From the NCBI RefSeq assembly GCF_040515995.1, contig NZ_CP159485.1:1984001-2048000 (forward strand): 64,000 nucleotides of DNA, written 5' to 3'. The number at the start of each line of letters is the position of its first letter. Position 1 is the stretch's first letter. The position numbers and the translations under genes are program-made. This document shows positions 1 through 64,000 of this stretch, piece after piece. The notes below the pieces were generated by a model that was given only the letters and a program-made list of their open reading frames with translations, was not told the DNA's origin and ran no database searches. This DNA comes from Proteinivorax hydrogeniformans (GTDB taxonomy: Bacteria > Bacillota > Proteinivoracia > Proteinivoracales > Proteinivoracaceae).

Positions 1-503
1 TTTTCTGGATTTTTTATATCATGAAAATGTTCAGGCGAAAGCAATTCTCCATAAACATCAGTAAAAGCAGAAACTTTTGAAGGAGCCGCTGCTAAATCAT
101 CATTATATTGGGCCTCTATGCCACTTACGCCTTTATAGCCAAAAATGCTATATAAATTATGATGATTAATCAGCCCAAGTAGGTGGTTGGCTATGTCAGT
201 TTTTCTTTTTGTAATGGTCACCGGCTTTGCCTCGTCAGCTTTTTCTTGAGAAAAAATCACTTTTTTATTTTCTGGGCAATAACTAGCCCAACCTTGTGTT
301 TCTTCTGTTTTTAAAAGAGAGTCTAGGTTTCTATCTAAAATATCGCCCCGATTACAGTTGTAAATAAGCGTTTTCATTCTTTGATTAACTATTTGTTGAC
401 TGTATTGAGTATGCTTAAAAAGCGATAGATAGCCCACTTTTGCTAACAAAAAAGCAAAGATTAATAAGAACACAATCAGTAACACGTTAATTCTTTTGTA
501 CAT
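1..503 (-). CDS. Penicillin-binding protein, N-terminal part (truncated by window edge)
   Basis: N-terminal ~167 residues of a penicillin-binding protein that would build peptidoglycan outside the membrane. A short cytoplasmic start is followed by one membrane anchor (about residues 5-26). The dimer/pedestal-domain motif RGDILDRN comes next, and a second motif, GVSGIEAQYNDDL, follows near residue 135; both are typical of class B PBPs. The transpeptidase domain with its SxxK serine lies beyond the window. The ATG is chosen because AGGAGG sits just upstream. Position after udk matches pbpI (yrrR) of Bacillus, so that orthology is likely but not proven. The ribosome-binding site lies inside a terminator hairpin (see 511-535). 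Confidence 0.85.
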   Translation of the reverse strand, partial: MYKRINVLLIVFLLIFAFLLAKVGYLSLFKHTQYSQQIVNQRMKTLIYNCNRGDILDRNLDSLLKTEETQGWASYCPENKKVIFSQEKADEAKPVTITKRKTDIANHLLGLINHHNLYSIFGYKGVSGIEAQYNDDLAAAPSKVSAFTDVYGELLSPEHFHDIKNPE

Positions 504-510
504 AAAAAAC

Positions 511-535
511 CTCCTGAAGATATTATCTCCAGGAG
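511..535 (-). terminator. Terminator hairpin after udk that contains the PBP Shine-Dalgarno
   Basis: On the minus strand an 11-bp stem (one G-T pair) with a 3-nt loop is followed directly by GTTTTTT and then the ATG of the penicillin-binding protein. The 3' arm contains the AGGAGG of that gene. The same structure could end the udk transcript and hide the next ribosome-binding site. Confidence 0.8.
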
Positions 536-548
536 AGTTTTAAAGAAT

Positions 549-1172
549 TCAGTGACTGTTTACTAATGAGATTATTTTTGCAGTTAAGATGTCTATTGCT
601 ACTTTGTTTTCGCCGCCTTCTGGCACAATAATGTCAGCAAACTTTTTCGATGGTTCTACAAATTGCAAGTGCATCGGCCTAACTACTGAAAGGTACTGAT
701 CAACTACAGATTCTAGTGTTCTTTCTCGCTCTTTAATATCCCTAACTATCCTACGTATAATGCGAACGTCCGGGTCTGTATCGACATAGACCTTTATATC
801 CATAAGATCTCTTATTCTTTTATCCTCTAAAATTAAAATCCCCTCTAGAATTATTATTTTCTTAGGTTCTTCCGTGACAGCTTCAGGTAGCCTAGTGTGA
901 CTTTTAAAGGAATAAACAGGTCTTTGTATAGGTTTGCCAGCCCTTAAGTCTGTTAGATGCTTTAACAGTAGGTCTGTGTCAAAGGCTAGAGGATGGTCGT
1001 AATTTGTTTTCAGTCGTTCTTCAAAGGTTATCTTAGATTGATCTTTGTAGTATGAATCATGCTCTATAATAGTTATTTTACTGGAATCAATTTTTTCTAA
1101 AACCTTTTGAGCGACAGTGGTTTTACCTGAGCCTGTGCCACCGGCAATTCCTATAATTACAGGTGTTTTCAT
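549..1172 (-). CDS. udk: Uridine kinase
   Basis: Cytosolic pyrimidine salvage enzyme that phosphorylates uridine (and cytidine) with ATP or GTP to UMP (CMP). The P-loop GGTGSGKTT is at about residues 9-17, followed by the EHDSYYKD substrate-site motif and the YDHPLAFD motif. The length of 207 residues matches the family. The start is the ATG preceded by GGGAG at 7 nt, immediately after the stop of the upstream U32 gene, so the two are translationally close. The order U32 protein - udk is the same as yrrO-udk in Bacillus. Confidence 0.95.
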
Positions 1173-1173
1173 T

Positions 1174-2388
1174 TTATTTCTCCCTTCTAAGTATAGCAAA
1201 TTCTTTTACATCAGTGTCTAGTGCTACTTTAACTAACTGCTGTGGGTGGGGAGCTTTTTCCATTACATTCCCTTCCTCATCCCATATATTTTTTATAGCA
1301 GCCTTTTTTATTATACCACCAGGCATCATAATTTCCACTTCTTCTCCTTGAGAAAAATGATTTCTTTGTTCAATTATTGCATGTTTTTTTTGGTCGCTAT
1401 TATCCTGTACAATACCGACAAAATCATACTCAGTATCGCCTTTTGTGCTATGAACATTTTGTGCTGTATGATCAGCCTTACCGTGATAAAAGCCTGAGGT
1501 AAATTCACGGTTGGAAGCTTTTTTAAGCTCAGCTATCCATTTTGAACTATTAAATTCCTCTCCATTATAGATACTATCTAAAGCTTGTCTGTAAGCATTA
1601 ACCACAGTAGCTACATAGTGAACGCTCTTCATTCTTCCCTCGATTTTCAAGCTATCTATACCAGCATACACTAACTTGTCTAAAAACTCCATAGCCATAA
1701 GATCTTTAGAGCTCATGATATATGTACCTCTGTCATCGGATTCAACAGGCATATATTCACCCGGTCGCTGTTGCTCCACTAAGTGATAGGACCATCTGCA
1801 TGGTTGGGCACAATCTCCCCTATTAGCGCTCCTCCCAGTCATATAAGAGCTTAGTAAGCAACGGCCGGAGTAAGCCATGCACATGGCTCCGTGAATAAAT
1901 GACTCAACCTCTATGTCTGCTTTTTGTCTAATTTGAGCTATTTCATCAATAGACAGTTCTCTTGCCACTACAACCCTTGAAGCTCCTAGTTTTTTCATAA
2001 CTTCTGCTGATTTAAAGTTTGTGACATTGGCTTGAGTGCTTACGTGTACTTCAAGTCCTGGGGCATGCTCCTTTATTAAGGATAAAACTCCTATATCAGC
2101 AACAATCACTGCATCTACCCCAGCGGTTTGTAGCCATCTTACATATGATGGCAGTCTGTCTATATCTGGGTTATGAGCTAAAATATTTACGGTAACATAC
2201 ACCTTTACTCCATTAATATGAGCAAAGTGCAATCCCTCTAATAGTTCGCTTTCAGAAAAGTTAGTTGCTCGAGCTCTAAGCCCAAAGCTTTTTCCTGCTA
2301 GATATACTGCATCAGCCCCATATTTTACAGCTATTTTTAATTTTTCTAAGCTACCTGCTGGCGCTAAAAGTTCCGGTTTTTTATTCAT
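1174..2388 (-). CDS. U32 family protein, tRNA 5-hydroxyuridine synthesis (TrhP/YrrO type)
   Basis: Member of the U32 'peptidase' family. Characterised relatives (TrhP, Bacillus YrrN/YrrO) use prephenate to make 5-hydroxyuridine at the tRNA wobble base; other U32 members act on rRNA. The start [13 protein letters not shown] and the U32 signature [19 protein letters not shown] (around residues 160-180), with further cysteines in RGDCAQPC, are plain. About 404 residues, the usual length. GAGGTG precedes the ATG. It sits between mltG and udk, as YrrO does in Bacillus; the YrrM and YrrN genes normally found here are missing. Confidence 0.88.
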
Positions 2389-2450
2389 TTATATCACCTC
2401 ATATACGAAAGAATGGGAACGTAAAATTTACGTCCCCTAAAATATTTCCA

Positions 2451-3545
2451 CTAATCTATATGCCAGTACCTGTCTGCATTTTGTCGGTGTTCTTGATATG
2501 TTTTTGCAAAATGATGATATCCTGTTTTCCGATCTGCTACATAAAAAAGGTATTCTGTTTCATCAGGGTATAGTATAGCATCTAACGCAGCTCTCCCTGG
2601 GCTAGCGATAGGTGTGGGTGGGATTCCTTTATACTTGTATGTGTTATATGGCGAGTCTACTTCTAAGTCTGCATAGGTAACTACATCTTTATGACCAGTA
2701 GCGTATAATACAGAAGCGTCTATTTGAAGTAACATCCCGCTATCTAGTCTGTTAAATATCACACTGGCGATCTTAGACATTTCGTCTTCATGTTTAGCTT
2801 CTCTCTCAATCAAAGAAGCTAAAGTTACCGCCTCATGCAAGCTTAGCCCAAGCTCATCAATTCTATTCCTTTTATCAGAAATTATGCTGTCGAATTCACC
2901 GAGCATTAGATCAATAATTTCAAACTCTGTAGCATCTGGATAAACCTCATAAGTGTTGGGGTATAAATAACCTTCTAACCTAAAATCATGATAGTTATCC
3001 TCTAACCCTTCGACAAAATCGTATTCAAACTCTCCTTGTTGGATAAGCTCGATAAACTTATCGCCGTCAACTAACCCTTGACTTTCCAAGTTTTCCGAAA
3101 TTTCTAATATAGTATATCCCTCAGGTATAGTAAATCTAACTGATTCCTTTGCCACTCTGCCTTCTGTTAGAGCTTCGGAAATCTCTTCATACGTAAGACC
3201 GTCGGTAAGGTCGTATTCACCTGCTTGAAAGTTTGCGCCTAAGTTATTAAGCCTTAGGTAAACTATGAAAAGATTTTGGTTTTTGATGACACCATTTTCC
3301 TCAAGTTTTGCTGCGATTTCCTGTGTAGAAGTGCCTATAGGTATTTCTAGCTGAACAACTTGACTACCATCTCCCGGAGGGGAAGTCAAACTAAATATCA
3401 TAGAAACCCCCACTATTAAAAGAACAGCTAAGGATATGCCTAAGGCGAAAAACGTCTTCTTTTTCGTCCAATCACTAAAAAAAATTCTTACCTTTTCAGG
3501 GGACAAATTGTCTTTTATTGTCTTTAGCTTGTCCATATTAATCAC
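2451..3545 (-). CDS. mltG: Endolytic murein transglycosylase MltG (YceG-like)
   Basis: Membrane-anchored lytic transglycosylase that cuts nascent glycan strands and so ends peptidoglycan polymerisation. A cytoplasmic N-terminus is followed by one membrane segment (about residues 34-54). A LysM-like subdomain comes next, and then the YceG catalytic domain with LASLIEREAKHEDEM, where the glutamate of SLIERE is the expected catalytic residue, and IASVIFNRL. The GTG start has AGGAGG 5-6 nt upstream; an ATG three codons later is the alternative. It is placed between DUF1292 and the U32 gene, as yrrL in Bacillus. Confidence 0.93.
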   Translation of the reverse strand: MINMDKLKTIKDNLSPEKVRIFFSDWTKKKTFFALGISLAVLLIVGVSMIFSLTSPPGDGSQVVQLEIPIGTSTQEIAAKLEENGVIKNQNLFIVYLRLNNLGANFQAGEYDLTDGLTYEEISEALTEGRVAKESVRFTIPEGYTILEISENLESQGLVDGDKFIELIQQGEFEYDFVEGLEDNYHDFRLEGYLYPNTYEVYPDATEFEIIDLMLGEFDSIISDKRNRIDELGLSLHEAVTLASLIEREAKHEDEMSKIASVIFNRLDSGMLLQIDASVLYATGHKDVVTYADLEVDSPYNTYKYKGIPPTPIASPGRAALDAILYPDETEYLFYVADRKTGYHHFAKTYQEHRQNADRYWHID

Positions 3546-3566
3546 TCTCCCCTCCTGCTAAAAAAT

Positions 3567-3833
3567 CTAGTCCTCTTCCGTTAATTCATTGTGCCAAGCT
3601 TCTTCAACTTTGTCAAGAAGATTAGTATCTTCGACAACGTTATAAACCAGTTCACCATCTTTTTCTTCAATTTTAAAAACATGGGCAGTTTCAGGTTCGT
3701 TAGTATCTTCTGGAATTAAAAAGGCATACTCCTCACCCTCATATGAAATTCGATCGTATTCAACGAAAAGATGCTCATTACCTTCGTCATCTACCAACAC
3801 TATTTTAATATCTTCGTTATTGTTATCTGTCAT
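3567..3833 (-). CDS. DUF1292 family protein (YrzB-like)
   Basis: Small acidic protein of about 88 residues, cytosolic, function unknown. The DUF1292 pattern is visible: a beta-strand start (IKIVLVDDEGNEHLF), then YEGEEYAFLIPEDTNEPETAHVFKI and a C-terminal VEEAWHNEL. The start is ATG with AGGAGG 7 nt upstream; a TTG two codons earlier is less likely. Conserved between ruvX and mltG, as yrzB in Bacillus, so it is almost certainly co-transcribed with them. Confidence 0.88.
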   Translation of the reverse strand: MTDNNNEDIKIVLVDDEGNEHLFVEYDRISYEGEEYAFLIPEDTNEPETAHVFKIEEKDGELVYNVVEDTNLLDKVEEAWHNELTEED

Positions 3834-3850
3834 AATCAAACCTCCTAAAT

Positions 3851-4261
3851 TTATATTTTAGCTAAGAAATTCTGCAAAATCAATATTGCAGCCTGTTTAT
3901 CAATAACTTTCTTTCTACCTTTTCTACTGACGTCTGCTTCTATTAACTGTCGCTCAGCTTGAGCAGTAGTTAAGCGTTCGTCTTCTAAATAGTACTCTAA
4001 GTGCGGGAATTTTTTTTCCATTCTTTCTTTAAATTTAATGGATAGCTCCCCCCGCTCTCCAATGCTGTTGTCCATGTTTTTAGGCAACCCAATAACTACT
4101 TTGGTAATTTTATATTCGTCAATTATTTCCTTTAGCTTAGCAAAGTCATTTTTTTTCCCTGCTCTTGATATAACCGTAAGTCCCTGAGCTGTAATTTTTA
4201 ACTCATCGGAAACAGCTACACCTATAGTTTTTTCTCCTAAATCCAATCCCATTACTCTCAA
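3851..4261 (-). CDS. ruvX: RuvX/YqgF family pre-16S rRNA nuclease / putative Holliday junction resolvase
   Basis: RNase H-fold nuclease. Family members are implicated in 16S rRNA 5'-end maturation and were first described as putative Holliday junction resolvases. The first catalytic aspartate is in GLDLGEKTIGVAVSD at the N-terminus. VIGLPKNMDNSIGERGE, the second acidic motif EDERLTTAQAE and the C-terminal aspartate in VIDKQAA follow. 136 residues is the family norm. The TTG start is preceded by AGAGGTG and gives the conserved N-terminus. It belongs to the ireB-ruvX-DUF1292 operon, here with an inserted aldo/keto reductase upstream. Confidence 0.93.
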   Translation of the reverse strand: MRVMGLDLGEKTIGVAVSDELKITAQGLTVISRAGKKNDFAKLKEIIDEYKITKVVIGLPKNMDNSIGERGELSIKFKERMEKKFPHLEYYLEDERLTTAQAERQLIEADVSRKGRKKVIDKQAAILILQNFLAKI

Positions 4262-4280
4262 GTAACCACACCTCTTATTT

Positions 4281-5237
4281 TTAGATAACCTTTATACAAA
4301 AATCTGGACAGCTTCTGCTACAATAACCACAAAACACACACTTATGGTCTAAGACCTTAAGTTTTTCTTCCTCTATAACCAGTGCCTTTTGAGGGCATGT
4401 ATTCACACATTTTCCGCAACACTGACACCAATCATGTATAAGGAGCTGTCTATTTCTATTCAAAAGTTTTCTGGCAAGCTTTGAGTCATAGATTCCGTTT
4501 GCCAGCTGAATGTTAAAATCTATCTCATCGGTTGATTGCATTCCTATAGCAACAGATGCTATTTGCTTTTTATTAAAAACATATTGCAAAGCTTCTTTGC
4601 TTTTGTTAATTAGGTGACCGCCTCCAAGGGCCTTCATAGCATAAATACCTTTCCCCATCTGGTAAGCAGAATCAATTGCTTTTTCCATTTCCTGTGCTTT
4701 CCCATCTACAATACCCAAACCATGGATGTTAAAAATTGGGTGTAGGATGTCAAGCTCTGGATATGAATTAACATCTTGGACACATTGAATATAGTGTGTT
4801 GAAACCCCGACTTTTTTTATTAATCCTTTTTCTTTTAAGTTTAACAAAGTTTCAACAGCCTCGTAATGGCCTTTGATGGAATAAAATGAAGTTTGTTCAT
4901 GTAGCAAAAAAATATCTAGGTAATCAATCCCCATTTTATCAAGAGCCTTTTGTACGCTAAGTTGTGCCGATTTTTTATCATAACAATATGACTTAGTACT
5001 TATTATTGGACGAAATCTAGCTAATTCTATACTTTTTTTGATATGAGCATAATTATCGTATATTTCTGCTGTATCGATAAAGTTTATTCCCCGTGAATAA
5101 CCGTAAGATAAAAGTTTAGCACCCTCTAGGGGAGTTAAGTTTCTCTGAAGAGGTCCCATAGTGAGGGTGCCAAAGCATATGGGGGAAACAGCTAAATCGC
5201 TGTTTCCCAAATTGTTATAACTTTTATTTGATAGCAT
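4281..5237 (-). CDS. Aldo/keto reductase with C-terminal 2[4Fe-4S] ferredoxin domain
   Basis: Fusion of an NAD(P)H-dependent aldo/keto reductase TIM barrel (about residues 1-240) with a bacterial-ferredoxin domain. The catalytic tetrad is visible as Asp in FIDTAEIYD, Tyr in the same motif, Lys in ISTKSY and His in FLLHEQT. The C-terminus carries CxxCxxCxxxCP twice ([10 protein letters not shown] and [12 protein letters not shown]). The substrate cannot be told. The gene overlaps the end of ireB by 14 bp and has only a weak ribosome-binding site, so translational coupling is likely. It is not part of this operon in Bacillus. Confidence 0.88.
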
Positions 5238-5478
5238 CGATGTAGTTTTTTACCAATTCTTCTAGTATTTCGTCTCGTTCAAGCTTTCTTATCTTTACTC
5301 TTGCATTATTGTGACTAGTAATATATGCAGGATCTCCAGAAAGCAGGTAACCAACAATTTGATTAATAGGACTATAACCTTTTTCTTCTAAGCTCTCAAA
5401 CACTTCGGCCAAAGTTTTCTTGACATCTTTTGTATCCTTTTGTGCTTGAAACTTCATAGTATGTTGGGAATTAGCCAT
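5224..5478 (-). CDS. ireB: IreB family regulatory phosphoprotein (YrzL)
   Basis: Small (84 residues) cytosolic protein of the IreB/DUF965 family. In Enterococcus IreB is a substrate of the Ser/Thr kinase IreK and affects cephalosporin resistance; here that role is inferred only. The family pattern is clear: [47 protein letters not shown]. Threonines at the N-terminus would be the phosphorylation region. GGGGGTTGG precedes the ATG. It is the first gene of the ruvX operon and lies 108 bp behind alaS, with its own candidate promoter. Confidence 0.93.
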
Positions 5479-5507
5479 AATTCCAACCCCCTTTTAAATT
5501 TTATTTC

Positions 5508-5536
5508 ATTACATGTTTATTCGACACAATTAGCAA
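5508..5536 (-). promoter_or_regulatory. Candidate sigma-A promoter for ireB operon
   Basis: On the minus strand TTGCTA, a 17-bp spacer and TGTAAT lie about 30 bp in front of the ireB start. Spacing is ideal, the hexamers imperfect. Confidence 0.5.
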
Positions 5537-5586
5537 TCTTTCCTGCAAAATGTGTTTATAAATAAACTTACCCAATAATCTCTGTA

Positions 5587-8190
5587 CTATTCTTCCATTA
5601 CTGTTAAAACTTCTCTTAACGCCTGTTCTACCTTACTTGGGTCCTTACCACCAGCTTGAGCCATATCTGGTTTTCCACCTCCGCCGCCTGAACAGATGGA
5701 GGCTACGTGTTTTATTATTTTACCACAGTGGACTCCAGAATCAACAGCTTGTTTTGTTGCTTTAGCTGCAAAATTAACTTTACCACCTATTACAGCAGCC
5801 ACAACTACCACAGCATTTCCCTTGTTAGCTACTACTTTATCAGTTATATCCCTTAATTGACCTGGGTTGGTAACATCAAGTTTAGCGGTATAAACCTCTG
5901 TTTCTCCCACCTTATCTCCTGCTGCTAAAATATCGTCTATAACCGATCCTGCTAATTTGCTTTGTGCTGTCTTTAAGTCATCCTTTAACTGTTTAATTGT
6001 TTTGTTAAGTTCTTTTACCTTTTGATCTACATTGTCAGGCTTACATTTTAGTTCATGTGCTATTTCGTTGATTACCATTTCTTTTTCTTTGTAATAATTA
6101 ACAGCACTTTTGCCTGTAATAGCTTCGATCCTTCTTAATCCTGAGCCTACAGAGCTTTCGGATACTATTTTAAAAAGCTTTAACTGTAAAGTGTTTTTTA
6201 CATGAGTTCCGCCACATAGCTCTTTACTATAATCCCCAATAGACACAACTCTAACATCTTCTTCATACTTTTCTCCAAATAGAGCTTCCGCCCCTTCTGC
6301 TTTAGCTTGCTCTAACGGTTTGTACTCTGACATGACATCTTTTCCTGCATCTATAATTTCATTCACTTTATCTTCAATTTCTTGAATCTGCTGTGCCGTC
6401 AATGCTTCAAAGTGGGTAAAGTCAAAACGGAGTCTTTGAGCATCTACATAAGAACCACCTTGTTTTACCTGATTACCTATAATTTGTTTCAGAGCTTTAT
6501 GAAGGATATGAGTTGCTGTATGGTTTAATTCGGTGTCAACTCTGACAGATGAGGTCACTTGAGCTGTTGCTTTTTGGCCTACGCTTATGCTACCGTAGTT
6601 CACTTTACCTAGCATTATGATGTGACTGCCTTGTTTAACTGTATCTGTTACTGTCATAACTCCTGTATCCGTTGTTATTTCCCCTTTGTCACCTACCTGC
6701 CCACCACCTTCAGGATAAAATGGAGTCTGCGGCAAAATAACTTTTATTTGTTCACCTGCATTTGCTAGCTTTAAACTCTCTTTTTCACTAAATATTACGT
6801 CTAGCTTAGAAGTTATATCTAAGCTGGCGTACCCAGTAAACTGTGTGGGCGGTACTTCTTTTAAAAAGCTAAGATTTTCTACACCAAAACTTCCTTCATC
6901 TTGCCTAGCTTTTCGCGCTCGGTTTCTCTGTTCTTCTAAAGACTTGTAGAACTGAGATTCATCAACAGTTAGGTTATGCTCTTTAAGTATTTCTTTTGTC
7001 ATATCCAAGGGAAAGCCATATGTGTCATAAAGCTTAAAGGCAGTTTCTCCATCAAAGGTAGAACCTTTTTGCTTCTTTATTTCACCATTTAACAAATCAA
7101 GTCCCTGTTCTAAGGTTTGTGCAAAGCGCTCTTCCTCTATAGATATGACTTTTTTAATATAATCTTTTTTCTCTGTGAGCTCCACATAATGATACCCCAT
7201 TATATCTTCTACAACTTCCATTAAGTCTGCTAAGAAATTGCCCTTTATACCTAAGAGTATTCCGTGTCTTACCGCCTTTCTAATTAACCTTCTTAGCACA
7301 TATCCCCTGCCTTCGTTTGAAGGCATAACACCATCGGCAATCATAAAAGATACTGCTCTTATATGATCTGCTATGACCTTTAAGGAAACATCTACCTTTG
7401 CATCCTGTCCATATCTTTGCTTGCTTAAGGATTCTGTTTTGTTAATTATCGGCATAATTGCATCTATTTCATAATTTGTTTTTACACCTTGCATAACAGC
7501 AGCTATTCTTTCAAGACCCATTCCGGTATCGATGTTTTTTGTAGCTAGAGGTGTATAATTTCCCTCTTCATCTTTGTTAAACTGAGTAAACACCAAGTTC
7601 CATATTTCAAGGTAGCGGTCACATTCACAGCCAGGCTTACAGTCTGCACTTTTGCACCCTAGCTCCTCTCCTTGATCGTAATAGATTTCTGACGAAGGAC
7701 CACAAGGGCCAACTCCAATTTCCCAAAAATTATCCTTTTTACCTAACTTAATAATTTTCGAAGGACTAATACCAATTTTGTCTTTCCATATATTATATGC
7801 TTCCTCATCTTCGTAATAGACAGATATATATAGGTTGGTTTTATCTAGCTTTAGCCACCCTGTTAAAAACTCCCAGGACCAGGTTATCGCTTTCTCCTTA
7901 AAGTAATCACCAAAGGAAAAATTGCCTAGCATTTCAAAAAAAGTGTGATGGCGGGCAGTTACGCCTACGTTTTCTATATCGCCTGTTCTTATGCATTTTT
8001 GAGCGGTAGCAACTTTGGGATTATTTCTTGTCTTATTACCGGTAAAGTAATCTTTAAATGGCGCCATTCCAGCTCCGATTAACAATAAAGTAGGGTCCTT
8101 CTCTGGGATAAGCGGCGCGCTTTTTAAAATATCATGACCTTTGTTTTCGTAAAAGTTTAAAAACTTACTTCTAATTTCATTTGTTTTCAT
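5587..8190 (-). CDS. alaS: Alanyl-tRNA synthetase
   Basis: Charges tRNA-Ala in the cytosol. 867 residues, full length for a bacterial AlaRS. The class II catalytic core is at the N-terminus (MKTNEIRSKFLNFYENKGH, then GMAPFKDYFTGN and NVGVTARHHTFFEMLGNFSFGDYF). The editing domain carries the zinc-binding HTATH near residue 555 and CGGTH near residue 655. The C-Ala domain ends with a glycine-rich GGGGGKPDMAQAGG. The ATG has GGAGG at normal distance. Expression is controlled by the T-box leader upstream. Confidence 0.98.
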   Translation of the reverse strand: MKTNEIRSKFLNFYENKGHDILKSAPLIPEKDPTLLLIGAGMAPFKDYFTGNKTRNNPKVATAQKCIRTGDIENVGVTARHHTFFEMLGNFSFGDYFKEKAITWSWEFLTGWLKLDKTNLYISVYYEDEEAYNIWKDKIGISPSKIIKLGKKDNFWEIGVGPCGPSSEIYYDQGEELGCKSADCKPGCECDRYLEIWNLVFTQFNKDEEGNYTPLATKNIDTGMGLERIAAVMQGVKTNYEIDAIMPIINKTESLSKQRYGQDAKVDVSLKVIADHIRAVSFMIADGVMPSNEGRGYVLRRLIRKAVRHGILLGIKGNFLADLMEVVEDIMGYHYVELTEKKDYIKKVISIEEERFAQTLEQGLDLLNGEIKKQKGSTFDGETAFKLYDTYGFPLDMTKEILKEHNLTVDESQFYKSLEEQRNRARKARQDEGSFGVENLSFLKEVPPTQFTGYASLDITSKLDVIFSEKESLKLANAGEQIKVILPQTPFYPEGGGQVGDKGEITTDTGVMTVTDTVKQGSHIIMLGKVNYGSISVGQKATAQVTSSVRVDTELNHTATHILHKALKQIIGNQVKQGGSYVDAQRLRFDFTHFEALTAQQIQEIEDKVNEIIDAGKDVMSEYKPLEQAKAEGAEALFGEKYEEDVRVVSIGDYSKELCGGTHVKNTLQLKLFKIVSESSVGSGLRRIEAITGKSAVNYYKEKEMVINEIAHELKCKPDNVDQKVKELNKTIKQLKDDLKTAQSKLAGSVIDDILAAGDKVGETEVYTAKLDVTNPGQLRDITDKVVANKGNAVVVVAAVIGGKVNFAAKATKQAVDSGVHCGKIIKHVASICSGGGGGKPDMAQAGGKDPSKVEQALREVLTVMEE

Positions 8191-8290
8191 CGTTTTCCTC
8201 CTTATAATTTAAATCTACTCTGCTATGTATACGATCACTAATAACTTTCCCTAAAGCTATAAATAATTTAACAATTAGTTTTAAAATTAA

Positions 8291-8321
8291 AAAAGCCCCT
8301 GTTGAAGTTTACAACAGGGAC
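8291..8321 (-). terminator. T-box intrinsic terminator
   Basis: Stem CCCTGTTG/CAACAGGG with a 7-nt loop, followed by GCTTTTTT on the minus strand. It is the terminator half of the T-box switch in front of alaS. Confidence 0.9.
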
Positions 8322-8520
8322 GAACAAGCCGCGGTACCACCCATTTTATTCTATAAAAAGAATCGCTCTTAACTGTAACGGCGTTAACCGGCTTTATAAA
8401 AGCACCTCCAGGACAGCTTCTACAAAAACTTTTAGACAACCTTTCAGCCAAGGGTCATCCTTTCTTTAAAAAGTGACTTTGTATACTAATTCCCTTTATC
8501 AGTTTTACACATTTAATTTT
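8291..8520 (-). promoter_or_regulatory. T-box leader (tRNA-Ala-sensing riboswitch) of alaS
   Basis: The minus strand carries the T-box core TGGGTGGTACCGCG at 8331-8345, just before a terminator. Upstream, stem-I-like sequence (GATAAAGGGAATTAGTA) starts about 20 nt after the promoter. Uncharged tRNA-Ala would pair with the T-box and favour antitermination. A specifier GCT codon is plausible in GAAGCTGTCC but I could not place stem I reliably. Confidence 0.9.
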
Positions 8521-8526
8521 AGCTAT

Positions 8527-8555
8527 ATTATAATATTTTAGCTATTATATGTCAA
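8527..8555 (-). promoter_or_regulatory. Consensus sigma-A promoter of the alaS leader
   Basis: Perfect TTGACA, 17-bp spacer, perfect TATAAT on the minus strand. It lies immediately behind the stop of the PerM-like gene and would start transcription near 8520, the beginning of the T-box leader. Confidence 0.9.
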
Positions 8556-8559
8556 TTTA

Positions 8560-9660
8560 TTATTTTTTTTGTTTGCTAACTATATAAGCAACTATATTTC
8601 TCAGGATAATTCTAAACACTGCAACTACAGGAACACCTAAAATCATACCTTTAATACCAAAGAAGGTTCCACCAGCTATCAAAGATAAAATTACTGCAAC
8701 TGGGTGTAACTTTAGTTTCTTACCTAAGACTTGTGGCGCTACAAGCTGACTTTCGATTTGCTGAATAATTGTTATCACTATTACCACTTTTACAGCTAGT
8801 ATTGGATCTTGGAAAAATGCAATTATAGTTGCTGGGATTGCCCCAATCCAAGGGCCAAAATATGGTATTACATTAGTAATACCTGCAAAAATCCCTAAAG
8901 TCAGTGCATAATCCACTCCCAAAAACAACAGACCAAAATATGTGGTTGTACCTATCATAACACAAACGATTATTATTCCTCTTATATAATTTCCTAAGGA
9001 TTCGTCAATTTCATGAGTTATCTTTGCAAAGCTGGCTCTTTTATTTGCAGGTAAGAGTTTGAAAAATGCTTTTTGAAAAATATAATAATCACGTAAACAA
9101 TAGAACGTTAACACCAAAACCATAAAAACTTGGAATAACCCCATAGCCAAACTTAAACCAAACTCTGGAAGTCTAGCAAAACCATTTATAAGTGCATCTT
9201 GAAGTGCCTCTAAGCTTTCTTCAATACTATCTTCTAGTCCTTTTGGTAATTCTATACGCTCTGTTTGTTGATTAAAATCTACAATAAACTCATTGATATC
9301 TTCAGTATAATTGGGCAAATGATGAGTCAATCGGTCTATCTCATGGCTCACTATCGGAACCATTCTAGCAACTAAAATATAAAGAAGAGTAAATATAATT
9401 ATGTAAATAGCTAATACAGATACTCCCCTTGGTACCTTCCGCTCTTGAAAAAACACTACTACGGGATTTAAGATATAAGCGATTATTAAGGCAACAATAA
9501 GAGGTGTTAATAGCGAAACCACTGTTCTGCCAAATAGCGCTATAAATGAGATTACAGATGCAGTGACTAAAGAAAATATGAAAAATACTAAAAGAACTGC
9601 CAGGGTGATTTTCATAGCTAGCTTAACGTTTTTATTTTCAAAATAAGATTTTATGTTCAA
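8560..9660 (-). CDS. AI-2E/PerM family membrane protein (YrrI-like)
   Basis: Integral membrane protein of 366 residues of the AI-2E (PerM/TqsA) family. Family roles range from autoinducer-2 export to ion/H+ antiport, so no substrate can be given. Two helices occur near residues 15-65, a third near 75-95 and a large hydrophilic loop at 100-160. Four to five further helices follow, with the conserved LTLGIFAGITNVIPYFGPWIGAIPA stretch around residues 255-280. The TTG start has GGAGG 9 nt upstream. It lies upstream of alaS, as yrrI in Bacillus. Confidence 0.88.
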   Translation of the reverse strand: MNIKSYFENKNVKLAMKITLAVLLVFFIFSLVTASVISFIALFGRTVVSLLTPLIVALIIAYILNPVVVFFQERKVPRGVSVLAIYIIIFTLLYILVARMVPIVSHEIDRLTHHLPNYTEDINEFIVDFNQQTERIELPKGLEDSIEESLEALQDALINGFARLPEFGLSLAMGLFQVFMVLVLTFYCLRDYYIFQKAFFKLLPANKRASFAKITHEIDESLGNYIRGIIIVCVMIGTTTYFGLLFLGVDYALTLGIFAGITNVIPYFGPWIGAIPATIIAFFQDPILAVKVVIVITIIQQIESQLVAPQVLGKKLKLHPVAVILSLIAGGTFFGIKGMILGVPVVAVFRIILRNIVAYIVSKQKK

Positions 9661-9730
9661 TTTGCATTACCTCCTTTTTACATTCTATCACCCTAGGTGT
9701 TAAAATAAAACCTTTTTTTAAAATTAAAAT

Positions 9731-9756
9731 AGGCAGACGTGAATTCACATCTGCCT
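9731..9756 (-). terminator. Intrinsic terminator hairpin
   Basis: Near-perfect 26-nt inverted repeat (AGGCAGA...TCTGCCT) followed on the minus strand by ATTTTAATTTT. It ends the three-gene PRC-barrel/zinc-ribbon/anchored-protein transcript before the PerM-like gene. Confidence 0.75.
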
Positions 9757-9760
9757 TAAA

Positions 9761-10078
9761 CTATATCCTTTTTCTTCTTAACAGACGCTTAGGATGAATT
9801 TTTCTCGCCCTTTCTCTAACCTCTTCCTTTATCTCTTCTGTCGTCTCTAAAGCGTCGTCAACTGTATCTTCTAGTGTCTCTTCAACATTATCCTGAAACT
9901 TACTATAGTTAGCATGGTCAAAGGAGCTGCTGTCTTCATCAAGGTACTGAAAAGCATCATCTACATGAGAATAAAACCCTTCTTTAATCTTGTTAAAGCT
10001 AGTTTTTTTTAGCAATTTACCTACTGCTAGACCTATAAGCCCACCTACAACTAAACCTTGAATATACCCGCGTCTCAT
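9761..10078 (-). CDS. Small membrane-anchored protein, hypothetical (YtxH-like)
   Basis: About 105 residues. One glycine-rich membrane helix lies at the N-terminus (YIQGLVVGGLIGLAVGKLL, about residues 4-22). An acidic central part (DEDSSSFDHANYS, then EETLEDTVDDALETTEEIKEEVRERARK) is probably helical/coiled coil, and the tail is very basic (HPKRLLRRKRI). This architecture resembles YtxH-type envelope proteins, but I do not recognise a specific family. The ATG has GGAGG 5 nt upstream, directly behind the zinc-ribbon gene, so the two are co-transcribed. Confidence 0.75.
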   Translation of the reverse strand: MRRGYIQGLVVGGLIGLAVGKLLKKTSFNKIKEGFYSHVDDAFQYLDEDSSSFDHANYSKFQDNVEETLEDTVDDALETTEEIKEEVRERARKIHPKRLLRRKRI

Positions 10079-10093
10079 AAGCACCTCCACTAG

Positions 10094-10270
10094 TTAAAAT
10101 TCATCATCATATTCATCTTTTTCTAAAGCAACCAAGGAACCCTCGTCATCAACTTCAAACACTTCTAACTTTTCTTTCGACTTTTGATAAACAACAAAAC
10201 AATTCCAGCAATAGAACTGTCCGTTGGCTATCTGCCCAACATCTCTCCCTTGGCAAACAGGACAATTCAT
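10094..10270 (-). CDS. Small zinc-ribbon protein (58 aa)
   Basis: Short gene with ATG and GGAGG at 7 nt. The protein starts MNCPVCQG and has a second pair CWNC about 20 residues on, forming a CxxC...CxxC zinc ribbon. It ends in an acidic tail (LEKDEYDDEF). No function can be assigned. It lies between the PRC-barrel gene (13 bp) and the anchored small protein (15 bp between the ORFs) in one transcript. Confidence 0.75.
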   Translation of the reverse strand: MNCPVCQGRDVGQIANGQFYCWNCFVVYQKSKEKLEVFEVDDEGSLVALEKDEYDDEF

Positions 10271-10282
10271 TGTTTAACCTCC

Positions 10283-10861
10283 TTAGTATTGTTCCACTGT
10301 ATCCCAGCTATTATTATCCAATGTTTCATTTTTGTCAAAGTTGTTAATATATTTTTTTAGATCTTGTAACGTAAGCTGTTCCTTTGCCATATCAATAACT
10401 TCGTTTGGAACAACAATTGTATCTTTTCCATATATTGTTGACGAGGGAACGGGAATTATACCCCTTCCGTTTAAAATATCATTTACAACCCCATCAGAGA
10501 CCTCAAACCCTAGGATTTGCCCAGTTTCCTTAAGAAATAAAACGTCCTGTATATTGCCAAGATTTTCACCATTTTTACTATAAATGGGTTTTTCCTTTAT
10601 TCTAGCATATGGGAGACAATGCTCATGTAAATCTAATATTTTGGGTTTTTCTTTTTCTTTTAACACTATGGCACTCTCCCCTACATTAACTTGACTAGGA
10701 AGAACACCATAAGGTTGCGATATTATGGAGGCCTTTCTCAGTATTAAGCCTGCTAATTTGTGCTCTAAAGTACTTATATACCCTTCGCAAAATTCCCCCA
10801 CTTTCTCTCCTTTATCAATTGCTAAAAGTGGCATGCCAACCAAGTAATTAAGCCTTTTCAT
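10283..10861 (-). CDS. PRC-barrel domain protein (YrrD-like)
   Basis: 192 residues with two PRC-barrel-like repeats. The first begins NYLVGMPLLAIDKGEKVGEFCEG and the second begins PIYSKNGENLGNIQDVLFLKETGQILGFEVSDG. PRC barrels bind RNA or proteins (for example RimM, photosynthetic reaction centre H subunit); the role of the YrrD group is unknown. The start is the ATG with GGGGGG 6 nt before it; a longer reading upstream has no ribosome-binding site and overlaps a terminator. It is the first gene of the three-gene transcript 10861-9761. Confidence 0.85.
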   Translation of the reverse strand: MKRLNYLVGMPLLAIDKGEKVGEFCEGYISTLEHKLAGLILRKASIISQPYGVLPSQVNVGESAIVLKEKEKPKILDLHEHCLPYARIKEKPIYSKNGENLGNIQDVLFLKETGQILGFEVSDGVVNDILNGRGIIPVPSSTIYGKDTIVVPNEVIDMAKEQLTLQDLKKYINNFDKNETLDNNSWDTVEQY

Positions 10862-10925
10862 TTTATCCCCCCAAACTTTATTTTTTATTGTGTTATTTAT
10901 TTTCCCATAAAGCAGCATAAAAAAT

Positions 10926-10982
10926 ACACTCCTACTTTTTTGTAACACTGAGGTTTTTCAATGTTTAAAAAATTGGAAGTGT
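10926..10982 (-). terminator. Long terminator hairpin after DegV
   Basis: 57-nt imperfect hairpin on the minus strand: an outer 16-bp stem (ACACTTCC..., two mismatches) and an inner 8-bp stem, followed by TATTTTTT. It lies between degV and the PRC-barrel gene. Confidence 0.7.
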
Positions 10983-11008
10983 ATTTAAGGAAATAATTTA
11001 CTTTTTAT

Positions 11009-11851
11009 TTATTTTTTAATATATAAAATTCCAACTGTCTTAGGTCCGCAGTGGCTAGATATAACGCATCCTGCATCGGTAATGATAACTTGACCTTTAA
11101 CTTCCTTTTCAAGCTCAGCTTTTAAGTACTCTGCCCCTTCGCTATCCATAGAATGAGTTACAAAAATTCTATCTTCAGTAATCTCTTTTTTATTTTTTAA
11201 GGCATTCTTCAAAAGAGTTTTAAGAGCTTTTTTTCTTTTGCCCCGTGTTTTTTGAGCTAAAATCATTCCCCCATCAACAACTTTAACAACAGGTCGTATC
11301 TTTAACATATTTCCCACAAAGTTCTGCACTCCACTACATCTACCACCTTTATGGAGGTATTCTAGAGTGTTTATTACAAACTCAGTTTCGACTTTTTCTA
11401 CTAGATTCCTGACCTTTTGTGCAACCTCCTCCGAGCTAAACCCTTCATTTATAAAGTCCGCTGCTTTTAGCACAAGCAATCCTATCCCTGTAGAAAGGTT
11501 TTTAGAATCAACAACGTGTACTTTCCCATCTAAAGACTGAGAAGCTAAAGATGCATTTTGACAAGTTACGGAAAGATCGGAGGATAATCCTATATAAATA
11601 ATTTCATACCCATCGTCTATGTAGGGTTTAAACGCATCAATAAAATCTTGTGGGGAGGGAGCTGAAGTTTTAGGTAATTTTCCATTTTCATCAATTATAT
11701 TATACATCTTCTCTGTATTTATCTCTTGGCCATCTTTAAAAGCTTTATCCGCAAAGACTACACTTAGAGGCACTACATCTATTCTATGCTCATTTAATAG
11801 CTGTTTTGATAAATCACTGGTGCTATCTGTAAATAACTTTATCTTTTGCAT
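11009..11851 (-). CDS. DegV family fatty-acid-binding protein
   Basis: 280-residue DegV-fold protein. Characterised relatives (FakB) bind a fatty acid for phosphorylation by FakA in phospholipid synthesis; no FakA is in this window. Seen: KLFTDSTSDLSKQL at the N-terminus, KTSAPSPQDF, IGLSSDLSVTCQNA, and C-terminal THSMDSEGAEYL and CVISSHCGPKTVGI. The Ser/Thr and His residues that hold the carboxylate in this family are present. The ATG with GAGGAGG at 6 nt is preferred over in-frame starts upstream. A second DegV is at 59540-60406. Confidence 0.92.
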   Translation of the reverse strand: MQKIKLFTDSTSDLSKQLLNEHRIDVVPLSVVFADKAFKDGQEINTEKMYNIIDENGKLPKTSAPSPQDFIDAFKPYIDDGYEIIYIGLSSDLSVTCQNASLASQSLDGKVHVVDSKNLSTGIGLLVLKAADFINEGFSSEEVAQKVRNLVEKVETEFVINTLEYLHKGGRCSGVQNFVGNMLKIRPVVKVVDGGMILAQKTRGKRKKALKTLLKNALKNKKEITEDRIFVTHSMDSEGAEYLKAELEKEVKGQVIITDAGCVISSHCGPKTVGILYIKK

Positions 11852-11944
11852 AAACATCCTCCTCAAAAATGTATTGCTAAATAATTCTTCTTCATTATAT
11901 TATTGAAATCCTTTTATTTTAGGAAATTTGCCTTAAATGTCACT

Positions 11945-11973
11945 TTGAGCAATCTTTATACATAAACTATAAA
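11945..11973 (+). promoter_or_regulatory. Candidate promoter of asnB
   Basis: TTGAGC, 17-bp spacer and TATAAA, about 45 bp before asnB. Confidence 0.6.
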
Positions 11974-12018
11974 GATAGGTTCAAAATAGCATTTAATTGT
12001 TTAGAAGGAGGTAGTTTT

Positions 12019-13845
12019 ATGTGTGGGATAAACGGCCTGTATTTTTATAATCTTAGAGGAAAAGAAGCTGAAAGCTTGTTAAGAAATATGGCAAACACCA
12101 TGATTCATCGTGGCCCAGATGATGAGGGATTCTTCTTAAATCAACGAGTGGGACTATCTTTTAGGCGTCTTTCTATAATTGATACTACAGGAGCTAGTCA
12201 GCCATTAACAAATGAGAGAGGTAATATAAAGCTAGTTTGTAACGGAGAAATATATAACTATAAAGAGCTGCGAAAAGAATTGTCGAATAAGGGTCATAAA
12301 TTCTTTACGCAGGGAGATGCTGAGGTTATCATCCACTTATACGAAGAGCATGGAAAGGACTTAGTTAATCACCTTAGGGGGATGTTTTCATTTGTTCTTT
12401 ATGACATCGAGAAAGATAAAATTATTGCATGTCGAGACCATTTTGGGATAAAACCCTTATATTATACATTAAACCAAGATAGGTTTGCGTGTTCTTCTGA
12501 ACTAAAAAGTTTACTACTAACCATGCCTCAGAAAGAGTTAGATAAAGAAAGTCTTAGTTACTATCTCACATATCAATATGTCCCATTAGAGAAAACTATG
12601 ATCAAGGACGTTTTCAAATTATTACCAGGTCATCGACTGATAATAGATAAAAATGGTATTACAAAGGAAAAGTATTGGTCTGCAGAGTTTTCTCCTAAAG
12701 ATAAGCCAGTAGAGCAGTATAAAGACGAAATTTCCCATGTTATAGCACAGTCAGTAAAGGTTCATATGCAAAGTGACGTGCCTATAGGCGCTTTTCTATC
12801 TAGTGGCGTTGATTCAACTGCCATAGCTGCGCTAATGAGGCAGATTAAGAAAATCAATACTTTCTCTGTCGGTTTTGAAGGTTCCCAAAACGAGTGTGTT
12901 TACTCGTCTAAAACTAGCAAAGTTTTAGACACTGAGCATCATAAATGGATTATCAGCGAACAAGAATACTTTCAATCTATAAATGACTATATATGGTTTA
13001 TAGATGATCCTGTAGCTGATCCTTCCGCCATTGCATTGTATTTAGTTTCAAAGTTAGCTTCTAAGCATGTAAAGGTTGTTCTATCCGGAGAAGGTGCAGA
13101 CGAGTTTTTTGCTGGATACGGCATCTATAAAGAGCCACTAGCTCTGAAAAGATTCGACTTCGTTCCTAAGGGAATCAAAAAAGGTCTTAATAGAGCGATA
13201 AAACCTCTTTTCAAATTTCATGGTAAAAACTACCTATTAAGAGGAACTACAGAACTGTCAAACCGGTTTGTAGGCAACGCAAAAATCTTCGTTGATGACG
13301 TTAAAGATGTATTGATAGACCCACCCTCTACTTACGCTTCTCCTTTTGAACTAACTAAACCTTTTTACGAGACCTCCTCCCACTTAGACCCTGTTAAACA
13401 AATGCAAACTATAGATATAAACTTTTGGCTACCTGGTAACATCCTTACTAAGGCGGATAAAATGTCGATGGCTAATTCAATTGAGTTAAGAGTGCCATTT
13501 TTAGATATAGAAGTTTTTAAAGTTGCAAGTCAAATTCCCACTTCGCACTCTATAAACCCCAACACAACTAAAGCTATTTTAAGGGACGCATTAAAAAATG
13601 TAGTTCCAGAACATATAATTAACAGGCCCAAACTAGGATTCCCCGTCCCCCTCGCCCATTGGCTTAGAGGAAAAAGAGGTGAACATTGCATTAGCGTCAT
13701 AAAGTCTAGCGGTTTAGAAAAGGTCATCAACTTAAACTATGTCCAAAAATTATATAACGACCACCTAAGTGGCAAAGCTAATAACGCTAGAAAAATTTGG
13801 ACCTTGTACATTTTAGCTATGTGGCATAAAAAGTTTCTCTTATAA
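12019..13845 (+). CDS. asnB: Asparagine synthetase B, glutamine-hydrolysing
   Basis: Converts aspartate to asparagine with ATP, using ammonia released from glutamine. 608 residues. The N-terminal class II glutaminase domain starts with the nucleophile Cys2 (MCGINGLY) and has MIHRGPDDEG and RLSIID. The C-terminal synthetase domain has the PP-loop FLSSGVDSTAIAAL near residue 260, SGEGADEFFAGY near 355, and the C-terminal KADKMSMANSIELRVPFLD. AGAAGGAGG precedes the ATG. No terminator is visible behind it, so the first TM2 gene 70 bp downstream may be read from the same transcript. Confidence 0.96.
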   Translation: MCGINGLYFYNLRGKEAESLLRNMANTMIHRGPDDEGFFLNQRVGLSFRRLSIIDTTGASQPLTNERGNIKLVCNGEIYNYKELRKELSNKGHKFFTQGDAEVIIHLYEEHGKDLVNHLRGMFSFVLYDIEKDKIIACRDHFGIKPLYYTLNQDRFACSSELKSLLLTMPQKELDKESLSYYLTYQYVPLEKTMIKDVFKLLPGHRLIIDKNGITKEKYWSAEFSPKDKPVEQYKDEISHVIAQSVKVHMQSDVPIGAFLSSGVDSTAIAALMRQIKKINTFSVGFEGSQNECVYSSKTSKVLDTEHHKWIISEQEYFQSINDYIWFIDDPVADPSAIALYLVSKLASKHVKVVLSGEGADEFFAGYGIYKEPLALKRFDFVPKGIKKGLNRAIKPLFKFHGKNYLLRGTTELSNRFVGNAKIFVDDVKDVLIDPPSTYASPFELTKPFYETSSHLDPVKQMQTIDINFWLPGNILTKADKMSMANSIELRVPFLDIEVFKVASQIPTSHSINPNTTKAILRDALKNVVPEHIINRPKLGFPVPLAHWLRGKRGEHCISVIKSSGLEKVINLNYVQKLYNDHLSGKANNARKIWTLYILAMWHKKFLL

Positions 13846-13914
13846 ACCGTTAATACTTTCAAATATTTTAGAATATAAATTTAATAGTGAATATTAATTA
13901 GGGGGGGGAGATAT

Positions 13915-14142
13915 ATGTCAGCAAATCTAAAGTCTGAGAGAGACTTTTTGGTTACCTTACTATTAGCTATTTTTGTTGGCGGACTAGGAATTCATAGATT
14001 TTATGCTGGGAAAATAGGCACTGGATTTCTTATGCTTATTACTGCAGGTGGTTGTGGTATATGGTGGCTTATAGACATTATTCTTATTGCAACAGGTGGG
14101 TTTACAGATAATATAGGAAGACCGATTTCTAACAAGCCATAA
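13915..14142 (+). CDS. TM2 domain protein, copy 1
   Basis: 75-residue membrane protein of the TM2 family: two transmembrane helices joined by the conserved GIHRFYAGKIGTGFL turn and ending in GGCGIWWLIDIILIATGGFTD. Function in bacteria is unknown. It is the first of three tandem paralogues (14307 and 14681), which differ mostly at the ends. GGGGGGGGAG lies directly in front of the ATG. A terminator follows at 14150-14194. Confidence 0.9.
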   Translation: MSANLKSERDFLVTLLLAIFVGGLGIHRFYAGKIGTGFLMLITAGGCGIWWLIDIILIATGGFTDNIGRPISNKP

Positions 14143-14149
14143 GTTCATT

Positions 14150-14194
14150 AAAAAACCCAAGCAAGTAGCCGCACTTTACTTGTCTGGGTTTTTT
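14150..14194 (+). terminator. Terminator after TM2 copy 1
   Basis: AAAAAACCCA...TGGGTTTTTT hairpin with inner CAAGTA/TACTTG pairing; works in both directions but suits the TM2 copy 1 transcript. Confidence 0.85.
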
Positions 14195-14249
14195 GATTAA
14201 AATAATTCTCTCCAATTTCGACAGTTATTTGCAAATTTCTAAAAATCTC

Positions 14250-14278
14250 TTGGATTACTAGGTATTATGCGCTATAAT
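14250..14278 (+). promoter_or_regulatory. Promoter of TM2 copy 2
   Basis: TTGGAT, 17-bp spacer and TATAAT, 28 bp before the start codon of the second TM2 gene. Confidence 0.75.
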
Positions 14279-14306
14279 TAAATTAGTAAAAATTAGGAGG
14301 GATAAA

Positions 14307-14519
14307 ATGCAAGAACAAAAAAGTTTTTTAGTGGCTTTACTGTTATCAATTTTTGTAGGTTCTTTAGGGGTTCACAGATTTTATGTAGGTAAAATCGGAA
14401 CAGGAATCTTAATGCTTATTACATTAGGTGGTTGTGGTATTTGGACTTTAATCGATATTATTATGATTGCAACTGGTAGCTTCACTGACAGCGAAGGTCG
14501 TCCGCTAGCTAAAGACTAA
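14307..14519 (+). CDS. TM2 domain protein, copy 2
   Basis: 70-residue paralogue of the neighbouring TM2 proteins with the same two-helix layout (LVALLLSIFVGSLGVHRFYVGKIGTGILMLITLGGCGIW, then LIDIIMIATGSFTDSEGR). AGGAGGGATAAA precedes the ATG. Unlike copy 1 it has its own clean promoter and lies between two terminators, so it can be expressed alone. Function unknown. Confidence 0.9.
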   Translation: MQEQKSFLVALLLSIFVGSLGVHRFYVGKIGTGILMLITLGGCGIWTLIDIIMIATGSFTDSEGRPLAKD

Positions 14520-14544
14520 TGTAAATGGTTTATACATATTTTGC

Positions 14545-14573
14545 TTGTTTATCCATCAGTTTCCAGCTATAAT
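14545..14573 (+). promoter_or_regulatory. Promoter upstream of TM2 copy 3
   Basis: TTGTTT, 17-bp spacer and TATAAT. Transcription would start about 40 nt before the hairpin at 14618-14648, and thus before the third TM2 gene. Confidence 0.6.
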
Positions 14574-14617
14574 TATTATACTTTCATTCTGTTTATAAGC
14601 AATCAAAATATGCTGTT

Positions 14618-14648
14618 AAAAAAAGGAGATGTAACATCTCCTTTTTTT
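14618..14648 (+). terminator. Perfect hairpin terminator/attenuator before TM2 copy 3
   Basis: AAAAAAAGGAGATGT and its exact complement, followed by seven T. It may end read-through from copy 2. It also lies between the promoter at 14545 and TM2 copy 3, so it may attenuate that gene. Confidence 0.75.
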
Positions 14649-14680
14649 AATCCATTTAACCTTTACGGGAGGTAATTTTT

Positions 14681-14890
14681 ATGTCGGAAAAGAATTTTCT
14701 AGTCACTTTATTACTTGCTATATTAATCGGAGAGCTTGGTATTCATAGATTTTATGCCGGTAAAATAGGAACAGGACTACTGATGCTTTTTACTCTTGGG
14801 GGTTGTGGTATCTGGTGGATCATAGATATTATAATTGTTGCCACCGGTAACTTTAAAGATAGCAAAGGCCTTTCAATTGTTAACTATTAA
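14681..14890 (+). CDS. TM2 domain protein, copy 3
   Basis: 69-residue third paralogue: LVTLLLAILIGELGIHRFYAGKIGTGLL, GGCGIWWIIDIIIVATGNFKDSKG. GGGAGG precedes the ATG. Its 3' end overlaps the likely start of the DUF2752 gene, so these two small membrane proteins are probably made together. Function unknown. Confidence 0.9.
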   Translation: MSEKNFLVTLLLAILIGELGIHRFYAGKIGTGLLMLFTLGGCGIWWIIDIIIVATGNFKDSKGLSIVNY

Positions 14891-15188
14891 AGGTGAGCGT
14901 CGAGACCACCTCAAGTTTATCTTCTTTGTGTCCGTCCCCATCTTGTTTATGGTTATTCCGTCTAAACTAGTAGAAGGTGTCGGTTCTTTGTGCCTGTTCA
15001 ATAATTTGCTCGGTTACGAATGCTGGGGCTGCGGTTTAACAAGAGCGTTTTCCAACTTTTTTAACTTTAATTTTAGCCAGGCTTTTAGCTATAATAAAGG
15101 AATAATATTTATCATACCGCTAATGGCGTTTTTGTGGATTCACTATGTTTACTACTATGTTAAAAAATATATATTTAACAAAAGATAA
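14877..15188 (+). CDS. DUF2752 family membrane protein
   Basis: About 103-residue membrane protein with the DUF2752 core CWGCGLTRAF in the middle, a helix before it (FIFFVSVPILFMVIPSKLV) and a C-terminal helix (IIFIIPLMAFLWIHYVYYY). Family members are often found next to TM2 proteins; biochemical function is unknown. No ATG with a ribosome-binding site is present. I chose TTG at 14877, which overlaps the TM2 gene by 14 bp; an earlier TTG at 14835 is possible. The start is uncertain, the frame is not. Confidence 0.75.
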   Translation: MLTIKGERRDHLKFIFFVSVPILFMVIPSKLVEGVGSLCLFNNLLGYECWGCGLTRAFSNFFNFNFSQAFSYNKGIIFIIPLMAFLWIHYVYYYVKKYIFNKR

Positions 15189-15235
15189 AGTAAAACTTCA
15201 ATCAGTAGCGGTCTTACAGCTAGTTAACCGGCGAT

Positions 15236-15277
15236 AAAAAAGGTCAGCTTCTCAAACTATGAGACGCTGACCTTTTT
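15236..15277. terminator. Bidirectional terminator between DUF2752 and MATE-like genes
   Basis: AAAAAAGGTCAGC...GCTGACCTTTTT with an inner loop pairing. The left arm contains the TGA stop of the minus-strand transporter. Confidence 0.85.
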
Positions 15278-16602
15278 ATTCTGATAACTTTTTTGTATTT
15301 TACTGAAGTAAGTAATAGGAAGCCATTTTCGCACATTTCTCCAACCACCATAGCCGTTCCACCGACAATTCCAGGATTTGATGGAGAAATAAACGTCAAT
15401 ATTGTTACAGTTGTAATTAATCCTATTATATTTAAGGATTTACCGTATGTTACATACTTTGTCTGCTTTGCATACATAAAAATTCCCCATAAGAACTGCC
15501 TGCATGCAACTAAGGTTGGCAATACCACCATAATCTTCAGTACATCCACTGCATTTATCGCTACTTCATGACTTACACCCATAACCTCAACTAAAACAGT
15601 ATATCCTAGCGGAGTATAACATAATAACACCATTATCGAAGTTAATATCGCCGCCATTATTATCGCAAATTTCCCTATATCTTTTATGCGTTGCCTATAA
15701 TTATCGCCATTTAAAAAGTTTAATGGAACCTGATGAAACATCTGTAATACGCTTACAAATATCACCCCTAACCCCCACGCAACTGCATATGAACTTATAG
15801 CCACTTGAGGGTTGTCAGTCCGTGCTAAACCTGCATTTATAGTTGGTTTTGAAACTGTCCTAAATATAGCAGTAGTAAAAAGTGGCAAAAAGAAACTTAA
15901 AATCATTGGAAAGTTTAATTCAGCTTGCTTTCTAGCTGAAGTTAGCGGTGCGTTGGCTATCTTTTTAGTCACTTCCCCTATTTTCAGCCTTATCACTGTA
16001 TAGATGGTAGCACCTTCGCAGAGTATTACAAAAGCAAACATCGCACCCACTAACACTCCACCATTGATCGTTGCAGGCAGGTATTCAATAACTACCACTA
16101 ATAAATAGACCATTGCAACCCTTATAAAAGTCGAAAGGGTTATTACTGGTGTTAGTTTAAATTTAATCGCCACACCTTGCATGAATTCTCTAAAAGCAAC
16201 AAAGATAGGAACAAAAATAAATACCTTTAAAATATCTATTGTAGGTTCCATTATCTCCTGCTCTATTCCCATTACATATTCAAGTAACAACCTCGCCCCA
16301 CCTGAGTGAACCACTAAAGTAAAAGTGCAAAATACAACCAGTAATAAAATTTTTATAAACCTTCTTACCATCCGATAACTTTGTTCATCATGTACTAAAG
16401 CAGCTACTGTCTGTTTAGTCATGTTAACTGGGCTTTGAAATATTTGCATAACACTTTTTGCAACTGCAAAAGCAGAAATGTATATTTCTGACGAAGGCAG
16501 CTTTGCTAGTGCTGTGTTAAATAAGGTGTGAGTTGTACTTATTAGCATTTGGGTTAAGCCTAGTGGAATAAAAAAACTAAACTGTTCCCATAAGCTTATC
16601 AT
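15244..16602 (-). CDS. MATE-like / polysaccharide-flippase-superfamily membrane protein
   Basis: About 452 residues and 12 membrane helices arranged as two related halves (WEQFSFFIPLGLTQMLISTTHTLFNTAL at the start, ELNFPMILSFFLPLFTTAIFRTVSKPTINAGL at the middle), as in MATE antiporters. Substrate unknown. The coordinates give the first standard start codon, but that ATG has no ribosome-binding site. Seventeen in-frame codons upstream (to 16653) the sequence reads GGGGGA, 7 nt, then ATC, with no ATG/GTG/TTG in between. The real N-terminus may therefore begin at this ATC. A candidate promoter (TTGAGT, 17 bp, TATAAT) lies at about 16700-16730. Confidence 0.85.
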   Translation of the reverse strand: MISLWEQFSFFIPLGLTQMLISTTHTLFNTALAKLPSSEIYISAFAVAKSVMQIFQSPVNMTKQTVAALVHDEQSYRMVRRFIKILLLVVFCTFTLVVHSGGARLLLEYVMGIEQEIMEPTIDILKVFIFVPIFVAFREFMQGVAIKFKLTPVITLSTFIRVAMVYLLVVVIEYLPATINGGVLVGAMFAFVILCEGATIYTVIRLKIGEVTKKIANAPLTSARKQAELNFPMILSFFLPLFTTAIFRTVSKPTINAGLARTDNPQVAISSYAVAWGLGVIFVSVLQMFHQVPLNFLNGDNYRQRIKDIGKFAIIMAAILTSIMVLLCYTPLGYTVLVEVMGVSHEVAINAVDVLKIMVVLPTLVACRQFLWGIFMYAKQTKYVTYGKSLNIIGLITTVTILTFISPSNPGIVGGTAMVVGEMCENGFLLLTSVKYKKVIRIKRSASHSLRS

Positions 16603-16776
16603 GGTTTTATTATCAACTGTATGATTAACTCTGTGTTTAGCCGGATTAGAGATGGCGCTCTCCCCCTGTTAAAACGCGAATTTTGTCCATTGCTATAATA
16701 TTATTATAATTTATAAAACATCAACACTCAACAGGAGAAAACAGCCGTAATAGCTTACATAGTGGTAGTAGACTTT

Positions 16777-17457
16777 CTAATACTTAACCATATTCTTTTT
16801 TATTCCGATTCCTGGTTTTTCCGCTACTATAAATATCCTGTCACTTTCTTTTTTTACTGGCTCCCCTTTAAAGTTTTTAAAGGAAAACAAAATTTCAAAC
16901 CCAACCTCTTCTAGTATTTCAACAACTTGCTGATGTTCATAAGGTTTTTGTATATGCAGCTCCCACTGACCATCATAGAATTCAAAAGAGGTATGTGCAA
17001 GGTTTGTGTTAGTATCATATTGCATTTTATGGTCGTAGTATCCACCTGGCAGTATCCTTCTTATTTCAAAGTTGTTATTATTTTTATATGCTTTCTCTGT
17101 ATTAAAATCAAAGATAAACCTACCCTTTGGATTTAGATGCTTATAAGCAGAACTAAACATTTTTTTTAGATCTGATTCATTAAGTAAGTAGTTGACTGAA
17201 TCAAATGCACATGTAACAACGCTAAATCTTTTGTCCAAATTAGGATTTAGCATATTAGCAAGCTCAAAACGAACTCCTCTTAAAGAATTCTTTTTTAGTT
17301 TAGCAATTTCTATCATCTCACTAGACATATCAATACCAGTGACGTCGTAACCATTCTTGGCTAAGTTTATAGCCAAGCTTCCAGTACCACATGCTAAATC
17401 TAATATGCTGCCGTCATTATCATCTGGCATAAACTTAATAACCAACTCGGAAAACAT
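16777..17457 (-). CDS. Class I SAM-dependent methyltransferase
   Basis: SAM-binding Rossmann methyltransferase: motif I ILDLACGTGSLAINLA, motif II VTGIDMSSEMIEIA, then FELANMLNP and VVTCAFDSVNYLL. Substrate unknown. From the first standard ATG it is 226 residues, but this start cuts off the usual N-terminal helix. Reading upstream in frame adds 21 codons (ending ...IYDTYWGSFAQ) back to an ATC at 17518-17520, which is preceded by AAAGGAGGTG at normal distance. No standard start codon occurs in that stretch, so an ATC start or a damaged start codon is likely. Confidence 0.88.
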   Translation of the reverse strand: MFSELVIKFMPDDNDGSILDLACGTGSLAINLAKNGYDVTGIDMSSEMIEIAKLKKNSLRGVRFELANMLNPNLDKRFSVVTCAFDSVNYLLNESDLKKMFSSAYKHLNPKGRFIFDFNTEKAYKNNNNFEIRRILPGGYYDHKMQYDTNTNLAHTSFEFYDGQWELHIQKPYEHQQVVEILEEVGFEILFSFKNFKGEPVKKESDRIFIVAEKPGIGIKKNMVKY

Positions 17458-17592
17458 TTGTGCAAATGACCCCCAATAGGTATCATAAATAGTACTTAAA
17501 ATCTGATAATTTCGCGCGATTTTTGTACACCTCCTTTTTAATTAATATTCTAAAATTTTATACAATATCCTGCAAATTATACATAAAAGCAT

Positions 17593-17631
17593 AAAAAAAG
17601 GTAAGGCATAATGAATGCCTTACCTTTTTTT
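17593..17631 (-). terminator. Terminator after SurA-N lipoprotein
   Basis: GGTAAGGCAT/ATGCCTTACC stem with flanking A and T runs; on the minus strand it starts right at the lipoprotein stop codon. Confidence 0.85.
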
Positions 17632-18340
17632 AAAACTCTACTTTTACTTCTACGTCGCTGTCAGCTCTTAAATCTTCTATAAAATCTTGGACTTTTAAAC
17701 CAACTTGCTCATCCATAAGTTGTTCTTCTATTACCATAGCAATCTCGTCAAAACCTGGAATCTCTTCCATCCCTTGAGCTTCCATCATCTCCACTTGTTG
17801 GTCATAAACTTCTTTCATATCTTCTTTAGAAACAGAAATAGCATCAAAGTCGATGTTTTTTTCTAGATACTCTTCTTGGACTAAATCTTGGACTAACAGT
17901 TCTTTGTACTCATCAATAGATAAGTCAAGCTGTTCTTCTATTACTTTTTCAAATTCATCTTTGTCTCCACCAAATTCACCTTCAATAACCATGCTCATAA
18001 ATTCGTCTAGCTCACCTTGGACTGAATCCTTGGTTACTCCTTGATCAGCAGCTCCCTGGTTGATTAGTTCTACGCTGATAAGCTGATCTAAAATCTGTTG
18101 TTGAACTTGTGGTTTAAATTCCTTAAATTGTGGATCATCCTTTAAAGCATCAAGATCGTGACCTTGCTGCTGAAGCCCCAAAAGATATTGCTCAAATTCA
18201 GCCTCAAAGTCCTCTTTACTGATTTCTTCACCATTAACTAAAGCAAGAACTTCTGGCAAATCATCGCTGCCGCTTCCGCAACCAACTATAATTGCCCCCA
18301 TTAACGCAAATACTAAAAATACAGATATTTTTTTAAACAC
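17630..18340 (-). CDS. SurA N-terminal domain lipoprotein (PrsA-like without PPIase domain)
   Basis: 236-residue exported lipoprotein. Signal peptide at residues 1-20 with lipobox-like AIIVGC, cysteine near 21. The mature part begins ALVNGEEISKEDFEAEFEQY, the strand-helix start of SurA_N chaperone domains, followed by several long acidic helices (QVQQQILDQLISVELINQGA). The parvulin PPIase domain of PrsA is absent, so a holdase-type chaperone on the outer face of the membrane is the likely role. The GTG start has GGAGGG at 6 nt. Monocistronic: own promoter and terminator. Confidence 0.85.
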   Translation of the reverse strand: MFKKISVFLVFALMGAIIVGCGSGSDDLPEVLALVNGEEISKEDFEAEFEQYLLGLQQQGHDLDALKDDPQFKEFKPQVQQQILDQLISVELINQGAADQGVTKDSVQGELDEFMSMVIEGEFGGDKDEFEKVIEEQLDLSIDEYKELLVQDLVQEEYLEKNIDFDAISVSKEDMKEVYDQQVEMMEAQGMEEIPGFDEIAMVIEEQLMDEQVGLKVQDFIEDLRADSDVEVKVEF

Positions 18341-18372
18341 CAGTAACCCTCCTAAAATATTCGTTGAATGCT

Positions 18373-18401
18373 ATTTTACTAAACCCGGTTAACTTTGTCA
18401 A
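18373..18401 (-). promoter_or_regulatory. Promoter of the SurA-N lipoprotein
   Basis: TTGACA, 17-bp spacer and TAAAAT on the minus strand, about 33 bp before the GTG start. Confidence 0.75.
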
Positions 18402-18582
18402 ACTACGATATATTAAGAAAACTAGGTTATACCTTTATGTAAAATTTAACAAAAAACCTATAGATTAGAATTGCGTTTATTTGGCAAAATTAATAAAAGC
18501 AGTATCAATAATATTTAACATCATTTTTTTAGAAGTTACTTGTCGTTAAGTTTATACTACAAAACAAAAAGCAGGTGATTTA

Positions 18583-20253
18583 ATGGCGGAAGACAAAAGT
18601 AAAGATATTCATGACGATATCAGTAAGGAGGAGCTAGAGGATAAGCTGTTCGGAAGAAACTTTGTAAAATATGGACTTGATTTGAATCCAGTTGTTTCAA
18701 TCGGAGCAGGGGTTTTTGTGCTTATATTCGCACTATATGCTCTTTTTAACCTAGAGCATGCTAATGAGATGTTTAATATAGTTAATAATGCTATAATCCA
18801 AAATGCCGATTGGGTGTTCATATTGGGAAGCAACTTTTTCATTATAGTGTCACTATACTTTGCCTTCTCCAAATTAGGTAACGTTAGAATTGGCGGAGTT
18901 CATAGTAAGCCTGAGTTTTCAAATTTTGCTTGGTTTTCTATGTTACTTTCTGCTGGTATGGGAATCGGTCTTATGTTCTGGGCGGTAGGAGAGCCATTGT
19001 ACCATTCACAAATTACGCCTCCTATTTTTATTGGTGAGGCAGACGGTGCCACTACAGCTTTGGCAGCTACATTTTTCCACTGGGGATTACACCCTTGGGG
19101 TATATATGCCTTGATATCCTTAGCTTTGGCCTTTTTCGCTTACAATAAAAACTTACCCCTTTCCTTAAGGTCAGTTTTTTATCCGTTGCTAGGCGATAAA
19201 GTTTTTGGCATTGTAGGCGATCTAATTGATACTCTAGCCGTTCTAGCTTGTTTATTCGGTTTGGCTACCTCCTTAGGTTTAGGTGCTCAGCAGGTCAATA
19301 GCGGCCTCAATTATTTAATAGGGATTGACGTTAACGTCACAGTTCAAGTGCTATTAATAGCTGGGATAACTGGTATAGCTGTGATTTCTGTGGTCTCAGG
19401 AATCGATAAAGGAGTTAAGTTTTTATCACAGTTAAATATCCAAATAGCTTTTGTGGTAATGTTAATTGTGTTGATATTGGGCCCAACCGGTTTTATCATT
19501 CGGATGTTTGCCAATTCATTAGGGCTATACCTAAATGATTTTGTGCAATCGTCTTTCTTTATCTCCGTTGGAGATAAGGTTTGGCAGGGTGACTGGTCGG
19601 TATTTTACTTAGCATGGTGGATATCTTGGTCTCCTTTTGTCGGGATGTTTATCGCCCGTATCTCCCGAGGTAGAACTATCAGGGAGTTCGTATTGGCAGT
19701 TTTGCTGGTACCATCCTTACTCTCTTTTTTATGGTTATCTGTGTTCGGAAGCACAGCTATTCATTTAAACGCAATAAATGACGGTGCCCTTTTTGAAGTT
19801 GTCCAAGACGATCTACCAGTTGCTTTGTTTGAAATGATTAACCTCCTACCGATACCACTTTTAGAAGGGATTTTAAGAATTGGCATCTCAGGTTTGGCCA
19901 CTGTGCTGATTATCTCCTTCTTTGTAACCTCTAGTGACTCCGGTTCTTTAGTAGTGGATAACATCACATCGGGAGGCAAATTAGACTCGCCGGTGCCTCA
20001 AAGAGTATTTTGGGCCTGTATGGAAGGTTTAGTTGCAGCTGTCCTTCTCCTTATTGGTGGAGAGGCAGCCTTAAACGCACTTCAAACAGCAGTTATAAGC
20101 ACAGGGCTTCCCTTTGCTATACTGCTAACTATCATGAGTATTTCTTTACTCAAAAGTTTACAGGTCTCTCACCAAAGGCAAAAATCAATTAGAGATGTAA
20201 GGCACTTTAAAAACATACGCAGAAAACTGGACAGAGAAAAAAGCAAAAAATAA
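18583..20253 (+). CDS. BCCT family betaine/carnitine/choline transporter
   Basis: 556-residue secondary transporter with 12 predicted helices. It takes up glycine betaine or related quaternary amines, normally driven by Na+. Seen: the glycine-rich segment GMGIGLMFWAVGEPLYH near residue 125, whose form is that of Na+-coupled members, and the tryptophan-rich signature WWISWSPFVGMFIARISRGRTIREF near residue 345. GCAGGTG lies before the ATG. The hydrophilic tails are short with a basic C-terminus. Betaine could serve osmoprotection or as a fermentation substrate; the context does not decide. The 3' end runs into a structured repeat used as terminator. Confidence 0.93.
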   Translation: MAEDKSKDIHDDISKEELEDKLFGRNFVKYGLDLNPVVSIGAGVFVLIFALYALFNLEHANEMFNIVNNAIIQNADWVFILGSNFFIIVSLYFAFSKLGNVRIGGVHSKPEFSNFAWFSMLLSAGMGIGLMFWAVGEPLYHSQITPPIFIGEADGATTALAATFFHWGLHPWGIYALISLALAFFAYNKNLPLSLRSVFYPLLGDKVFGIVGDLIDTLAVLACLFGLATSLGLGAQQVNSGLNYLIGIDVNVTVQVLLIAGITGIAVISVVSGIDKGVKFLSQLNIQIAFVVMLIVLILGPTGFIIRMFANSLGLYLNDFVQSSFFISVGDKVWQGDWSVFYLAWWISWSPFVGMFIARISRGRTIREFVLAVLLVPSLLSFLWLSVFGSTAIHLNAINDGALFEVVQDDLPVALFEMINLLPIPLLEGILRIGISGLATVLIISFFVTSSDSGSLVVDNITSGGKLDSPVPQRVFWACMEGLVAAVLLLIGGEAALNALQTAVISTGLPFAILLTIMSISLLKSLQVSHQRQKSIRDVRHFKNIRRKLDREKSKK

Positions 20254-20372
20254 AGGCGCAAAAAAATCGCATGGTAGTTTACGTATATACAAATACGTGA
20301 CCACCATGCGATCTTTTTTTGCAACAACGGTGCTTATGAACCGAAAGCTGTTTAAAAGTGCTTTTAAACAGC
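20254..20372 (+). repeat. Structured repeat element, copy E3 (divergent), acting as terminator
   Basis: Behind the BCCT gene: a 10-bp stem (ATCGCATGGT/ACCATGCGAT) flanked by A and T runs encloses ACGTAT...AATACGTGA. After TTTTTTT comes GCAACAACGGTGCTTATGAA, then a perfect 26-nt inverted repeat (20347-20372). The core and the downstream GCAACAA..GGTGCT match the elements at 29157 and 32499. The right end overlaps the stop codon of the minus-strand activase gene. Confidence 0.6.
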
Positions 20373-21329
20373 AGCCTTGCTACTATACTTTCCACACCTA
20401 TCCTGCCACATTGCCACTACTCTTCCTTCTAATTCTACCTTTATTACTTCGCAGAAATTAGAGCAGTCGTTGCACTTAAAGGTTGATGGTGTAAACTCGA
20501 GGTCTGATGATTCAAAGCCTCTAAAGTTTGTCTGGTTATTTTCTGTTGAGACATAATCTTTTGCTAAAATGGCTGAGCCTATAGCTCCCATTATGTCGTA
20601 ATGCTTTGGCACTATAACTTCATGATCGATTTCTTTTTCAAAAGCTGCTTTTATACCTTCGTTAGCAGCGACACCACCTTGAAACACAAAGGGCGGCTTA
20701 AGCTTTTTACCTCTACCTAGGTTGTTGATATAGTTTCTGACTAGAGCTTGGCAAAGGCCATTTATAATTTCAGCTTTAGAAAAACCGTATTGCTGCTTTG
20801 CGATCATGTCTGACTCTGCAAAAACAGTACATCTTCCGGCAATTCTTACATCTCGTGCGGCTTTTAAAGCAAGTGACCCAAACTCCTCGATGGGAACTCC
20901 TAACCTTTCTGCTTGATGGTCCAAAAATGAGCCTGTGCCCGCGGCACAAACGGTGTTCATGGCAAAATCTGTAACCATCTGATCTTCTATAACTATAATC
21001 TTAGAGTCTTGCCCTCCGATTTCAAATATCGTTTTAACATCAGAAACTGCATTAGATGTGGCAGTTGCATGTGCAGTGATTTCGTTTTTAACAACGTCAG
21101 CTCCAACCATTATTCCAACTAGCTGCCTTCCACTACCTGTGGTGCCAACGCCACAAATTTTTACTCCTTTATCTAGTCTGTTTGAGATTTCTTTTAATCC
21201 TTTTTTTACAGTTTCAATGGGTTGACCATTTGTCCTAGCATAAAGAGAGTGCATAACTTCGTTATTTGAATCTATAATTACGATATTTGTACTTACTGAA
21301 CCTATATCTATACCCATATAAGCCTTCAT
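20364..21329 (-). CDS. Acyl-CoA dehydratase activase (BcrAD/BadFG ATPase family)
   Basis: 321-residue ASKHA-fold ATPase related to HgdC, the archerase that activates 2-hydroxyacyl-CoA dehydratases by ATP-driven electron transfer. Seen: GIDIGSVSTNIVIID, GVGTTGSGRQLVG, FEIGGQDSKII and NTVCAAGTGSFLD, whose cysteine would hold the shared [4Fe-4S] cluster, plus a second cysteine in RCTVFAESD. An extra C-terminal CNDCSNFC...CGKY segment may bind metal. It clusters with two DUF2229-type partners upstream in the same direction, so it probably powers those rather than a classical dehydratase. Confidence 0.9.
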   Translation of the reverse strand: MKAYMGIDIGSVSTNIVIIDSNNEVMHSLYARTNGQPIETVKKGLKEISNRLDKGVKICGVGTTGSGRQLVGIMVGADVVKNEITAHATATSNAVSDVKTIFEIGGQDSKIIVIEDQMVTDFAMNTVCAAGTGSFLDHQAERLGVPIEEFGSLALKAARDVRIAGRCTVFAESDMIAKQQYGFSKAEIINGLCQALVRNYINNLGRGKKLKPPFVFQGGVAANEGIKAAFEKEIDHEVIVPKHYDIMGAIGSAILAKDYVSTENNQTNFRGFESSDLEFTPSTFKCNDCSNFCEVIKVELEGRVVAMWQDRCGKYSSKAAV

Positions 21330-21345
21330 TAAAATCCCTCCATTG

Positions 21346-22443
21346 TTATGAGATTTTCTTGTTTTTTCTACCTTTTATTAAATCCACAAAAGCCTCTACT
21401 CTTGTTAAAGTATTAGCAACTCCTGTTTGTTCGTCTATAGATAAGCTAAGTACAGGGATATTTAACTCATCTGATATTTTGGGAATGATGCTTTGTGATA
21501 CTAGCTCTGGCAAGCACCCAAAAGGCATTAGATGGACCACCCCATCAAAGCCCCTTTGTTGGTAATCCACTATATGACCTACAGACTGGCGGGCATGTCC
21601 GCCTATATTTATAGGAATATATTGCTCCCCTAGCTCCACAATTTTCTTTTCATGGGTTTTATTAATTAACGGCATCTTTGAAAGAGTGGAGTAACAAACC
21701 CAATCATACAGGTATTGAGAGCGTTCTACCTCCACCCCTAGGTTTCCTAACATTTCTTCCATCCTTATATTTATGGTTGGTTCCATCACAACATAAATTT
21801 CTCCTACAATACCTATCCGCAATCTTTTGTGATCTTTGACCTCTTTAACATCTATGTTGTCTAGCATAACCATTGCCTGAATATAAGCTTTTTCCATCTC
21901 TTTTTTGGTGTAAGCTCCATCAAATAAAATTTGTATCTCTTCCCATACCTTGGTGGTTTGTCCTACTGTTTTTTCATACGCACGTATTTTTTGAGCTTTT
22001 TTTTCAAGGTCATCTAATTTCTTAATCATATAAAAAACAGTGTTTAAAGAGGTCAGAGCCTTTATAAGCGAGCTGTCACCTTTAACTTTTTTTACATTTT
22101 GCAAAAAGTTTTTTAAATCTCTGTAGGGAGAGTTAAATACTATAAAGTCTGCGTCAAAGCCTTCTTCTTCTAATAATCTTTTGTGAACCTTCTCATAAAA
22201 CCCAGCTCTACAAGGCCCATGGCCACCCGATGTCACTAAGGTGTCAGCTCCTTTTTCTATCGCTTCTATATAGCTACCTGTTATCACCTTGAGGGGAAAA
22301 CAGGCAAATTCTGGACTATATTTAACACCTAAGTCAATTGTTCTCTGACTGGGCTTAGGGGGCATTACTACCTCATTTCCTAAAAGTTCTAGTAACTTCT
22401 TATAAATTACAGTAGTCCCCATATAAGGAAAAGCTACTTTCAT
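21346..22443 (-). CDS. 2-hydroxyacyl-CoA dehydratase D-component-like protein
   Basis: 365 residues, related to the D-subunit (HgdB) fold of 2-hydroxyacyl-CoA dehydratases and to the partner domain of large activase fusion proteins. It starts MKVAFPYMGTTVIYKKLLELLG and has PEFACFPLKVITGSYIEAIEKGAD, TSGGHGPCRAGFY and HLMPFGCLPELVSQ, whose cysteines may ligate an Fe-S cluster. The reaction is unknown. AGAGGTG precedes the ATG. Only 3 bp separate it from the upstream paralogue and 16 bp from the activase, so the three form one operon. Confidence 0.85.
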   Translation of the reverse strand: MKVAFPYMGTTVIYKKLLELLGNEVVMPPKPSQRTIDLGVKYSPEFACFPLKVITGSYIEAIEKGADTLVTSGGHGPCRAGFYEKVHKRLLEEEGFDADFIVFNSPYRDLKNFLQNVKKVKGDSSLIKALTSLNTVFYMIKKLDDLEKKAQKIRAYEKTVGQTTKVWEEIQILFDGAYTKKEMEKAYIQAMVMLDNIDVKEVKDHKRLRIGIVGEIYVVMEPTINIRMEEMLGNLGVEVERSQYLYDWVCYSTLSKMPLINKTHEKKIVELGEQYIPINIGGHARQSVGHIVDYQQRGFDGVVHLMPFGCLPELVSQSIIPKISDELNIPVLSLSIDEQTGVANTLTRVEAFVDLIKGRKNKKIS

Positions 22444-22446
22444 AAT

Positions 22447-23427
22447 CTAAGCACCTCTTTTATCCTTTTTTCTAATTATCATGTCAACAAATGCCTCAAC
22501 CCTTGTTTGTAAATGGTTTTCTCCTGAATGCTCATCGATTCGAACTGTCATAAAAGGCTTTTTATATTTTTCCGACTCATACTCCAAAATTTTACCTAAC
22601 ATAGCGTCGGGACCACAGCCAAAGGCAGTAACGTGTATTATCCCATCCACTTCTGGGTGCTCATAAAATCTATAGCCAGCACTGAAAAGGCGGTTGCTAA
22701 AAGTCCAAAATAAGTCTTTATCCATATGAGAAATCCTTTGATTAAGAAGTGTTTCCTCCTCCATTTCAAATGTTTTTACATTCACACCCATTTCTCTAAA
22801 CTTTGTAAGAATATCCATGCTTACATATGGATCATACAAATTATATACGTACCCTAACACTCCTAAAGTGATGTTCTTCTGTCCTTTTAACACTCTCTCT
22901 TTTTTACCAAAGATTATATCCATAGCTTCAGTTGCTAAAAATCCTTTTTTACACAAGCTTCTAAATTCAAGCCAACTAGCTTCTGCTTTTTTTAACGCCT
23001 TATTGTGTACTTGTCGAGAAATGCCTAGCTGTTTTGCCACTTCTTTAAACCCTTTTGCATTTGCTATGTTATCTGTTTTTGTTTTTATGGTAGGCATAAC
23101 CAATTTATTTTCAACCCCATCAAAATAGTGTCTAATCAGATCCGGTAGTCCCATAAACTTAGGACAAAAATATTTTCCCTTTTCGATGGATTCGAACCTT
23201 GGCACAAATATGTAATCAACTTCTTGCTCTAATAGATTAACTACATGCCCCATAAAAATTTTTATAGGCACACAAATTTCTGGCACAGAATGTTTAACCC
23301 CTTGATCTACTATTTCTTTTGTTGTAGATGAACTAGTTATAACCTCAAACCCCATTTGTTCGAAATATACTTTCCAGAAAGGATAGTAGTACCAATGCAG
23401 TAGTCCTTGAGGTATTCCAATCTTCAA
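22447..23427 (-). CDS. DUF2229/CoA-substrate-specific enzyme activase-type protein
   Basis: About 326 residues, paralogous in layout to the next gene. It starts LKIGIPQGLLHWYYYPFWKVYFEQMGFEV, the typical DUF2229 opening, followed by SVPEICVPIKIFMGHVVNLLEQEVDYIFVPRF and HVTAFGCGPDAMLGKILE near residue 270, with conserved cysteines as candidate cluster ligands. The TTG start is chosen because GGGGGG lies 7 nt before it and it gives the family N-terminus; an ATG five codons earlier overlaps the ribosome-binding site. First gene of the three-gene module. In many clostridia these parts are fused in one very long protein. Confidence 0.85.
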   Translation of the reverse strand: MKIGIPQGLLHWYYYPFWKVYFEQMGFEVITSSSTTKEIVDQGVKHSVPEICVPIKIFMGHVVNLLEQEVDYIFVPRFESIEKGKYFCPKFMGLPDLIRHYFDGVENKLVMPTIKTKTDNIANAKGFKEVAKQLGISRQVHNKALKKAEASWLEFRSLCKKGFLATEAMDIIFGKKERVLKGQKNITLGVLGYVYNLYDPYVSMDILTKFREMGVNVKTFEMEEETLLNQRISHMDKDLFWTFSNRLFSAGYRFYEHPEVDGIIHVTAFGCGPDAMLGKILEYESEKYKKPFMTVRIDEHSGENHLQTRVEAFVDMIIRKKDKRGA

Positions 23428-23611
23428 GTTGTATCCCCCCATTACTAAATTATAAATTATTTAAATCCACTTTAAAGTAGGAAAAAAATCCTTAAATATA
23501 ACATTTCAACAAAAAACTTAATTTTCCTTCATAATATTTACTTATAAGCAGCGACAAAGGACATAGCAGTTGTATATTTTATGTAACTAGTCTTGTCCTA
23601 ATCAATTAAAA

Positions 23612-23629
23612 ACCCACCTACCGGTGAGT
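23612..23629 (-). terminator. Terminator after YbjQ-like gene
   Basis: Stem ACTCACC/GGTGGGT with a 4-nt loop followed by TTTTT on the minus strand, just behind the stop codon. Confidence 0.7.
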
Positions 23630-23635
23630 TTTAAC

Positions 23636-23944
23636 TTAGTCTAAAAATTTTACTGCAGTTCCATAAACAATTATTTCCGATATCCCTTCACCTACAGCTG
23701 ATGAAGAATATCGTAAATCTATTACTGCGTCAGCTCCTAATTGCCTTGCTTTTTGCTCCATTTGCTCTAAGGCAGATGTTCTTGCTTTTTCCATCATCTC
23801 CTCATATTCAGAGACATTACCACCTACCATCTTCCTAAGTCCTGCCATGATATCCTTACCTAAGTGCACCGCTCTCACTTTAGATCCCTGAACTAATCCT
23901 AACTCTTGGTACTCCCTCTTTGAACTAGATGTCATTAATAACAA
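23636..23944 (-). CDS. YbjQ/UPF0145 family protein
   Basis: 102 residues of the YbjQ (UPF0145, 'heavy-metal-binding') family, which forms pentameric barrels in known structures; function unresolved. Recognisable pieces: LGLVQGSKVRAVHLGKDIMAGLRKMVGGNVSEYEEMMEKAR and the conserved LGADAVIDLRYSSSAVGEGISEIIVYGTAV. A TTG start with GGAGGG at 6 nt is used; the ATG three codons later is possible. Single-gene unit ended by its own terminator. Confidence 0.88.
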   Translation of the reverse strand: MLLMTSSSKREYQELGLVQGSKVRAVHLGKDIMAGLRKMVGGNVSEYEEMMEKARTSALEQMEQKARQLGADAVIDLRYSSSAVGEGISEIIVYGTAVKFLD

Positions 23945-24033
23945 CTAAATCCCTCCTTGTTGTATTTAATACCACTTATTACCAGATGCCATCTGCCTGC
24001 CAGATTCCTAACTAACCACAGCAAATAAGAGTA

Positions 24034-24807
24034 TCAAGCTACTTCAGTAACCTTTAGCCTTCTTATTGCCAAGTAGTTAAGCAGTATGATTAACAAAAGG
24101 GCACAGCTTATAGTAACCCATATATCAGCATCCCAAATTACCGCACCGTTAAAACCTTGATAAGATTTTTCAATAAGGTTGTAGGGTAAAATTCTTTCTA
24201 AAGCGGGAACTCTGTGAAACATAGGGGTTAAAAAGTTTATTGCCAATGTTATTACTCCGGGAATAATACTTGTTTTAAAAATGCTTCCTAAAAAAATTAG
24301 AAGTGAAACTGTAACAGCAAAGTAAAGGGCGTAAAGACCTGTACTTGAAACTATATTTACCAATTCTATACTTCCTTCTTCAAAAAGTATAAATACATAT
24401 AGGATGTTTATTAAAACACTAAAAACTATAGCGATAGTAACAACGACTGTATAGTGAACTGCCTTTGCTAGAACAAGCCCAGTTGCACTGATGTTTTTGG
24501 TAAAGGGAAGCATTAGGCTTTTTTGCTTTCTTTCCGCTGCAACAACACCCATAAATAAAAACACCACAAGTAGGTTACCTACTGAGAATAGATCCTGGAA
24601 AAAGCTTAATACAGCTGTGGACCTATCCATCTGCATTGCTTGTAAAAGCTCAGGTGGCAGCTCGCCTTCTAGCAGGGTCGGTAACAACCTTAATAAAACT
24701 GTATTTATAATCCCCCACACAATAAGTCCTAGAAAAAGTATTAAGTATTTATAACGCCTAATCGATTCTAGCACTTCTTTTTTTAAATAAGTTTTAAAGG
24801 TCGCCAT
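24034..24807 (-). CDS. ABC transporter permease (YxlG-like)
   Basis: 257-residue integral membrane protein with six helices, of the ABC-2 permease type (FKTYLKKEVLESIRRYKYLILFLGLIVWGII at the start; FLFMGVVAAERKQKSLMLPFTKNISATGLVLAKAVHY in the middle). Together with the ATPase whose gene overlaps its start by 14 bp it would form one exporter. Substrate unknown. The gene order small PLDc_N protein - ATPase - permease matches yxlE-yxlF-yxlG of Bacillus, where these proteins keep SigY in check; no sigma factor gene is adjacent here. Confidence 0.87.
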   Translation of the reverse strand: MATFKTYLKKEVLESIRRYKYLILFLGLIVWGIINTVLLRLLPTLLEGELPPELLQAMQMDRSTAVLSFFQDLFSVGNLLVVFLFMGVVAAERKQKSLMLPFTKNISATGLVLAKAVHYTVVVTIAIVFSVLINILYVFILFEEGSIELVNIVSSTGLYALYFAVTVSLLIFLGSIFKTSIIPGVITLAINFLTPMFHRVPALERILPYNLIEKSYQGFNGAVIWDADIWVTISCALLLIILLNYLAIRRLKVTEVA

Positions 24808-25720
24808 TTTTGCTCACCATCCCTATAAATATATCTTCTAAAGTTTTTTTGCGAATTTTATAGCTAGTGATAGTTACAGGAGTCTTTACTAGCTCTTTTA
24901 AAAGCGCATCTTTGGCTAGGTCAAAATCGCTTACATATACTGATATGCCATTTTTTTGGCTTTCTACTTTTGTACTCCATGACATTTTTTCAAGTTCTTT
25001 TTTTGCTGTCTGTACATCACCTTCTAACTCTATATCGAAAATCGGCTGCAGGTGAGATTTTTGCAACTCTTCTAGGCTAGAGTTTAATAATATTTTCCCT
25101 TCATGAAGTATGCTTACCTCGTCACAAACCCTTTCAACATCACTTAATATGTGAGAAGATAAAAACACAGTCATATCTTCATGCTTGGCATTCTCAATCA
25201 TTTCAACCATTTCTAGCCTTCCTTCAGGATCTAAAGCAGAGGTAGGTTCGTCTAAAATCAAAAGTTTAGGATGGTTATATAAAGCTACTGCCAAGCCTAA
25301 CCTCTGACGCATCCCCCTAGAAAAACCGCCAATTTTCCTGTTACGAGCATCTGTTAGCTTTACTAGCTCTAACAATTCATTGGTTCTACTTTTTACTTTT
25401 TGAGTTGGATAACTGCTTAAATTCCCAATAAATTTCAAGTATTGCTCTGCGCTCATATATTCATAAAAAACTGGATTCTCCGGAAGATAACCTATGTATT
25501 GCATAAGATCTTTTTTGTTATCTTTTAATTCCTTGCCATATATTTTCACGTTCCCTCCGTTATGATCAATCAACCCTGATACTATGTTCATTGTTGTAGA
25601 CTTTCCAGCACCGTTTCTTCCTAAAAAGCCAAAAACTTTTCCTTCTTCTACTTTAAAATCGATAGCTTTCAGTACTTCTAATCTCCCATAGCTCTTTTTT
25701 AGGTTATTTACACTTAACAT
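24794..25720 (-). CDS. ABC transporter ATP-binding protein (YxlF-like)
   Basis: 308-residue ATPase. Walker A GFLGRNGAGKSTTMN, Q-loop in GYLPENP, signature FSRGMRQRLGLA, Walker B KLLILDEPTSALD and the switch histidine in FLSSH are all present. A C-terminal extension of about 90 residues is typical of ABC-2 exporters. The start is the ATG with GGAGG at 7 nt (MLSVNNLKKSYG). It directly follows the small PLDc_N gene and overlaps the permease gene. Confidence 0.93.
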   Translation of the reverse strand: MLSVNNLKKSYGRLEVLKAIDFKVEEGKVFGFLGRNGAGKSTTMNIVSGLIDHNGGNVKIYGKELKDNKKDLMQYIGYLPENPVFYEYMSAEQYLKFIGNLSSYPTQKVKSRTNELLELVKLTDARNRKIGGFSRGMRQRLGLAVALYNHPKLLILDEPTSALDPEGRLEMVEMIENAKHEDMTVFLSSHILSDVERVCDEVSILHEGKILLNSSLEELQKSHLQPIFDIELEGDVQTAKKELEKMSWSTKVESQKNGISVYVSDFDLAKDALLKELVKTPVTITSYKIRKKTLEDIFIGMVSKNGDL

Positions 25721-25721
25721 A

Positions 25722-25922
25722 TTAGTACCTCCGTTTTCCCACAAGTAAAAATGCTGCCCACCCAAAGTTTACAAGTAATATTATACATAGCCATGCTATT
25801 TGATTTAAGTTTCTGCTTCCTTCTTTAACTAGTTTAATTACACAGTAAATTCTTAGCACTAGCTCTATAAGTAAAAAAGGAAGAGCTAGTAAAAAAATCT
25901 GAAGTATCGATAATTCCCCCAC
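25722..25922 (-). CDS. PLDc_N domain small membrane protein (YxlE-like)
   Basis: 66 residues with two membrane helices (LQIFLLALPFLLIELVLRIYCVIKLV and NQIAWLCIILLVNFGWAAFLLVG) ending in KRRY. This is the phospholipase-D-nuclease N-terminal (PLDc_N) signature, a two-helix module found near ABC exporters. The GTG start has GGAGG upstream. First gene of the three-gene ABC unit; its stop touches the ribosome-binding site of the ATPase. Confidence 0.85.
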   Translation of the reverse strand: MGELSILQIFLLALPFLLIELVLRIYCVIKLVKEGSRNLNQIAWLCIILLVNFGWAAFLLVGKRRY

Positions 25923-26072
25923 AGTATTCCCCTCCTCTTTTTTTTGCTAATATAATTGTACCTTTAAAAGCTATTGTTGTCACTTTAATATTATTAAAAT
26001 ATTTTTAATAATATTAACTTTGAGGCAGAGCTTTTCGTTTTTAAAAGTAACAGTTTTGTAAATAAAATATTG

Positions 26073-26101
26073 TTGCCATATGCAATAATAATATATATAA
26101 T
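26073..26101 (+). promoter_or_regulatory. Promoter of the glycine riboswitch transcript
   Basis: TTGCCA, 17-bp spacer and TATAAT; transcription would begin near 26108, about 30 nt before the first aptamer. Confidence 0.7.
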
Positions 26102-26136
26102 TAAAATTAATAACAAATCAAACAAAATTAAATACA

Positions 26137-26342
26137 TGTGGAGGAATGTTACCTGAAAGGTCTGCTCTGCAGACGCCGAAGGAGAAAGAATAAAGCAAGC
26201 GCTAAAGGGCTTTATTTGAAACTTTCAGGCAAAAGGACGGTAACAGGACACAGCTCTGGAGAGACTATATATCATTTATGATATATAGCACCGAAGAAGC
26301 AACCTGTCTTACAGGCAGGGTAAACTTTCAGGTTAAAGGACA
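26137..26342 (+). promoter_or_regulatory. Tandem glycine riboswitch
   Basis: Two glycine aptamers in series. The first has GTTACC/GGTAAC closing pairing, GCCGAAGGAG and AAACTTTCAGGCAAAAGGAC. The second has CTCTGGAGAGA, GCACCGAAGAAGCAACC and AACTTTCAGGTTAAAGGACAGAG. The second P1 region runs into the terminator at 26343-26391, which fits an on-switch: bound glycine would prevent termination. It controls the PTS_EIIC_2 gene downstream. Confidence 0.95.
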
Positions 26343-26391
26343 GAGAGCTATTTAGCATAGTTATTGCTATGCGAAAATAGTTCTCTTTTTT
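26343..26391 (+). terminator. Expression-platform terminator of glycine riboswitch
   Basis: Stem GAGAGCTATTT.GCATAG/CTATGC.AAAATAGTTCTC followed by TTTTTT. The 5' arm overlaps the 3' side of the second aptamer. Confidence 0.88.
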
Positions 26392-26430
26392 ATTTGCCTT
26401 AAAACAAAAAACCTAGAGGAGGAATTTTAC

Positions 26431-27447
26431 ATGGAAACAATTATTGGTTTATCGTTACTTGTCTTTGCGCTATCACTTTTTTCTATTTTTAGCCTTAAAG
26501 CACCAATGGGCAAGGAGGCTATGGGTGCCTTAGCTGGAACGGCAATTGCTACTTTTTTGGTGGAGGCTGTTCACAATTATATAAGCGGCGACTTGTTCGG
26601 GATCGGTTTTTTACAAGAAGTTGGCGTATCTGCTGGTAGTCTAAGCGGTACTATAGCAGCTATATTGGTGCCTATTAAAATGGGGGTTAATCCTATTTTT
26701 GCCGTGGTTTCTGGGGCTGCTTTGTTAGAAATTGGCATCATCCCAGGCTTTGTTGCTGGTTATTTAGTTGGACTTATTGCACCAAAACTTGAAGAAAAAC
26801 TTCCTAGTGGGGTAAGCACTATTATAGGAGCGTTAGTGCTAGCACCTTTTAGCAGACTGGTAGCTGTCGTTACTGTACCAGTTGTGGATGCCACATTATT
26901 AAATATAGGTGATATGATCGTAATTGCGTCAGAGCAGTCTCCAATTATTATGGGCTTTTTCCTAGGTGGAATTATAAAAGTTATCTGCTCATCGCCTCTA
27001 AGCTCGATGGCGTTAACAGCTATGCTAGGTTTACAAGGTCTAGCTATGGGTATTGCATCAATAGCTAGCTTTTCTGGAGCTTTTGCTAACGGTATTTTGT
27101 TTAAAAGACTAAAGTTTGGTGATAACAGTAATGTAGTAGCTGTTATGTTAGAACCTCTTACTCAAGCTCATATTATAACTACGCACCCTATCCCTATTTA
27201 TTTAACTAACTTCTTAGGTGGTGGGTTTGGAGGGCTTATAGCTGTCTATTTTGGTATTGTATCGAACGCACCTGGAACAGCTTCGCCTATACCGGGTATG
27301 CTGGCTCCTTTTGCATTTAATGCACCGGTGTCTGTGATTTCAGCTTTAGTGTTAGCTGTTGGTGGTGGGCTTTTAGGTGGGTATATCGGTTCCACAGTTT
27401 ACCTATTAGCAACAAGGAGAGTAAGCCTTAAGCCAAAAATCAACTAA
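26431..27447 (+). CDS. PTS_EIIC_2-type membrane protein under glycine riboswitch control
   Basis: 338 residues, 9-10 hydrophobic helices, glycine/alanine rich. It resembles the EIIC domain type 2 (PF13303) group: KAPMGKEAMGALAGTAIATFLVEAVHNY, GMNP-like GVNPIFAVVSGAALLEIGIIPGF and TTHPIPIYLTNFLGGGFGGLI. No IIA or IIB domains or phosphorylation sites are visible, here or next door, so sugar phosphotransfer is unlikely. The glycine riboswitch suggests it moves glycine or a related small metabolite; this is inference. GAGGAGG precedes the ATG. Monocistronic up to the MATE gene 38 bp downstream. Confidence 0.85.
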   Translation: METIIGLSLLVFALSLFSIFSLKAPMGKEAMGALAGTAIATFLVEAVHNYISGDLFGIGFLQEVGVSAGSLSGTIAAILVPIKMGVNPIFAVVSGAALLEIGIIPGFVAGYLVGLIAPKLEEKLPSGVSTIIGALVLAPFSRLVAVVTVPVVDATLLNIGDMIVIASEQSPIIMGFFLGGIIKVICSSPLSSMALTAMLGLQGLAMGIASIASFSGAFANGILFKRLKFGDNSNVVAVMLEPLTQAHIITTHPIPIYLTNFLGGGFGGLIAVYFGIVSNAPGTASPIPGMLAPFAFNAPVSVISALVLAVGGGLLGGYIGSTVYLLATRRVSLKPKIN

Positions 27448-27497
27448 ACTAGACAGCCCCCCCATGAAATGATATATTTAAATAATTGAAATGTCGT

Positions 27498-28889
27498 ATG
27501 ACTGGAGGGAATAGTATCAAAGTTAAAAATAGCAGTCGTTTAGGTACAGACCCGATATTACCACTTTTATTTAAACTCTCTCTTCCTGGGATTGTCGCCA
27601 TGGGGGTGCAAGCCTTTTATAATGTGGTGGATAGTTACTTTGTGGCACAGATTAGTGAGGAGGCTATCGCTGCACTTTCTATAGCCTTTCCGTTACACAT
27701 CCTTCTTATAGCTTTAGCAGTGGGAACAGGAGTGGGTACAAGTTCTCTAATTTCTAGAATGTTAGGTAAAGATGATAACGATAAAGCTGTGGCAGTAGCA
27801 GAGCATGTCATTATTATTTCTATCATTTACGGGGCGTTGATCTTTTTGTTAGGGTTATTCTTCCCGCAAAGTTTCATAAATCTGTTTACAACCGACCCGT
27901 TAATATCTGCTTACGCTATGCAATATATTAGAGTGATTTTAATAGGTTCCCTTCCTTTATTTTTAAGCTTTTTAACAAGTGATATTTTAAGAGGGCAGGG
28001 TAACACATTTACACCAATGTTAGCTATGATTGCTGGAGCAGTTACTAACATTTTGTTAGACCCTATCTTAATTTTTGGATTAGGTCCAATTCCTTCTTTG
28101 GAGGTTTTAGGTGCAGCCATAGCAACAGTTATTAGTAAGATGGTTACCTGCGCCATCGTCGTATATATTTTGTTTAAAGGGAAAAATGAAGTTCAACCTA
28201 GGTTTAAAAACAAGTTTAAATTTGATAAAAGTATCGTTAAAAATATTTATGCAGTGGGATTACCTGCAACCGTTATGCAAATGTTAGCTTCTATCATGAT
28301 CGTTGGAATAAATATGATTGTGGGAGGCATAAATGAGCTAGGCCTCGCTGCTACTGGTATATACTTTAGGGTACAATCCTTTATATTTATGCCTGTTTTT
28401 GGTGTTTCGCAAGGATATATACCGTTAGTAGGTTATAATTTTAGCAACGGCGATATCAAAAGAGTTAAAAAGACAATTTTTTATGGTCTGGCAGCAGGGT
28501 TCTTTTTTACCTTTCTAGGTTTTGTTGCTTTTCAGTTATTCCCTCACTTAATTGTTAGGCCATTTGTAGATAATAAGGAGCTAATGACGATAACTACAAC
28601 GGCATTTAAAAACATTAGTATTGCCTTTCCGATTATAGGTCCTGCTATCATAGGAGCAACTACATTCCAAGCTATTGGACGGGGAATACCGTCTTTAACA
28701 TTATCATTTTTAAGGCAGATTGTTCTGCTACTCCCTATAGCTTATCTACTGTCATTTACAGGCTCTATCAGCGCAGTTTGGTATGCCTTTCCCATATCTG
28801 AGTTTTTAACTTCTATACTTATGGTTACTTGGTTAACTACAACTTTAAAGAAAGAATTTGCACATATAAGAGCTAAAGTAAAACAATAA
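27498..28889 (+). CDS. MATE family efflux transporter
   Basis: About 460 residues, 12 helices, two homologous halves. N-terminal LGTDPILPLLFKLSLPGIVAMGVQAFYNVVDSYFVAQ and mid-protein VGLPATVMQMLASIMIVGINMIV are typical of cation-coupled multidrug MATE pumps (DinF/NorM-like). Substrate unknown. The coordinates use the first ATG, which has no ribosome-binding site and whose codons contain the Shine-Dalgarno itself. GGAGGG followed at 6-7 nt by ATC (27516-27518) points to ATC as the real start, giving the usual N-terminus KVKNSSRLGTDP. The gene ends in a 55-bp near-perfect palindrome. Confidence 0.9.
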   Translation: MTGGNSIKVKNSSRLGTDPILPLLFKLSLPGIVAMGVQAFYNVVDSYFVAQISEEAIAALSIAFPLHILLIALAVGTGVGTSSLISRMLGKDDNDKAVAVAEHVIIISIIYGALIFLLGLFFPQSFINLFTTDPLISAYAMQYIRVILIGSLPLFLSFLTSDILRGQGNTFTPMLAMIAGAVTNILLDPILIFGLGPIPSLEVLGAAIATVISKMVTCAIVVYILFKGKNEVQPRFKNKFKFDKSIVKNIYAVGLPATVMQMLASIMIVGINMIVGGINELGLAATGIYFRVQSFIFMPVFGVSQGYIPLVGYNFSNGDIKRVKKTIFYGLAAGFFFTFLGFVAFQLFPHLIVRPFVDNKELMTITTTAFKNISIAFPIIGPAIIGATTFQAIGRGIPSLTLSFLRQIVLLLPIAYLLSFTGSISAVWYAFPISEFLTSILMVTWLTTTLKKEFAHIRAKVKQ

Positions 28890-28940
28890 AGTAAACGGTT
28901 CCAATCATCAAATTTTGATGATTGGAACCGTTTACTTTAT
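28886..28940 (+). terminator. 55-bp near-perfect palindrome at end of MATE gene
   Basis: 27-bp arms complement each other exactly around one central T, including the TAA stop of the MATE gene. No long T run follows beyond ACTTTAT, so it may be a terminator or an mRNA-end stabilising hairpin. Cruciform formation is possible. Confidence 0.7.
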
Positions 28941-29128
28941 ATCTAGTGTTTGCCGCGAAAACGTATAAACTTGCTTATGCTGGGTCTGGGAGCAAATGTT
29001 TTGTATCGAAGCACCACAGTGTTCCTGCAGAAATTGTTATGGAATAAAAATGAAATACTAGGATACGTCGATAGTTTGACCACTTACTGAAGGGTTTGTC
29101 ATTTAGTGGCAGGGCGTATTGTAGGAGT
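28941..29128. other. Intergenic stretch without recognisable gene
   Basis: Between the palindrome and the heptamer repeat I see no gene with a ribosome-binding site. A 65-codon open frame on the minus strand (28975-29172, ending LWCFDTKHLLPDPA) lacks a start signal and is probably chance or a relic. Confidence 0.4.
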
Positions 29129-29155
29129 AGTGAGAAGTGGGAAGTTAGAAGTGGG
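29129..29155 (+). repeat. Heptamer tandem repeat AGTGRGA, about 4 units
   Basis: AGTGAGA, AGTGGGA, AGTTAGA, AGTGGG in direct succession. A second array of the same period lies at 31965. Confidence 0.75.
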
Positions 29156-29156
29156 A

Positions 29157-29318
29157 TCCATTTGGTAACCATATAAGGAGACCCAAATGGCCAGACTGCT
29201 TAGAAGTGCCTAGATTCTAGGCTCAGTTGATGGACCAGGGCGGGAGCGTATCTTCTAATACGTGACTGATCTGGGCTAGCAATTGCAACAACGAAGATGG
29301 GTGCTGATAAGCTGTCTG
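29157..29318 (+). repeat. Structured repeat element, copy E1 (candidate RNA)
   Basis: Begins with CCATTTGG...CCAAATGG (29157-29191). Then a main stem, CAGAC.GCTTA with TAAGC.GTCTG (29192/29318), extends through GTGCC/GGGTGC with two adjacent G-T pairs. Inside are the hairpin GCCTAG/CTAGGC, then CCAG...GGAGCGTAT...AATACGTGA...CTGG, then the conserved GCAACAACGAAGATGGGTGCT. The G-T pairs only work on the plus strand, so the plus strand would be the RNA. No Rfam family recognised. Confidence 0.65.
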
Positions 29319-29372
29319 ACTACCACTACTCGTTAAACTGCTATGGTGCCAAGTGCAAAGCTGTATTATGCA

Positions 29373-29403
29373 AAAATGAACACCCTAAATGAGTGTTCAT
29401 TTT
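29373..29403. terminator. Terminator after TPR gene
   Basis: AAAATGAACAC...GTGTTCATTTT; A/T runs on both sides. It serves the minus-strand TPR gene ending at 29449. Confidence 0.7.
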
Positions 29404-29448
29404 ATACTTTATATTTACTTTGCATATGCTGTATAGCTTTAAAGAATA

Positions 29449-30039
29449 TTAGTCCTGTTTTAGCTTTACTTCAATAATTTCCGCATATTCAGCAAACGCT
29501 TTCTTTTCTTCCTCGCTAACTTCTTCATGCTCACTTAACTTAACAAACTGTTCTTTTGCGCTTTGGTACTTGCCAATGTTAAACAAAATCACTGCATAGT
29601 TATGCATAACCTCAGGATTTTCCGGTTCTAACAGATAAGCCCTAGACATTATCTCTTCACTTTCATCATACTTTCCAAGCTCGTAATACAAAAAGCTCTT
29701 TTCAAGTAAAATTTCTATTTTATCTTCATCGGTAAGCTTTAGCGCAGTTTGGTAGTTTTTAATTGCCTTATCTAAATATTTCTCCGCCCTGTTATAGTTA
29801 TCCTCAGAAATATAAAAGTTTGCTGCGCTACTTTTTAACCTGGCCATATCGATTAAGGCTTGATAATCTTCACTGTCATTTTCATATCTCTTTTGTAGCT
29901 CGTCTAATTGATCTTGATAAGCCATTTGGGGGCTTGTGGAACCTAAAAGACCTATAGTTGGTGGCGCTATAACTCCCCCTATCATAATTGACACAACTAT
30001 TATCCCTATAATTTTATATACTTTTTTATTTTTTCCCAT
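29449..30039 (-). CDS. Membrane-anchored tetratricopeptide repeat protein
   Basis: 196 residues. An N-terminal membrane anchor (YKIIGIIVVSIMIGGVIAPPTIGLLG, about 7-32) precedes three to four TPR units: YQALIDMARLKSSAANF, NRAEKYLDKAIKNYQTALKL, ILLEKSFLYYELGKYDESEEIMSRAYLLEP and VMHNYAVILFNIGKYQSAKEQFVKL. Such proteins are scaffolds facing the outside; partners are unknown. GGAGGG precedes the ATG at 7 nt. It follows the UV endonuclease gene by 20 bp in the same direction. Confidence 0.85.
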   Translation of the reverse strand: MGKNKKVYKIIGIIVVSIMIGGVIAPPTIGLLGSTSPQMAYQDQLDELQKRYENDSEDYQALIDMARLKSSAANFYISEDNYNRAEKYLDKAIKNYQTALKLTDEDKIEILLEKSFLYYELGKYDESEEIMSRAYLLEPENPEVMHNYAVILFNIGKYQSAKEQFVKLSEHEEVSEEEKKAFAEYAEIIEVKLKQD

Positions 30040-30059
30040 TAACTAACCCTCCTATTATT

Positions 30060-31292
30060 TTAGTAGCAAAAGAAGTAAGACTGTTTAAGATATTCATCGT
30101 TATATTTTTTCGTAAGTTTCCATAAATTTCGCTTAATTTTTTTAATGTCTTTTTGTTCCAAAAGCTCAAAGAACTTTTGTTTTTCTTGGAAAGTTGCCTT
30201 TTTCTTAAAATAGCCCCAGATATGTTCCGCGGCATTTCTAAATGAGTTATAGTCTGTCTCCATAAACAACGCTTTATCAACTACCTTATAAAATTGTAGG
30301 ATTTTTTCATCGCTATTTATTAGCTTGCTGCACTGTTTATATAAAGAGTAGTCTTTTTCCATAACAGAATATTTATAAAATGCCCAGATAGTTGTACGGT
30401 GTTTTGTGGAAAGCTCTGGCTTTAGGGAGTTAACACACTTTAGAGCAGATAGTTCTTTATCTTTTACTTCTAACATTATATCCATGTCAAAAGAACTATA
30501 AAGCCGGTAAAACTTCATAAAACTCTCGATATCTACAGTTAAAGAATGAGAGCCACGGCTTTTACCTTCAGCTTGATTGGAGTAATGGATTTTAGGGCTG
30601 CCATCATTTTCACCCCATGTCTTTAAAGCCTTTCTAAGCCAGTACTTTTCACTTCCCTCTTTAGGGTGATTGCACTGGTGGTGTAAAATATCAAAAACAA
30701 CTGGAATGTCGAGATGTTTAGCAGCTGATAAAGTGTCAGCAATATCGTAGCTTTTATCATCATTTTCTAACACTAAACGATTTAAGACTTGCTCTGGCAA
30801 TTTTTCTAGGTTTGCTTTTAATCTAGCTAGGGATTTATTTTTGTCACCATATACGCCACCACAATGTAGGACAATTTTATGCTGATAATCTAACCCCATA
30901 GAGTCTAACAGTTGACAGTGGTAACTAAGATCATCAATTGACTTTTTAACAACCTGATTTTTAGGGGAGTTAATGACGGTATATTGTCCCGGGTGCATGG
31001 ATACTCTGATCCCGTTTTGCTTTATATAGTTGCCTAATTCTAAAAGCTTATCTTTAAACTTGCGTTGCCACTTTAAATCATTATTAGGATGACTGCCAAA
31101 CGGTATTATATCAGAACTTATTCGAAACATAAAAATATCATGTTCTATGTTCCACTTTAAAATTTTCCCCAAATCCTCTAGATTATTATAAACGGCGTCA
31201 AAAAACCGTTCTTCGGATAAATTAGACAGGCGAAACCCTCTATTTATCCTTGCATCAAAAGAAAAAGGTACACAGGCATACCCTATTTTCAT
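30060..31292 (-). CDS. uvsE: UV damage endonuclease UvsE/UVDE
   Basis: 410 residues. ATP-independent TIM-barrel endonuclease that nicks DNA 5' of UV photoproducts and starts alternative excision repair. Seen: KIGYACVPF at the N-terminus, SMHPGQYTVINS, HCGGVYGDK, RLVLENDDKSY, VVFDILHHQCNHP and HYSNQAEG, which supply the metal-binding His/Glu/Asp set. A C-terminal region of about 120 residues (from ~290) goes beyond the minimal barrel. The start is ATG with AGAGGTG upstream (MKIGYACVP). Followed closely by the TPR gene. Confidence 0.92.
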   Translation of the reverse strand: MKIGYACVPFSFDARINRGFRLSNLSEERFFDAVYNNLEDLGKILKWNIEHDIFMFRISSDIIPFGSHPNNDLKWQRKFKDKLLELGNYIKQNGIRVSMHPGQYTVINSPKNQVVKKSIDDLSYHCQLLDSMGLDYQHKIVLHCGGVYGDKNKSLARLKANLEKLPEQVLNRLVLENDDKSYDIADTLSAAKHLDIPVVFDILHHQCNHPKEGSEKYWLRKALKTWGENDGSPKIHYSNQAEGKSRGSHSLTVDIESFMKFYRLYSSFDMDIMLEVKDKELSALKCVNSLKPELSTKHRTTIWAFYKYSVMEKDYSLYKQCSKLINSDEKILQFYKVVDKALFMETDYNSFRNAAEHIWGYFKKKATFQEKQKFFELLEQKDIKKIKRNLWKLTKKYNDEYLKQSYFFCY

Positions 31293-31456
31293 TGAAATCA
31301 CCTCTATTATTATAACGTTAATATTATATCAAGTATATAAACAGAGTACAAACATTAGAAAAAAGTAATATTTCTAGTTTTTTTTGCTATTTAGTTTATT
31401 TTTTTAAGTTTGTGTAATAGAATTTATATAAACAATCTTTTAAGGAGTTGATAGCT

Positions 31457-31963
31457 TTGATTAAAGAAGTTAACTACACTCAATATTTAACTGAAATGAC
31501 GGAGCAACTGCCCAAGGGAGCCTTTGTAACTACTAAATATGGTGACCAGATTAACACTATGACTATTGGTTGGGGATCAGTTGGTGTATTTTGGGGTAAG
31601 CCAATCTTTACTGTTGCAGTTAGGTACTCACGCTTTACTTATGAGCTACTAGAAAAATCAGGCGAGTTTACTATTAGTGTTCCACTTAAAACAAACCTTA
31701 AGGATGAATTAGCTTTTTGTGGAACAAAATCGGGAAGAGACTATAATAAGTTCGAGCATCTTTCTTTAGATGCTATCGAAGGGCAAAAGGTTAATGTGCC
31801 GGTAATCGGTCAATGTGACCTCCATTATGAGTGCAAAGTTGTATATCAGCAAGCCATGGAGCCAGGTTTAGTTCACTGGGATATTAAGCCTCGCTACTAC
31901 CCTAAAGCTAATTATCACATTATGTACTATGGTGAAATTGTATCTAGTTATCTAATAGAGTAG
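31457..31963 (+). CDS. Flavin reductase-like FMN-binding protein
   Basis: About 168 residues with the split-barrel FMN-binding fold of flavoredoxin/flavin reductases. PKGAFVTTKYGDQINTMTIGWGSVGVFWGKPIFTVAVRYSRFTYELLEKSGEFTISVP is the usual N-terminal core, followed by LAFCGTKSGRDYNKF. Probably an FMN-dependent electron carrier in the cytosol; partner unknown. TTG start with AAGGAG 9 nt upstream, the only start with a ribosome-binding site. Single gene ended by the heptamer repeat and a terminator. Confidence 0.88.
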   Translation: MIKEVNYTQYLTEMTEQLPKGAFVTTKYGDQINTMTIGWGSVGVFWGKPIFTVAVRYSRFTYELLEKSGEFTISVPLKTNLKDELAFCGTKSGRDYNKFEHLSLDAIEGQKVNVPVIGQCDLHYECKVVYQQAMEPGLVHWDIKPRYYPKANYHIMYYGEIVSSYLIE

Positions 31964-31964
31964 T

Positions 31965-31992
31965 AGTGGGAAGTGAGAGGTCGGAAGTTGGT
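31965..31992 (+). repeat. Heptamer tandem repeat AGTGRGA, about 4 units
   Basis: AGTGGGA, AGTGAGA, GGTCGGA, AGTTGGT starting 2 bp behind the stop of the flavin reductase gene. Same unit and period as at 29129. Confidence 0.7.
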
Positions 31993-32065
31993 AAAGTGCA
32001 TTTAAGATGGGGATGGCGAGTCAACCCCTATGAGGTGTGAAAAGATCAGTTCCCGCAATATAGTT

Positions 32066-32098
32066 AAAGGTTGCCGTTAAAAGCGGCAACCTTTTTTT
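32066..32098 (+). terminator. Terminator of flavin reductase gene
   Basis: AAAGGTTGCCG/CGGCAACCTTT with a 7-nt loop, followed by further T residues. Confidence 0.88.
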
Positions 32099-32138
32099 GC
32101 TTAATTAAGATAAAGTTAACGTGTTGTATGTTATTTTT

Positions 32139-32354
32139 CTATCCAAAGCTATGGTAAATCGCCATCAACACAAAAAAAATTATTATTATAAGACCTATCA
32201 GTGCCCCCCATTTGCGAAACTGAATAATATCTTCATCATCTTCAATTGGTTCTTTACTCCATGAAAAAGTTGTGTCTTCAGGATTTCGAAATATCCAAAG
32301 AAGAATCAAGGATACAGGTATAGTGATAATAATAAATATAATTATCTGTCCCAC
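32139..32354 (-). CDS. Small two-helix membrane protein, hypothetical
   Basis: About 71 residues. Helix 1 at residues 2-22 (GQIIIFIIITIPVSLILLWIF), an acidic loop (EDTTFSWSKEPIEDDEDIIQF), helix 2 near the C-terminus (GALIGLIIIIFFVLMAIYHSFG). I do not recognise a family. The GTG start is chosen because GGAGGGG lies 5 nt upstream; a longer reading has no ribosome-binding site. Confidence 0.65.
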   Translation of the reverse strand: MGQIIIFIIITIPVSLILLWIFRNPEDTTFSWSKEPIEDDEDIIQFRKWGALIGLIIIIFFVLMAIYHSFG

Positions 32355-32498
32355 TATGGCCCCTCCCCTCTCATATGTATTATAATTGGGTTTTATCAGA
32401 ATTTTTTTTATTGTCAATACATTATATTAGGATATTAAACACTAGGCTAGTAGCCAGTTTACCGTTTTGTGCTTTTTCTAATTTTAGGTTCTATATAT

Positions 32499-32738
32499 GG
32501 GTGTGCCTAAGTTCTTAGGACCCAAATTTGTAAGACTGCTTAAAAGTGCCTATATTTGAGGCGCGTAAAAAATCCAACACCGGAGCGTATATTAATACGT
32601 GAGGATGTTGGATTTTTATAGCAACAAAGAAGATAGGTGCTTTTTAGTAGTCTTACTTACCCAGGAGCGTATAAAAGTAATACGTGAGGAGACTGGGCTA
32701 TTTTCGCAACAAAGAAGATGAGTGCTTATAAGCAGCCT
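32499..32738 (+). repeat. Structured repeat element, copies E2a/E2b in tandem (candidate RNA)
   Basis: Leader hairpin GGGT...CCTAAG/CTTAGG...CCC (32499-32523), then CCAAAT. The main stem AAGACTGCTTAAAAGTGCC pairs with GGTGCTTTTTAGTAGTCTT (32532-32654), keeping the tandem G-T pairs seen in E1. Module a: 11-bp stem around GGAGCGTAT...AATACGTGAGGA, then GCAACAAAGAAGATAGGTGCT. Module b (32660-32738): CCCAG/CTGGG around the same core, then GCAACAAAGAAGATGAGTGCT and TAAGCAGCCTG. The b end overlaps the last codons of the methyltransferase gene. Confidence 0.7.
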
Positions 32739-33340
32739 GACGGTTTTTTACATACTGCTAGCATTAAAAAATACCTAATCCCATCTTGAGGCTTTTCTAT
32801 TCTTTTCCCCCATTGATAGAACATGTCTAGGTCGCTAAATTTGCTTAGTACTTCTACAAATTCCTCCTCTTTGTATTGATGAACATGAAACTCGTTCCCA
32901 CATGACTTGCCTTTGCCTTTGCCGAAAGAAGTGGATATTAAGAGAGTTCCTCCTGGGCGCAGCATTTTATACAAATTATTTACAAAGATGTCGTCGCCAT
33001 AAAAATGCTCTATGGTTTCAAAGCTAACTATAGTATCAAATACACCTAGCTTTTCCGGTAGCTGCTTATCTAAGCAATCTCCAGTAAGGTAAGAAGCTGT
33101 TGGGTGATTGTAGTGTTTTTTAGCATAATCTATACTTTCATGGGAGATATCTACCCCCACATATTCGTTCACTTTTTTTGTTATAACGTATGAGCTGCCA
33201 TATCCAACACCGCAGGCTATGTCTAACACTCTGCCTTGGCAATATTTTTGGGCAAATTTATATCGCTGAATATGTTCTATTAGAAGCCCATTTGTTTCTT
33301 TCATTTTTTTTGGTATAACACGTTCTTGAGTTAATTCCAA
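32726..33340 (-). CDS. Class I SAM-dependent methyltransferase
   Basis: 204 residues. Motif I VLDIACGVGYGSSYV near residue 38, motif II EYVGVDISHESIDYAKKHY, then YLTGDCLDKQLP, FDTIVSFETIEHF and MLRPGGTLLISTSFG, the UbiE/COQ5-like methyltransferase pattern. Substrate unknown. TTG start with GGAGG at 6 nt. The last residues (KKPSGCL) are encoded by the structured repeat element E2b, so the C-terminus may have been changed by arrival of that element. Confidence 0.88.
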   Translation of the reverse strand: MELTQERVIPKKMKETNGLLIEHIQRYKFAQKYCQGRVLDIACGVGYGSSYVITKKVNEYVGVDISHESIDYAKKHYNHPTASYLTGDCLDKQLPEKLGVFDTIVSFETIEHFYGDDIFVNNLYKMLRPGGTLLISTSFGKGKGKSCGNEFHVHQYKEEEFVEVLSKFSDLDMFYQWGKRIEKPQDGIRYFLMLAVCKKPSGCL

Positions 33341-33389
33341 GGTTAGCCTCCTTTTTACTATACCCTAATCTAAATCTTTGCTTTTTTAT

Positions 33390-34829
33390 TTACTTATCCT
33401 TCCAAAAACTTGGCATAAGCAATATAAAGACTGTGAATAGTTCTAGCCTACCGAATAACATCAATAAGGAAAACAACATTTTGCTAGCTGCACTAAAATG
33501 GCTATAAGTTTGTGCAGGCCCAACTAATTCAAATCCTGGACCGATGTTACCTAGGCTTGCTGCTACAGAACTAAAGGAGCTAACTAGTCCGATACCTTCT
33601 AGGGATATCAACAGCGTACCGGCTACAAGCAAAAGAAGATACAAGAAAAAAAAGCTGGTTACACTGGCGGTAACATCTGGAGATATTGACCTGTTGTTAA
33701 TTTTAACAGGTATATAGGCGTTGGGGTGTAAAATCTTCTGAATTTCTCTTTTTACCAATTTACCTAAAATAAGCAATCGAATAACTTTAATTCCACCAGC
33801 TGTGGAACCGGCAGACCCTCCCACAAACATCAGTGAAAACAAAATCGCTTTGCTAAAGGTAGGCCATGCGTCGAAATCTGCAGTGTCATACCCTGTGGTG
33901 GTGATAATAGCCCCCACCTGAAACCCAGCGTATCTAATTGACTCAGTAAGGGACTGATATACCGTCCCATTTAAGCTAATAGTAAGAAGAATAATTGCAA
34001 CTAAAATTATAGAAAGATATAGCTTAAGCTCTGAATTTTTTATCACCTGTTTGAATCTACCTTTATAAATATCATAGTATAGTGAAAAATTAACTCCCGA
34101 AGCTATCATAAAAACTGCAATTATAATTTGAACGTTAACATTAAATGCGCCGATACTATCATTTCTTGTGGAAAACCCTCCAGTTCCAACAGTGCCAAAG
34201 GTGTGAACAAGGGCATCATATAAAGACAACCCCGCCATGTATAGCAAAGATGTTTGTAATACAGTCATACCCAAATAAACTGTATAAAGAATTTTAGCAG
34301 TACTTTTCATTTTAGGGGTTATTTTATCAGCTACCGGTCCAGGGCTTTCAGCTTTAAAGATTTGAAAACCTCCCACTCCAATTGCTGGTAATATCGCTAA
34401 TGTTAGCACTAATATCCCCATCCCACCCAGCCAATGGGTAAGTGATCTCCAAAAAAGTATCCCTTTAGGCAGCACTTCAATATCATCTATAATAGTTGCT
34501 CCTGTAGTGGTAAGCCCAGATACAGTTTCAAAAAAAGCGTCCACAAACGAAGGAATACTACCTGAAATATAAAAGGGGAGCGCTCCAAAAAATGATACCA
34601 GCACCCAACCCCCTGCTACTATAGTCAAACCTTCTTTTGCTCTAAGCCTACCTGAAGATTTGAAGAATTTAACCATAGGAAGTGCAACCACTAACAAAGC
34701 TAATATCGAAAGGATAAAAGGCATGATGTCCTCTTGATAGTACCATGCGATACCTAGTGGAAAAGCTAGGAGTGCTGCCTCAAATAGAAGTAGACTTCCT
34801 AGGACCTTTAATACTACCCCAAAGTTCAT
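33390..34829 (-). CDS. trkH: Trk/Ktr-type potassium uptake protein TrkH
   Basis: 479-residue K+ channel/transporter subunit with about ten helices and four P-loop repeats. The selectivity-filter turns are visible: TVSGLTTTGATII, GTVGTGGFSTRNDS, ITTTGYDTADFD and, in the fourth repeat, ASLGNIGPGFE. Works with the cytosolic TrkA subunit, whose gene overlaps it by 50 bp upstream, so both are made as a complex. GGGGGG precedes the ATG. K+ uptake fits the presence of a betaine transporter in the window. Confidence 0.95.
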   Translation of the reverse strand: MNFGVVLKVLGSLLLFEAALLAFPLGIAWYYQEDIMPFILSILALLVVALPMVKFFKSSGRLRAKEGLTIVAGGWVLVSFFGALPFYISGSIPSFVDAFFETVSGLTTTGATIIDDIEVLPKGILFWRSLTHWLGGMGILVLTLAILPAIGVGGFQIFKAESPGPVADKITPKMKSTAKILYTVYLGMTVLQTSLLYMAGLSLYDALVHTFGTVGTGGFSTRNDSIGAFNVNVQIIIAVFMIASGVNFSLYYDIYKGRFKQVIKNSELKLYLSIILVAIILLTISLNGTVYQSLTESIRYAGFQVGAIITTTGYDTADFDAWPTFSKAILFSLMFVGGSAGSTAGGIKVIRLLILGKLVKREIQKILHPNAYIPVKINNRSISPDVTASVTSFFFLYLLLLVAGTLLISLEGIGLVSSFSSVAASLGNIGPGFELVGPAQTYSHFSAASKMLFSLLMLFGRLELFTVFILLMPSFWKDK

Positions 34830-36186
34830 TTAGTAAGCCCCCCTTATCTTTAGAGAAAAACCTATTTAAAGTTTGTTCCTCCGACTGTAAACAAAATACT
34901 ATAACTCGATCACCTGGGTAAATAACAGAATCGCCATTTGGAATCATTACTTTCCCTTTATGCACTATGGAACCAATAATAATTCCGCTAGGCAGCGGCA
35001 AGTCAGCTAATCTTTTACCTACAATTTTTGTGCCTGACTCAGCGATAATTTCTAAAACTTCAGCTTGCCCTCCCAATAATAACGAGATAGATACAACCCT
35101 ACCCCCTTGAATAAACCTTAGAATTTCACTTGCTGTTATTAGGACAGGATTGAGTGCTAAATCTATCCCCAGCTTTTCAATTATTGGGATATAATTAGGT
35201 CTGCTAACTTTTGCAATAACCTTTTCCACACCATACTGCTTAGCTAAAAGAGCGAGCAGTAGATTTTCTTCATCAAAGCCTGTAACCGAAATCAAAGTAT
35301 CCATTTCAGATATATTTTCTTCATTTAATAGGTTAATATCTGCACCATCTCCGTGGATAACCAACACATTACTAAGCTCGTCTGCTAGGTATTTGCATCT
35401 GTCTTTATCGCTTTCGATAATCTTTACTCCTACCCCATTTTGACTTAATTTTCTAGCAAGGTGATAGCCAGCCTTACCTCCACCAATAATTAACGCTTTC
35501 TTTACCGTTTTGCGCTTGATAGGAGCTCCGCAATTTTCCGAAAACTCATTTATGCTTTCTTTGTTGCCCATAACATAAATGACATCTTTATCTTCGACTT
35601 TTGTATCCCCGTATGGAATTATAATTTCGCCATCCCTAGATATAGCTACTATTAACATCGATCTAGGAATATCTAATTCTTTAAGTTTTTTCCCAGTAAC
35701 TCCCTTTAGCTTTTCCACACGAAAGTCCACCATACTAACCTTGCCCATTGCAAAGTCTTCCATGTGAATAGCATGGCCCTTAAGTAAGTACTTGGCAATC
35801 TCCTTAGCTGTCCCCAGCTCAGGATTAACTATATAATCAATTCCCATTTCCTTTTTAATAAACGCTAATTGGTTGGCATATTCGGGGTTTCTAATTCTAG
35901 CAACAGATTTTTTACAGCCTAGCTTTTTGGCTGTAGAACCAACTAGCATGTTAGTTTCATCATTACTGGTTACCGCAATCACTAGGTCGGTACTTTTAAT
36001 ATTTAGTTGTTTTAACGCATCTAACTGTACCCCATTAGCTTTGATAGTTAACACATCTAATGAATTGTTTATGCGATCAAGAGCTTTTTGGATAACATCA
36101 ATCACTATAACATCCCTTTCACCTTGTGCAAAAGATTCTGCTAGCTTGTATCCCAGCTTACCTGCTCCAATAATTATAACTCTCAT
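34780..36186 (-). CDS. trkA: Trk system potassium uptake regulator TrkA
   Basis: 468 residues with duplicated RCK modules. Two Rossmann NAD(H)-binding halves start RVIIIGAGKLGYKLAESFA (residue 1) and KKALIIGGGKAGYHLARKLS (about 229), each followed by a TrkA_C domain (GVTGKKLKELDIPRSMLIVAISR; GTKIVGKRLADLPLPSGIIIGSI). Binds nucleotides and gates TrkH at the cytosolic face of the membrane. Weak purine-rich ribosome-binding site before the ATG. Overlaps trkH by 50 bp. Confidence 0.95.
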   Translation of the reverse strand: MRVIIIGAGKLGYKLAESFAQGERDVIVIDVIQKALDRINNSLDVLTIKANGVQLDALKQLNIKSTDLVIAVTSNDETNMLVGSTAKKLGCKKSVARIRNPEYANQLAFIKKEMGIDYIVNPELGTAKEIAKYLLKGHAIHMEDFAMGKVSMVDFRVEKLKGVTGKKLKELDIPRSMLIVAISRDGEIIIPYGDTKVEDKDVIYVMGNKESINEFSENCGAPIKRKTVKKALIIGGGKAGYHLARKLSQNGVGVKIIESDKDRCKYLADELSNVLVIHGDGADINLLNEENISEMDTLISVTGFDEENLLLALLAKQYGVEKVIAKVSRPNYIPIIEKLGIDLALNPVLITASEILRFIQGGRVVSISLLLGGQAEVLEIIAESGTKIVGKRLADLPLPSGIIIGSIVHKGKVMIPNGDSVIYPGDRVIVFCLQSEEQTLNRFFSKDKGGLLNELWGSIKGPRKSTSI

Positions 36187-36484
36187 TATTCTTCCCTTCC
36201 TTTCAAGGTTAAAGCATTTGCTAAAACCATTTATCCGACTATTTTCAAATATTATATTAAACTGCCTATGGCTTCTTTAATGCAGGAATAATTATTTTAA
36301 CAGTACAGTGCTTAATTTTCAATCATTAGTTTACTTTAGTTTTCAGCATTTCAAAAAGTTTACTCTTTACCATAGAAAAAGACTAAGTCCCCCTCTAAAG
36401 GGACTTAACATTATACTATCATATGTTCGTTGTTTTTTGTACATTAGTTTGTTCTATGTCAAAAATCTTAACTTTGCTTTTTGT

Positions 36485-36513
36485 TTGACTTTTCTGCCAA
36501 TCCGATATATATT
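36485..36513 (+). promoter_or_regulatory. Promoter of ABC-F leader transcript
   Basis: TTGACT, 17-bp spacer and TATATT, about 270 bp before the ABC-F start codon. Confidence 0.7.
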
Positions 36514-36519
36514 TATAAT

Positions 36520-36762
36520 ATAATCTTTTTTAAAGGAGCTTTGTCTAAAAAAATATGTTCATTAAGTGTTCTTAATATCTCACCAAATTAAATAACTGGC
36601 AAAAAAGCGAACTAACTACAGGATATCTATGCCCTTTTTGCCTTTTGTTTATAGATAAAAGAACACATGCCATGAACATATCATTAATGCTTATTTTTGC
36701 TGTGCCTTGGGCTCAGCTGTAATTTTAAGCTGTAATGGGCTGTGTCCCGTTACAGCTTTTTT
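36520..36762 (+). promoter_or_regulatory. Structured attenuator leader of the ABC-F gene
   Basis: Long leader RNA. ATATGTTCAT...GTGTTCTT (36553-36573) can pair with AAGAACAC...ATGAACATAT further on. Between them GGCAAAAAAG pairs with CCTTTTTGCC. A short open frame follows, then an alternative CAGCT/AGCTG pairing and the terminator AAGCTGTAATGGG/CCCGTTACAGCTT with TTTT (36727-36762). The plan matches ribosome-stalling attenuation known for antibiotic-resistance ABC-F genes. The 36187-36484 region before it holds only a small hairpin (AAGTCCC/GGGACTT). Confidence 0.7.
36672..36722 (+). CDS. Candidate leader peptide of ABC-F attenuator (16 aa)
   Basis: Open frame MNISLMLIFAVPWAQL within the ABC-F leader, ending where the antiterminator/terminator sequences begin; a second in-frame ATG at 36687 would give MLIFAVPWAQL. 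No clear ribosome-binding site is seen. A ribosome stalled by drug near its end could free the antiterminator. Position rather than composition supports it. Confidence 0.5.
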   Translation: MNISLMLIFAVPWAQL

Positions 36763-36783
36763 ATTTGAATGGAGGTTTTATTT

Positions 36784-38454
36784 ATGTATAAATTAATATC
36801 ACTTTCAAACGTTGGTGTAGAGTTTGGAGATAAAACGGTACTAAAAAACGTTACTTTCGACGTGTTTGAAAACGATAAGATTGGCATTGTCGGTAAAAAT
36901 GGCGCCGGCAAAACTACCTTGATAAAAGCAATCTTAGCAGCTATCTCACCTACTTCTGGTAGTATAAACGTAATGGCCGATAAGTTAATTATTGGGTACT
37001 TAAAGCAGATTACAGATTATAACAATATAAATACTGATACGGAGATAATTCAAGAGAGCATATCTAACTTTTATCAAACCACCAGCGAAATAAAGGTCGG
37101 AGAAAAGGTTAATGTTGATTTTGAACAGCTTAGCGGTGGCGAAAAAACTAAAATAGCATTGGCAAAAGTCCTTTGCAAAAATCCAAATCTGTTAATTTTA
37201 GATGAGCCCACCAACCACTTGGACTTTGATGGAATAAACTGGTTGATTGATACTTTAAAGGCCTATAACGGCACTTTGCTAGTTATATCCCATGATCGAT
37301 TTTTTCTTGATAAAGTAACTAATAAAACTATAGAAGTGGACCGTGGTGAGGTAAAAGTTTTTCAAGGAAACTATTCTGCCTATAAAGATCAAAAGCAGCA
37401 TCAAACTTTGGAAAATTGGAATTGCTATTCAAAGCAGGAAAAGAAAAAGAAAGAAATAAATATGGAAATTAATCGACTAAAAAACTGGTCAAATACATCG
37501 TGGAGAAAAGCAGGAAAGCAATCTGATATGCGGGGAACAAAGGCTCATTATCGTAAAAGTGCAAAAAAAATAGATGATAGAGTAAAGTCCAAAATAAAAA
37601 AGCTTGAGAAAATTGATTTAGAGGGAGTGGAAAAGCCCTGGGAGGAAGGACAGATAAAGTTTGATTTTGCCGCTGATTTCAAAAAAAATAAGCGTATATT
37701 AGAGGTCAGTAACTTATCAAAAGGATATAGCGGCGCTGACTTGTTTAAAAATAACTCTTTTTATTTAAACCGCGGGGAAAAAGTTGCACTTATCGGCCCT
37801 AACGGTTGTGGAAAAACAACTTTGCTAAAACTTATTAATCAAACTGAGCAGCCAGATATCGGTACGATATGGATTAGTCCATCTGCCACATTTAGTTATC
37901 TGTCTCAAGACGTAACTGATTTAGAGGAGAATATTACACCCCTTGAGTATCTCAACGCTAAAAGCGGCCGCAGACGAAGTATAGCTCAAACAACTTTAGC
38001 TAACCTAGGTGTTGATTCAGCGGCTGTAACAAATCAAATTAAAAACTTGAGCATGGGTGAACGGACAAAGGTAAAACTGGTGAACATTATATTAAATTCC
38101 TGCGATTTTCTAATTTTAGATGAGCCAACTAACCACTTAGATATTGCAAACAAAGAACAATTAGAACAAGCGTTAAAAGACTTTGAAGGAACTCTTATTT
38201 TAGTCTCCCATGACCGATATCTTGTGGAAAACACCTGTGATATTGCTTTAGAAATTAAAGATAATAAGATCATTAAAAACCTTTCTCCGTGGAAAAGTCA
38301 AACAAAGCTTTCACAACAACAAATGGATAAAACTCTTTTAGAAACCAAAATTTCAGAAGTATTAAGTAAGCTTTCAGACTCGCTCCCTGACAGCGAAGAG
38401 TATCAGCAATTAGATCTACAGTTTAAAGAGTTGGTAAAGCTTAGAAATAATTAA
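36784..38454 (+). CDS. ABC-F family ribosomal protection/translation ATPase
   Basis: 556 residues, two ATPase domains and no membrane segment. Walker A sites GKNGAGKTT and GPNGCGKTT, signatures LSGGEKTKIALAK and LSMGERTKVKL, Walker B LLILDEPTNHLDFD and FLILDEPTNHLDI. The inter-domain linker (about residues 205-280) is long and basic with NWSNTSWRKAGKQ, as in antibiotic-resistance ABC-F proteins that displace drugs from the ribosomal peptidyl-transferase centre. The resistance subgroup cannot be named from sequence alone. ATG with GGAGG at 8 nt. The upstream attenuator supports drug-inducible expression. Confidence 0.88.
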   Translation: MYKLISLSNVGVEFGDKTVLKNVTFDVFENDKIGIVGKNGAGKTTLIKAILAAISPTSGSINVMADKLIIGYLKQITDYNNINTDTEIIQESISNFYQTTSEIKVGEKVNVDFEQLSGGEKTKIALAKVLCKNPNLLILDEPTNHLDFDGINWLIDTLKAYNGTLLVISHDRFFLDKVTNKTIEVDRGEVKVFQGNYSAYKDQKQHQTLENWNCYSKQEKKKKEINMEINRLKNWSNTSWRKAGKQSDMRGTKAHYRKSAKKIDDRVKSKIKKLEKIDLEGVEKPWEEGQIKFDFAADFKKNKRILEVSNLSKGYSGADLFKNNSFYLNRGEKVALIGPNGCGKTTLLKLINQTEQPDIGTIWISPSATFSYLSQDVTDLEENITPLEYLNAKSGRRRSIAQTTLANLGVDSAAVTNQIKNLSMGERTKVKLVNIILNSCDFLILDEPTNHLDIANKEQLEQALKDFEGTLILVSHDRYLVENTCDIALEIKDNKIIKNLSPWKSQTKLSQQQMDKTLLETKISEVLSKLSDSLPDSEEYQQLDLQFKELVKLRNN

Positions 38455-38466
38455 TTACAAATAAAT

Positions 38467-38504
38467 AAGGGTCTGCCTCAAATAACTATTTAAGGCAGAC
38501 CCTT
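38467..38504. terminator. Bidirectional terminator after ABC-F
   Basis: AAGGGTCTGCCT...AGGCAGACCCTT with inner AAATA/TATTT pairing and T runs on the plus side. Confidence 0.85.
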
Positions 38505-38702
38505 ACTTTTACAGTAAATGCCCGCGCAATGCCAACTGCTCCTGTAACAAATCCCGCTAGCACGCCTATGCTTGCACCAATTACTTACTTCTTTGGCAAA
38601 GTGTTTTAAGATGTTTGGGTTCATTATTCGACCAGCGGTTTCTGGGGCATCCCCTAAAATATCGGTTGTTTTGTCCCTCTCTTCCTTTGAAAGAGATGAC
38701 AT
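38490..38702 (-). pseudogene. Relic resembling magnesium transporter MgtE
   Basis: An ATG behind GAGG opens a frame reading LSKEERDKTTDILGDAPETAGRIMNPN, which resembles the MgtE N-domain (…LPEDSAGRLM…). It jumps straight to ILKHFAKEV. After a one-base frame change the +1 frame reads IGASIGVLAGFVTGAVGIA, like an MgtE C-terminal helix, and stops at the terminator. This suggests an mgtE copy with a large internal deletion plus a frameshift. Identification rests on short matches. Confidence 0.45.
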
Positions 38703-38727
38703 TAAAAAGACCTCTATCAGCTTTCAT

Positions 38728-38760
38728 AAAAAAAAACGACCCAAAAAGGGTCGTTTTTTT
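38728..38760 (-). terminator. Terminator after PLP-like/GNAT fusion
   Basis: AAAAACGACCC/GGGTCGTTTTT with a 5-nt loop, beginning at the stop codon on the minus strand. Confidence 0.85.
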
Positions 38761-40144
38761 ATTTACCTTTGGCTTTGTGTAGCATCCTAGTGTACGGCGC
38801 ATCAAAGCCCATCTTTTCATATAGCTTAATAGCTTTTTTGTTATTTTTTTCCACATGCAATGATAGATTTCCGTCAGTCACCTCTACAGCTTTTGTTAGT
38901 AGTTGGGTTGCTATGCCGCGACCTTTTATTGTCCTTTTTGTAGCTATATAAGCTAGATGATATTTTGCGGAAAAGTGCTCAAACCCGGTACCAACTATAA
39001 TCGCAATACCTGCCAAATCTTTGTTGTGATAGGCAAATAGCAGATGTCCTTTGTCTAAAGCATTGTCCAACGCTTCATAGATTTCCTCTTTAGGATCTGT
39101 AAATTCCATCAGCCAGTCGTTTATTAAGCCAACGACTTTGTCATTGCTAATATCTTTTTCTTCTTTAGTCACTGAATCTATCTCCACGTTTGCTTTGCCA
39201 TCGTTTAGCAAAATAACGTGTACTCCGTCATCGATCTTTCCTTCTTTGGCCTGTTTAATAAAACCAGCAATTGGGAATCCGTTAGCTGTGTTCAGCTTGA
39301 TTTTCTCCAACTTTTTAAACATGGAGACATACTCTACCAACTCTTCATCGGATACTCCCATCATTTTACCGTTTGTATCATAGATAGCATTTAGGGCGTC
39401 CTGAGCTACAGAGCTGTTTAAGTTTACTAGATGTCTATTATACCTACTAGTCTTTATCTTTTCTTGGCCTTTTAAATCAATTTTGTCGCTACCCTCTTGA
39501 TAAGTTTGTAATATTATATTCCCCGTATCTGTGGTACAGCTATAAAGTTGGGGCATTTTTTTTATTTGATCATGTATCCAGAGCTGTCTAAAGCCTAGGT
39601 GTAATCCCGAAACCGAAAACCCATAACTCATTTGTGAAAACACAGATGTTATTGGCTCTTTAGCCTGTGTACTAAGTTCGCTTGCGATATATGATAAAGC
39701 TGACATGTTCAAGACGTTATTTTCTACTCCAGGGTTTGCATTGTACCAGTTGTTCTCTTCTGCTAATTTATTACTGTGCTCAACGCTCTCCGTGATGTTT
39801 TTGCCGTGTTCAATTATTTTAATGTTAGGCTGGTTTAGCACGGCTTTTTTTGTCGCCTTACTTTTTTTAGGAAGGACAAATACTAAATTAATATCATAGT
39901 ACTGGCATAGATAGGCCAGTGAATTGCCAAGCCCATAAAAGCTTCCAAAACATATAGTATCTTTTCCAAAATCTAAGGCATCTTTAATAATTAAGTAAGC
40001 TAGTCTATCCTCGCGGTGTCCAGAAGGATTTCCCCCTTCTAACTTTAAATAAATTTTTGAAATACCTAATTCTTCTTCTAACTTTTTTGCTCTAATTAAC
40101 GGCGTTTTCCCTACTCTACTTTTTAAAATGTTTTCTTCACTCAT
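38759..40144 (-). CDS. Fold-type-II PLP-enzyme-like domain (catalytic Lys missing) fused to GNAT acetyltransferase
   Basis: 461 residues. Residues 1-320 look like a threonine-synthase/cysteine-synthase fold: KTPLIRAKKLEEELGISKIYLKLEGGNPSGHREDRLAY, then CFGSFYGLGNSLAYLC and LVFVLPKKSKATKKAV. The lysine that binds PLP in these enzymes (G-S-F-K-D-R) is replaced: G-H-R-E-D-R. The C-terminal ~120 residues are a GNAT domain (LAYIATKRTIKGRGIATQLLTKAVEV, NNKKAIKLYEKMGF). The first part is therefore probably a ligand-binding pseudo-enzyme that guides acetylation of an amino-acid-like substrate; this is inference. ATG with GGAGG. Confidence 0.8.
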   Translation of the reverse strand: MSEENILKSRVGKTPLIRAKKLEEELGISKIYLKLEGGNPSGHREDRLAYLIIKDALDFGKDTICFGSFYGLGNSLAYLCQYYDINLVFVLPKKSKATKKAVLNQPNIKIIEHGKNITESVEHSNKLAEENNWYNANPGVENNVLNMSALSYIASELSTQAKEPITSVFSQMSYGFSVSGLHLGFRQLWIHDQIKKMPQLYSCTTDTGNIILQTYQEGSDKIDLKGQEKIKTSRYNRHLVNLNSSVAQDALNAIYDTNGKMMGVSDEELVEYVSMFKKLEKIKLNTANGFPIAGFIKQAKEGKIDDGVHVILLNDGKANVEIDSVTKEEKDISNDKVVGLINDWLMEFTDPKEEIYEALDNALDKGHLLFAYHNKDLAGIAIIVGTGFEHFSAKYHLAYIATKRTIKGRGIATQLLTKAVEVTDGNLSLHVEKNNKKAIKLYEKMGFDAPYTRMLHKAKGK

Positions 40145-40301
40145 AGCATACCTCCAATTTGTAATTAATGGTTTTTACTATTGTAACATATATTTAAAAA
40201 AGTATCATATTTGATTTAATTTCATAAAAGCCTACTTTACTTTATTATTCAACATAATAATAAAAAATAACAAAAGGAACTTTCCCTTTTCATCTTAAAA
40301 G

Positions 40302-40351
40302 AAAAGAGGCTGTGGCCAAATATCTTTTTAATTAGACACAGCCTCTTTTTT
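40302..40351 (-). terminator. Terminator of the ABC exporter operon
   Basis: AAAAGAGGCTGTG...CACAGCCTCTTTTTT, 22-nt loop, just behind the second ABC gene. Confidence 0.85.
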
Positions 40352-40355
40352 GATA

Positions 40356-42146
40356 TTATGCTCCATCTTTTAAAAACTTATATTGAGCCATGGTTAGTTT
40401 ATAGTATTTTCCCCGTGCATCCATAAGTTCTTTGTGGTTACCAGACTCAATTATTTGACCGTCATCAATAACCATGATTCTATCTGCATTTCTAATTGTG
40501 GATAGGCGATGGGCGATTATAAATGATGTTCTACCTTGTAAAAGTTTTTTTAGACCATCTTGAACTAGCATTTCTGTATAGGTGTCTATCGAAGAGGTGG
40601 CCTCATCTAAAATTAATATCTTAGGGTCAGCTAAAAGAGTTCTAGCAAGTGCAATGAGCTGCCTTTGTCCCATCGAAAGACTAGCCCCTCGTTCATTTAC
40701 ATCAGTGTCATATCCAGCTTTTAGTTTTGTGATAAAGTCGTGAGCATAAACGGATTTAGCAGCTTTTATAATTTCTTCATCGGTGGCATCTAATTTTCCA
40801 TATCTTATATTTTCCTTTATACTGCCGGAAAACAAGAAAGTATCTTGGGTCATTATCCCCATTTGACTTCGTAAGGATTCAATGGTTACTTCCTTTACAT
40901 TAAATCCATCAACTACCACCTTTCCTTCGGTGGTATCGAAAAATCTTGTCAATAGGTTAACAATCGTTGTTTTCCCAGCTCCCGTATGTCCAACTAGGGC
41001 GATGGTTTCACCTACATCTACTTTAAAGCTTACATTTTTTAGCACAGTTTCTCCATCTTTATCATATTTAAAAGTCACATTCTCAAACTGTACTTTACCT
41101 TTAATTGAAGGTAATATCTTTGGACTTTTACAATCTACTATATCCGGCGTTATATCCATCACCTCGAAAATACGCTCCGCTCCCGCAAGGTTTGTTATCA
41201 AGGAATTATAGAAGTTACTTAAATTATTGATAGGACGCCAAAACATGCCTATATACCCACTAAAGGCTACTAGGTCGCCTGGAGTTATATCGCCTACATT
41301 AATAAGATTTATACCATACCAAAATATAATGATTGTTCCTACACCCCATGATAGCTCCACTAACGGCCAAAAGCATGCAGATATTTTCATCGCCGATAAA
41401 AACGAGCTTACCGATGTTCTAGATAAGTTATCAAATGTCTTGCTTGTATGCCTCTCTCTTGCAAAACTTTGAACCACACGAATACCGGAATAATCTTCGT
41501 GGATAAAAGCGTTTAAGTTAGATCTTTTTTGTCTATACTTTTGCCATCTTTTTCTTGCTATGGTTTGAATGACAAACATTGAAATTACAAGTGCAGGGAG
41601 TAATATAAAAGACATTAACGCTAGCCTAACATTTATTGCAAGCATAATCATAACAACAACAGTAAGCATAACAATATCAGGAATTAGGTTGTTGATACTT
41701 TGATTAAATAACTGCTTAAGAGAGTTGACATCGCCTATTATCCTAGAAAGTATTTTGCCTAACGGCCTGTTATCAAAAAATGAAAAGGATAACTTTTGAA
41801 TGTGATTAAATAGCTTCTGCCTGATATTTTTAAGTATGCCATTGGAAACCTGGGCCATAATCCGTACTCTATGTCTTGAACAAAGCATCGCTATTAAATT
41901 TGCTGTTAACGCCGCCACTCCAAGATAAACTAGCCCCACTGAATAAGATTCCTCTATAAAAAAATCTATTGCCAACTTTAGCAAAAAAGGGTTCATTACT
42001 TCTACTGCGACAACAACCATCATTAACATCATGGTCTTTATGACAGCTAGTTTATGGGGTGCTAGATAACTAAGCAAACGCCAAACCACTTTAATATTCA
42101 TAGTTTCCTTTAACTGTTCATCTTCTCTAAAGGTGTTCTTGCTCAT
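40356..42146 (-). CDS. ABC exporter half-transporter, subunit 2 (BmrD/YheH-type)
   Basis: 596 residues: six-helix exporter domain (about 25-330) and ATPase domain. Walker A GHTGAGKTTIVNLL, signature LSMGQRQLIALAR, Walker B ILILDEATSSID and H-loop IIAHRLSTI. The adjacent paralogue overlaps its start by one base, so the pair forms a heterodimeric multidrug exporter like BmrCD or LmrCD. In such pairs one subunit carries a degenerate site: here LSMGQ replaces LSGGQ. ATG with GGAGG. Controlled by the leader and attenuator at 43943-44182. Confidence 0.9.
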   Translation of the reverse strand: MSKNTFREDEQLKETMNIKVVWRLLSYLAPHKLAVIKTMMLMMVVVAVEVMNPFLLKLAIDFFIEESYSVGLVYLGVAALTANLIAMLCSRHRVRIMAQVSNGILKNIRQKLFNHIQKLSFSFFDNRPLGKILSRIIGDVNSLKQLFNQSINNLIPDIVMLTVVVMIMLAINVRLALMSFILLPALVISMFVIQTIARKRWQKYRQKRSNLNAFIHEDYSGIRVVQSFARERHTSKTFDNLSRTSVSSFLSAMKISACFWPLVELSWGVGTIIIFWYGINLINVGDITPGDLVAFSGYIGMFWRPINNLSNFYNSLITNLAGAERIFEVMDITPDIVDCKSPKILPSIKGKVQFENVTFKYDKDGETVLKNVSFKVDVGETIALVGHTGAGKTTIVNLLTRFFDTTEGKVVVDGFNVKEVTIESLRSQMGIMTQDTFLFSGSIKENIRYGKLDATDEEIIKAAKSVYAHDFITKLKAGYDTDVNERGASLSMGQRQLIALARTLLADPKILILDEATSSIDTYTEMLVQDGLKKLLQGRTSFIIAHRLSTIRNADRIMVIDDGQIIESGNHKELMDARGKYYKLTMAQYKFLKDGA

Positions 42147-43879
42147 TATACCACCTCCTGCTTTTGGGCATCTAAGTCTTTAAACTGTTCTTTGTAAATT
42201 TCATAGTACTTACCTTTTTTGTGAAGTAAGTTAGCGTGATTGCCACGTTCTATTACTTTCCCATCTTCAATTAATAAAATCTCATCAGCGTTTTTAACTG
42301 CAGAAATTCTATGAGCTATGATGAACTTGGTCATTTCTTTCCTGTTTTCTACAGATCGCTGAATATTAAACTCTGTTTCCATATCCAATGCTGAGGTAGC
42401 ATCATCTAAAATTAGTATCTTGCTTTCTTTTAATAAAGCCCTGGCAATAGCTACCCTTTGCTTTTGCCCACCGGATAGTCCTACTCCTCTTTCACCAACT
42501 ACAGTTTCAAATCCAGCTTGCATGTCGTCTACAAACTCAGTTACCATAGCATCTTGGCAGGCCTTATAAAACTCTTCTTCTGTAGAAGTTTCTACGCCAA
42601 AACTAATGTTGTTACGCAAAGTATCGGAAAATAGGAATGTATCCTGCATTACCACAGCAATGTTAGATCTTAATAAGTTAAGATTCATTCTTTTAACGTC
42701 AACGCCATCTACCTTAATTGTTCCTTGAGTACAGTCGTAAAATCTACCGATTAAGTTTATAATTGAACTTTTACCAGAACCAGTTGTCCCCATGATAGCA
42801 ACTGTAGATCCAGGGTGTGCATTTATTGATATGTTTTTTAAAATATATTTGCCTTTATGTTTAAATGAAACATTTTCAAAAATTACATGTCCTCTAAATT
42901 CATTTGGGTTTTCAGAATTTTTAGGGCTAGTGATGTTAGGTTGTGTATCCATTATTTTAAAGATTTTCTTAGCAGAAGCCTGGCATTCTGCTAAAACGTT
43001 GGTTAGCCAACCCATAAGTCTTAAAGGCCATACCAGCATCATAGCATAGCCGTTAAATGCAACTAGATCACCAGTGCTCATTTGCTCGCCAATTACAAAG
43101 TTACCTCCTACAGTGACAACAATAACTAGTGTGAAATTACTCAAAAATTCTAATATAGGATTGTATTTAGACAGTACGTTAGCGTGCTCTAAGTTATATC
43201 GATAGTATTTATCATTTTCCGTTAAAAATTTTTCCACTTCATATCTTTCTCTAGCAAAAGCTTTAACCAATCTAATTCCTGCTAAGTTTTCTTGAGCTGC
43301 AGTATTTAACTTAGCATTTTGATCGCTTATTTTTTCAAAGGTTTTGCCTATTTTTTTCTCGAAAGTAAACGCTACCTTACCCATGATAGGCATTACTGCT
43401 AATGTAAAGATGGCTAACTGCCAGTTATATCTAAATAACATCACAGAAGCTAAGGTAAAGTATACGATATTTTCTACCATAAACCTTATTATAAACCCTA
43501 ACCCCATCCATATTTTGTTTACATCTTCAGTGGTCCTTGACATAATTTCTCCCGTACTTGTGCCATCAAAGTAGTTAAAGGGAAGCTTTTGCACATGATT
43601 AAATAAATCTTCCCTTATATCTATACTAGTTTTGGCACCAGCTACTTCAAAAAGGTATTCACTTACATAAATAAAGATTGCTTTTCCTATGGTTATACCT
43701 AGCAACGCTAAAATTAGGCTGTTTAGTAATATCATATCTCCACCTTCTATAACATCATCTATGATGATACCTATAATATAAGGTTGGATTAGGTCTAAGG
43801 CTATAAAGGTGAGCATAGCTACAAGTGGAATAGTAAACAAAACCTTATAGTTAAGAACATATTTTGCTATACGCTTCAA
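42146..43879 (-). CDS. ABC exporter half-transporter, subunit 1 (BmrC/YheI-type)
   Basis: 577 residues, six helices plus ATPase: Walker A GTTGSGKSSIINLIG, signature LSGGQKQRVAIARALL, Walker B ILILDDATSALD, where the catalytic glutamate after the Walker B is Asp, and IIAHRISAV. This degenerate catalytic residue is typical for one half of heterodimeric exporters. TTG start with AGGAGGGGG upstream. First structural gene of the operon behind an attenuator with a leader peptide, an arrangement known from bmrBCD in Bacillus. Confidence 0.9.
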   Translation of the reverse strand: MKRIAKYVLNYKVLFTIPLVAMLTFIALDLIQPYIIGIIIDDVIEGGDMILLNSLILALLGITIGKAIFIYVSEYLFEVAGAKTSIDIREDLFNHVQKLPFNYFDGTSTGEIMSRTTEDVNKIWMGLGFIIRFMVENIVYFTLASVMLFRYNWQLAIFTLAVMPIMGKVAFTFEKKIGKTFEKISDQNAKLNTAAQENLAGIRLVKAFARERYEVEKFLTENDKYYRYNLEHANVLSKYNPILEFLSNFTLVIVVTVGGNFVIGEQMSTGDLVAFNGYAMMLVWPLRLMGWLTNVLAECQASAKKIFKIMDTQPNITSPKNSENPNEFRGHVIFENVSFKHKGKYILKNISINAHPGSTVAIMGTTGSGKSSIINLIGRFYDCTQGTIKVDGVDVKRMNLNLLRSNIAVVMQDTFLFSDTLRNNISFGVETSTEEEFYKACQDAMVTEFVDDMQAGFETVVGERGVGLSGGQKQRVAIARALLKESKILILDDATSALDMETEFNIQRSVENRKEMTKFIIAHRISAVKNADEILLIEDGKVIERGNHANLLHKKGKYYEIYKEQFKDLDAQKQEVV

Positions 43880-43942
43880 TTTTCCCCCTCCTTATTTGCA
43901 TCAAATTTGTTACCCATTTGGGGACTATTTAAAATTACCGAC

Positions 43943-43973
43943 AAAAAAGCCATGGGTATCCCATGGCTTTTTT
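43943..43973 (-). terminator. Attenuator terminator before the ABC exporter operon
   Basis: Perfect stem AAAAAAGCCATGGG/CCCATGGCTTTTTT with a 3-nt loop. Upstream on the minus strand CCATGATTTTTT can pair with AAAAAAGCCATGG of the 5' arm and would form the alternative antiterminator. Confidence 0.88.
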
Positions 43974-44036
43974 GGACATAAAAAATCATGGACTTTTTAC
44001 AGTTAGCCCATGTCAAAATATTTTTAAATAAAGAAG

Positions 44037-44117
44037 TTAAAAAACTTCATCCTCAAAATGGGCAGGGCTAGACATATAAACTTTTTTAATTAAAACTTCC
44101 ACGCTAAACTTGATCAT
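44037..44117 (-). CDS. Leader peptide of ABC exporter operon (26 aa, BmrB-like role)
   Basis: ATG preceded by GGAGG; encodes MIKFSVEVLIKKVYMSSP and eight more residues (AHFEDEVF). It ends 63 bp before the attenuator hairpin and lies behind its own promoter. By analogy with BmrB, ribosome stalling here under drug stress would favour the antiterminator. No sequence similarity to BmrB is claimed. Confidence 0.65.
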   Translation of the reverse strand: MIKFSVEVLIKKVYMSSPAHFEDEVF

Positions 44118-44153
44118 CTTACCCTACCTCCTTTATATTTTTATCACTCTTTT

Positions 44154-44182
44154 ATAATAGTTTAAAAAATTTTAAAAGTCAA
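44154..44182 (-). promoter_or_regulatory. Promoter of ABC exporter leader
   Basis: TTGACT, 17-bp spacer and TATTAT on the minus strand, 37 bp before the leader peptide ATG. Confidence 0.75.
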
Positions 44183-44208
44183 TAAGTATTACATTTATTT
44201 AACATTTA

Positions 44209-44239
44209 AAAAAGAACCCTCTTTGACAGAAGGTTCTTT
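44209..44239 (-). terminator. Terminator after cstA-like gene
   Basis: AAAGAACC/GGTTCTTT stem followed by T residues on the minus strand, 25 bp behind the stop. Confidence 0.75.
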
Positions 44240-44263
44240 GGTATTAGAGTTTGTTATTAGATG

Positions 44264-45685
44264 CTAGTTTGATATGGCACTTTTCTTTGGCCATTTCTTA
44301 CCTGTAAGAATGAACAGTCCTAACACTAATATAGCTACACCTATACCTACAGGATATGAAATAGAAGTTGCTAATTTAAATCCTTCATCGGCTTGCAGGA
44401 TATATGTCACCGAAACTGCTGTCATAAAAGTTGCAGGGATAGAAGCAATCCAGTGAAGTTTATTATTCACATATAGGTAGGCTGAAGCAGCCCAAAGCAT
44501 GAACATAGCTAGAGTTTGATTTGACCAAGCAAAGTATCTCCATATGATATCAAAATCAATAAATGTTAAAGTAAATCCGATTACAAATAGCGGCAGTGCC
44601 ACTGTTAGTCTTTTTGAAATTGGCCCTTGTTTATAGCCAAATGAGTCGGCAATGGTTAGCCTAGCGCTTCTAAATGCAGTATCTCCCGAGGTGATTGGTG
44701 CGGCTACAACACCTAGCATAGCTAGCACTCCACCGACCACTCCCATAAGCTCTGTAGATATTTCTCTAACAATAGGTGCTTGGTTTCCTCCAGCTTCTCC
44801 TAAAGCAAGTCCTAGACCTTCAGTTCCACCGAAAAAAGTCATTGCAGCGGCAGCCCAAATTAGAGCGATAATTCCCTCTGCGATCATAGTTCCGTAAAAG
44901 ACTTTCCTGCCATGTTTTTCGTTTGTGACACAACGAGCCATCATGGGAGATTGAGTTGCATGGAAACCACTAATAGCACCACAGGCTATGGTAACAAATA
45001 GAAGTGGCCAAATTGGTGCGCTATCGGGATGAAGGTTTTGTAAAGTCACTTCTGGAATTTGGTATCCATTAGTGAAAAGACCGATAGCTATCCCTCCTGC
45101 CATTATTAAAAGAGCGGCACCAAATATTGGATAAACCTTGCCGATAACTTTATCAACAGGCAGTATTGTAGCTATAAAGTAATAACCTAAAATAACCATA
45201 ATCCAAGTACGCGCTGTCATACCAGTTAAATCTGCTAATATTCCTGCAGGACCTGCCATAAATACAGTTCCTACTAACACTAGCAATACTACAGAGAAAA
45301 CGCGCATAATCTTTTTAACGTTATCTCCAAGGTAGATGCCTATAATTTCTGAAGCACTTGCACCTTTATGTCGTATAGATAACATGCCAGAGAAAAAGTC
45401 ATGAACTGCTCCGGCAAAAATTGAACCAAATACAATCCATAAAAACGCTGCTGGTCCCCAAAGAGCACCGGCTACAGCACCGAAAATTGGGCCTAAGCCT
45501 GCGATATTTAGAAACTGGATCAAGAATATTTTCTTCCAGTCCATCTCGACATAATCCACACCATCGGCCATCTCTTTAGCTGGCGTTGGATTATCCTCTT
45601 TAACACCAAAAATCTTCTCCACAAACATACCATAGACAAAATAACCTAAAATAAGTAGCGCAATAGAACCTAAGAAAGTATACAT
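44264..45685 (-). CDS. cstA: CstA/BtsT family (carbon starvation protein A) transporter
   Basis: 473 residues with about 13 helices. CstA family members CstA and BtsT of E. coli carry pyruvate (and possibly peptides) in symport with protons. Seen: NIAGLGPIFGAVAGALWGPAAFLWIVFGSIFAGAVHDFFSGMLSIRHKGAS, the family hallmark near residues 60-110, and SGFHATQSPMMARC near 240. It is the shorter Firmicute form. The lytS/lytR-type pair lies directly upstream, as with BtsSR and btsT, so induction by extracellular pyruvate is a reasonable guess. GGGGGC precedes the ATG. Confidence 0.9.
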   Translation of the reverse strand: MYTFLGSIALLILGYFVYGMFVEKIFGVKEDNPTPAKEMADGVDYVEMDWKKIFLIQFLNIAGLGPIFGAVAGALWGPAAFLWIVFGSIFAGAVHDFFSGMLSIRHKGASASEIIGIYLGDNVKKIMRVFSVVLLVLVGTVFMAGPAGILADLTGMTARTWIMVILGYYFIATILPVDKVIGKVYPIFGAALLIMAGGIAIGLFTNGYQIPEVTLQNLHPDSAPIWPLLFVTIACGAISGFHATQSPMMARCVTNEKHGRKVFYGTMIAEGIIALIWAAAAMTFFGGTEGLGLALGEAGGNQAPIVREISTELMGVVGGVLAMLGVVAAPITSGDTAFRSARLTIADSFGYKQGPISKRLTVALPLFVIGFTLTFIDFDIIWRYFAWSNQTLAMFMLWAASAYLYVNNKLHWIASIPATFMTAVSVTYILQADEGFKLATSISYPVGIGVAILVLGLFILTGKKWPKKSAISN

Positions 45686-45725
45686 TTATTTAGCCCCCTA
45701 TTAAATATTTTATATTTTCTATTAC

Positions 45726-45795
45726 ATTATAAAACCTTAATTTTAAAAAAGGGGAATAAATTCTTAAGTTACAATAATTTTAGGTTAAGTTGCAA
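45726..45795 (-). promoter_or_regulatory. Candidate LytTR operator and promoter of cstA-like gene
   Basis: Two direct repeats, TTGCAACTTAAC (45784-45795) and TTGTAACTTAAG (45763-45774), 21 bp apart on the minus strand. They are followed by a TATAAT (45726-45731) that lacks a proper -35 box. This is the geometry of LytTR-type activator sites. A third partial match lies near 45824-45835. Confidence 0.65.
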
Positions 45796-45853
45796 AATTT
45801 AAAAGCTAATAGCAATATTGAGAAGTAACTTACAATCTGTAAGGGTGTAAGTT

Positions 45854-46579
45854 TTAAGAAAGCCCTAGTTCTTGCTTAAAGCTTTGTAGATAACTACGAC
45901 TTACAGGTATTTCTATATCACTGTACTTTTTCATTTTTAAGTTAAAGGTACTGTTAAACCAAGGAATTATTTCAGAAATTTTTTCAAGGTTAATTATATA
46001 ACTTCGGTGTGTTCTGATAAAGCTTTTAGGGTCTAGCTTTTGCTGTACATCTTTAAGGGTTGCATGGTCAGTAAATATTCCTTTATCTGTAAATACCTTT
46101 ACCTGTTTTTCACCTACTGTTATGAATACTATTTCCTCTGGTGAAATTACATGCATTTTTTCACCTTTCCAAAAGGTAAGTTTGGGAGGATAAGTTTTTT
46201 TAACGTTTTCCTCTTTTAAGATTTTCTTTAAGGCCTTATTTACAGCCTTTTCAACCCTAGGCTGCGAAAATGGCTTTAACAAGTAATCAACAGCATTTAA
46301 CGAAAAGGCTTTCACTGCATACTTATCATAGGCGGTGGCAAATATTATTTCAACATCGTGCTGTTCAATAATTTCGGCTAAGTCCACCCCACTTTTGTCC
46401 TTTAGTTGAATGTCTAAAAACAACAAATCAACTTTCTTACAATTAATTATATCAAGAGCATCTTCAAAATTGTCTGCTTCATAGGCTATATCTAGCTCTC
46501 GACGATGCGATAGAAGATATTTCAGTTCTTCTCTTGACGGCAGTTCATCATCTACGATTGCCACTTTTACTTTATCCAT
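45854..46579 (-). CDS. LytTR-family response regulator
   Basis: 241 residues. Receiver domain with the phospho-acceptor Asp in LLFLDIQLKDKSG (near residue 55), AFSLNAVDYLLKPF as the conserved Lys region, and a C-terminal LytTR DNA-binding domain (KMHVISPEEIVFITVGEKQVKVFTDKG; FIRTHRSYIINLEKI; EIPVSRSYLQSFK). Binds direct repeats about 21 bp apart. The gene overlaps its kinase gene by 8 bp and is followed by the cstA-like gene, its likely target. ATG with GGAGG. Confidence 0.93.
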   Translation of the reverse strand: MDKVKVAIVDDELPSREELKYLLSHRRELDIAYEADNFEDALDIINCKKVDLLFLDIQLKDKSGVDLAEIIEQHDVEIIFATAYDKYAVKAFSLNAVDYLLKPFSQPRVEKAVNKALKKILKEENVKKTYPPKLTFWKGEKMHVISPEEIVFITVGEKQVKVFTDKGIFTDHATLKDVQQKLDPKSFIRTHRSYIINLEKISEIIPWFNSTFNLKMKKYSDIEIPVSRSYLQSFKQELGLS

Positions 46580-48278
46580 GCTTTAACCTCCTACTTGATT
46601 GTAAAGGAATCAACATTGATATTTCGGTGTGCTTACCTTTTGCACTATTGATATTTAGGCTGTACCCTTCTCCGTAAAGATTTTTAAGTCTGTCATTAAC
46701 ATTCACAAGGCCTATACCAGACCCAGTTTTTCTTTGTTGGTGTTGGCTAGGATCCATTCCCACACCGTTATCCCAAATTTTTATAAAAAGGTTATCATCT
46801 TTTATTTCGCTAGATATTCTGATTTGACCACCTTCTTTTTTAGGAAGCAGGCCATGTTTAATAGAGTTTTCTACCAGGGGCTGTAAAATCAACGAAGGAA
46901 CCATAAAGCCTTTAGCTTGGCCAATATCATAGTGAATATCCAATTTATCGCCAAAACGTGCCTTTTCTATGGCAACATATGATTTAACATGCTTAATTTC
47001 AGTTTGTAAAGTCACCATCTGTTGAGCTTGATCTAGATTTTTACGAAAAAAGTCACCTAAGTGAATGAGAAGCTCCCTAGCTTCATCCGGTTTGATTCTT
47101 ATATAAGAAACTATAGTGTTTAACGCGTTAAATAAAAAATGCGGGTTTATCTGAGCTTGTAAAGCATTTAGCTCTGCCCTTGCCAAGTCTTGCTTTTGTT
47201 TTTCTATATTACTTAGCTCTATCTGAGTGGAAAAGAGCTGGGCAAGTCCAGTTGCAAGCTCTATCTCGATCGATGATATCCCATCATTCTGGTCACTGAA
47301 AATCACAAGTGAGCCTATGCTATTGTCCCTATTTTTTAAAGGAACCATAATAGCAGAGTTTAATCTGCATGATTTGTGTCCACAGTGGATATCCATGCTT
47401 TTACCTGCGACTTTACTGGTTCCTGTTTTTATTACTTCTTTAGCCATACGAGTTCTTATTGGCATACCTGGTTTATGGTGATCGCTGCCCGCACCTTCAA
47501 AGCCTATGATCTTGTCCTTATCTGTTATTGCAACGGCAACTGCCTGTGTATGCTTATGGATAATTTTAGTTGCTTCGCTTGCTGAGTAACTATTTAAACC
47601 ATGGCGAAAAAAAGGCAGAGTTTGATCTGCAATCTTTAGCACCACTTGTGCCTGTTTAGCAGCTGTTTTTTCCCTCTCACCATAAATATTTTGTATAACC
47701 ATAACAAATAAAGCTATCCCCAATGAGTTCATCAAAGTCATGGGAACTATTATTATCTTAACTAATTCTAAACTATCAGAAAATGGCCTGGCAATTAAAA
47801 GGATCATCGCCATTTGAGTAAGTTCAGCTATAACACCAACCTTAAAGGCTGTAGAAGCTTTAACCGGTTTAACAGATGTCTTGTCATGTGCAAACCCACC
47901 GATAAACCCTTCTACTACTGTAGCCAACCCGCAAGCAAGCGCGGTAAAACCACCAATATCAATAGCATAACGATGTGCCCCGGCAATTATTCCCGCTCCG
48001 ATGCCAACTATCGGTCCACCCACTAATCCGCCAGCAATAACACCAATCACCCTAGCATTTGCGATTGCTCCTTTTACAGGCAAACCGTTATAGGTAGCTA
48101 AAATGCCAAATAGCCCAAAAATCACCGCCAATATAAGTTTTCCCTTTAGTCCAACCTGCTTATGTTTTAGCAGCAACCAATTAAACAGAGGGATTTTTGT
48201 TAGTATAAATGCTAAAAGCACTATAATAGCAACATTATTTATCATGCTTTTTAACAGTTCATATAAGGTTATGTCCAT
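46572..48278 (-). CDS. LytS/BtsS-type sensor histidine kinase
   Basis: 568 residues. A 5TM-5TMR_LYT membrane sensor (about 1-190, with GLFGILATYNGLPVKGAIANARVIGVIAGGLVGGP) and a GAF-like domain with several cysteines/histidines (HCGHKSCRLNSAIMVPLKN) come first. The His_kinase domain has phospho-acceptor histidine in QINPHFLFNALNTI, and the ATPase domain has VENSIKHGL and DNGVGMD. Senses an extracellular metabolite; the E. coli relative BtsS senses pyruvate. ATG with AGGTG at usual distance. Overlaps the regulator gene. Confidence 0.93.
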   Translation of the reverse strand: MDITLYELLKSMINNVAIIVLLAFILTKIPLFNWLLLKHKQVGLKGKLILAVIFGLFGILATYNGLPVKGAIANARVIGVIAGGLVGGPIVGIGAGIIAGAHRYAIDIGGFTALACGLATVVEGFIGGFAHDKTSVKPVKASTAFKVGVIAELTQMAMILLIARPFSDSLELVKIIIVPMTLMNSLGIALFVMVIQNIYGEREKTAAKQAQVVLKIADQTLPFFRHGLNSYSASEATKIIHKHTQAVAVAITDKDKIIGFEGAGSDHHKPGMPIRTRMAKEVIKTGTSKVAGKSMDIHCGHKSCRLNSAIMVPLKNRDNSIGSLVIFSDQNDGISSIEIELATGLAQLFSTQIELSNIEKQKQDLARAELNALQAQINPHFLFNALNTIVSYIRIKPDEARELLIHLGDFFRKNLDQAQQMVTLQTEIKHVKSYVAIEKARFGDKLDIHYDIGQAKGFMVPSLILQPLVENSIKHGLLPKKEGGQIRISSEIKDDNLFIKIWDNGVGMDPSQHQQRKTGSGIGLVNVNDRLKNLYGEGYSLNINSAKGKHTEISMLIPLQSSRRLKHG

Positions 48279-48321
48279 TACAATCACCTTCTTTATTTTT
48301 AATTTAAAGGCTTTTTAAAAA

Positions 48322-48352
48322 ATCATAGCTATTGCAACGCAATAGCTATGAT
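48322..48352 (-). terminator. Perfect terminator hairpin after YkoP-like gene
   Basis: 14-bp perfect stem (ATCATAGCTATTGC) with a 3-nt loop and TTTTTT on the minus strand. It contains the TAG stop of the gene. Confidence 0.85.
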
Positions 48353-48909
48353 GCTAGCTTATTCTTCTTTAAAATTGATTCTTTAGACTGCAGCAAAAAT
48401 TTCACTCTATTTTTTCTAAACATATTTTTGTTTATACAACCGTTAGAAAGATAGTAAATTGGAATCTGTGAAATATATTTAATCCACCTATAGCAAAAGT
48501 TTTTTATCAATTTTTCTTCAAAACCTAAGCGATATGTTCCCTTAGTTAACATTGTTACACCCACCACCGCTTTTATCTCTTTGTAGTTAGAGTGGGTTTC
48601 TATAAAGCTAGCAAGTCCTGGCATAGCTTGCTCCACTTCTCTGTAGGCATACATTCCTTTTCTAATAGGCGACTTTATGTTGGATAGCTCCTTAATAAAC
48701 TTTACATTGTGCAAATGAATTTTAAGCAAAAGGTCATTTTTCGTTATGGTTGTTCCGTCTTCTAAGGTGATATCAGAACCCCAGTGTTTAACAAAGCGCA
48801 CTCTTATAATCGAATCATCTTGATTTGTTTTTTTGATGTTATAGAGGCCCATAAGCTTAGCATAAATTACATCTAAAATTCCCCATATATTTATAATTGA
48901 CTTCTTCAT
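48346..48909 (-). CDS. YkoP-like domain protein
   Basis: 187 residues, cytosolic or peripheral. It has an N-terminal hydrophobic-aromatic helix (SIINIWGILDVIYAKLMGLY) and the central piece LEDGTTITKNDLLLKIHLHN, which resembles the YkoP domain found alone or attached to polysaccharide deacetylases and glycosyltransferases. Function unknown. The start is the ATG with AGGT upstream (MKKSIINIW); the longer upstream reading has no ribosome-binding site. Identification of the family is from memory of the motif and moderate. Confidence 0.65.
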   Translation of the reverse strand: MKKSIINIWGILDVIYAKLMGLYNIKKTNQDDSIIRVRFVKHWGSDITLEDGTTITKNDLLLKIHLHNVKFIKELSNIKSPIRKGMYAYREVEQAMPGLASFIETHSNYKEIKAVVGVTMLTKGTYRLGFEEKLIKNFCYRWIKYISQIPIYYLSNGCINKNMFRKNRVKFLLQSKESILKKNKLAS

Positions 48910-49144
48910 AACATACCTCGCTTTTAAAAGTTTAAAGTCTAACGTTATTAATTTTATCAGAAAAGATAAAATTAATAAATACCTAGTTCCTCCCATTGTT
49001 AACTATTTATGTGTCAGTTTTGATAACTCACAAGAGTTTTGTTGATTTATAGTGTGAAAGTTTAGCTTTTTCATTTATAATAAAATTATAACACTTTTTA
49101 CATATCTAGAAGGATAGCCCAAAAACTACAAGGAGGAATTTTTT

Positions 49145-50758
49145 ATGTATACTAATGATGCTATGCATTACCCGTACTCTTCTCAAAGAACTGCAACCTT
49201 TGCTAAAAAAGGCATGGTAGCAACCTCTCAGCCGCTTGCATCTCAAGCCGGCTTAGAAATCTTAAAAAAAGGTGGTAACGCAATTGATGCAGCTATAGCA
49301 ACAGCTGCTTGCCTAACCGTTGTGGAGCCGACCTCAAACGGCATAGGTGGCGATGCTTTTGCATTAGTTTGGGTAAAAGATAAGTTATACGGATTAAATT
49401 CTAGCGGACCTTCTCCCAAATCTATCTCAATAGATGCTGTAAAACAAAAAGGGTATGAAGAAATGCCTAAGTTTGGGTTTATACCTGTTACTGTCCCTGG
49501 GGTTCCTGCTGCTTGGGCAGCTCTTTCAAAAAGGTTTGGAAAGCTTTCTTTAACCGAGGTATTGAAGCCGGCTATTGATTATGCTGAAAATGGATTTCCT
49601 CTATCTCCTGTATTGTCATATTATTGGCAATCAGCCTATAAGTCCTACAAAAAGAATCTTAAGGGCGAAGAATTTAAACATTGGTTTGAGACATTTGCAC
49701 CAGATGATAAACCTTTAAAAGCAGGTGATGTATGGAAGTCCCAAGCTCATGCTGACACCCTTCGTTCGATAGCTACTACCGACGGTGATTCTTTTTATAA
49801 AGGGGATCTAGCTGATAAGATAGATTCATTTTCCAAAAAGTATGGTGGCTTTATTCGCAAAGAAGATTTAGAGGATTTTGAGCCACAGTGGGTTGACCCC
49901 ATTAAAGTTAACTACCGAGGTTACGATGTCTGGGAAATCCCTCCTAACGGTCAAGGTTTGGTGGCCTTAACGGCCTTGAATATTGCTAAAGGTTTTGATT
50001 TTGGTCAAAAAGATTCGGCAGATACCTATCATAAGCAGATAGAAGCATTAAAACTGGCCTTTGCTGATGGCCTTGAATATATAACAGAAGAAAATAAGAT
50101 GAAAATATCAGTTAAAGACATGATTTCAGATGAATATGCTTCTATTAGAAAAAGTTTAATAGGCGATGAGGCTTTACAACCACAAGCTGGCACTCCTCCA
50201 AAGGGCGGTACTGTTTACCTTGCAACAGCAGATGAAGAGGGGAATATGGTCTCTTTTATCCAAAGTAACTATATGGGCTTTGGTTCAGGTTTAGTTGTGC
50301 CAGGCACTGGTATAGCTCTACAAAATCGTGGTCATAACTTCTCTTTAGATGAAAGTCATGACAATTGCCTAAAGCCTAATAAAAAGACCTTTCACACTAT
50401 TATCCCCGGATTTTTGTCTAAAGGAAGCACTCCAATCGGTCCGTTTGGGGTAATGGGAGGCTTTATGCAGCCACAAGGACATATGCAGGTTATAATGAAC
50501 AGCATTGATTTTGGCCTAAATCCTCAGGCGGCCTTAGATGCTCCTAGGTGGCAATGGATGAAAGATAAAGTGGTTTTTTTGGAGCATTCTGTTCCTAACC
50601 ATATAGCTCAACAACTAGCTTCAAAAGGCCACCAAATACAGATTGCTCATAACCCTGGCAGCTTTGGACGGGGCCAGATAATTTGGAGAAACCCTCATAC
50701 AGGTGTGCTTATAGGAGGAACGGAAAGCCGGACTGATGGAGCAATCTACGCATGGTAG
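49145..50758 (+). CDS. Gamma-glutamyltransferase family protein
   Basis: 537 residues of the Ntn-hydrolase GGT family, which removes or transfers gamma-glutamyl groups (glutathione, polyglutamate) after self-cleavage. Seen: VATSQPLASQAGLEILKKGGNAIDAAIATAACLTVVEPTSNGIGGDAF at the N-terminus. The cleavage region is GGTVYLATADEEGN near residue 355, where the threonine after GG is the expected nucleophile, and NRGHNFSLD and PNKKTFHTIIPGF follow. No signal peptide is visible, so it may be cytosolic, unlike exported GGTs. AAGGAGG precedes the ATG; a terminator follows. Confidence 0.92.
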   Translation: MYTNDAMHYPYSSQRTATFAKKGMVATSQPLASQAGLEILKKGGNAIDAAIATAACLTVVEPTSNGIGGDAFALVWVKDKLYGLNSSGPSPKSISIDAVKQKGYEEMPKFGFIPVTVPGVPAAWAALSKRFGKLSLTEVLKPAIDYAENGFPLSPVLSYYWQSAYKSYKKNLKGEEFKHWFETFAPDDKPLKAGDVWKSQAHADTLRSIATTDGDSFYKGDLADKIDSFSKKYGGFIRKEDLEDFEPQWVDPIKVNYRGYDVWEIPPNGQGLVALTALNIAKGFDFGQKDSADTYHKQIEALKLAFADGLEYITEENKMKISVKDMISDEYASIRKSLIGDEALQPQAGTPPKGGTVYLATADEEGNMVSFIQSNYMGFGSGLVVPGTGIALQNRGHNFSLDESHDNCLKPNKKTFHTIIPGFLSKGSTPIGPFGVMGGFMQPQGHMQVIMNSIDFGLNPQAALDAPRWQWMKDKVVFLEHSVPNHIAQQLASKGHQIQIAHNPGSFGRGQIIWRNPHTGVLIGGTESRTDGAIYAW

Positions 50759-50764
50759 AAATAA

Positions 50765-50808
50765 AAAACTGTCCCAGCACAAGCAAGCCTTGATGCTGGG
50801 ACAGTTTT
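50765..50808 (+). terminator. Terminator of gamma-glutamyltransferase gene
   Basis: AAAACTGTCCCAGCA/TGCTGGGACAGTTTT, 14-nt loop. Confidence 0.9.
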
Positions 50809-50919
50809 AACACTTATTTAATAAATAAATCAAATTATAAAGAGGAATTTATTTTAACAATAACGAATAAACTACTTGGTCTAAAAGTTTCGATTAGCTA
50901 AATTTTAGGGGGAGTTATT

Positions 50920-52302
50920 TTGAAAACTAATACTTTAACAATGCCCCATGATATTTCTGCCAAAGGTACTTGGCAGAATATAACAACCATCTTACTACTA
51001 GCCTGGCCTATTATGCTTAGTCAGTTTTTGCAAACTATCCTAGGGATAGTAGATGTGTATTTTATCTCGATGCTAGATAGCAACGAGTTAATTGCTGCTA
51101 TCAGTTACGGTAATGAGGTATTACATGTCACAATTGCAGCAGCTCAATTTGTGGTCATTGGCAGTCTTGCTACAATTTCAAGAAGGATCGGTGCTAAGGA
51201 CATGTCAGGCGCGGAAAAGATGGCAAGTCAGGGTATTTTATTAGCTTTTTTAACAGGTGCTATTTTTTTATCTTTCTTATACTTCCAAGGGCGCCCTTTT
51301 TTATATTTGTTTGGGGCTACAGGTAACATCTTAGATTACGGTGCAAATTATCTGAAGGTATTGGCTTTCGCTACTCCGTTTATATTTTTTAATTTAACAG
51401 CAAGGGGTATATTGCAAGCTAAAGGTGATACCTTCACACCAATGCTAGTGTTTTGCGGCATGAATATACTAAATATATTTTTTAATTGGGTTTTTATATT
51501 TGGAGTAGGTTTTGTGCCAGAGTTTGGGTATTTAGGAGCAGCCTTAGGTACAGTGATTTCAAATATTATCGCAGCATGTGCTTTGGTGATTATGTTAGAA
51601 AAGAAGTTTTTCCATTCTTCGTTGTGGTTGGCATATAAAAAGCACAAGGTTATTGTTAAGGATTTATGGACCATCGTTAAAATTGGGTCCTTTGCCATGG
51701 TTCAAGGTATTGCCCGGCCTATAACTGCGCTTTTAATGTACAGCATTGCCAATAATGTCAGCTTAGTGGCCATAACAGCATTCGGAATTGGCGGAAGGAT
51801 GATTGGTCTTGTTTTTATTACAATTATGGGGCTAACTCAGGCTATGTCTGTGCTTACAGGTCAAAACCTAGGTCGCGGTGACGTAGAGTCGGTTGAACGC
51901 TATGGCCGAGACGGTTTGAAGTTCGCTTTTATTAACATGCTAATTTTCTTTATCCCATTTTTTATATTTGCTGAACAAACCATGTCACTTTTTACCGATG
52001 ATCCCGCTGTTATCGCAGAAGGAGTCAGTTATTTTAGGATAGTTTATCCATGTATTTTCTTTGTAATTTTCCCTGCTATATATGGTGGAATTTTTATGGG
52101 CTCAGGTGATACAGCGCCTCCTATGCTGGCTTCTTTGGTAGCTAATCTAGGATTTAAATACCCGTTTGCTCGTTACTTTGCAAATTACTTAGATTTAGGT
52201 GCAAGCTGGGTATGGCTTGGCATTGGCTTATCTGTCTTAGTAGAAATGATTATAATTGTTCTTTGGTATCGCAAGGGAAAATGGAAAACTAAAAAGGTAT
52301 AG
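50920..52302 (+). CDS. MATE family efflux transporter
   Basis: 460 residues and 12 helices in two halves: ITTILLLAWPIMLSQFLQTILGIVDVYFISML at the start, IVKIGSFAMVQGIARPITALLMYSIANNVS in the middle. Probably a cation-coupled drug or metabolite exporter; substrate unknown. Distinct from the two other MATE-type proteins in the window. The TTG start has GGGGGAG 5 nt upstream. A GNAT gene follows after 16 bp and is likely co-transcribed. Confidence 0.9.
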   Translation: MKTNTLTMPHDISAKGTWQNITTILLLAWPIMLSQFLQTILGIVDVYFISMLDSNELIAAISYGNEVLHVTIAAAQFVVIGSLATISRRIGAKDMSGAEKMASQGILLAFLTGAIFLSFLYFQGRPFLYLFGATGNILDYGANYLKVLAFATPFIFFNLTARGILQAKGDTFTPMLVFCGMNILNIFFNWVFIFGVGFVPEFGYLGAALGTVISNIIAACALVIMLEKKFFHSSLWLAYKKHKVIVKDLWTIVKIGSFAMVQGIARPITALLMYSIANNVSLVAITAFGIGGRMIGLVFITIMGLTQAMSVLTGQNLGRGDVESVERYGRDGLKFAFINMLIFFIPFFIFAEQTMSLFTDDPAVIAEGVSYFRIVYPCIFFVIFPAIYGGIFMGSGDTAPPMLASLVANLGFKYPFARYFANYLDLGASWVWLGIGLSVLVEMIIIVLWYRKGKWKTKKV

Positions 52303-52318
52303 TAAGGAGGAATAACAA

Positions 52319-53056
52319 ATGCATAAAGTCAACGATGTAAACATTATTAACGATTTGTTAAAAGAAGACATGATGGGTAACATCAATACTCTAGGAAGAT
52401 TAAAGTTTCAAAAAGATTTCAATATTTTTGTAGATAGCTTAAATAAACCCCAGGGCTACGTTTTGCAAAATGATAACTGGAATGTTGTTTATTCTGATGG
52501 TGATGCAACAGCTGAGAAACTTTTAAATTCACTCTTAGATAAACCACAAAACTTTGCCGGAGTCTTAAGAAGGTTTTATGACCTGGTTGAAAAAAAAGGT
52601 ATAGTTGATTGGAAAGAGTTTTGCTATTTATATTATATAACCCCAGAAAGTCTAAAAATAAACCAACCTAAACATAATGTTGATTCTTTAACTTTAGATG
52701 ATGCTGAAATTGTGGACTACTATTACACCTATCGCTCGCAAGACCCAAACTCATTAGAATATCTAAAAGGATGCATTAAAGAACGCCCCAGCTCTGTTAT
52801 AAGAGATGAAAACGGTAAACCTATCTCCTGGGCTTTAATAAGAGAGGATGGCTCTTTAGGTGTAATGTATACTAAAAAAGAGCATCGTGGCAAAGGCTTG
52901 GCAATTTCAGTAAGTGTGGACTTGATCAAAAAGGCTTTTGAATTAGGGCACACCCCATATGTACACATCGTTACCGATAACAAGGCCTCTATCGCTCTTT
53001 CAGAGTCAATTGGTTTTAAAAGGTATGGTGAAATTGTATGGTTTGGAACCAAATAA
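52319..53056 (+). CDS. GNAT family N-acetyltransferase
   Basis: 245 residues. The N-terminal half (about 1-125) is a poorly conserved domain as in glycine N-acyltransferase-like proteins. The C-terminal GNAT fold has ISWALIREDGSLGVMYTKKEHRGKGLAISVSVDLIKKAFELG, with the acetyl-CoA-binding RGKGLA, and VTDNKASIALSESIGFKRYGE. Substrate unknown. AAGGAGG precedes the ATG. Co-directional with the MATE gene, so it may modify what that pump exports; this is speculation. Confidence 0.85.
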   Translation: MHKVNDVNIINDLLKEDMMGNINTLGRLKFQKDFNIFVDSLNKPQGYVLQNDNWNVVYSDGDATAEKLLNSLLDKPQNFAGVLRRFYDLVEKKGIVDWKEFCYLYYITPESLKINQPKHNVDSLTLDDAEIVDYYYTYRSQDPNSLEYLKGCIKERPSSVIRDENGKPISWALIREDGSLGVMYTKKEHRGKGLAISVSVDLIKKAFELGHTPYVHIVTDNKASIALSESIGFKRYGEIVWFGTK

Positions 53057-53103
53057 AAGAGAAGCTCCTTAAGCAAATGATATGCTTGAGGAGCTTCTCT
53101 TTT
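53055..53103. terminator. Bidirectional terminator, GNAT / rubrerythrin
   Basis: AAAAGAGAAGCTCCT...AGGAGCTTCTCTTTT with inner AAGCA/TGCTT pairing. It lies between convergent genes and touches both stop codons. Confidence 0.88.
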
Positions 53104-53527
53104 ATTTTGAATATCTTTTAAGCATACCTTCTAACATTTTGGCATGCCGAGCCTCATCTTTAGCAGATTCATTAAAGTAATCAGCAACGCTCTCTAAACC
53201 TAACTCTCTAGCCTTTTCCGAAGCCTTTCTTTTATTTTGGTTAGCAAAAACTTCTCCTTCTAACATTTCCTTTAAGTTGTCAAAAAGATTATCTTTTATC
53301 ATGCCATTTAGCTGAGCAAAACTGCCTGCATGTTCCGCTTCTTCCCATGCTAAAGTTTTTAGCACTTCAGCAATTTCAGGGTAACCTTCTCTTTGGGCTT
53401 GGGCTGCCATAGCCAAATAAATACCGACTTCTGTAGTCTCCCCTTTGAAATTTTGTTTTACATCTCTTTCTAAGTCTGTTCCTTTAGCCTCACCTAATAC
53501 TTTTTCAATAACTAATTTTTCTGTCAT
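53102..53527 (-). CDS. Rubrerythrin-like diiron protein (no rubredoxin domain)
   Basis: 141 residues of ferritin-like four-helix bundle. The diiron-ligand motifs are visible: GETTEVGIYLAMA (Glu), EEAEHAGSF (ExxH) and, in the second half, AKDEARHAKML (ExxH). The usual C-terminal rubredoxin CxxC pairs are absent. Probably detoxifies peroxide or oxygen in the cytosol with an external electron donor. Its ATG overlaps the stop of the upstream cysteine-rich gene (TAATG), so the two are translationally coupled; that protein may be its redox partner. Confidence 0.9.
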   Translation of the reverse strand: MTEKLVIEKVLGEAKGTDLERDVKQNFKGETTEVGIYLAMAAQAQREGYPEIAEVLKTLAWEEAEHAGSFAQLNGMIKDNLFDNLKEMLEGEVFANQNKRKASEKARELGLESVADYFNESAKDEARHAKMLEGMLKRYSK

Positions 53528-53958
53528 TATTTTTTCCTCCTTATGTTATATGCTTCACTGATTTTTTTAGCCTTTTTATCATCAAAGCCTTTAATACTAT
53601 TTAAGTACATCAGTACGCTTCCTTCATAATCTACATAATCTCCGAGCAATGCAAGCTCTAAAGAAGCACGAATTACGTTTATTATACAATCTTCGTCATG
53701 GTAAAGCTTGCAGTTTTTACATTGATTTAACAGAAACCCGATAGCGTCTATCATCTCGTCCTCATCATAGATTTTAGTATCAATCATGTTAAGTCCGTCG
53801 ATTCCGCCATCAACAAATTCTTCTTGGCTAAGTATTGCCTTGTTTATAATCTTTTTATCGTATCCTACAAGGCATTTACTATTAGAGCAGCTGCTACACC
53901 CTAAACAGCATTGAGTAACACTTTTTATTACTCCTTCTAAATCAAATTCTTTGGACAT
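53527..53958 (-). CDS. Cysteine-rich protein coupled to rubrerythrin
   Basis: 143 residues. The N-terminal cysteine cluster TQCCLGCSSCSNSKCLVGYDKK (about residues 12-33) and a second set in NQCKNCKLYHDEDC could bind an Fe-S cluster or zinc. The rest is helical. I do not recognise a named family. The start is ATG with GAGGTG upstream (MSKEFDLEG); the longer frame upstream has no ribosome-binding site. Stop and start codons overlap with the rubrerythrin gene downstream, which suggests a shared role in oxidative-stress defence. Confidence 0.75.
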   Translation of the reverse strand: MSKEFDLEGVIKSVTQCCLGCSSCSNSKCLVGYDKKIINKAILSQEEFVDGGIDGLNMIDTKIYDEDEMIDAIGFLLNQCKNCKLYHDEDCIINVIRASLELALLGDYVDYEGSVLMYLNSIKGFDDKKAKKISEAYNIRRKK

Positions 53959-54051
53959 AATATTCACCTCAGTATTAGTAATAATAATTATTATCGCCTT
54001 TATTAAACTAATTCTACATCTTTCGTTAATTTTCCTGCTAAAAAATAAAAA

Positions 54052-54083
54052 AAATAACACCTTTTTTATAAAGGCGTTATTTT
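54052..54083 (-). terminator. Terminator after ATP-grasp gene
   Basis: AAATAACGCCTTT/AAAGGTGTTATTT with a long T tail on the minus strand; overlaps the gene's stop codon. Confidence 0.75.
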
Positions 54084-55099
54084 ATGTATTGGCGATAAAG
54101 TTTTTTTAGAACCTTGTTTGTTTTGATGCCTCCTTCTGCTAGCTGCATCATTCTTACATTTGGATTGGAATTACCCTCCATAAAGGTAAAACCATCCTCT
54201 GTTATAGCTATATCCCAACCAATAATCCAATTATTAAAGTATTTTGCAACTTGTTTACATTTTTCTTCAACTTGTTCATAGTAAGGGATGGAAAATCCCT
54301 CAAACTTAAATTCTGTATCGGGATGATGAGTAAAGGACTGACCTCCGCTATGAAGGTGGTTAACACCCCATTTTTCTAAAACTCCGTTTTCTCTATCGAT
54401 GTTGACTATTATACCACCTTGTGAGGCGTTATCAACTACATTTCCACCTTGCCCTAACCGCATTAAGCTTGAAGCCACTTTTATAGCGCCATTTTGACGT
54501 ACAGTATGAACTCTTAAGGTATTAACGCTGTGGGGGTATATTTTACTTACCTGAGAGTTTTGCTTAATTAACTGCTGAAAGATGAATGTTGAATCAATCA
54601 ATGTGCTAAAGATATCGGGATCAATATTATCTAAATTGTCGATTTTAAAACATCTTTTTCCCCCAGCGCCAGCTAGTGGCTTTATGAACAGTTTCTGAAC
54701 GCTATTATCTAAAATTTTGGCAATAGAATTTTTGAAATCCTCAGGCTTTGATATATCAAAAATACGTCCTTTAGCAAATAGGTTATTTCTAACATTATAA
54801 GCAATAACCTCAGGGTTATTGGCGCCGATAGCATTCAGGTGGCTATTAAAAAGAAATTTATTTTGTAAAATTGGGCTAGTACTATTACCTTTAGAATGGA
54901 TAACAGTCATAGCCTTTTTATGGGTTTTACCACCTACATAATCTAGGCAATGGCCACGACCTTTTTTATAAGCCAATGTGGTGAAGTAGTATAGTGGAAC
55001 TTCCTTTTCCTTTAACCCACATCTTATTAAGTCCAAAATTATGTTAGGAATGCTTTTTCTGTGAGTATCTCTTAGTATATTTTTGATATAGCCGCTCAT
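54077..55099 (-). CDS. ATP-grasp protein (sugar-transfer-associated type)
   Basis: 340 residues of the ATP-grasp fold related to the 'sugar-transfer associated ATP-grasp' group: KLFIKPLAGAGGKRCFKI (nucleotide-binding glycine-rich loop near 140), INTLRVHTVRQNG-like NTLRVHTVR, GQGGNVVDNASQGGIIVNID and the metal-binding C-terminal FTFMEGNSNPNVRMMQLAEGG. It would ligate a carboxylate to an amine or similar; substrate unknown. ATG with GGAG upstream. Next to a radical SAM gene (21 bp), probably one transcript. Confidence 0.85.
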   Translation of the reverse strand: MSGYIKNILRDTHRKSIPNIILDLIRCGLKEKEVPLYYFTTLAYKKGRGHCLDYVGGKTHKKAMTVIHSKGNSTSPILQNKFLFNSHLNAIGANNPEVIAYNVRNNLFAKGRIFDISKPEDFKNSIAKILDNSVQKLFIKPLAGAGGKRCFKIDNLDNIDPDIFSTLIDSTFIFQQLIKQNSQVSKIYPHSVNTLRVHTVRQNGAIKVASSLMRLGQGGNVVDNASQGGIIVNIDRENGVLEKWGVNHLHSGGQSFTHHPDTEFKFEGFSIPYYEQVEEKCKQVAKYFNNWIIGWDIAITEDGFTFMEGNSNPNVRMMQLAEGGIKTNKVLKKLYRQYIK

Positions 55100-55120
55100 G
55101 TTGACTCCTTTAAAATATTG

Positions 55121-55987
55121 TTATAGTCCTCTCCAATTTTCACTTCTAAACTCATTGCTTTTTTTTATTTGGTTAAGCTGGTTTAGTAGCTTGTCCTTGT
55201 CTTCATCTAATACACCGGCTAGGAAAAAATAATTAGATGCATGGTTTGCTCTAAAAATTGTTTTGTTCAAATTTAGATTGGTAATTATCAATACCATTTC
55301 TTCTAGTACTTGCGAAGGTGTTAAAAGCTTAAACTTGCCTTCTTTAACCTGTTTTTGTAGTGTTGTTCCTTCCTCAACCATCAGCGTTAACACCGAAAAG
55401 TAGTGGGGGTCAATCTGACTGATAATATTAGCGCTATCTATAGCGTGCTGATAAAATCTATTCTGTCCTCCCAAACCGGAAATAACCATAGTGGATAGCA
55501 AAAAACCAGCTTCTTTAGCCTTTTGACCAGCTTTTACCATTTCGCTACTATTTACTCCTTTTTCCACCTGGGCTAAAACAGCATCGTTGCCGCTTTCCAC
55601 ACCTAGATAAAGCATGTCCAAGCCTGCCGCTTTCAGTTGTAAAAGCTCCTCACAAGTCTTATTTATAAGATCCTTAGGTCCTGCGTAGCAGCTGATCCGC
55701 TCCAGACTAGGAAATTTACTTCTAACTTGCTGTAGTATAAATAATAATTTATTAGTCGCTAACGCCAATACATTACCATCTGCTAAAAAAACCCTGCTGG
55801 CATTTTTTTGGTGCTGCGCTATTGAATCAATGTGATTAACTATTTCTTCTTTACTTTTTACTGTAAATGTTTTTTCTTTATACATGCTACAAAATGAACA
55901 TTTGTTATGTGAACAACCAAGTGTAACCTGTATTATTGCACTTTTAGCCTCACTGGGAGGACGGTAAAGTGGCATATGATAGTTCAA
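55121..55987 (-). CDS. Radical SAM protein
   Basis: 288 residues. The cluster motif is CSHNKCSFC (CX4CX2C) at residues 25-33, slightly longer than the usual CX3CX2C, preceded by AIIQVTLG as in a known group of small Elp3-like radical SAM proteins. Further: FLADGNVLALAT, LYLGVESGNDAVLAQVEKG (SAM/strand region) and VISGLGG. The reaction is unknown. TTG start with GGAGGG at 7 nt. Upstream of the ATP-grasp gene, so they may act in one modification pathway. Confidence 0.88.
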   Translation of the reverse strand: MNYHMPLYRPPSEAKSAIIQVTLGCSHNKCSFCSMYKEKTFTVKSKEEIVNHIDSIAQHQKNASRVFLADGNVLALATNKLLFILQQVRSKFPSLERISCYAGPKDLINKTCEELLQLKAAGLDMLYLGVESGNDAVLAQVEKGVNSSEMVKAGQKAKEAGFLLSTMVISGLGGQNRFYQHAIDSANIISQIDPHYFSVLTLMVEEGTTLQKQVKEGKFKLLTPSQVLEEMVLIITNLNLNKTIFRANHASNYFFLAGVLDEDKDKLLNQLNQIKKSNEFRSENWRGL

Positions 55988-56034
55988 TTAAGTTCCCTCC
56001 TCACTTATTACCTTTAAAAAGATATTCCAAGCTG

Positions 56035-56322
56035 TTAGGCCAGCTCTGACAACATTTCTCTTGCTGCCTGTTCATCTTTTTGCATAACTAAAAAGTCAAC
56101 AGACCCTAGGCTACCACCTAACGGGTACACTCCTCTTAAGGTTTCTCCTTTTGTAATATATTTTATATTGCTGTCTTGAAGAATTGACTTTGCAAATGAT
56201 ATGGTCATTGGATTATCGGTTTTTAAGACAGACTTAAGCTTTAAGTCCTCATATTTTAGCCCACAGCTTTGGCAAATTTCTTTCTTTTTATCGAACTTTT
56301 CCTCACAATTTGGACAATGCAC
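56035..56322 (-). CDS. Zinc-ribbon plus DUF2007 domain protein
   Basis: 95 residues: an N-terminal zinc ribbon (CPNCEEKFDKKKEICQSC) followed by a DUF2007/putative signal-transducing domain (LKTDNPMTISFAKSILQDSNIKYITKGE...GSVDFLVMQKDEQAAREML). Role unknown. GTG start with GGAG upstream. It is 16 bp behind the AIM24-type gene in the same direction. Confidence 0.85.
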   Translation of the reverse strand: MHCPNCEEKFDKKKEICQSCGLKYEDLKLKSVLKTDNPMTISFAKSILQDSNIKYITKGETLRGVYPLGGSLGSVDFLVMQKDEQAAREMLSELA

Positions 56323-56338
56323 TTGAAATTCTCCTTTT

Positions 56339-57025
56339 TCAATTATTATTGTTACTTGTTGGAATAAAAGGAATTATGCTATCTGCAAGACCTGATATTG
56401 GCATGGTCTGTAGCCAAATCTTACCCGGTCCTGTTAGAGTCGTTAAAAATAAACCTTCACCACCGAAAAGCATATTACTAAACCCTTTTACCATGCTAAT
56501 ATCCATTTTAACAGAAGTTTCAAACATAGCAACATTGCCTGTATCGATGCGTAGCCTTTCTCCTGGAGCCAGTTCTTTTTCTATAACGCTGCCATCAGTT
56601 TCAAAAAAGGCCAGCCCTTTTCCATAAAACTTTTGCATAATGAAGCCTTCTCCACCAAAAAATCCAGTTCTTAGCTTTTTACGGAAATTCACTTGATGCT
56701 GTACGCTATTTTCTGCTACTAAAAAAACGCTTTTTTGAGCAATAATTGGAGTCTCAGAAACATTTATAGGAATAATGTCCCCGGGGACTTGAGAGGAAAA
56801 AGCAGCGTAGTCCCCCTCTTTTGTTGCGGTATAAGTGTTTAGGAAAAAACTTTCTCCAGACAGTGCTCTGCCTAACCCTTTTAAAACCCCTCCTTTATTT
56901 GAGGTTTGCATTTGAATTCCATCGGTAATCCAAGACATTGCCCCTGTCTCACAATAAACCTTCTCCCCAGGCTTTAAACTTAACTCTACTACTGGAAAGT
57001 TGCCACCTTTAATGTTATATTCCAT
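56339..57025 (-). CDS. AIM24/TIGR00266 family protein
   Basis: 228 residues of the AIM24 beta-helix family: FPVVELSLKPGEKVYCETGAMSWITDGIQM, FFLNTYTA, GFFGGEGFIMQKFYGKG, AMFETSVKMDISMVKGF and GEGLFLTTLTGPGKIWLQTMP, all typical. Bacterial members have no established biochemical function; mitochondrial Aim24 is needed for membrane organisation. It ends in a poly-Asn tail. The start is the ATG with AGGGGG upstream; a longer reading has none. Confidence 0.9.
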   Translation of the reverse strand: MEYNIKGGNFPVVELSLKPGEKVYCETGAMSWITDGIQMQTSNKGGVLKGLGRALSGESFFLNTYTATKEGDYAAFSSQVPGDIIPINVSETPIIAQKSVFLVAENSVQHQVNFRKKLRTGFFGGEGFIMQKFYGKGLAFFETDGSVIEKELAPGERLRIDTGNVAMFETSVKMDISMVKGFSNMLFGGEGLFLTTLTGPGKIWLQTMPISGLADSIIPFIPTSNNNN

Positions 57026-57182
57026 AAAAATTCCCCCTTTAATATATAAGCATAAGCACTGACCTTTTCTCGAAACGATGAATTTTACAGGTGCCACATG
57101 CTTTTAGAACATCTCTTTCCATCTGCCACCAGCTAACAGCTACCTACCAAAAGAGGTAAGCAGTAACGAGTCTGAGCCCTGT

Positions 57183-58238
57183 TTATAACAACTCATTTAA
57201 ATATTCATTTAGCGAACTTCTCTTATGGCCATTTCTCCCCACTACGGTTTTTGCAAATGTCATCGAGTTTAGCACTGCTTCCTCTGTGCTTTCCACCACC
57301 GCCCTAAAACACTGGTTTAAGTTTTCTTCGTTGATGACCTTAATAGTTCTAACCTCTTTTTTGGGATAGTGTTCAATTTTTGCAGCTGTGGAAAACCCAA
57401 TCACAACATCTCCACTACCATTAAAGGCATAGGCCCCGGTTCTAGAAAGTCCAAAAGACACCCTTTTACACAACCTTTTCAGCTGCCTACTACTACAAGG
57501 AAGGTCGGTTGCCATAATAACCATTACAGAACCTTTTTCGCCATAGTAGTCTTTTGCCTCATCTTGTTTTTCTATTTCCTCGCCTATAGGCGAACCTTTT
57601 ATAATAAGATCCTTTTTTTGTCCAAAGTTAGATAACACTAACACACCTAAAGTATATTTTTCCTTGCCTAACTTTATTACCCTAGATGCACTTCCTATGC
57701 CACCTTTTAAACCATAACAGCTCATCCCAGTTCCTGCCCCCACATCTCCCTGCTCAAAATCTATGCTAGCACTATGTATTGCTTCTAAAACATGGGATGT
57801 GTTTACATGTTGACCTCTTATATCATTAAGATAGGCGTCGTTACACTCGCCCACCACAGGATTTACTGTGCCGGTTTTTATCCCTATATCTTCATTATTG
57901 TGTAAAGAGTGTTCTATAAGAGCTTCAGCAGCAGTCGGTGCGTTAAATGTGTTGGTCAAAATAATCGGAGTTTCTAGTGTGCCGAGCTCTTCTATCTGCA
58001 TCAAGCCAATTGATTTTCCAAAACCGTTTATTACATGACATGCAGCTATTGGTTTCTTTAAAAAAACATTTTCTTCATGGGGCAAAATAGCTGTAACTCC
58101 TGTGTTTATTCTGTCACCATCATTTAAGGTAACATGTCCTACCTTAACCCCATTAACATCAGCAATTGTGTTTCTTTCACCAGTATCTAGGATCCCTATT
58201 TTGATTCCATAGTCTCTAATACTCTGTTTTTTTGTCAT
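57183..58238 (-). CDS. P1 family aminopeptidase/esterase (DmpA-like)
   Basis: 351 residues of the DmpA/BapA family, self-processing Ntn-like peptidases that release N-terminal amino acids or D-residues. Seen: NTIADVNGVKVGHVTL at the N-terminus, GFGKSIGLMQIEELG, VVGECNDAYLND and the processing region GDVGAGTGMSCYGLKGGIGSASR, whose serine after GIG is the expected nucleophile; RTGAYAFNGSGDVVIGFSTA follows. Cytosolic, peptide degradation. GAGGAGGGGG precedes the ATG. Monocistronic by appearance. Confidence 0.92.
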   Translation of the reverse strand: MTKKQSIRDYGIKIGILDTGERNTIADVNGVKVGHVTLNDGDRINTGVTAILPHEENVFLKKPIAACHVINGFGKSIGLMQIEELGTLETPIILTNTFNAPTAAEALIEHSLHNNEDIGIKTGTVNPVVGECNDAYLNDIRGQHVNTSHVLEAIHSASIDFEQGDVGAGTGMSCYGLKGGIGSASRVIKLGKEKYTLGVLVLSNFGQKKDLIIKGSPIGEEIEKQDEAKDYYGEKGSVMVIMATDLPCSSRQLKRLCKRVSFGLSRTGAYAFNGSGDVVIGFSTAAKIEHYPKKEVRTIKVINEENLNQCFRAVVESTEEAVLNSMTFAKTVVGRNGHKRSSLNEYLNELL

Positions 58239-58333
58239 ACTTTTCCCCCTCCTCTTTCGATTACTATTCTCTTTTTTAGATAGGAATCCCTCTAGTTAAA
58301 GTAACTTAGTTATCGCCAATTTTTTCTATACTA

Positions 58334-59254
58334 CTATCCATTAAAGAAATATTGATAAGCTTTTAGTGTCCGGATTTCATCAAGGTCTTTATCTTTTTTA
58401 GCATAGCTTTTTAGCTTAGGATTTAATTGTATGGATTTAATGACATCTCTTAATGCTTTTTCTGGCATTTTTAGCTTTGCATAGTAACAACCTCTGTTAT
58501 AGTATAACACTGCAACGTCAGGGTTTTCTATTATACCTTGAGAAATAGTGGCAACTGCTTTTTTAAACTTCTTTAGGGTTGAATAAAGAACAGCTAAATT
58601 AAGAAAGCTGTAAGGATAATTACTGTTTTCTTTGATACTACGCTGATAGTGTGTGATTGCTCTGTCGGTTTTCTCTATTTTTGCTAGAATCACTCCCATA
58701 TTGAAAAGAGCTTTATAGTTTTTTGGATCGATTTTTAGAGCTGTTTTCATCATGTTTAAGGCCTCATCATTTCTATCTAATTCTTCATATATACATCCTA
58801 AATTTACATAAGCCCAAAAATAGTCCGGATTAAGCTCTATGGCAGCTTTGTAATGTTTTATGGCATTTTTTTGATTTTCTGTCCTATCATAAACATTGGC
58901 TAAGAAAAAATGGGCTTGGTGATATCTTGGATCTATCTCTATGGCTTTTTTATAGTATTCTACCGCTTCTTTAAATCTTTCCTCTTCATCGTAAATTATC
59001 GCTAAACCATAAAATGCAGATGGATTTTCGCTACTTTTTCTAGCCAGCTCTTTAAATTTAGCTTTTGCCTTATCAAGTTTTCCCATTGTCTGATATAGCA
59101 GCGCTAATTCTAAAATTAGCTCTTCATTTTCTTTGCCCTGAGGAAGGTTATAGCCTTTTAATAAGTATCTTAACCCTTGAAGTAGTTTTCCATCTTCAAT
59201 CATTTTTTGGGCAATTACTAGATAGTTTTTTACCATATAACGTTTATCTTTCAT
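58334..59254 (-). CDS. Tetratricopeptide repeat protein
   Basis: About 306 residues, nearly all TPR: roughly eight 34-residue units such as SAFYGLAIIYDEEERFKEAVEYYKKAIEIDP, AHFFLANVYDRTENQKNAIKHYKAAIELNP and AYVNLGCIYEELDRNDEALNMMKTALKIDP. No membrane segment, no enzyme domain. Cytosolic scaffold of unknown partner. ATG preceded by AGGAGG at 7 nt. Confidence 0.92.
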   Translation of the reverse strand: MKDKRYMVKNYLVIAQKMIEDGKLLQGLRYLLKGYNLPQGKENEELILELALLYQTMGKLDKAKAKFKELARKSSENPSAFYGLAIIYDEEERFKEAVEYYKKAIEIDPRYHQAHFFLANVYDRTENQKNAIKHYKAAIELNPDYFWAYVNLGCIYEELDRNDEALNMMKTALKIDPKNYKALFNMGVILAKIEKTDRAITHYQRSIKENSNYPYSFLNLAVLYSTLKKFKKAVATISQGIIENPDVAVLYYNRGCYYAKLKMPEKALRDVIKSIQLNPKLKSYAKKDKDLDEIRTLKAYQYFFNG

Positions 59255-59461
59255 CAATTTACCTCCTATATTTACCCTACCTATAGTATATTACAAAGCT
59301 CCATATACAAACAAGGTTCGATATTATCTGCATAAAAATCAAAAAAATATGTCTATCTATGCATGAAAAATAAAGTGGCACTGATTGTTATTTAAACTAG
59401 TCGGCTTTTACTTATTGTTAATTCCACTTAAATTTTTGGCTTCTGCTCTTTTGGCGATACC

Positions 59462-59496
59462 AAAAAACAGGCAACACAGAAAGTGTTTGCCTGTTT
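59462..59496 (-). terminator. Terminator after second DegV gene
   Basis: AACAGGCAA.CACTTTCTGTGTTGCCTGTT hairpin followed by TTTT on the minus strand. The rest of the 59255-59539 gap shows no gene. Confidence 0.75.
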
Positions 59497-59539
59497 CTAA
59501 GATATAAATATTAGTGCGAATTACTTAACCATTAACCCG

Positions 59540-60406
59540 TTATCTTTCCTCACCCATAAAGAAGAGTGCAATAGTACCTGGGCCAGAATGAGAGCCTATA
59601 ACTGGACCTATATAATTTAATATTATTTCTTTCGGTTTATAAACGTCTTTAATTAATTCAGCTAACTTGTTAGCCTCGTCTTCACAGTCCCCGTGGCTGA
59701 TAAAAACTGTTTGATTTTCTTCAGAAATATTTTCTTGTAGATAGTTACACAAACTTTTAATAGATTTTTTCCTTCCCTTAACCTTAGTCTTAGGAACTAA
59801 CCTTCCTTCATTATCCACATGAAGTATAGGCTTTATACTAAGAAGTGTCCCAACTGTGGCGCTAGCTGCAGAAACTCGCCCACCTCTTTTTAGATGGTTT
59901 AAATCAGATACAGTAAACCAATGATTTAGTCTCATCTTATTGTCTTCTAGCCAAGCTACAATCTCATCTTTAGTTTTGCCTTGTTCTAATTGTTTATAGG
60001 CTAAATAAACCAGTAATCCCTGTCCCATCGAAGCACATTTGCTATCTACAACTGTTAGGTTTCCTTGTGGGTATTTCTCATTAAGAGTTTCCTTTGCTAT
60101 CATTGCACTTTGACAGGTTCCGCTAAGGGCAGAAGAAAATGATATATATATTATGTCTTCTCCTTTTTCCAAATAAGGCGCAAAAAATTGCTCAAAATCG
60201 TAGGTGTTGATTTGTGAAGTTGTAGGCACTTCTCCACCTCTTACTTCGTCATAAAACTCCTTATACCCAATACTTTGTCCAAAATCATCAGTGTGGTTTT
60301 TACCTTTAAAGCTAAAAGATAATTTAATTATGGGAATATCATAATCTTTAACTAAATCCAAAGGTAAGTCACAACATGAGTCGGTTACAATTAAGGGTTT
60401 TTTCAT
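59540..60406 (-). CDS. DegV family fatty-acid-binding protein
   Basis: 288 residues, second DegV of the window. Seen: IVTDSCCDLPLDLVKDYDIPIIKLSFSF, EVPTTSQINTYDFEQFF, ISFSSALSGTCQSAMIAKE, HLKRGGRVSAASATVGTLLSIKPIL and IGPVIGSHSGPGTIALFF. Expected role: fatty acid carrier (FakB-like). It differs from the 11009 copy in length and in CCD at the start, so the two may favour different fatty acids; this is inference. ATG with GGAG upstream. Confidence 0.92.
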   Translation of the reverse strand: MKKPLIVTDSCCDLPLDLVKDYDIPIIKLSFSFKGKNHTDDFGQSIGYKEFYDEVRGGEVPTTSQINTYDFEQFFAPYLEKGEDIIYISFSSALSGTCQSAMIAKETLNEKYPQGNLTVVDSKCASMGQGLLVYLAYKQLEQGKTKDEIVAWLEDNKMRLNHWFTVSDLNHLKRGGRVSAASATVGTLLSIKPILHVDNEGRLVPKTKVKGRKKSIKSLCNYLQENISEENQTVFISHGDCEDEANKLAELIKDVYKPKEIILNYIGPVIGSHSGPGTIALFFMGEER

Positions 60407-60528
60407 ATTTCGCTCTCCTTTTCATTTATTTTATCTTACACCATAACTTAATCATGGCGAAAAATAACTATAGGTTTTATAGTGTTATTATTATCAATGG
60501 GCTTTTATCTGCTACTTTTAGCTTAATA

Positions 60529-61386
60529 CTAGCTTTTTTTGCTTTTTAAAGCTGGGAATAGTTTTAGGGCGTTATCGTGAAATACTTGTTGATGATTCTC
60601 CTTTGGTATTATTTTCTTTACAAAGTCAATATAGGGCTTTAGTTTTACCAAAGGCCAATCAGAACCAAATAAAAGTTTTTCATAGTTTTCACAATAGGCA
60701 ATACCTGTTTTTATGTTGTTATACACTGGTTTGTTTTTATCCTCCAAAACATCCTCTTTGTCTCCAATAAATATTCCGGAGAGGTCGGTATAAACGTTTG
60801 GATTGTTTGCTACTAGCATTGCTGTATCTAACACCCATGGGTTGCCAAAATGAGCAACTATAAAATTGACATTTCGTCTGTGTAATACCACTTCACTTAA
60901 TGTTAAGGGTTGTGAGTATTTTATATGACCATACGGGCAAAATGTATCTCCCATATGAATTACGATGGGCATTTTATATTTTTCTGCAAGATCATAGACG
61001 GGCTGATATACATCATCATCTACTGTAACAGGATAATACCCAGGGTATAACTTAAAGCCAACTACTTTATTATCTAAAATTTTTTCTTCTATCTTCATTA
61101 TTGCATCTGGGTTGTTGCGCAAGCCAAAAGGATTGATACCAAGACATGTGTATAAAAAATCAGGCCTGTTTGCTAGATCGGCTATCATAGGGTTGGGAGC
61201 TAAAGTGTCGGGAAAACTCCCAATTGAAGTTTCACTAACCCCCATCGCTACACAGCCTACTATGTTGTTTTCAACAAACTCACTTATCAAACCTTCATAA
61301 TTGTATAAAACTTTAGATTTATTTTGGGCGCAATTTTTAAAAAGGTGAATGTTGGAATAGTGCATGTGCGAGTCTATTATTTCCAT
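60529..61386 (-). CDS. Amidohydrolase family metal-dependent hydrolase
   Basis: 285-residue TIM-barrel hydrolase. N-terminal metal motif IIDSHMHY (HxH), MPIVIHMGD with the third histidine, NFIVAHFGNPWVLDTAMLV with the fourth, and the catalytic Asp in KLLFGSDWPL near residue 240. Resembles amidohydrolase_2 (decarboxylase/hydrolase) members; substrate unknown. GGGG precedes the ATG. It is followed by, and co-directional with, the DegV gene. Confidence 0.88.
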   Translation of the reverse strand: MEIIDSHMHYSNIHLFKNCAQNKSKVLYNYEGLISEFVENNIVGCVAMGVSETSIGSFPDTLAPNPMIADLANRPDFLYTCLGINPFGLRNNPDAIMKIEEKILDNKVVGFKLYPGYYPVTVDDDVYQPVYDLAEKYKMPIVIHMGDTFCPYGHIKYSQPLTLSEVVLHRRNVNFIVAHFGNPWVLDTAMLVANNPNVYTDLSGIFIGDKEDVLEDKNKPVYNNIKTGIAYCENYEKLLFGSDWPLVKLKPYIDFVKKIIPKENHQQVFHDNALKLFPALKSKKS

Positions 61387-61413
61387 AAAATGTCCCCTTA
61401 AAAAATACTACTT

Positions 61414-62733
61414 TTAATTTTCCCAACTTCCTTTTGTTTTATCTATGTACTCCCTAATTTTGCGCTCGTAGCCATTGCCTTCTGGTGTATAATAACGTTT
61501 ATTTTTTAGTTCATCAGGAAGGTACTGTTGAGTTATAAAGTTTTTAGGATAGCTGTGGGGATATTTATAACCTAACCCGTGCCCAAGCTGTGCTGCACCT
61601 TTATAGTGACTATCTTTTAGGTGAGCTGGTACAACAGCAGTTTTATTGTTTACAACATCTTCTAAGGCTTCGTCTATGGCCACATAACTTTTGTTACTTT
61701 TCGGAGCTGTAGCTAGGTAAATACAACATTGTGACAATATTATTCTTCCTTCTGGCATTCCAACAAAGTTTATTGCATGAAATGTTGATACAGCCAGATT
61801 TAGTGCATTAGGGTCGGCATTGCCTATATCTTCTGATGCATGTACCACTAGCCTCCTAGCAATATATTTAGGATCCTCCCCACCTTCTATTAACCTAGCC
61901 AGCCAATATACAGCACCATCAGGATCAGATCCTCTTATAGATTTTATCATAGCTGAAATTATATCATAGTGATTATCTCCGTCTTTATCGTATATAACTC
62001 CGTTTTTTTGAACAGACTGCTCAATCTCTTGAAGGGTAATATTAAGGGAGCCGTCGGACTCAGTTGGTGTAGTTAAAACCGCTAATTCTAGACCATTTAA
62101 CAAGACCCTGGCATCTCCACCAGCCGCTTGAACTAAATGGTTTTTAGCGTCATCGGTTATACTTATATTCATGTCTTTGTAGCCTTTTTCTCCATCATTT
62201 AAAACCCTATAAAGTAGCTTGAACAATTCTTCTTTAGTTAAATGGTGTAGCTTAAAAATTGTTGCTCTTGATATTAGCGCGGAATTTACCTCAAAGTAGG
62301 GATTTTCTGTTGTAGCTCCTATCAAAATAATTGTTCCCTTCTCCACTGAAGGAAGCAAAGCATCCTGCTGACTTTTGTTGAAACGATGGATTTCATCTAT
62401 AAATAGTATGGTTTTGGTACCATACATATCCAAGTTGTCACTAGCTGCCTTTATAACTTCTCGAATATCTTTTACTCCAGAAGTAACGGCATTAAGCTTT
62501 ATAAATTCACTGTCGGTTGTATTTGCAATAACTTCTGCAAGAGTTGTTTTTCCAGTTCCTGGAGGTCCATAAAAAATCATAGAAGATAGTTTGTCAGCCA
62601 TAATGGCTCGCCTTAACAAGCTGTTTTGCCCCACAATATGGGTTTGACCTATAAAATCATCTAAAGTTGTAGGTCTAAATCTAGCAGCTAACGGCTGAGA
62701 TGAATTATCTTTATTATAGTTAAATAGATCCAT
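61414..62733 (-). CDS. rarA: Replication-associated recombination protein A (RarA/MgsA)
   Basis: 439-residue AAA+ ATPase acting at stalled replication forks. Seen: PLAARFRPTTLDDFIGQTHIVGQ, Walker A FYGPPGTGKTTLAEV, Walker B ILFIDEIHRFNKSQQDALLP, sensor 1 IILIGATTENPYFEVN, arginine-finger region SALISR and the RarA C-terminal tetramer region (IKSIRGSDPDGAVYWLARLIEGGEDPKYIARRLV; HLKDSHYKGAAQLGHGLGYKYPH). GGGGAAAC precedes the ATG. Confidence 0.96.
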   Translation of the reverse strand: MDLFNYNKDNSSQPLAARFRPTTLDDFIGQTHIVGQNSLLRRAIMADKLSSMIFYGPPGTGKTTLAEVIANTTDSEFIKLNAVTSGVKDIREVIKAASDNLDMYGTKTILFIDEIHRFNKSQQDALLPSVEKGTIILIGATTENPYFEVNSALISRATIFKLHHLTKEELFKLLYRVLNDGEKGYKDMNISITDDAKNHLVQAAGGDARVLLNGLELAVLTTPTESDGSLNITLQEIEQSVQKNGVIYDKDGDNHYDIISAMIKSIRGSDPDGAVYWLARLIEGGEDPKYIARRLVVHASEDIGNADPNALNLAVSTFHAINFVGMPEGRIILSQCCIYLATAPKSNKSYVAIDEALEDVVNNKTAVVPAHLKDSHYKGAAQLGHGLGYKYPHSYPKNFITQQYLPDELKNKRYYTPEGNGYERKIREYIDKTKGSWEN

Positions 62734-62763
62734 ACTTGTTTCCCCTTTACAAATGAGTATGTC

Positions 62764-62787
62764 AAAAAAGCCGGCATCGCCGGCTTT
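62764..62787 (-). terminator. Terminator after RseC-like gene
   Basis: GC-rich stem AAAGCCGGC/GCCGGCTTT with a 3-nt loop and TTTTTT on the minus strand. Confidence 0.88.
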
Positions 62788-62792
62788 AATTA

Positions 62793-63200
62793 TTAGTCTT
62801 CAATTATTTCTGTAATTGTTGGCGTATACCCTTTATTTTTGTTAAATCTAGGCTCCATTTTGTTAATTAATAAAAAAGATATAAGCATTATTGCTAGTCC
62901 TCCTAGCATTCCATATGCTTCATTGCCACCAAGTACATATGTTGTCGCTATAAAACCTAGTATCAAGGTAATAAGTGGTATTATATAAACTATCGAAGCA
63001 GCGCGAAGTACACCTACTGTAGCCATATCAATCATAACTTTTTGACCTTCTTGTGCTTTTGCACTATTTTCTGCTGTTATTACCTTAGATTTTTCTGAAC
63101 CTAAGTTGCAGGCTCCGCACTTTGAACAGGAGCTATGACGCTGAACTTCTACGAGGGCTTTAGTTCCTTTAATTTCTCTAACAGTGCCCACATTTTGCAT
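62793..63200 (-). CDS. RseC/SoxR-reducing-system family membrane protein
   Basis: 135 residues of the RseC family. A cytosolic N-terminal beta-domain has the cysteine motif CSKCGAC (about residues 20-26, with a further cysteine-like pattern), then two membrane helices (AASIVYIIPLITLILGFIATTYVLG; GGLAIMLISFLLINKM). RseC proteins are linked to Rnf-type electron transport and SoxR reduction; which applies here is unknown. AGGGTG precedes the ATG. Confidence 0.88.
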   Translation of the reverse strand: MQNVGTVREIKGTKALVEVQRHSSCSKCGACNLGSEKSKVITAENSAKAQEGQKVMIDMATVGVLRAASIVYIIPLITLILGFIATTYVLGGNEAYGMLGGLAIMLISFLLINKMEPRFNKNKGYTPTITEIIED

Positions 63201-63308
63201 TAAGATACACCCTTTCTAATAGCACTGTCCTTATTAGATTTCAGCTTTAAGCTGAGTTTTATAAGACAAAGTTATTTTATCAAAGCATCTGCCTTTAGTC
63301 AATTATGA

Positions 63309-64000
63309 TTATCTTAGAAGGTTGTTAACCACTCTTCCTGCCATTAACAATCCTGCTACAGAGGGAACAAATGATACACTGCCTGGTATTTGCCGTTTTT
63401 TAGTACAATGCCCATCCCCTCCAGGGCATACACAATTATTTTTACAGTCAGCCATAATCTGAGGTTTTAGCGGCTTTTCTTTGGAGTATACTACATCTAA
63501 TCCTTTATAGATACCCCTTCTTTTTAATTCCTTACGCATAACCCTAGCTAGTGGGCATATTGAGGTTTTAGAAATATCCTCAATCTCTAAAAGTTCAGGC
63601 CTTAACTTATTACCTGCGCCCATAGCTGATATTATTGGTATATTTCGTTTAAATGATTGTTCCACTAAATCAAGCTTTCCAGATACTGTATCGATAGCAT
63701 CCACTACATAATCAAGTTTTTGGTCAAAAAATTTCTCCCTATCTTCTGGACTGTAAAAACTAGCAAAAGACTTTATGTTGATTTTAGGGTTTATCTGTTT
63801 TAACCTCTCTGCCATAACCTCTACTTTCTTTTTACCCACTGTTTTAGTTGTTGCATGAAGCTGCCTGTTGATGTTAGTAATACAAACTTCATCAAAATCA
63901 ACTAACATAATGTTGCCCACTGATGAACGGGCTAAAGCTTCGGCAGTAAAAGAACCAACCCCCCCTATTCCAAATACTGCAACAAAGCTTTCATTCAGCT
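63309..64000 (-). CDS. tcdA: tRNA threonylcarbamoyladenosine dehydratase TcdA (5' end beyond window)
   Basis: E1-like ThiF-fold enzyme that cyclises t6A37 in tRNA to ct6A using ATP. The frame is open to the window edge: VAVFGIGGVGSFTAEALARSSVGNIMLVDFDEVCITNINRQLHA contains the GIGGVGS nucleotide loop and the D...N..RQ adenylation motif. DYVVDAIDTVSGKLDLV and the TcdA-specific C-terminus ending in PGSVSFVPSVAGLLMAGRVVNNLL follow. An insert with CKNNCVCPGGDGHC adds cysteines. N-terminal residues lie outside the window. Confidence 0.92.
   Translation of the reverse strand, partial: LNESFVAVFGIGGVGSFTAEALARSSVGNIMLVDFDEVCITNINRQLHATTKTVGKKKVEVMAERLKQINPKINIKSFASFYSPEDREKFFDQKLDYVVDAIDTVSGKLDLVEQSFKRNIPIISAMGAGNKLRPELLEIEDISKTSICPLARVMRKELKRRGIYKGLDVVYSKEKPLKPQIMADCKNNCVCPGGDGHCTKKRQIPGSVSFVPSVAGLLMAGRVVNNLLR

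What the first reader, a model, noticed from the sequence alone, without database searches (positions are those of the whole stretch)
32499..32738. Structured repeat E2: two core modules in one long-stem element
Best copy of an unrecognised repeat. A 19-bp-scale stem (with conserved tandem G-T) encloses module a, and module b follows. Each module has core GGAGCGTAT-loop-AATACGTGAGGA closed by different but complementary stems (CCAAC/GTTGG; CCCAG/CTGGG), then GCAACAAAGAAGAT.RGTGCT. Compensatory change around an invariant core is the mark of selected RNA structure. All copies are intergenic, same orientation, at gene ends, and two overlap neighbouring stop codons. It could be a regulatory RNA, a guide-like RNA of a mobile element acting in trans, or a non-autonomous transposon.
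Basis: partly seen in the sequence, partly recalled or inferred. Interest (0 to 1): 0.75.

Follow-up and report, generated by a model that had tools for sequence, protein, structure and literature searches.

The report
Jumping hairpin repeat landing at terminators
The repeat is one copy of a short mobile DNA element that folds into a single long hairpin, has scattered relatives in many bacterial phyla (probably including the famous but unexplained ERIC repeats of gut bacteria), and in several relatives carries the ends and landing marks of a known group of jumping genes, IS1182, that insert at the ends of genes.

Summary
Window 32529-32654 is a complete ~126-nt unit folding as one long hairpin; module b (32655-32740) is a second unit lacking its left arm. 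A covariance model finds about 60 units in this 2.83 Mb genome. Rfam has no match. Homologues occur patchily across phyla (15 of 249 genomes of this phylum). Across 33 diverse sequences 36 of 42 pairs show compensatory change around an invariant AGGCG/CAACAAMG loop and GGAGCGTAT/ATACGTGA tip. G-U far exceeds A-C at paired columns, so the plus-strand fold is selected.
It is a non-autonomous mobile element (MITE). In five other genera copies are flanked by direct duplication of a whole terminator palindrome. Terminator-targeting IS1182 elements (3 of 3 copies in one finished genome, 4 of 4 in another) show the same duplication and closely similar ends (CAGATTGTnGAnAAA).
A model built without ERIC, run on 100 kb of enterobacterial plasmid DNA, returns only the two known ERIC copies, so ERIC is probably a distant member.
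Not shown: the enzyme that moved the window copy itself, transcription, and what binds the core. No guide-RNA, reverse-transcriptase or riboswitch link was found.

The parts
32529..32654 (+). complete element unit (E2 unit a): outer stem, AGGCG/CAACAAAG internal loop, variable stem, core tip
   Evidence: R1 113.8 bits, E 2e-28; fold
32574..32611 (+). core hairpin of unit a: CCAAC...GGAGCGTAT-loop-AATACGTGAGGA...GTTGG
   Evidence: sequence; covariation of the same columns over 33 sequences
32621..32634 (+). conserved box GCAACAAAGAAGAT of unit a; 3' side of the internal loop and start of the outer 3' arm
32655..32740 (+). second unit (module b) lacking its left arm: core 32660-32697, box 32706-32719, right arm to 32740
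32726..32728 (-). TAA stop codon of the minus-strand methyltransferase gene (32726-33340), supplied by the element's right arm
29189..29318 (+). another complete copy in the window
   Evidence: R1 117.3 bits
20246..20335 (+). shortened copy between convergent genes (plus gene ends 20253, minus gene ends 20364); its left end overlaps the plus gene's stop codon
   Evidence: R1 38.1 bits

Best explanation
It is a copy of an ERIC-like MITE: a protein-less mobile element of about 125-155 bp whose body is one long imperfect hairpin. Proposed working: (1) an IS1182-family DDE transposase acts in trans on the element's ends, which resemble the ends of its own IS; (2) it inserts the element at transcription-terminator palindromes, often duplicating the whole palindrome, so copies pile up at gene 3' ends; (3) existing copies, being hairpins themselves, give rise to tandem and truncated units such as E2; (4) copies that replace or reinforce a terminator and supply a stop codon, as E2 does for the methyltransferase gene, are tolerated and kept. 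The core on the plus strand (AGGCG/CAACAAMG loop and GGAGC...GUGA tandem-G.A tip) is conserved across phyla although the ends differ, so it is a functional single-stranded module, most likely RNA bound by a host factor. Shown: family, structure, covariation, strand bias, copy number, and in relatives the terminator-palindrome duplications and IS1182-like ends. Inferred: that IS1182 moved the copies in this genome, steps 3 and 4, that the core works as RNA, and what binds it.
For: Multicopy and patchy distribution. Covariation: 292 double-change cells against 74 in shuffles, 88.6% paired against 33-43% slid. G-U against A-C at paired columns 86:11 and 87:23. Recent burst in a Tissierellales MAG (at least 40 copies, 96-99% identical) with copy-specific palindromes duplicated on both sides, 11 of 13 scoring 19-25 against a control maximum of 11. 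Same signature in finished genome G148 (6 of 7 copies by eye, 4 of 7 by score), G191, G079, G047 and two G233 copies, 0 of 201 controls. IS1182 copies with the same palindrome duplication: G002 4 of 4, G148 3 of 3, G233 1 of 1. Ends: IS1182 of G148 CAGATTGTAGAGAAAC / CAGGCTGTCGAGAAAA; MITE of G041 CAGATTGTTGACAAAG / CAGGCTATTGACAAAC; MITE of G148 CAGATTGTTGACAAAG. IS1272 of the IS1182 family targets terminator hairpins (PMC4923244).
Against: No palindrome duplication around nine sampled copies of this genome. Some element-rich draft genomes, including the Tissierellales MAG, show no IS1182 or DUF772 transposase; contigs under 3 kb are not held, so a collapsed IS could be missed. Loose co-occurrence is not significant (12/15 against 138/234, p = 0.09); the strict test (7/15 against 34/234, p = 0.005) is not corrected for relatedness. 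IS1272 was reported to delete part of the hairpin rather than duplicate it. No transcript or binding partner is shown.
Confidence: 0.68

Rival explanations
1. An ssDNA-hairpin element moved by an HUH (Y1/RAYT or IS200/IS605-type) transposase, like REPINs; the plus-strand bias reflects an ssDNA substrate rather than RNA.
For: Long hairpin, strand-specific fold including G.T-type wobbles, tandem units, gene-end location.
Against: HUH transposition of the IS200/IS605 type makes no target duplication (established knowledge), whereas 18-30 bp duplications are seen, and the ends match a DDE family, IS1182. Y1 partners were not searched.
Confidence: 0.08
2. A cis-acting regulatory or 3'-UTR RNA selected at each site (riboswitch, mRNA stability or terminator element), mobility being incidental.
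For: ERIC at 3' ends of Yersinia genes alters transcript levels by an RNase E site (reviewed in PMC10969869, PMC2229807); many copies have A-run stem T-run and could terminate on both strands; gene-adjacent orientation in this genome.
Against: Unrelated neighbours, mixed orientation in a recent burst, patchy phylogeny, and the selected strand is mostly antisense to the adjacent gene here.
Confidence: 0.1
3. A guide-like RNA (omega-RNA, reRNA, bridge RNA) or template RNA of an RNA-guided nuclease or reverse transcriptase acting in trans.
For: Conserved core RNA-like fold with variable stems.
Against: The variable stems are self-complementary, leaving no free guide; no core inside the IS1182 loci; IS1182 is a protein-directed DDE family.
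Confidence: 0.03
4. The resemblance to ERIC is convergence: two unrelated hairpin MITEs sharing a short core.
For: Scores are modest (25 bits); several ERIC copies score below 15 bits or are not found end to end; ERIC has TA termini and its tip stem differs.
Against: A model trained without ERIC returns only the two known ERIC copies in 100 kb searched on both strands, end to end and on the right strand, E 0.0015 and 0.002. AGGCG, GGAGC...GTGA and CCAACG lie in the same places.
Confidence: 0.2

Closest known systems
ERIC / IRU / RU-1 (enterobacterial repetitive intergenic consensus)
   Same: Length about 127 bp; one long hairpin; AGGCG, GGAGC...GTGA tip with tandem G.A and wobble, CCAACG box in the same order; intergenic, often near the 3' end of an opposite-strand gene.
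   Different: ERIC is reviewed as limited to Enterobacteriaceae and Vibrionaceae, with TA termini and no known transposase; tip stem and ends differ; bit scores are weak.
IS1182 family insertion sequences (IS1272 group of hairpin-targeting elements)
   Same: Closely similar terminal sequences and the same insertion at terminator palindromes in G148, G002 and G233; hairpin targeting published for IS1272 (PMC4923244).
   Different: IS1182 encodes a transposase and lacks the ERIC-like core; IS1272 was described as deleting part of the hairpin.
YPAL / RU-2 of Yersinia
   Same: Small structured repeat whose targets span or lie next to dyad symmetry, with target duplications of 3-26 bp (PMC2229807).
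   Different: 168 bp; sequence relation not tested here.
RUP of Streptococcus pneumoniae
   Same: MITE whose mobiliser was inferred from matching ends (IS630-Spn1; PMC2229807), the same logic as used here.
   Different: TA target, IS630 partner; sequence relation not tested here.

Membership tests
Bacterial MITE (non-autonomous mobile element) | Short, no protein, many dispersed copies | tested here: met
   About 60 units in this genome, at least 40 near-identical copies in G041
Bacterial MITE (non-autonomous mobile element) | Terminal inverted repeats and target duplication | tested here: met
   In relatives: TIR TCAGnyTrTTGACAAA in G041 and palindrome duplications; not seen around copies of this genome
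Bacterial MITE (non-autonomous mobile element) | Ends match an autonomous transposon | tested here: met
   IS1182 in finished genome G148; only CCAGACTG shared with an IS1182 in this genome
ERIC | Homologous ~127-bp hairpin with ERIC core | tested here: inconclusive
   Model without ERIC finds only ERIC in 100 kb, E 0.0015-0.002, but weak bit scores
ERIC | TA termini / TA target duplication | tested here: not met
   Ends are CAGAYTG-type and the duplicated target is a palindrome in the relatives examined; so filed as ERIC-like, not as ERIC
IS1182 family (as its MITE) | IS1182-type ends and hairpin target | tested here: met
   For G041, G148 and G079 copies; inferred for the window copy
REPIN / IS200-IS605-type ssDNA elements | No target duplication | tested here: not met
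   Long target duplications in relatives
REPIN / IS200-IS605-type ssDNA elements | Y1 (HUH) transposase partner | not tested
   Y1 families were not searched in the element-bearing genomes
Rfam riboswitch or other described RNA family | Match at the curated threshold | tested here: not met
   No match at gathering threshold; only chance matches at E 4-8

The most novel reading that the evidence does not exclude
The core is an ancient selfish RNA module shared by ERIC and this family across phyla: it keeps its plus-strand fold (AGGCG/CAACAAMG loop, GGAGC...GUGA tandem-G.A tip) while exchanging its ends to hitch-hike on whichever transposase is locally present, and it is transcribed and bound by a conserved host protein that it needs in order to spread or to be tolerated.
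Probability: 0.3. Interest if true: 0.85.

Novelty: new variant of a known kind. Interest (0 to 1): 0.66.

Why it matters
ERIC repeats have been known and used for typing since 1990-91, yet they are reported only from gut bacteria and vibrios and have no known mobiliser. A phylum-spanning superfamily with a strictly conserved single-stranded core, and young lineages whose ends and landing marks point to terminator-targeting IS1182 transposases, makes both the origin and the movement of such repeats directly testable. It also shows a widespread route by which mobile elements replace or duplicate transcription terminators.

Tried and rejected
Rfam at gathering and permissive thresholds: nothing. 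Full-length autonomous IS with identical ends in the Tissierellales MAG: none by pattern. IS1182 and DUF772 searches there: none. Element core inside IS1182 loci: none. Replication direction as the cause of orientation: orientation does follow the two halves of the chromosome, but exceptions (446-447 kb, 1819 kb) follow the neighbouring gene, so gene orientation is the better predictor (inspection). Kink-turn reading of the tip: the tandem G.A is there but a three-nucleotide bulge is not consistent, so it is not claimed. Co-occurrence with IS1182 at a loose cut-off is not significant. A Salmonella plasmid stretch (L323) was fetched as ERIC background but set aside unused because it carries an effector gene. 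The organism could not be named with the tools. Literature searches found no description of this family outside Enterobacteriaceae and Vibrionaceae, but most subscription papers are not in the library.

Full report
WHAT IS THERE. The stretch 32499-32738 was read directly. Unit a (32529-32654) is a complete element: an outer stem of about 20 bp with a tandem U.G/G.U, an internal loop formed by AGGCG and CAACAAAG, a variable stem (here TCCAAC/GTTGGA), and a tip made of GGAGCGTAT, a loop and ATACGTGAGG. Unit b (32655-32740) has core, box and right arm but no left arm, so E2 is a tandem of one whole and one truncated unit. Such tandems are frequent in this genome. The plus-strand fold is far better than shuffles (z -7.6 for the pair, -9.8 for a clean single unit) and better than the minus strand (-4.8, -7.6). 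Rfam has nothing.

HOW MANY, AND WHERE. A model from 24 units (A1, R1) gives 82 matches in the genome, about 60 after removing opposite-strand shadows. A genome of the same genus and one of the same family have 34 and 28 matches. One pattern scan of 84,980 species genomes gave 73 stretches, in Tissierellales, Bacillaceae, Alkaliphilus, Campylobacter, Deltaproteobacteria, Gammaproteobacteria and Chloroflexi (a few are chance hits in coding DNA). R1 confirms many of them at E 1e-9 to 1e-27, better on the expected strand. Match numbers reach 127 in a proteobacterial MAG and 57 in Alkaliphilus serpentinus. Within this phylum 15 of 249 genomes have it, in scattered families. This is the distribution of a mobile element.

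STRUCTURE UNDER SELECTION. On 33 diverse sequences (A4) 36 of 42 pairs have a change on both sides, with 292 such cells against 74 in shuffles, and 88.6% of cells pair against 33-43% when the partner is slid. A4 was fitted to the model, which favours the structure; A1 was aligned without structure and shows 25 of 42 pairs with double changes. At paired columns, leaving out the invariant G.U, G-U outnumbers A-C 86:11 (A1) and 87:23 (A4). The fold on this strand, not its mirror, is therefore selected. Invariant features are AGGCG opposite CAACAAMG, a tandem G.A, then an invariant G.U, C-G and a tip stem. Ends and variable stems differ freely between lineages.

HOW IT MOVES. The Tissierellales MAG (G041) has at least 40 copies at 96-99% identity, so it moved recently. 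Its copies are flanked on both sides by the same copy-specific palindrome, usually a terminator: 11 of 13 scored copies reach 19-25 against a control maximum of 11. The duplicated stretch follows the size of the hairpin. Copies lie at gene 3' ends in either orientation. The same signature appears in G148, a finished genome (4 of 7 by score, 6 of 7 by eye), in G191 (3 of 5, plus L250 and L260), G079 (3 of 3, plus L254), G047 (L187) and two G233 copies (L249, L297); none of 201 mismatched controls reached the threshold.

THE LIKELY PARTNER. A search for hairpin-targeting transposases led to the IS1182 family. In G002, of the window's family, four of four IS1182 units examined are bounded by the same kind of terminator duplication and end in CAGACTGATGACAAAG and TTTGTCTACAAGCT. 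In finished genome G148 three of three intact IS1182 copies show palindrome duplication and end in CAGATTGTAGAGAAAC and CAGGCTGTCGAGAAAA. In G233 an IS1182 has CAGACTGTAGACAAA at both ends and a 26-bp duplication. The MITEs end in CAGATTGTTGACAAAG (G148, G041) and CAGGCTATTGACAAAC (G041). Published work shows that IS1272 of the IS1182 family targets terminator hairpins, though with partial deletion rather than duplication (PMC4923244). In the same 249 genomes IS1182 over the curated cut-off is found in 7 of 15 element-bearing and 34 of 234 other genomes (p = 0.005, uncorrected for relatedness); at a loose cut-off 12 of 15 against 138 of 234 is not significant. Several element-rich drafts lack a detectable IS1182, which limits the claim.

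THE WINDOW'S OWN COPIES. In this genome the right end lies within 15 bp of the stop codon of an opposite-strand gene in 16 of 27 clusters. E2 supplies the stop codon of a methyltransferase gene. No palindrome duplication remains around nine sampled copies; older insertion, or the deletion mode reported for IS1272, could explain that, but neither was shown. A resident IS1182 begins CCAGACTGTGTCA, sharing CCAGACTG with the element ends. Mobilisation by IS1182 here is thus inferred from relatives.

ERIC. The core resembled ERIC, so E. coli ERIC was fetched with the classical primer-region sequence, recalled from memory and verified by exact matches, and other enterobacterial copies were collected. 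R2, built from A4 without any ERIC, aligns two of them end to end at 25 bits and others weakly. In 100 kb of Kosakonia and Klebsiella plasmid DNA it returns exactly two matches at E up to 10, and both are the ERIC copies, on the right strand and with the right boundaries. An alignment of ERICs keeps AGGCG, GAGC and the closing stems, while the tip stem changes in compensating ways in some copies. ERIC is reviewed as found in Enterobacteriaceae and Vibrionaceae, and no experiment yet shows how such small repeats are transposed (PMC10969869, PMC2229807, PMC2267715). The ERIC relation is probable, not proven.

WHAT REMAINS OPEN. Why the core is conserved while the ends change is not explained by DDE transposition, which needs only the ends. 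The strand bias points to a single-stranded form, most simply RNA. Nothing here shows transcription or a binding partner.

Noticed in passing
window 26142-26345 (+) and 8313-8508 (-): A tandem glycine riboswitch and a T-box leader (Rfam matches).
   Followed up: no
L225, L230, L234, L239 (G002): A 1665-bp IS1182 with its own 15-bp inverted repeats (ACGTCAGACTGTGTG) sits inside ~125-145 bp arms that carry the outer ends; the inner part occurs in both orientations relative to the arms, i.e. nested or invertible.
   Followed up: partly
L024 6719-6834 and 9164-9279 (genome 1897718-1897833, 1900163-1900278): Two units in which the core hairpin is replaced by a different hairpin (ACACTCACAATCTGAGGTTATCAGCCTGAGTAGTGTGTGT) while arms and internal loop are kept: the core tip is exchangeable or dispensable in some copies.
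   Followed up: no
L021 (genome 1631212-1634433), L026 (1945945, 1946768) and window 29189: A subfamily of near-identical copies embedded in a longer repeated flank (TTTGGTAACCATATAAGGA... upstream); several lie about 500 bp apart.
   Followed up: no
window 30060-31301 (-): UvdE UV-endonuclease fused to a DUF1722 domain.
   Followed up: no
L258, L286-L292 (G148): Element copies have an extra left hairpin (GACAAAGGGCTAAAATGATCTTTATTTTAGCCCTTTGTC) next to the end; comparable left hairpins occur in G041 and in IS1182 ends, so a hairpin may be part of the transposase recognition site.
   Followed up: partly
L135, L145, L190, L198 (Campylobacter gastrosuis and C. concisus): Campylobacter genomes carry a few copies of the family (2-8 matches), far from the other hosts in phylogeny.
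   Followed up: no
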